From assembly GCA_021775795.1 (NCBI GenBank), contig JAJFHB010000265.1, positions 1 to 13,338 of the forward strand: DNA of 13,338 nucleotides. The letters are read 5' to 3'. This document shows positions 1 through 13,338 of this stretch, in pieces. The position numbers were made by a program, and so were the translations under genes. The first letter of the stretch is position 1. Every line of letters starts with the position of its first letter. Source of the DNA: Hyphomicrobiales bacterium (GTDB lineage Bacteria; Pseudomonadota; Alphaproteobacteria; Rhizobiales; JAJFHB01). The notes under the pieces were generated by a model. That model saw only the letters and a list, made by a program, of their open reading frames with translations. It did no database searches and was not told where the DNA came from.

Positions 1-1359
1 CTCGCCTCACCGGGTGGAGGCGGCTTCCTTATGGCCCGAACCGCAGGTGCAAAGACGGCAACGCTTTACGATTTTTTTGTTGAGACGCCTGGCAGGCAGC
101 GGCAGGCAGACGAAATTGAGTTCAACTCAGTTCATGCTGACTTTGGCCGCGCCACGCAGGAATTTCATATCGGTCATGGCGCGACCGCTGTGCCAGGCTA
201 CGTGCCGGGCCTCTTTGCTGTAAACGATGATCTCGGCTCTCTGCCGATGAGCCGCCTGCTTGAGCCGGCCATGAACGCTGCGCTTGACGGCATTGAGATG
301 ACTGGCTTTCAGGCATTCCTGTCGCAGGTCGTAACGCCGATACTGACGGCGAGCGCTGATAGCCGTGCATTGTTTGCGCCAGATGGGCATTTGTTTCGCA
401 AAGGCGAAACATTCCAAAACCCGCAATTGGGAGCGTTTTTCAAACGTCTGGGCGCTGAGGGCATGGGCTTCTATGAGGAGCAGGCAGTTCCAGCCTTTGC
501 CCAGGCGCAAGCCCCTTCCGGCCAACTGCAAGCGTCGGATTTTCTACGCTACGAAGTTGTCAGACGCGAGGCTCTCAAAATTGATTTTGCCGGGCAACAC
601 GTCTACCTCAATCCACCTCCGTCAACGGGAGGCGCGTTCGTGGCTCACGGCCTCGCCAACATGCAGCATGAAGGTGGAACCGGACCTCTCGAACTGGCGG
701 CAGCACTTCGTCAGGCGGAAAACATGCGGAGCACACACAAGGGCAACGCAACCGCGATGATCGAGGCCCTGGGTCTGCCAGCCATCAATGTCGAAGCCGG
801 CGGCACAGCCTCACGAGGGACCACACATATCAGCGTCATTGATGCTGACGGAAATGCGGCTTCCGCCACAGTTTCCAATGGTGAAGGCAATGGTCATATT
901 GCTGCTGGCTACGGCTTCATGCTCAACAACATGCTTGGGGAAGAAGACCTTAATCCGGGTGGATTTCACCGCTGGCGCCCTTCCGCACGACTTGCCTCAA
1001 ACATGTGTCCGGTGATTGCGTGTGGACATGACGGTGATCTCACTGCCCTTGGGAGCGGCGGCTCAAACCGCATCCGATCGGCCATCTTTCAGGTGCTTGT
1101 TCACACTCTTTCCGGCGGCCGGGACCTTGCCGATGCAGTGGCCTTGCCCCGCCTTCACATTGAGGGCGAGCAGCTGGATTTTGAAAATCTTTTCGGCAAC
1201 GATGCTGGCGCTGCATTGCAGGAAACCTATCCGGTCAACAGAGCCTGGGATGAGAGCAATCTGTTCTTTGGAGGCGTGCACGCAGTGAGCCGCACTGAAA
1301 CTGGTTTCGAGGCCGCCGGCGACCGCCGCAGAGGTGGGTATTTTGCGATTGTGAGTTGA
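1..1359 (+). CDS. Gamma-glutamyltransferase family protein, 5'-truncated by the window edge
   Basis: The frame is open from base 1, where it reads SPGGGGFL, the glycine-rich GGGGF segment found well inside the large subunit of gamma-glutamyltranspeptidases. The ATG at 31 is therefore internal, and the true start lies upstream. Members are Ntn-hydrolases that self-cleave before a nucleophilic Thr, then hydrolyse or transfer gamma-glutamyl groups, typically from glutathione; many are periplasmic. Visible marks are PPPSTGG (613-633), the cleavage and nucleophile segment RGTTHISVID with the first Thr at 820-822, and the LNN motif near 925-933. Where E. coli Ggt has GSPGGSR this protein reads GSGGSNR (1051-1071), a variant I associate with a GGT-like branch of uncertain substrate. 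A signal peptide cannot be judged. It converges on a racemase gene 68 bases away. The family call is firm; the substrate is unknown. Confidence 0.9.
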   Translation, partial: LASPGGGGFLMARTAGAKTATLYDFFVETPGRQRQADEIEFNSVHADFGRATQEFHIGHGATAVPGYVPGLFAVNDDLGSLPMSRLLEPAMNAALDGIEMTGFQAFLSQVVTPILTASADSRALFAPDGHLFRKGETFQNPQLGAFFKRLGAEGMGFYEEQAVPAFAQAQAPSGQLQASDFLRYEVVRREALKIDFAGQHVYLNPPPSTGGAFVAHGLANMQHEGGTGPLELAAALRQAENMRSTHKGNATAMIEALGLPAINVEAGGTASRGTTHISVIDADGNAASATVSNGEGNGHIAAGYGFMLNNMLGEEDLNPGGFHRWRPSARLASNMCPVIACGHDGDLTALGSGGSNRIRSAIFQVLVHTLSGGRDLADAVALPRLHIEGEQLDFENLFGNDAGAALQETYPVNRAWDESNLFFGGVHAVSRTETGFEAAGDRRRGGYFAIVS

Positions 1360-1427
1360 GGCCCGCTTCGCTGCAGGCCGTGCCAACCTGTCACTGGAAA
1401 CCTGCTCCTGGAAGCCTGGATCACGAT

Positions 1428-2123
1428 CTAGCCTGACAGTGCAAAATCCAATGCCGCCGTGGCGTGCAGTTCTGTGGTGTCGAAGACGGGGACCGCCAGA
1501 TCGGACTGGGACAGCAAGAGGCCAACTTCCGTGCAGCCGAAAATGACGCTGTCTGCACCCTGATCAAGGCTGGCCTGAACGACATCCAAATACTTCTGCT
1601 TTGACGACGGAGAGATGATGCCCTGACAGAGCTCATCATAGATTATGCCGTGCACGACATCGCGGCCCACGTCATCGGGTATGCAGACATTGATGCCGTG
1701 TCGGTCGCGCAAGTGGCCCTTGTAGAAATCCTGTTCCATCGTATAGCGCGTTGCCATGAGGAGAGGTTTTTCCACATCCCGGGCTTTGACAAGGCTGGCG
1801 GTTGCATCGGCGATATGGATCAGCGGAATGTCGACCGCCGCCTGCACCTCTGCGGCCATCTTGTGCATTGTGTTCGTGCAGATGACGATGCACTGAGCGC
1901 CACCCCGCTCGACACTTTGTGCGGCACTGGTCATAGCATCCGTTGCCGCCTGCCAGTCACCGGAAGCCTGATGTGCCTCGATCTCTGCAAAATCAAATGA
2001 CCAGAGCAAGCACTTTGCCGAATGAAGCCCACCAAGACGTTGCCGGGCCATGCGGTTGAGGAGTTGATAATACGTGACCGTGCTTTCCCAACTCATGCCA
2101 CCGATGAGACCGATCGTCTTCAT
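1428..2123 (-). CDS. Aspartate/glutamate racemase family protein
   Basis: This 231-residue protein belongs to the PLP-independent, two-cysteine amino acid racemase family, which inverts the alpha-carbon of aspartate, glutamate or related amino or hydroxy acids. It opens with KTIGLIGGMSWEST, the typical N-terminus of YgeA-like aspartate racemases. It keeps both catalytic cysteines in context, Cys82 in CTNTMHK and Cys197 in FGCTE. I chose the ATG at 2123 because AGAAGGA lies about 11 bases upstream and homologues begin at this point; the open frame runs further upstream to 2198 with no family similarity. It has no signal peptide, so it is cytosolic. It diverges from the aldolase-dehydrogenase operon and converges on the GGT-like gene. 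Release of gamma-linked glutamate by one and racemisation by the other is an attractive but unproven link. Substrate specificity cannot be read from the sequence. Confidence 0.88.
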   Translation of the reverse strand: MKTIGLIGGMSWESTVTYYQLLNRMARQRLGGLHSAKCLLWSFDFAEIEAHQASGDWQAATDAMTSAAQSVERGGAQCIVICTNTMHKMAAEVQAAVDIPLIHIADATASLVKARDVEKPLLMATRYTMEQDFYKGHLRDRHGINVCIPDDVGRDVVHGIIYDELCQGIISPSSKQKYLDVVQASLDQGADSVIFGCTEVGLLLSQSDLAVPVFDTTELHATAALDFALSG

Positions 2124-2278
2124 TATCGCGCATTCCTTCTCAACCGCTGGCCGAAACCATTGAACTTTCCCAGCGCACTTGTATGCAAAGCTGGACAAGC
2201 GGCAATTTCTTTTGCCTTCTCAATCAGCTTGCCGCAAGTTCCGATGAACCTGTGCGCATAAATTCGAGGAATAGGACG
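2124..2278. promoter_or_regulatory. Divergent promoter region between racemase and aldolase genes
   Basis: These 155 bases separate the start of the minus-strand racemase from the TTG start of the plus-strand aldolase, so they must hold both promoters. A possible plus-strand pair is TTGAAC (2160-2165) and TATGCA (2182-2187), spaced 16 bases, but the -10 matches consensus poorly. I see no convincing palindromic operator. Part of the stretch (from the ATG at 2183) is open in the aldolase frame but has no family similarity. Confidence 0.35.
2266..2270 (+). promoter_or_regulatory. Ribosome binding site supporting the TTG start of the aldolase
   Basis: GAGGA lies 8 bases before the TTG at 2279. 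The translated similarity to HpcH/HpaI aldolases (NSFKRAILSGKPQIGLW) begins only a few codons after that TTG. The in-frame ATG at 2183 has no comparable Shine-Dalgarno sequence and would add 32 residues without family resemblance. Confidence 0.65.
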
Positions 2279-3055
2279 TTGGCAACTCTCAAGACGAACA
2301 GTTTCAAACGGGCAATTCTCTCCGGTAAGCCACAGATCGGGCTTTGGATCAGCCTGTGCAGTAACTATGCCGCTGAAGCCGTTGCCAGCGCTGGCTATGA
2401 CTGGGCGCTTCTCGATATGGAGCATTCGCCAAGTGAAGTGCAAACCATACTTGCACAGCTGCAGGCTTTCGCTGCCCATTCGACCACGCCCATCGTTCGG
2501 CCGATGTGGAACGACATGGTGGTGGTAAAGCGGCTGCTTGATATCGGCTCGCCGGGGCTGTTATTTCCGATGGTGCAATCTGCGGAAGAAGCCCGGGCAG
2601 CCGTTGCTGCGACCCGCTATCCACCCGGGGGAATACGCGGTGTCGGCATGACACATCGTGGCAACAACTTCGGCCGCACCACGGATTACTTCGATCGCGT
2701 GCAGGAAGAGACCTGTGTCCTGGTGCAGGTCGAAACCCGAGAAGCGCTTGCGGACGTGGAGGCCATTGCCGGTGTTGATGGCGTCGATGGTGTGTTTTTT
2801 GGGCCATCAGATATTGCCGCCGACCTTGGCAAACTTGGCCAGCCAAACGACGCGGAAGTTTGGGACGTCATCGGACAGGCAGCCGACAAGGTGCGGGCCA
2901 TGGGCAAGCCTGTCGGCACCCTGGTGGGGACAGCGGAAAAGGCGGTGACACTGCTGAACGAAGGCTTTGCTTTCGTCGCCTGTGGCAGCGATCTTGGATT
3001 GTTGGCGCGAGGCGCGGATGCGCTACTTGCGCAGGTCCGGCAGGGCCTCAAGTAA
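2279..3055 (+). CDS. HpcH/HpaI family aldolase
   Basis: A 258-residue cytosolic TIM-barrel class II aldolase, the usual length for the family. These enzymes reversibly cleave 4-hydroxy-2-oxo acids to pyruvate and an aldehyde; relatives include HpaI (4-hydroxy-2-oxoheptanedioate) and GarL (2-dehydro-3-deoxyglucarate). The protein keeps the key positions: His49 in DMEH, Arg74 in VRPMWND, metal-binding Glu152 in VQVETRE, and Asp178 in FFGPSDIAADLG, plus the signature TRYPPGGIRGVG (112-123). Start: TTG at 2279 with GAGGA 8 bases upstream; an automatic caller might prefer the ATG at 2183. It is followed after 19 bases by the uronate-dehydrogenase-like gene, almost certainly in the same operon, which favours a sugar-acid substrate of the GarL type over an aromatic-degradation role. 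Exact substrate not determinable. Confidence 0.9.
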   Translation: MATLKTNSFKRAILSGKPQIGLWISLCSNYAAEAVASAGYDWALLDMEHSPSEVQTILAQLQAFAAHSTTPIVRPMWNDMVVVKRLLDIGSPGLLFPMVQSAEEARAAVAATRYPPGGIRGVGMTHRGNNFGRTTDYFDRVQEETCVLVQVETREALADVEAIAGVDGVDGVFFGPSDIAADLGKLGQPNDAEVWDVIGQAADKVRAMGKPVGTLVGTAEKAVTLLNEGFAFVACGSDLGLLARGADALLAQVRQGLK

Positions 3056-3074
3056 ACATAATGAGGAAGAAGAC

Positions 3075-3905
3075 ATGACTGTAATTGCACTGACCGGCGC
3101 CAACGGACGGCTTGGCTCTTATCTGCGTGAACCACTCGCCAAACTCGGCACGAAACTTGTTTCAAGTGACCTGGCAGATGACATTGGCGAGCTGCATGAC
3201 GGCGAGGAGTATCGCCGCACAGATGTTGCCGATATGGATGCGGTGATGGCGATGCTCGAGGGTGTCGACACGGTTGTGCATTTTGCAGCAATTCCCGATG
3301 AAAGCCCGTTCGAAGATCTCGTCGGCCCCAACTTCATCGGATCTTACAACATCTGGGAAGCGGCTTACCGCCTCGGCGTGAAGCGCGTTGTTTATGCCAG
3401 TTCCATCCACGCAGTGGGCATGCATCCGCGAACCGATTTCATTGGTGTGGATGCGGCACACCGGCCGGACAGTTTCTACGGTCTTTCAAAATGCTTCTCG
3501 GAAGATCTCGGCCGCATGTATTGGGAGAAACGCGGCCTTGAATGCGTCTGTCTGCGCATTCTCTCCTGCGCTCAGGTGACAAGTGAACGGGCGCTGGGCA
3601 CCTGGCTTTCCTACGATGACCTTGTGCAATTGGTGGTCCGGAGCATCTCTTCGCCGGTTGTCGGCTTCACCGTAGTTTACGGCGTATCCAACAACGACCG
3701 AGCGCCTGTGGACAATGCGGCCTCAAGTTTTCTTGGCTATCGGCCAACCGACAATGCCGAGCAGTATGCTGAAAAGATCCTGGCGGAAGCTGCGCCGGCA
3801 GACCCGCAGGACCCGGCACAAAGCTGTCACGGTGGCGTCTTTGCAAAGATTGATCTCGGCGAAAGCGGTATCGCGCATATGAATATCGTCGACGATCGGA
3901 AGTAG
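3075..3905 (+). CDS. NAD-dependent epimerase/dehydratase family protein, uronate dehydrogenase-like
   Basis: A 276-residue extended short-chain dehydrogenase. The Rossmann motif GANGRLG is at 8-14, Asp32 after strand beta-2 suggests NAD over NADP, and the catalytic Tyr135-x3-Lys139 (YGLSK) and Ser110 are present. From memory, Agrobacterium uronate dehydrogenase aligns nearly end to end, sharing PFE, YGxSKCFxEDL-like text, TWLSYDD (176-182), VVYGVSNND (200-208) and FLGYRPTDNAE (219-229). That enzyme oxidises galacturonate or glucuronate to aldaro-lactones. Two of its substrate contacts appear replaced here (Ser to Pro74, Asn to Ile111), while Ser164 and Arg172 remain, so the sugar acid may differ. 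The ATG at 3075 has GAGGAAGA at 3063-3070. A longer frame from 2967 runs through the aldolase gene and is spurious. It is cotranscribed with the aldolase. Confidence 0.85.
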   Translation: MTVIALTGANGRLGSYLREPLAKLGTKLVSSDLADDIGELHDGEEYRRTDVADMDAVMAMLEGVDTVVHFAAIPDESPFEDLVGPNFIGSYNIWEAAYRLGVKRVVYASSIHAVGMHPRTDFIGVDAAHRPDSFYGLSKCFSEDLGRMYWEKRGLECVCLRILSCAQVTSERALGTWLSYDDLVQLVVRSISSPVVGFTVVYGVSNNDRAPVDNAASSFLGYRPTDNAEQYAEKILAEAAPADPQDPAQSCHGGVFAKIDLGESGIAHMNIVDDRK

Positions 3906-3980
3906 CCATCGAGCGCTCGTATACGGGCAGCTGAGCGTGTCAGGATCGGCGGCAACGAAACTCGTGAACAGGGTATCTTC

Positions 3981-4688
3981 GTGGACGTCACCGTAGTCCT
4001 CCCAACAATGAAACGGACGAGCAACGGCTACAGCTATTTGCGTCAATCCATTGCGCACAACAAGAAGCTGCTCAACACATCGCCCCTGATATCCAACCGG
4101 TTTGTGTATTTTTCAAAAGAAGACCTGAGCGAGATCTCCCGGATTTCCGGCCTGCGGAAATTTGAACACATACTCAGGCCGACGCATGAGCGCCTGAAAG
4201 GGGTGGATAGAACCAGCTACGCCTATTGGCGCATGCATTTGTGCCTGGATTTTGCCGCCAGCATGCAACACGCAATGTCAGCCTCACCGTCCAAATACTT
4301 CATGTGGCTGGAGGACGACACCTTGCTGACGGCAAACTTTGAACTTGAGCTCATTCAGCTGATCGCCACGAACAAGAAGCTGCATATGGCCAGCGCCTAT
4401 CATACGGATGCGTTTGGCGGTTGTGCTGCCTGCCTCATCCTTGAACGACAATCACTGATTGAGTATGTGGATCTGATCGAGCAGAGATACCTTGAAGACA
4501 TCCCCCTGGACCATTTCTACGAGTACCACAGCCGCAAGATTTCACCCTTCCGAAATAAGGCGGCGCTCCATATTGGAAAACATTCCTCACGGTCAGACAG
4601 CGTCTGCATCCGAGAGGAGGAATTCCCAACGAGGCTTGCAAAGTACAAGAGCTTGCTTCTGGCGAAACTGCATCTGCTGAATCGCTGA
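3981..4688 (+). CDS. Putative glycosyltransferase resembling GT54 (MGAT4, GnT-IV) enzymes
   Basis: A 235-residue protein starting at GTG, with AGGG 7 bases upstream. It opens VTVVLPTMKR (3-12), close to the IPTVKRE opening of the MGAT4 catalytic domain. It has a GT-A metal motif in MWLEDDTLLTANF (108-120, Glu111-Asp112-Asp113) and ends with LHIGKHSSR (196-204), where MGAT4 proteins have QHVGLHSSL. Known members transfer GlcNAc from UDP-GlcNAc in beta-1,4 linkage to the alpha-1,3 mannose arm of N-glycans. No signal peptide or membrane segment is visible, so it should be cytosolic. The donor and acceptor are unknown; a capsule, lipopolysaccharide, glycolipid or protein target is possible. Two counted rows inside it have 48 and 50% GC, below the 63% of a row in the TPP-enzyme gene, hinting at acquired DNA. 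It follows the dehydrogenase by 75 bases and converges on the GT13-like gene. The family assignment rests on motifs read by eye. Confidence 0.62.
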   Translation: MDVTVVLPTMKRTSNGYSYLRQSIAHNKKLLNTSPLISNRFVYFSKEDLSEISRISGLRKFEHILRPTHERLKGVDRTSYAYWRMHLCLDFAASMQHAMSASPSKYFMWLEDDTLLTANFELELIQLIATNKKLHMASAYHTDAFGGCAACLILERQSLIEYVDLIEQRYLEDIPLDHFYEYHSRKISPFRNKAALHIGKHSSRSDSVCIREEEFPTRLAKYKSLLLAKLHLLNR

Positions 4689-4710
4689 ACGTGAAGCGAT
4701 CTGGGCGCGA

Positions 4711-5784
4711 TCAAAGGCGCACAGCCAGCTTTTCAGCTCCAGCATCGCCGGTGATGTAGGTCAGGGGTACGAGATAGATCGTGCGATCGCCTTCCCTGCA
4801 TGAAACAACTCCATTGCAGGAAACTCTCGGCAGCCCGGCGTCCAGTGAGGATGGCATCAAACCGAGACTGTCAGCCAGCGCATCAAAGCTTCCACTGCTG
4901 TGATAGAGAATTTTTATGTCGGCACCAGGATGCGATGAGAGCTGCCCGGGCTCGACCGGCAGAGCCCCGGCCACGGCTTCCCGCAGAGCGGCATCGTAAG
5001 CCGGCTTGTGGAGGTAACTCAGATCTATCTGTGTGAAATCGACAGGTTCCGTGTTGACCGCGAGGTCTGCCAGGCGTTCATCAAAAAACTCTGTACCAGC
5101 CGTTCCAATGCGGCCGATGTTTCGGGTTCGCGAGAACTCAGGAATGATGATTGAACGGCCTTTGCGCTGCTGGGGCAGGCGAAGCCATTGGTCCCAATGC
5201 ATTACCGGCCACTCACTCTGAACCTCTTCCCACATCTTTCGCGTCATGAGCCATCCAAGACCTGGAAAAAAATCTGTTCGCAACAGCCTTTCCCTGTCGA
5301 CGACGCGGCCGTGATAGCTGTGATCGTTCCACGCGGATACCGACCATATCGTGGAATCCGCATCAATAAGTGCCGCCGCCGATTCCAGAAAATTGAAAAA
5401 GTCCGGGCCTATTTCAATATCGTCTTCAAGTATGATCAAGCGCTCCAGGCCCTGCTGATCAAAGAGTTCCTCGAGCGCCCAGCCATAATGCTGGGAAATG
5501 CGGTAATAAACCTGCCATTTCCCAAAGTATTTCGCTTCCGCGGCGTCCTTGGTGGCATCTCCGGATAGTGGCAACCGGCGTACAGGCGCCGTGAACCTCA
5601 AGTGATTGATACGTGAACCGTAGGAACGAATGACAGCGTCAACTTCCGCGTCGTGACCGTCCTGCGATACGAACACCCTTCGATCGCGAATGTCAGGATT
5701 TGCAAACAACACATCAAGCGCCTGCCGAAGATAGGCAGGCCGGTTGCAGGCAAACAATACGACTGGAATATCTTCAGCTGACAT
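4711..5784 (-). CDS. GNT-I (GT13, MGAT1-like) glycosyltransferase
   Basis: A 357-residue protein that I can align from memory to animal N-acetylglucosaminyltransferase I almost to its end. Matches in order: PVVLFACNRP (7-16), SQDGH (40-44), YYRISQHYGWAL (93-104), the metal-binding ILEDDIEIGPDFF (118-130, Glu120-Asp121-Asp122), SVSAWND (148-154), RTDFFPGLGWLM (169-180), WDQWLRLPQQRKGR (197-210), FTQIDLSYL (250-258), and a C-terminal subdomain with SFDALADSLGLM (299-310). Animal enzymes are about 445 residues, the extra length being the Golgi anchor and stem, absent here; no signal or membrane segment is seen. GnT-I adds beta-1,2-GlcNAc from UDP-GlcNAc to Man5GlcNAc2. The bacterial acceptor is unknown. 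The ATG at 5784 sits just before the first conserved strand; no good Shine-Dalgarno is visible. Same strand as the GNAT gene, 84 bases downstream of it. The family call is strong, exact activity open. Confidence 0.87.
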   Translation of the reverse strand: MSAEDIPVVLFACNRPAYLRQALDVLFANPDIRDRRVFVSQDGHDAEVDAVIRSYGSRINHLRFTAPVRRLPLSGDATKDAAEAKYFGKWQVYYRISQHYGWALEELFDQQGLERLIILEDDIEIGPDFFNFLESAAALIDADSTIWSVSAWNDHSYHGRVVDRERLLRTDFFPGLGWLMTRKMWEEVQSEWPVMHWDQWLRLPQQRKGRSIIIPEFSRTRNIGRIGTAGTEFFDERLADLAVNTEPVDFTQIDLSYLHKPAYDAALREAVAGALPVEPGQLSSHPGADIKILYHSSGSFDALADSLGLMPSSLDAGLPRVSCNGVVSCREGDRTIYLVPLTYITGDAGAEKLAVRL

Positions 5785-5868
5785 GGAATGCGAGTGTCAT
5801 GGGTGTTGCAGGTTTGGTCTATGCGTTGTTGTGCCGGGGGAACAAGGCCTCAATCGAGACGACATCCA

Positions 5869-6315
5869 TCAGCCTGGCCATTTATAAAGAATGTAGGGCT
5901 CATCTGCACCCTCTACGTGCTCTGCTGCATACCATCCTTTTCGATCATAGAAGGCACAAGCGGTGAGATTGCCACTGCCGCACTTCAGCTCGACAGGGTG
6001 TGGCAGATGAGAAGTAGCGAAATCGAGCAAGGCGGCGCCCACACCCTTTCGGCGTGATGTGCCATCGACGATGAGAAAATGAATGAAGGATTGCGGCCTC
6101 CACAGGCTTATCAGGCCAAGCAGTTTGCCTTTGTTCATGTTGGCATGAATGTTTATGGCGACATGAACTTCTTCCCCCTCAGTTGCCTCCCCGAAACTGC
6201 GGACTGGACCCGGCGGGAGGGAGGGGAACATCTCACTTTGACTTGCACGCCACAGGTCGGCGCAAGCCTCAATATGCTCTGGGCCATATCTGACTATTGA
6301 TAGCTGCAGGTTCAT
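5869..6315 (-). CDS. GNAT family N-acetyltransferase
   Basis: A 148-residue cytosolic protein of typical GNAT size. These enzymes transfer an acetyl group from acetyl-CoA to an amine. The acetyl-CoA pyrophosphate loop is visible as RRKGVGAALLDFA (89-101), preceded by the strand FIHFLIVDGT. The C-terminal ACAFYDRKGWYAAE (119-132) is the usual motif B, where the Tyr is a common general acid. Its ATG overlaps the stop of the upstream Lrp-type regulator gene in an ATGA (6312-6315), so the two are translationally coupled. The GT13-like gene follows 84 bases later on the same strand. The substrate is unknown: an amino acid effector of the Lrp protein, or an amino sugar connected with the glycosyltransferases, are both conceivable. 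Confidence 0.85.
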   Translation of the reverse strand: MNLQLSIVRYGPEHIEACADLWRASQSEMFPSLPPGPVRSFGEATEGEEVHVAINIHANMNKGKLLGLISLWRPQSFIHFLIVDGTSRRKGVGAALLDFATSHLPHPVELKCGSGNLTACAFYDRKGWYAAEHVEGADEPYILYKWPG

Positions 6316-6794
6316 CCCTTCCCTGTGTCTTTGTCAAAAGGTGGCAGGCGGCGGGCAACAGGTGATGATTGGATGATTGCCGTATTGGTCATCGCGTAGG
6401 GAATGATCCTGTCTATCAGCGTTTCCAGTTCCGCCATCGACGTTACGTAGGCTCGCGCCACAAAACAGTCTTCTCCGGTAACCCGGTCGCATTCGACGAT
6501 CTCGGGTATGCCCGCGATAATCTCGACCACTCTCTTCAATTCACCCGGAATAGGACGGATACGCAGCCAGGCCGCGAGTGGCCGGCCCAGAGCCGCCGGG
6601 TTGATGAGCACGGTGTAGCCTTCGATAACGCCTGCCTCTTCGAGACGCTTAAGCCTTTCGGAAACGCTCGGTCCGGACATGTGCACGAGCCGGGCAAGGT
6701 CTGCGACGCTGACCCGGGCATCCTGTGCCAGCGCCTCCAACAGCTGGACATCGGTTTCATCAAGCGGTCCGTTTTCGTACCTTAGGCGTTTCAC
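6312..6794 (-). CDS. Lrp/AsnC family transcriptional regulator
   Basis: A 160-residue feast/famine regulator. The N-terminal winged helix-turn-helix is plain (LDETDVQLLEALAQDARVSV then ADLARLVHMSGPSVSERLKRL, about 11-51), followed by GVIEGYTVLINPAALGRPL linking to the RAM/AsnC effector domain (about 70-145). Members bind amino acids and switch oligomeric state on DNA. The start is GTG at 6794, with AAGGGA 6 bases upstream. It overlaps the GNAT gene by 4 bases and diverges from an EamA/RhtA-like exporter 102 bases away. Lrp plus divergent amino acid exporter is a common arrangement in which the regulator controls both itself and the exporter, so that is the likely role. Confidence 0.93.
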   Translation of the reverse strand: MKRLRYENGPLDETDVQLLEALAQDARVSVADLARLVHMSGPSVSERLKRLEEAGVIEGYTVLINPAALGRPLAAWLRIRPIPGELKRVVEIIAGIPEIVECDRVTGEDCFVARAYVTSMAELETLIDRIIPYAMTNTAIIQSSPVARRLPPFDKDTGKG

Positions 6795-6896
6795 AATAAA
6801 TCCCTTCGAAACACATGCATTCTGACGCTCAGCCTATCATTTACCCATGTTAACTGGCGAGTCGTCCTTTCATATTGCTGTGAAAGGAGATTGGAA
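6795..6896. promoter_or_regulatory. Divergent promoter region of Lrp-type regulator and EamA exporter
   Basis: This 102-base gap separates the two divergent starts and should carry both promoters and the Lrp-type operator. The plus-strand Shine-Dalgarno AAAGGAGA (6883-6890) lies 6 bases before the exporter ATG. The only symmetrical element I noted is a weak CTGA-CGC-TCAG (6822-6832), too short to call an operator. Promoter hexamers are not convincing by eye. Confidence 0.4.
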
Positions 6897-7766
6897 ATGC
6901 CTTCTTCGCGGCTGAGATTCACCGACTTGTCTGACCGCCTGCCACCAACACTGTGGTTCGCAATCAGCGCCCTGTTTCATTACCTGGGGCCGGCCTTTGC
7001 AGTTTTGCTGTTCCCTGCTGTCGGTGTTTTGGGGGTCGCCTGGTTCCGCATCGCCTCGGCTACGCTCATCTTCGCGCCTTTGACGCGGCCCTGGCGTACG
7101 TGGCGGCTGGCCGATCGCCGAACCAAATTACTGCTCGTCGGTCTGGGCATTTGCCTCGCCGTCATGAATACGAGTTTTTATCTGGCGCTTGAGCGCCTGC
7201 CCATGAGCCTGGTGGCGGCAATGGAGTTCGTCGGCACCATCGGCGTTGCGCTCTGGGGCTTGCGCAGCTTGCGAAACCTTCTCGCCCTGGCGCTGGCCAT
7301 CTCCGGCGTCGTTGTTCTGATCGATATCAAGTGGTCGAGTGATCTTGAAGGATTGATGTGGGCGACCCTGAATGCGGCGCTCTTTGTGGGCTACATCGTT
7401 CTGGGTCATCGGGCGGCACAGGAGGGTGCCAGCGGCGGTGTCGAGCGTTTAGGCGCAGCGATGGCCATCGCCCTCGTCATCCTCATGCCGATAGGGTTTA
7501 TCGAAGCTTCCCGCGTTTTCTCCATGCCCGGGCTGATTGCTGCCGGCATTGGGGTTGGCATTTGTTCTTCTGTCATCCCCTATATCTGCGACCAGCTCGC
7601 CAGGGCGCGCTTGCCGCGTGCGAGCTTTGCGCTTCTTCTGGCGCTCCTGCCCGCCACGGCGACCATTATTGCAGCCGTCGTTCTTGCACAGATACCAAGC
7701 CTGCAGGATCTCATGGGTATCGCTCTGGTGATGGCAGGTATTGCCGTGCATCGACCCGCTCTGTGA
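6897..7766 (+). CDS. EamA family transporter, RhtA-like exporter
   Basis: A 289-residue inner-membrane protein of the drug/metabolite transporter superfamily, with two EamA repeats and about ten hydrophobic segments along its length. The first repeat contains LGPAFAVLLFPAVGVLGVAW and the text MNTSFYLALERLPMSLVAAMEFVG, which closely follows threonine/homoserine exporter RhtA. The second repeat ends in SSVIPYICDQLARARLPRASFALLLALLPATATI. The likely role is proton-driven export of amino acids or analogues. The start is the ATG at 6897 behind AAAGGAGA; an in-frame TTG at 6891 directly abuts that Shine-Dalgarno and is too close to be used. It is divergent from an Lrp regulator, supporting an amino acid substrate. 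It ends 2 bases before the stop of the convergent monooxygenase gene. Confidence 0.9.
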   Translation: MPSSRLRFTDLSDRLPPTLWFAISALFHYLGPAFAVLLFPAVGVLGVAWFRIASATLIFAPLTRPWRTWRLADRRTKLLLVGLGICLAVMNTSFYLALERLPMSLVAAMEFVGTIGVALWGLRSLRNLLALALAISGVVVLIDIKWSSDLEGLMWATLNAALFVGYIVLGHRAAQEGASGGVERLGAAMAIALVILMPIGFIEASRVFSMPGLIAAGIGVGICSSVIPYICDQLARARLPRASFALLLALLPATATIIAAVVLAQIPSLQDLMGIALVMAGIAVHRPAL

Positions 7767-7768
7767 GT

Positions 7769-8926
7769 TCACGTTTCTGCCGGGTCGAGACCATAGGGCC
7801 GGTAAAAGGAGGCCTGAGTGCGTTGACGCATCACCCAACCCGAGCGGCCAAGGGCTGCAAGAGCAAGGTTGCGAACCCGGTCCGGCCAGGACATGGGAGT
7901 GGAATAGAGGGCAGAGAGAAACTGGATACGCTCAATGATCGGCCGCTCGCGCGCTTCCCAGCGCGCAAAGGCTGCGGCCATGTCATTTTCCTCTTCCAGA
8001 TGGGCGGCAAGTGATAAAGCGCAGCCCATGGCAAGCCCCGCACCCTGCCCAAAGTTCGGACACATGGCGTGAGCCGCATCACCCAGCACCACAACGCGGC
8101 CAGTGTGCCAGGCACTCAATTTGATCGTTTCATACTGATCATAATTCCAGCGATCCTGCTCATCGACACGGGAGATGAAGGCCTCCACTCCCGGCAGCGA
8201 TGAAATCCAGGCTTGCTTGTCGATGGGCACTCTGCGGCCTACAGCATCGGATTCAAGCGCAACAAATCCGAGATAGAAATCCTGCTCTCCGCAGGGGACG
8301 ACAAAGCAACGGCGCTTGCCGCTCCAATATTCGGCAAATACCCCGTCTTCCCAGGGGATCTCAGCGCGGAGCGGCAACAGCATGCGGATTGAGCCGTCTT
8401 TGAGTTTGCGGCGGCGGCGCAAAAGGCCGAGCCCATCCCGGGCACGGGAATTGACACCATCCGCAACAATAATCATGTCAGCGCGATACCGACTTTCGTC
8501 AGCAAGAACGAGCTCACCGGCCGGATCTGCTTTAATCACTTCTGATGAAAGTTCGATTTCAACGCCGTGGCTGCGGGCACTGGCGGCAAGCGCTTCAAGA
8601 ACGTTTTTTCGGAGCATCATGAACTGACGCAAATCAGGATCGTCGCTTCTCCAGTCGTAGCGTGAGATAAGCCCGCCCTCGCGGTCGCGGGTTTCACGGT
8701 ATTGCAGGGCGAAGGAATCCGCCACCGAGCCTTCATAGGCACCAAGTTTTTCGAGGACGGCGAGGCCATTTTCAGACAGGTAGATCGCCGAGCCGTGCGC
8801 ACGGATCCGGCTTGAGCGCTCATGTACCCGCACACTCCAGCCGCGTTGTGCCAGCGCAATGGCGGCCGCCATTCCAGCCATGCCGCCGCCGGCGACCTCT
8901 GCATGTTTGCGGCTGGTACCCGCCAT
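7769..8926 (-). CDS. FAD-dependent monooxygenase (aromatic hydroxylase family)
   Basis: A 385-residue class A flavoprotein monooxygenase of the salicylate/p-hydroxybenzoate hydroxylase type, about normal length. The N-terminal dinucleotide fold has GGGMAG (13-18) and ends in the acidic VHE after strand 2. The mid motif is ADGVNSRAR (155-163), and the second FAD motif is LGDAAHAMCPNFGQGAGLAM (281-300). The family uses NAD(P)H and O2 to hydroxylate aromatic or other electron-rich substrates. I place the start at the ATG at 8926, 4 bases after the stop of the TPP enzyme gene, with GGAGGGG about 10-12 bases upstream; the alternative ATG at 8953 would overlap that gene by 23 bases. The two form one operon, so the oxygenase may act on, or make the precursor of, the TPP enzyme substrate. 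The actual substrate is unknown. Confidence 0.88.
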   Translation of the reverse strand: MAGTSRKHAEVAGGGMAGMAAAIALAQRGWSVRVHERSSRIRAHGSAIYLSENGLAVLEKLGAYEGSVADSFALQYRETRDREGGLISRYDWRSDDPDLRQFMMLRKNVLEALAASARSHGVEIELSSEVIKADPAGELVLADESRYRADMIIVADGVNSRARDGLGLLRRRRKLKDGSIRMLLPLRAEIPWEDGVFAEYWSGKRRCFVVPCGEQDFYLGFVALESDAVGRRVPIDKQAWISSLPGVEAFISRVDEQDRWNYDQYETIKLSAWHTGRVVVLGDAAHAMCPNFGQGAGLAMGCALSLAAHLEEENDMAAAFARWEARERPIIERIQFLSALYSTPMSWPDRVRNLALAALGRSGWVMRQRTQASFYRPYGLDPAET

Positions 8927-8930
8927 TGTT

Positions 8931-10631
8931 TCAGTGCCCCTCCACAAAGGCATCCGGGTCCGTCAGGCTGACAATGGGAGCAATTGCTTCGGGATCGATC
9001 AGGACATCTATGAGATAGGGTTTGTCTGATGCCCGGGCCCGAGCCAGGGCAGGGGCAATTTCGGCTGGATCAGCCACCTGTTCGCCCTGCCAGCCCATTT
9101 CACGCGCGACGGCACTGTGGTCAATTTCGAGCAGATCGCACTCCCACGGGCTGTCGAGAATTTTTTCTTCGACGTGTTTTTGAAATCCAAGTGTTGCATT
9201 GTTGAAGATAACGGTTGTGAGCTTCACGTTGCAACGGGCCGCGGTCTCCAGTTCAGACAACACATAACCAAAGCCGCCATCACCGGAGATGCAGAGCACT
9301 TCGCGATCGGGCTGGCCTATCTTCGCGCCAATGGCGGCCGGCAACCCCCAGCCCAAACCACCCGTACCGCGCGGGGAGATGACACCGTTTCCAGCGCCGT
9401 GGGTATCGATGTGGCTGAATGCCCAGCCGGTCACATAGCTCGCATCCGTCACCAGAATATCGTCCGGGGCGGCAGCATCAGAAATGTCACGTAACACCCG
9501 TTCCGGACGTATGGGAACTTGTTGTGACCGGGCGATTGTATCGAACCGTTCCCGCCAACCCTGACGCAGCGTTGCGACACGTTCAAGCTGGGTTTCATTT
9601 GCGGTGCGATTGCCAAGCCCCGAGCAGGCAGCGATGAGCTCCCGCATCGTATCGCGAACGTCGCCCAGAAGCGCCACATCGGTACGGAAATTGCGGCCTA
9701 TTTCCACCGCATCCACATCTACATGGAGAACCTTTGTGCCCGGGCCCGGCAGGGTCCAGTCGAAACTGCAGATCTGGCCGTTGCGAGAGCCCAGGATGAG
9801 AGCAACATCCGCCTCGCGCAATATTGTGTTGGCAACCTGACCCCGCCCGTAAGCGCCGCCGGTTGATGTGCCGAGGGCCCCAACAGACAACGGATGCGCA
9901 TCGGCAATGGCTCCTCGGCCGTTCATGGTCGTGGCAACGGGGGCTGACAGTTGTTCTGCAAGGGTCAGCACTTCCTCATGGGCGCGGGAGTGCATGGCGC
10001 CACCGCCGGCAATAATGACGGGCCGCTTAGCGTCAACAAGGATGCGCGCCGCCTCGAGGACACTTTCAACGGAAGCGCGCGAACGCATGGACGGGAACCG
10101 GACAAATGCCTCGTCCACATAGGTTTCCGCCGGGCTCAACTCACCCATTATGTCCCGAGGGCACAGCACCACCACCGGACCCGGCCGTCCCGAAGTGGCT
10201 ATGCGGAAGGCGTGGCGGACGGTTTCTGCTGCCCGATCAGGTGTTTCGATCCGGGTTACCCATTTTGCGAACGGGGTTAGTGCTGCAACATGGTCAAGCT
10301 CACTTGAAGCGTGGCGGCCGCGCTGGGCAGCAGCGATGTCGACGACAAATGCGATGACAGGCACCGATGACTGCAGCGCCTCCAGCAGTCCGGTCGCGAG
10401 ATTGCTGGCTGCCGGGCCACACATGGCTGTGCAGACCCCGGGCCGGCCCGTTGCTTTGGCAAACCCGTGAGCCATGATGGCCCCATGCTTTTCATCACGC
10501 ACGGTAATCGCCCGCAATCCAAGCGGCCGGATGGCGTGATAAAGATCAAGCGGATCTTTCATGCCAAAGAGGTGGGTCACCCCATAGATCTTGAGTGTTT
10601 CTGCCACGGCTTGCGCTGCTGTCTGGCTCAC
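8931..10631 (-). CDS. Thiamine pyrophosphate-dependent enzyme, acetolactate synthase-like
   Basis: A 566-residue protein with the three-domain layout of the POX/acetolactate synthase family: N-terminal pyrimidine-binding domain, central domain and C-terminal PP-binding domain. The cofactor-activating Glu47 is in VRDEKHGA. The central part has NGRGAIADAHPLSVG and VLHVDVDAVEIGRNF. The metal-diphosphate motif starts GDGGF at 450-454 and ends NN at 477-478. Members decarboxylate 2-oxo acids and often ligate the product; specific candidates are a 2-oxo acid decarboxylase or carboligase rather than biosynthetic IlvB, because no regulatory subunit gene is adjacent. The start is GTG at 10631 with AAGG 9 bases upstream. 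It leads the two-gene operon with the monooxygenase and is divergent from an IclR regulator, which suggests a substrate-induced catabolic unit. Confidence 0.9.
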   Translation of the reverse strand: MSQTAAQAVAETLKIYGVTHLFGMKDPLDLYHAIRPLGLRAITVRDEKHGAIMAHGFAKATGRPGVCTAMCGPAASNLATGLLEALQSSVPVIAFVVDIAAAQRGRHASSELDHVAALTPFAKWVTRIETPDRAAETVRHAFRIATSGRPGPVVVLCPRDIMGELSPAETYVDEAFVRFPSMRSRASVESVLEAARILVDAKRPVIIAGGGAMHSRAHEEVLTLAEQLSAPVATTMNGRGAIADAHPLSVGALGTSTGGAYGRGQVANTILREADVALILGSRNGQICSFDWTLPGPGTKVLHVDVDAVEIGRNFRTDVALLGDVRDTMRELIAACSGLGNRTANETQLERVATLRQGWRERFDTIARSQQVPIRPERVLRDISDAAAPDDILVTDASYVTGWAFSHIDTHGAGNGVISPRGTGGLGWGLPAAIGAKIGQPDREVLCISGDGGFGYVLSELETAARCNVKLTTVIFNNATLGFQKHVEEKILDSPWECDLLEIDHSAVAREMGWQGEQVADPAEIAPALARARASDKPYLIDVLIDPEAIAPIVSLTDPDAFVEGH

Positions 10632-10752
10632 AGTCCACTACCTTCTCTTCTTTGTTGCTTATTATGCAACAGTATTATATTAAACAACAAAGAAACCATA
10701 CGACCGATACCCTGGTCAAGAGTGTCCAGGCCAAAAGTATATTGAGATACCC
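10632..10752. promoter_or_regulatory. Divergent promoter/operator region, TPP-enzyme operon and IclR gene
   Basis: This 121-base region is distinctly AT-rich at its centre and lies between the divergent GTG start of the TPP enzyme gene and the ATG of the IclR gene. It holds a perfect 10-base inverted repeat, TTCTTTGTTG (10648-10657) and CAACAAAGAA (10685-10694), flanking an AT-rich core with TATTATAT (10673-10680) that could serve as a -10 element. Symmetry over an AT-rich core between regulator and target operon is what IclR-family control usually looks like. Exact promoter hexamers are not fixed. Confidence 0.6.
10653..10671. promoter_or_regulatory. Candidate IclR-type operator palindrome
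   Basis: TGTTGC (10653-10658) and GCAACA (10666-10671) form a perfect 6-base inverted repeat around the 7-base AT spacer TTATTAT. A third half-site, CAACA, occurs at 10685-10689. The element sits 22 bases beyond the start codon of the TPP enzyme gene and 82 before that of the IclR gene, consistent with repression of the enzyme operon. The binding protein is inferred from position only. Confidence 0.5.
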
Positions 10753-11469
10753 ATGAAGTCCGTCCGCAACGCGGCCCGCGCGCTTGCCCTGCTGAAACCT
10801 GAAACGCCGGAAATCGGTGTGAGTGAGGTTGGCCGTGCACTGGGCCTGACGCGAAGCTCCGCTTCCCGACTCCTGGCCTCTCTCAGCGAAAGTGGCCTGA
10901 TACAGCAGGATCCGGTCAGCCGACGCTATCGGCCAGGGCCGCTGGCTGCACAGCTCGGAGCCCTTTATCAGGGCGGCGATATGCTCGATGTAATCCGGCA
11001 GAGCGCCCGTGACCTCGCTTCCCTCACCGGTCATTCAACGTGGATCGCGGTTCTGGACGGCCGGGAAATTACTGTCCTCGATAATGTTCATGGCGGTCAC
11101 CCGGTACGTTACGTGGTGGAACCGGGCTCGAGGCTTCCGGCCCACACAACGGCAATCGGCAAAGCCCTTCTGGCAAGGCTCGATGACGAAACCATCTGCG
11201 AACTCTATGCGGGAGCTTCCCTGCAACCTGAGACCGCTACCTCGCTTGCGAGCCCGGATGCTCTTCTGGCCGAAATACACCTGACGCGTAAGCGCGGCTA
11301 TGCCGTCAGCGATCAGGAAAACTTCAGCGGCATCAAGTCGTTTGCCGTGGCTCCGACGAAAGATGCGCAGCGTCCTATTGGTCTTGGATTGTCGTTTCCC
11401 CTCGCGAGCCTGAAGGCCGGCGAAGAGGCCATGCTGAGCGCAGCTTTGCTGCGGCAGAGGTGTGAATGA
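10753..11469 (+). CDS. IclR family transcriptional regulator
   Basis: A 238-residue regulator of usual IclR length. The N-terminal winged helix-turn-helix covers about residues 1-60, with MKSVRNAARALALL, then ALGLTRSSASRLLASLSESGLI as the recognition region. The effector-binding domain follows, with the characteristic RLPAHTTAIGKALLARL (about 126-142), LTRKRGYAVSDQE and a terminal hydrophobic segment including IGLGLSFPL. Members bind small organic acids and repress or activate adjacent catabolic genes. It is divergent from the TPP enzyme and monooxygenase operon, its likely target. The ATG at 10753 directly precedes the conserved start; the Shine-Dalgarno is weak (GAGA about 5-8 bases upstream). 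Confidence 0.93.
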   Translation: MKSVRNAARALALLKPETPEIGVSEVGRALGLTRSSASRLLASLSESGLIQQDPVSRRYRPGPLAAQLGALYQGGDMLDVIRQSARDLASLTGHSTWIAVLDGREITVLDNVHGGHPVRYVVEPGSRLPAHTTAIGKALLARLDDETICELYAGASLQPETATSLASPDALLAEIHLTRKRGYAVSDQENFSGIKSFAVAPTKDAQRPIGLGLSFPLASLKAGEEAMLSAALLRQRCE

Positions 11470-11472
11470 TCA

Positions 11473-11730
11473 CTACAGGGCGCCCGCGGGAGATACCGGC
11501 TTGCCGCTATTTCCAACAAACGATTTGCGCTCTGCTGACCGGGCTCTCTTCGCCCATGATGTGGCCATGCCATACACATCTTTTCGGAAAGAACGCTTTG
11601 CAAACGTCTCCTGCAGGCGTTGTTTGGGCGAAGTAGCTGCCACCTGCATTGCAGTTTTCCGGCGGCTGGTCACGCCGACCGCCTCAGAATGGATCGGAGC
11701 CCGGGCGGCATCAATCCAATTGTGCAGCAT
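11473..11730 (-). CDS. Possible small hypothetical protein, 85 residues
   Basis: No recognised family. I list it because its ATG at 11730 has a strong Shine-Dalgarno, GGAGGGA, 9 bases upstream, and because it fills most of a stretch without other genes. The product would be basic, rich in Arg, Lys, Ser and Ala, with no signal peptide or membrane segment. About 61% of its third codon positions are G or C, no better than the surrounding DNA, so codon use does not support it. It ends 3 bases after the IclR stop, on the opposite strand. A 117-residue open frame on the plus strand covers the same DNA and is an alternative, but that frame has no independent Shine-Dalgarno. Confidence 0.3.
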   Translation of the reverse strand: MLHNWIDAARAPIHSEAVGVTSRRKTAMQVAATSPKQRLQETFAKRSFRKDVYGMATSWAKRARSAERKSFVGNSGKPVSPAGAL

Positions 11731-11758
11731 GCGCGTGGCTCCCTCCAAAACCGGCGTG

Positions 11759-11789
11759 TTCGCGTTCGTAAAACGTTTCTTAACGCGAA
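11759..11789. repeat. 31-base near-palindrome
   Basis: TTCGCGTT (11759-11766) is repeated inverted as AACGCGAA (11782-11789), and near the centre lies the 8-base palindrome AAACGTTT (11771-11778). The outer and inner symmetry centres differ by half a base. No T-tract follows on either strand, so a classical terminator is unlikely. It lies 29 bases upstream of the start of the possible small minus-strand gene, so an operator for that gene is one reading. Confidence 0.55.
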
Positions 11790-12018
11790 ACCGTGAAGTG
11801 TTGTGTTTAGCCTAAAATTCGGAGTTTTACAATTTTATTTCGGTTTTTCTCGAGATTCGCCTATCTTGACGTCACTCCAACTTGACACTCTATATGTTGT
11901 GGACCATGCTTTTCACAAGTGATTCGTTAACCTTGTTTCCTGAAAAAATCAGAGTTACACGCAATCTACAGACATGAGCGGCACAGTCGAATTTCGATGA
12001 AAATTGGCCAGAGAAACT
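11790..12018 (+). promoter_or_regulatory. AT-rich non-coding region upstream of the XRE-like gene
   Basis: No convincing gene is seen here, and nearly nothing on the plus strand between 11470 and 12018. The stretch is more AT-rich than its surroundings and probably holds the promoter of the XRE-like gene. It has a direct repeat of CTTGAC at 11865-11870 and 11881-11886, each part of a good -35-like TTGAC. TTGACG (11866-11871) and TATATG (11892-11897) are 20 bases apart, too far for a canonical pair. The 8-base palindrome TGACGTCA (11867-11874) overlaps the first repeat. A short plus-strand frame from the ATG at 11974 stops at 12000. Confidence 0.4.
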
Positions 12019-12852
12019 ATGAGTAAAGACGAAAAATCGGATTATCGCGACATCGGAGCTGCCATCAGTGCCGAAGCGGAGGCTGTCTCCGGTGCAGAAG
12101 ATGAAAAGGTCGAGTTCGGCGTCAAGCTCAATCATCTGATCAAAGAGCGTGGCCTGACCAATGCAACTTTCAAGCAGCAACTGGCCAAGACCCACGGCAT
12201 TCACCCGACGACTGCCGACAACTGGCTGCATGGCAGCAGCATGCCTCGGCAAAGGGCGCTGTCTGCAATCGCTGAAGTGCTGGGCGTGGACGTGCCGGTG
12301 CTGACAATGCCCCTGTCTGATCTCGGCGATAAGGTTTCATTTCTCGGCACTGCCGCTTCACCTCCTGTAACGACGTCAACCGATCCGGTGCGCACAGCCC
12401 TTGCCCTGTCTGCCGAAGACGAGAGAAGCCGCCAATTTGTCGGAACCTATTCGATGATTGCCCTGCGCAACTCAGGCATTGGCGTTGTCGACGAGGCGTT
12501 TGGCGGTCTTGATGTGTCCGAACTCAGCGTAAAGGCTGACCGGATCAGTGGTCTGCTCGTGTTCAAATGCTCAGGCGGGGCAGAAACTGTCTCGGGCTAT
12601 GTGCATCTCTCGGACACCTGCCTGTCGCTCATCGGCACGGCGAAGCCGTCCGGGGATTTCGTCACCATCATGCTCGACAAATTCCCGGCATCCTGGGGCC
12701 GCGGCAGCCACACAGGGCTTTATTGCGCGCCCGCACAGGCTCACCGCGGGCGGCCGGTCGCGCAACCCGTTGCGGCTCTGGTGAAGGGGCTGAACCTGGA
12801 CGAGGCTGAAATTACCCGGCTTGAAACAGCGCTTAACAGCGAGACAATCTAG
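12019..12852 (+). CDS. XRE-like helix-turn-helix protein with unassigned C-terminal domain
   Basis: A 277-residue protein, probably a cytosolic DNA-binding regulator. Residues 32-95 look like a lambda-repressor-type domain (FGVKLNHLIKERGL, then TTADNWLHGSSMPRQRALSAIAEVLGV), including the WLHGSSMPR text common in XRE proteins. The first 30 residues are acidic and probably disordered. Residues about 140-265 form a second, beta-rich region starting RQFVGTYSMIAL, with ISGLLVFKCSGGAETVSGYV; I do not recognise it, though it recalls ligand-sensing domains attached to XRE regulators. The start is ATG at 12019 with a weak GAGAA at 12011-12015; a TTG at 12004 is possible. A stop at 11998-12000 excludes longer versions. 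It converges on polA 13 bases away. Function is unknown. Confidence 0.75.
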   Translation: MSKDEKSDYRDIGAAISAEAEAVSGAEDEKVEFGVKLNHLIKERGLTNATFKQQLAKTHGIHPTTADNWLHGSSMPRQRALSAIAEVLGVDVPVLTMPLSDLGDKVSFLGTAASPPVTTSTDPVRTALALSAEDERSRQFVGTYSMIALRNSGIGVVDEAFGGLDVSELSVKADRISGLLVFKCSGGAETVSGYVHLSDTCLSLIGTAKPSGDFVTIMLDKFPASWGRGSHTGLYCAPAQAHRGRPVAQPVAALVKGLNLDEAEITRLETALNSETI

Positions 12853-12865
12853 AGGCAGACAGCTG

Positions 12866-13338
12866 CTAGTGCGCCTCATCCCAGTTTGAGGCAGCGCGTG
12901 CATCGACCTGCAATGGCACGGTCAACTGGATTGCCGGCAAGGGCGCTGCCACCATGACCGAAACGGCCAGCTCAATGGTCTTTTCAACCTCTGCTTCTGG
13001 TGCTTCGAATATCAGCTCATCGTGAACCTGAAGCAGCATACGCGCACTCAAGCTCGCGTCATCCAACGCTTCATGCATACGCATCATGGCGCGGCGGATG
13101 ATGTCGGCTGCGGAGCCCTGGATCGGCGCGTTGATGGCGGCACGTTCCATGAAGGCGCGGTGGTTCGGGTTCTTGGAATTGATTTCGGGATAATGCGCCC
13201 GGCGCCCGAAAATGGTCTCCACGTAGCCCTGTCGGCGGCAGGTTTCCTTGGTTTCTTCCATGTAGGCGCGAATGCCGGGGAAGCGTTCGAAATAGGTATC
13301 GATGTAGTCCTTCGCCTCGGATCGGCCAATCTGGAGCT
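12866..13338 (-). CDS. polA: DNA polymerase I, C-terminal part, 5'-truncated by the window edge
   Basis: The last 156 residues of a family A DNA polymerase, open to the window end; the upstream part lies outside. Visible text includes the O-helix-distal segment EAKDYIDTYFERFPGI, then ETIFGRRAHYPEINSKNPNHRAFMERAAINAPIQGSAADIIRRAM in two recognisable blocks, and motif C LLQVHDELIFEAP (nucleotides about 13003-13041), whose His-Asp-Glu holds a catalytic metal ligand. It ends in NWDEAH. PolA fills gaps in repair and removes RNA primers in replication. An ATG at 13261 is internal and not the start. As a core gene this anchors the window in a chromosome. Nothing looks broken in the visible part. Confidence 0.97.
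   Translation of the reverse strand, partial: LQIGRSEAKDYIDTYFERFPGIRAYMEETKETCRRQGYVETIFGRRAHYPEINSKNPNHRAFMERAAINAPIQGSAADIIRRAMMRMHEALDDASLSARMLLQVHDELIFEAPEAEVEKTIELAVSVMVAAPLPAIQLTVPLQVDARAASNWDEAH

Follow-up and report, generated by a model that had tools for sequence, protein, structure and literature searches.

Can a bacterium carry, side by side, relatives of two enzymes that build the branches of animal glycans? In animals and plants, enzymes of the GnT-I type take the first step towards complex sugar trees on proteins, and in animals GnT-I and GnT-IV act on the same mannose. A stretch of 13,338 nucleotides from a Hyphomicrobiales bacterium (hereafter, the window) has one gene resembling each of them, and it was proposed that the two may form a branching module. 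The pair is real and unusual. Its strong part is a bacterial member of the GT13 family, and its weak part is the module.

The gene pair and its surroundings

The window is one contig (C185) out of 705 in a draft genome that totals 3.63 Mb and is 71% complete. A preliminary description made from the letters of this DNA placed ORF1 and the GnT-I-like gene tail to tail at a distance of 22 bases, and the ORF coordinates agree with it. The features are as follows.

3981-4688, plus strand: ORF1, a putative GT-A glycosyltransferase, distantly like GT54 (MGAT4), catalytic domain only, 235 aa, GTG start
4311-4319, plus strand: metal site of ORF1, EDD (a DxD motif) at residues 111-113, unchanged in all 8 members of its family
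4689-4710: spacer of 22 bases between the two convergent genes
4711-5784, minus strand: GT13 (GnT-I family) glycosyltransferase without a membrane anchor, 357 aa, ATG start
5098-5100, minus strand: A229 of the GT13 protein, at the place of rabbit S322 in an alignment of 8 rows
5191-5193, minus strand: D198 of the GT13 protein, the predicted general base (rabbit D291)
5419-5427, minus strand: EDD motif of the GT13 protein, residues 120-122 (E120, D121 and D122, equal to rabbit E211-D212-D213)

The pair is flanked by an NAD-dependent epimerase gene and by GNAT, Lrp and EamA genes. The window begins with a gamma-glutamyltranspeptidase gene on the left and ends with a PolA fragment on the right. 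A promoter scan gave 0 sites against 1.4 in shuffled sequences, a terminator scan gave 2 against 1.9, and no repeat close to the pair marks a boundary. Elsewhere in the window, a racemase ORF (1428-2198, minus strand) and an HpcH/HpaI aldolase ORF (2183-3055, plus strand) overlap at their starts (2183-2198), so that the real start codon of one or both is probably internal to the ORF given here. The TPP enzyme gene at 8931-10631 has relatives of only 24-32% identity in three genomes of the same GTDB family (G001-G003).

Does the contig belong to this bacterium? With a genome so fragmented and incomplete, eukaryotic contamination or a mis-binned contig has to be considered. On both sides of the pair, however, there are bacterial gene families. 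Over the end fragment of PolA (12866-13261), the identity to G002, which belongs to this GTDB family too, is 83%, the best value among 60 other genomes (55 have a match; the same-family G001 and G003 have none). Thus, the contig fits its bin. Moreover, a GT13 homologue of 52% identity sits on a 226 kb contig of G002. Contamination was rejected as highly improbable.

The GT13 protein and its origin

The label GnT-I-like is well founded. The protein matches PF03071 (GNT-I) with an E value of 9.4e-91 and 305.2 bits, above the curated cut-off of 25.4, and rabbit GnT-I (1fo9) with an E value of 4.6e-71, 123 of 292 aligned residues being equal. The metal site and the general base are kept; the role of rabbit D291 as the general base is given in the sections consulted of PMC7014118 and PMC7948508. 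The predicted model, a weak one (mean pLDDT 67.7), contains the GT-A N-lobe and C-lobe fold, and its nearest solved structure is GnT-I. Judged by its sequence, the protein is a true GT13 enzyme.

Golgi GnT-I carries a type II membrane anchor. Both proteins of the pair had been described as free of membrane or export signals, and this was confirmed: the highest 19-residue Kyte-Doolittle mean is 0.85 for the GT13 protein and 1.10 for ORF1, and neither has an anchor-like stretch. The anchor is a feature of location and is not known to belong to the CAZy definition of the GT13 family.

One residue deserves attention. Where rabbit GnT-I has S322, the window protein alone has Ala, and the seven other rows of the alignment have Ser. 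S322 is described in part of PMC7014118 as a loop residue touching donor and acceptor; in my view it bears on specificity and does not define the family. In one rooted tree, the window protein has the longest branch among four anchor-free relatives (window, G002, P0006, P0007). Together, the substitution and the long branch suggest that the acceptor or the activity may have changed.

Is such a protein common in bacteria? A scan of 84,980 GTDB species genomes with patterns and tblastn, which may omit records of the window's own genome and can miss divergent relatives, gave 43 loci. One is a close relative with 53% identity (the G002 locus, from MAG Hyphomicrobiales OFTM97), while the other 42 have 19-29% identity to the window protein. 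The weak bacterial ORFs L006-L047 are GT-A proteins from several phyla, mostly about 300-350 aa long and often with VIVLEDDLE. Their resemblance to GT13 is mostly N-terminal; the EDD motif is found in 41 of the 42 printed rows, but FPGLGW or WDxW in none (L046 is a 50-residue fragment). Within the order, PF03071 was matched in 4 of 397 genomes at E <= 0.001 and above its cut-off in two, namely the window's genome and G002 (99% complete), the one further genome in which a full GT13 was found. A protein search, in which the 8000 candidates with the most words in common were scored, added P0006 (54%) and P0007 (46%) as anchor-free relatives. P0009 and P0014 are also GT13 proteins without an anchor-like stretch. 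Carriage by a virus, phage or plasmid was considered and dropped: neither the GT13 protein nor ORF1 has a relative in viral contigs, plasmids or phages.

A bacterial GT13 runs against statements in print. A passage of a review states that bacteria are without such GnT-I-type enzymes, and no report of a bacterial GT13 was found in the open-licence literature. The word GT13 in PMC11231755 turned out to be GT137.

Where did the gene come from? Two GT13 trees were rooted on weak bacterial ORFs, 12 of the 42 in one and 10 in the other; they sample proteins that matched the one in the window, have a long root branch and include no row named as a plant. In both trees, the window, G002, P0006 and P0007 proteins lie at the GT13 base, outside the main group formed by other rows. 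The main group comprises 29 rows at 95/77 in one tree, with the anchor-free P0014 at its base, and 26 rows at 87/82 in the other, neither value reaching the star level. That the four belong together has weak support (56/0 and 71/100). Two more proteins fall outside the main group: P0008, an mmetsp transcript with an anchor-like stretch, and the anchor-free P0009, which lies beside the bacterial rows. With modest support, the sequences place the bacterial GT13 outside the main eukaryotic group.

Grouping the four with 11 animal-group rows, six from named animals (P0019, P0022, P0025, P0028, P0057, P0059) and five without names, was rejected (p-AU 0.003 and 2.4e-5). On these tests, a recent transfer from an animal host is rejected. 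Holding together all rows taken as eukaryotic was not rejected (p 0.26 and 0.51); in the test with p-AU 0.003 these are 29 rows, of which only 8 have organism names, 3 come from eukprot/mmetsp and 18 from metagenome/ENA records. The bacterial gene may instead derive from a eukaryotic gene for Golgi GnT-I, with the anchor and stem lost since. Eukaryotic GT13 proteins are abundant among the matches listed while bacterial ones are very rare, and P0008, with its anchor-like stretch, sits near the base beside the bacterial rows. Against this stand the rejected animal grouping and the position of the bacterial rows in the two rooted trees, which make such a transfer possible but somewhat doubtful. 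Either a bacterial origin or an ancient transfer from some eukaryote, perhaps an unsampled protist, may be right; the rooting runs over a long branch.

ORF1 and the adjacency

ORF1 had been called GnT-IV-like. A distant likeness to GT54 stood up, while membership did not: ORF1 matches PF04666 (MGAT4) with an E value of 0.0025 and 17.2 bits, far below the curated cut-off of 51.5. Thus, the label applies only as a distant likeness. All 8 members of the small ORF1 family match PF04666 and, at E <= 0.1, no second Pfam family; when the window's own genome was searched with PF04666, no match was as good as E 0.001. The catalytic GT54 motifs 1-5 were taken from PMC12616123, and ORF1 has four of them (1, 2, 3 and 5), as KR at residue 11, D-x6-WR at 76, EDD at 111 and HIGKH at 197, when the glycines in the first two motifs are left aside. 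In the relatives P0070, P0072 and P0073, KR of motif 1 and D-x6-WR are inexact. Motif 4 (GFIGKLF/GYIGKLY) is not recognisable in ORF1, which has FGGCAAC at the likely place, and the C-terminal lectin domain is absent. Another relative, P0071, is recorded from a Planctomycetota MAG, that is, from another phylum.

The nearest solved structure of ORF1 is GnT-I, with a Z score only about 1.5 above those of hyaluronan and cellulose synthases. Thus, the likeness in fold points to GT-A proteins at large almost as strongly as to the GnT-I/GnT-II/GnT-IV clan. A PDB sequence search with ORF1 gave no match, and there is no solved GT54 catalytic domain among the 50 structure matches listed. Sequence and structure matches together bear out two GT-A-type glycosyltransferases, one a true GT13 and the other a distant relative of GT54.

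Is the pair conserved? G002 has a second bacterial GT13 in a different setting.

G002, contig C18 (L004), 4695-11593: glycosyltransferase cluster around the second bacterial GT13

The gene order is a P-loop protein, a group-1 glycosyltransferase and a PF11051 mannosyltransferase (all on the minus strand), GT25 (plus), GT13 (minus) and an exostosin-like protein (minus). GT25 and GT13 lie tail to tail, with ends overlapping by 32 bases. The GT13 ORF is open, the one TAG counted in the match preceding the ATG. Two of these labels are weak, namely exostosin-like (17.6 bits, cut-off 33.4) and P-loop (19.4 bits, cut-off 32.6). Yeast Mnn1, Mnn2 and Mnn5 belong to PF11051, according to the section consulted of PMC5225481; this family has no match in G000 (the window's own genome, 71% complete), G001 and G003. 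PF01755 (GT25) is found in two of the four same-family genomes, G002 and, on another contig at 24.4 bits, G000, and STT3 in none of the four (G000-G003).

The ORF1 family has no match in G002, and BLASTP showed no likeness between ORF1 and the GT25 neighbour. Among the 397 genomes of the order, the ORF1 profile was matched only in the window's genome and, as one partial match of 20 bits, in another. Thus, the conserved adjacency expected from the preliminary description failed to appear: in G002, GT13 meets GT25 instead. A survey of genomes for co-occurrence had also been suggested. It found the pair unshared, which comes close to refuting the module, but only two genomes bear on the point. 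A conserved two-gene module is unsupported by these genomes (n=2).

Might the two enzymes still form a branch together? The GT13 protein would make GlcNAc-beta-1,2-Man, and ORF1 would add a beta-1,4 GlcNAc to the same mannose. The nearest solved structure shared by both proteins, the four GT54 motifs of ORF1 and the spacer of 22 bases all fit, as does the placement of GT13, GT16 and GT54 in one GT-A clade in the part consulted of PMC7185993. However, G002 keeps its GT13 with no ORF1, and ORF1 falls far under the GT54 cut-off without motif 4 and the lectin domain. Convergent genes, moreover, have no common transcript by default. I consider such cooperation unlikely.

Chance neighbours, gained separately at one spot, with ORF1 unrelated to the GT13 product, are a serious possibility that falls a little short of an even chance. 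The pair was not found elsewhere in the order, and the remaining Pfam-named genes of the window are metabolic or regulatory. The G+C content of ORF1 is the lowest among the 14 window genes (0.517; GT13, 0.546), though its third-position value of 0.661 is not low. On the other hand, chance would have to bring two rare families together at 22 bases, and the GT13 gene in G002 is again convergent with a glycosyltransferase gene. Since the adjacency is unshared and ORF1 fails the curated GT54 test, ORF1 is called GT54-like here and the pair a possible, unproven partnership.

Proposed function and comparison with known systems

The explanation that I favour, with about an even chance of being right as a whole, is a GT13 GlcNAc transferase acting on a surface glycan, with ORF1 as a loosely linked second transferase. 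The GT13 protein would be a soluble, cytosolic enzyme that moves GlcNAc from UDP-GlcNAc in a Mn-dependent reaction with inversion. Its target may be O2 of an alpha-mannosyl (or similar) residue at the end of a bacterial glycan that is, at this stage, attached to its lipid carrier or to LPS. It would represent an old GT13 branch and no recent gain from an animal host. ORF1 would be another GT-A transferase of the wider GnT-I/GnT-II/GnT-IV clan, likewise dependent on a sugar nucleotide. Its probable role is to decorate that surface glycan or a related one, and its link to GT13 would be local, with no fixed two-gene module. Several findings count against this explanation: the Ala at the S322 place together with the long branch, the lack of a PF11051 match in the window's own genome, the weak GT13 model and, for ORF1, the missing motif 4 and lectin domain, the score far under the Pfam cut-off and a fold match that is hardly specific to the clan.

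A bolder speculation, to which I give a slim chance, is that the GT13 family was at first membrane-free and bacterial, and that Golgi GnT-I descended from this form. The Hyphomicrobiales enzyme would then give a mannosylated surface glycan a GlcNAc-beta-1,2-mannose terminus, and in the window's organism the GT54-like partner would add another branch, so that the product would be a complex-type antenna in a prokaryote. With a soluble bacterial GT13 whose catalytic core is intact, the origin of complex N-glycans would become open to testing, and glycoengineering might gain an anchor-free GnT-I.

Among known systems, GnT-IV/MGAT4 (GT54, PF04666) shares with ORF1 the KR, D-x6-WR, EDD and H-x-G-x-H elements in order. 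ORF1 differs in having no recognisable motif 4, linker, lectin domain or anchor, and in its score of 17 bits against 51.5. POMGNT1, another GT13 enzyme, has an extra lectin domain (in the section consulted of PMC7014118) and matches the window GT13 far less well than GnT-I does (E 1.3e-33 versus 4.6e-71). GnT-I/MGAT1 (GT13, PF03071) is the closest counterpart: the N- and C-lobes, EDD, W290, the general base D291, FFPGLGW and WDxW are the same. The window protein is unlike it in being bacterial, in lacking the membrane anchor and stem and in having Ala for S322. According to the part consulted of PMC7185993, 15 of 53 GT-A families are common to prokaryotes and eukaryotes.
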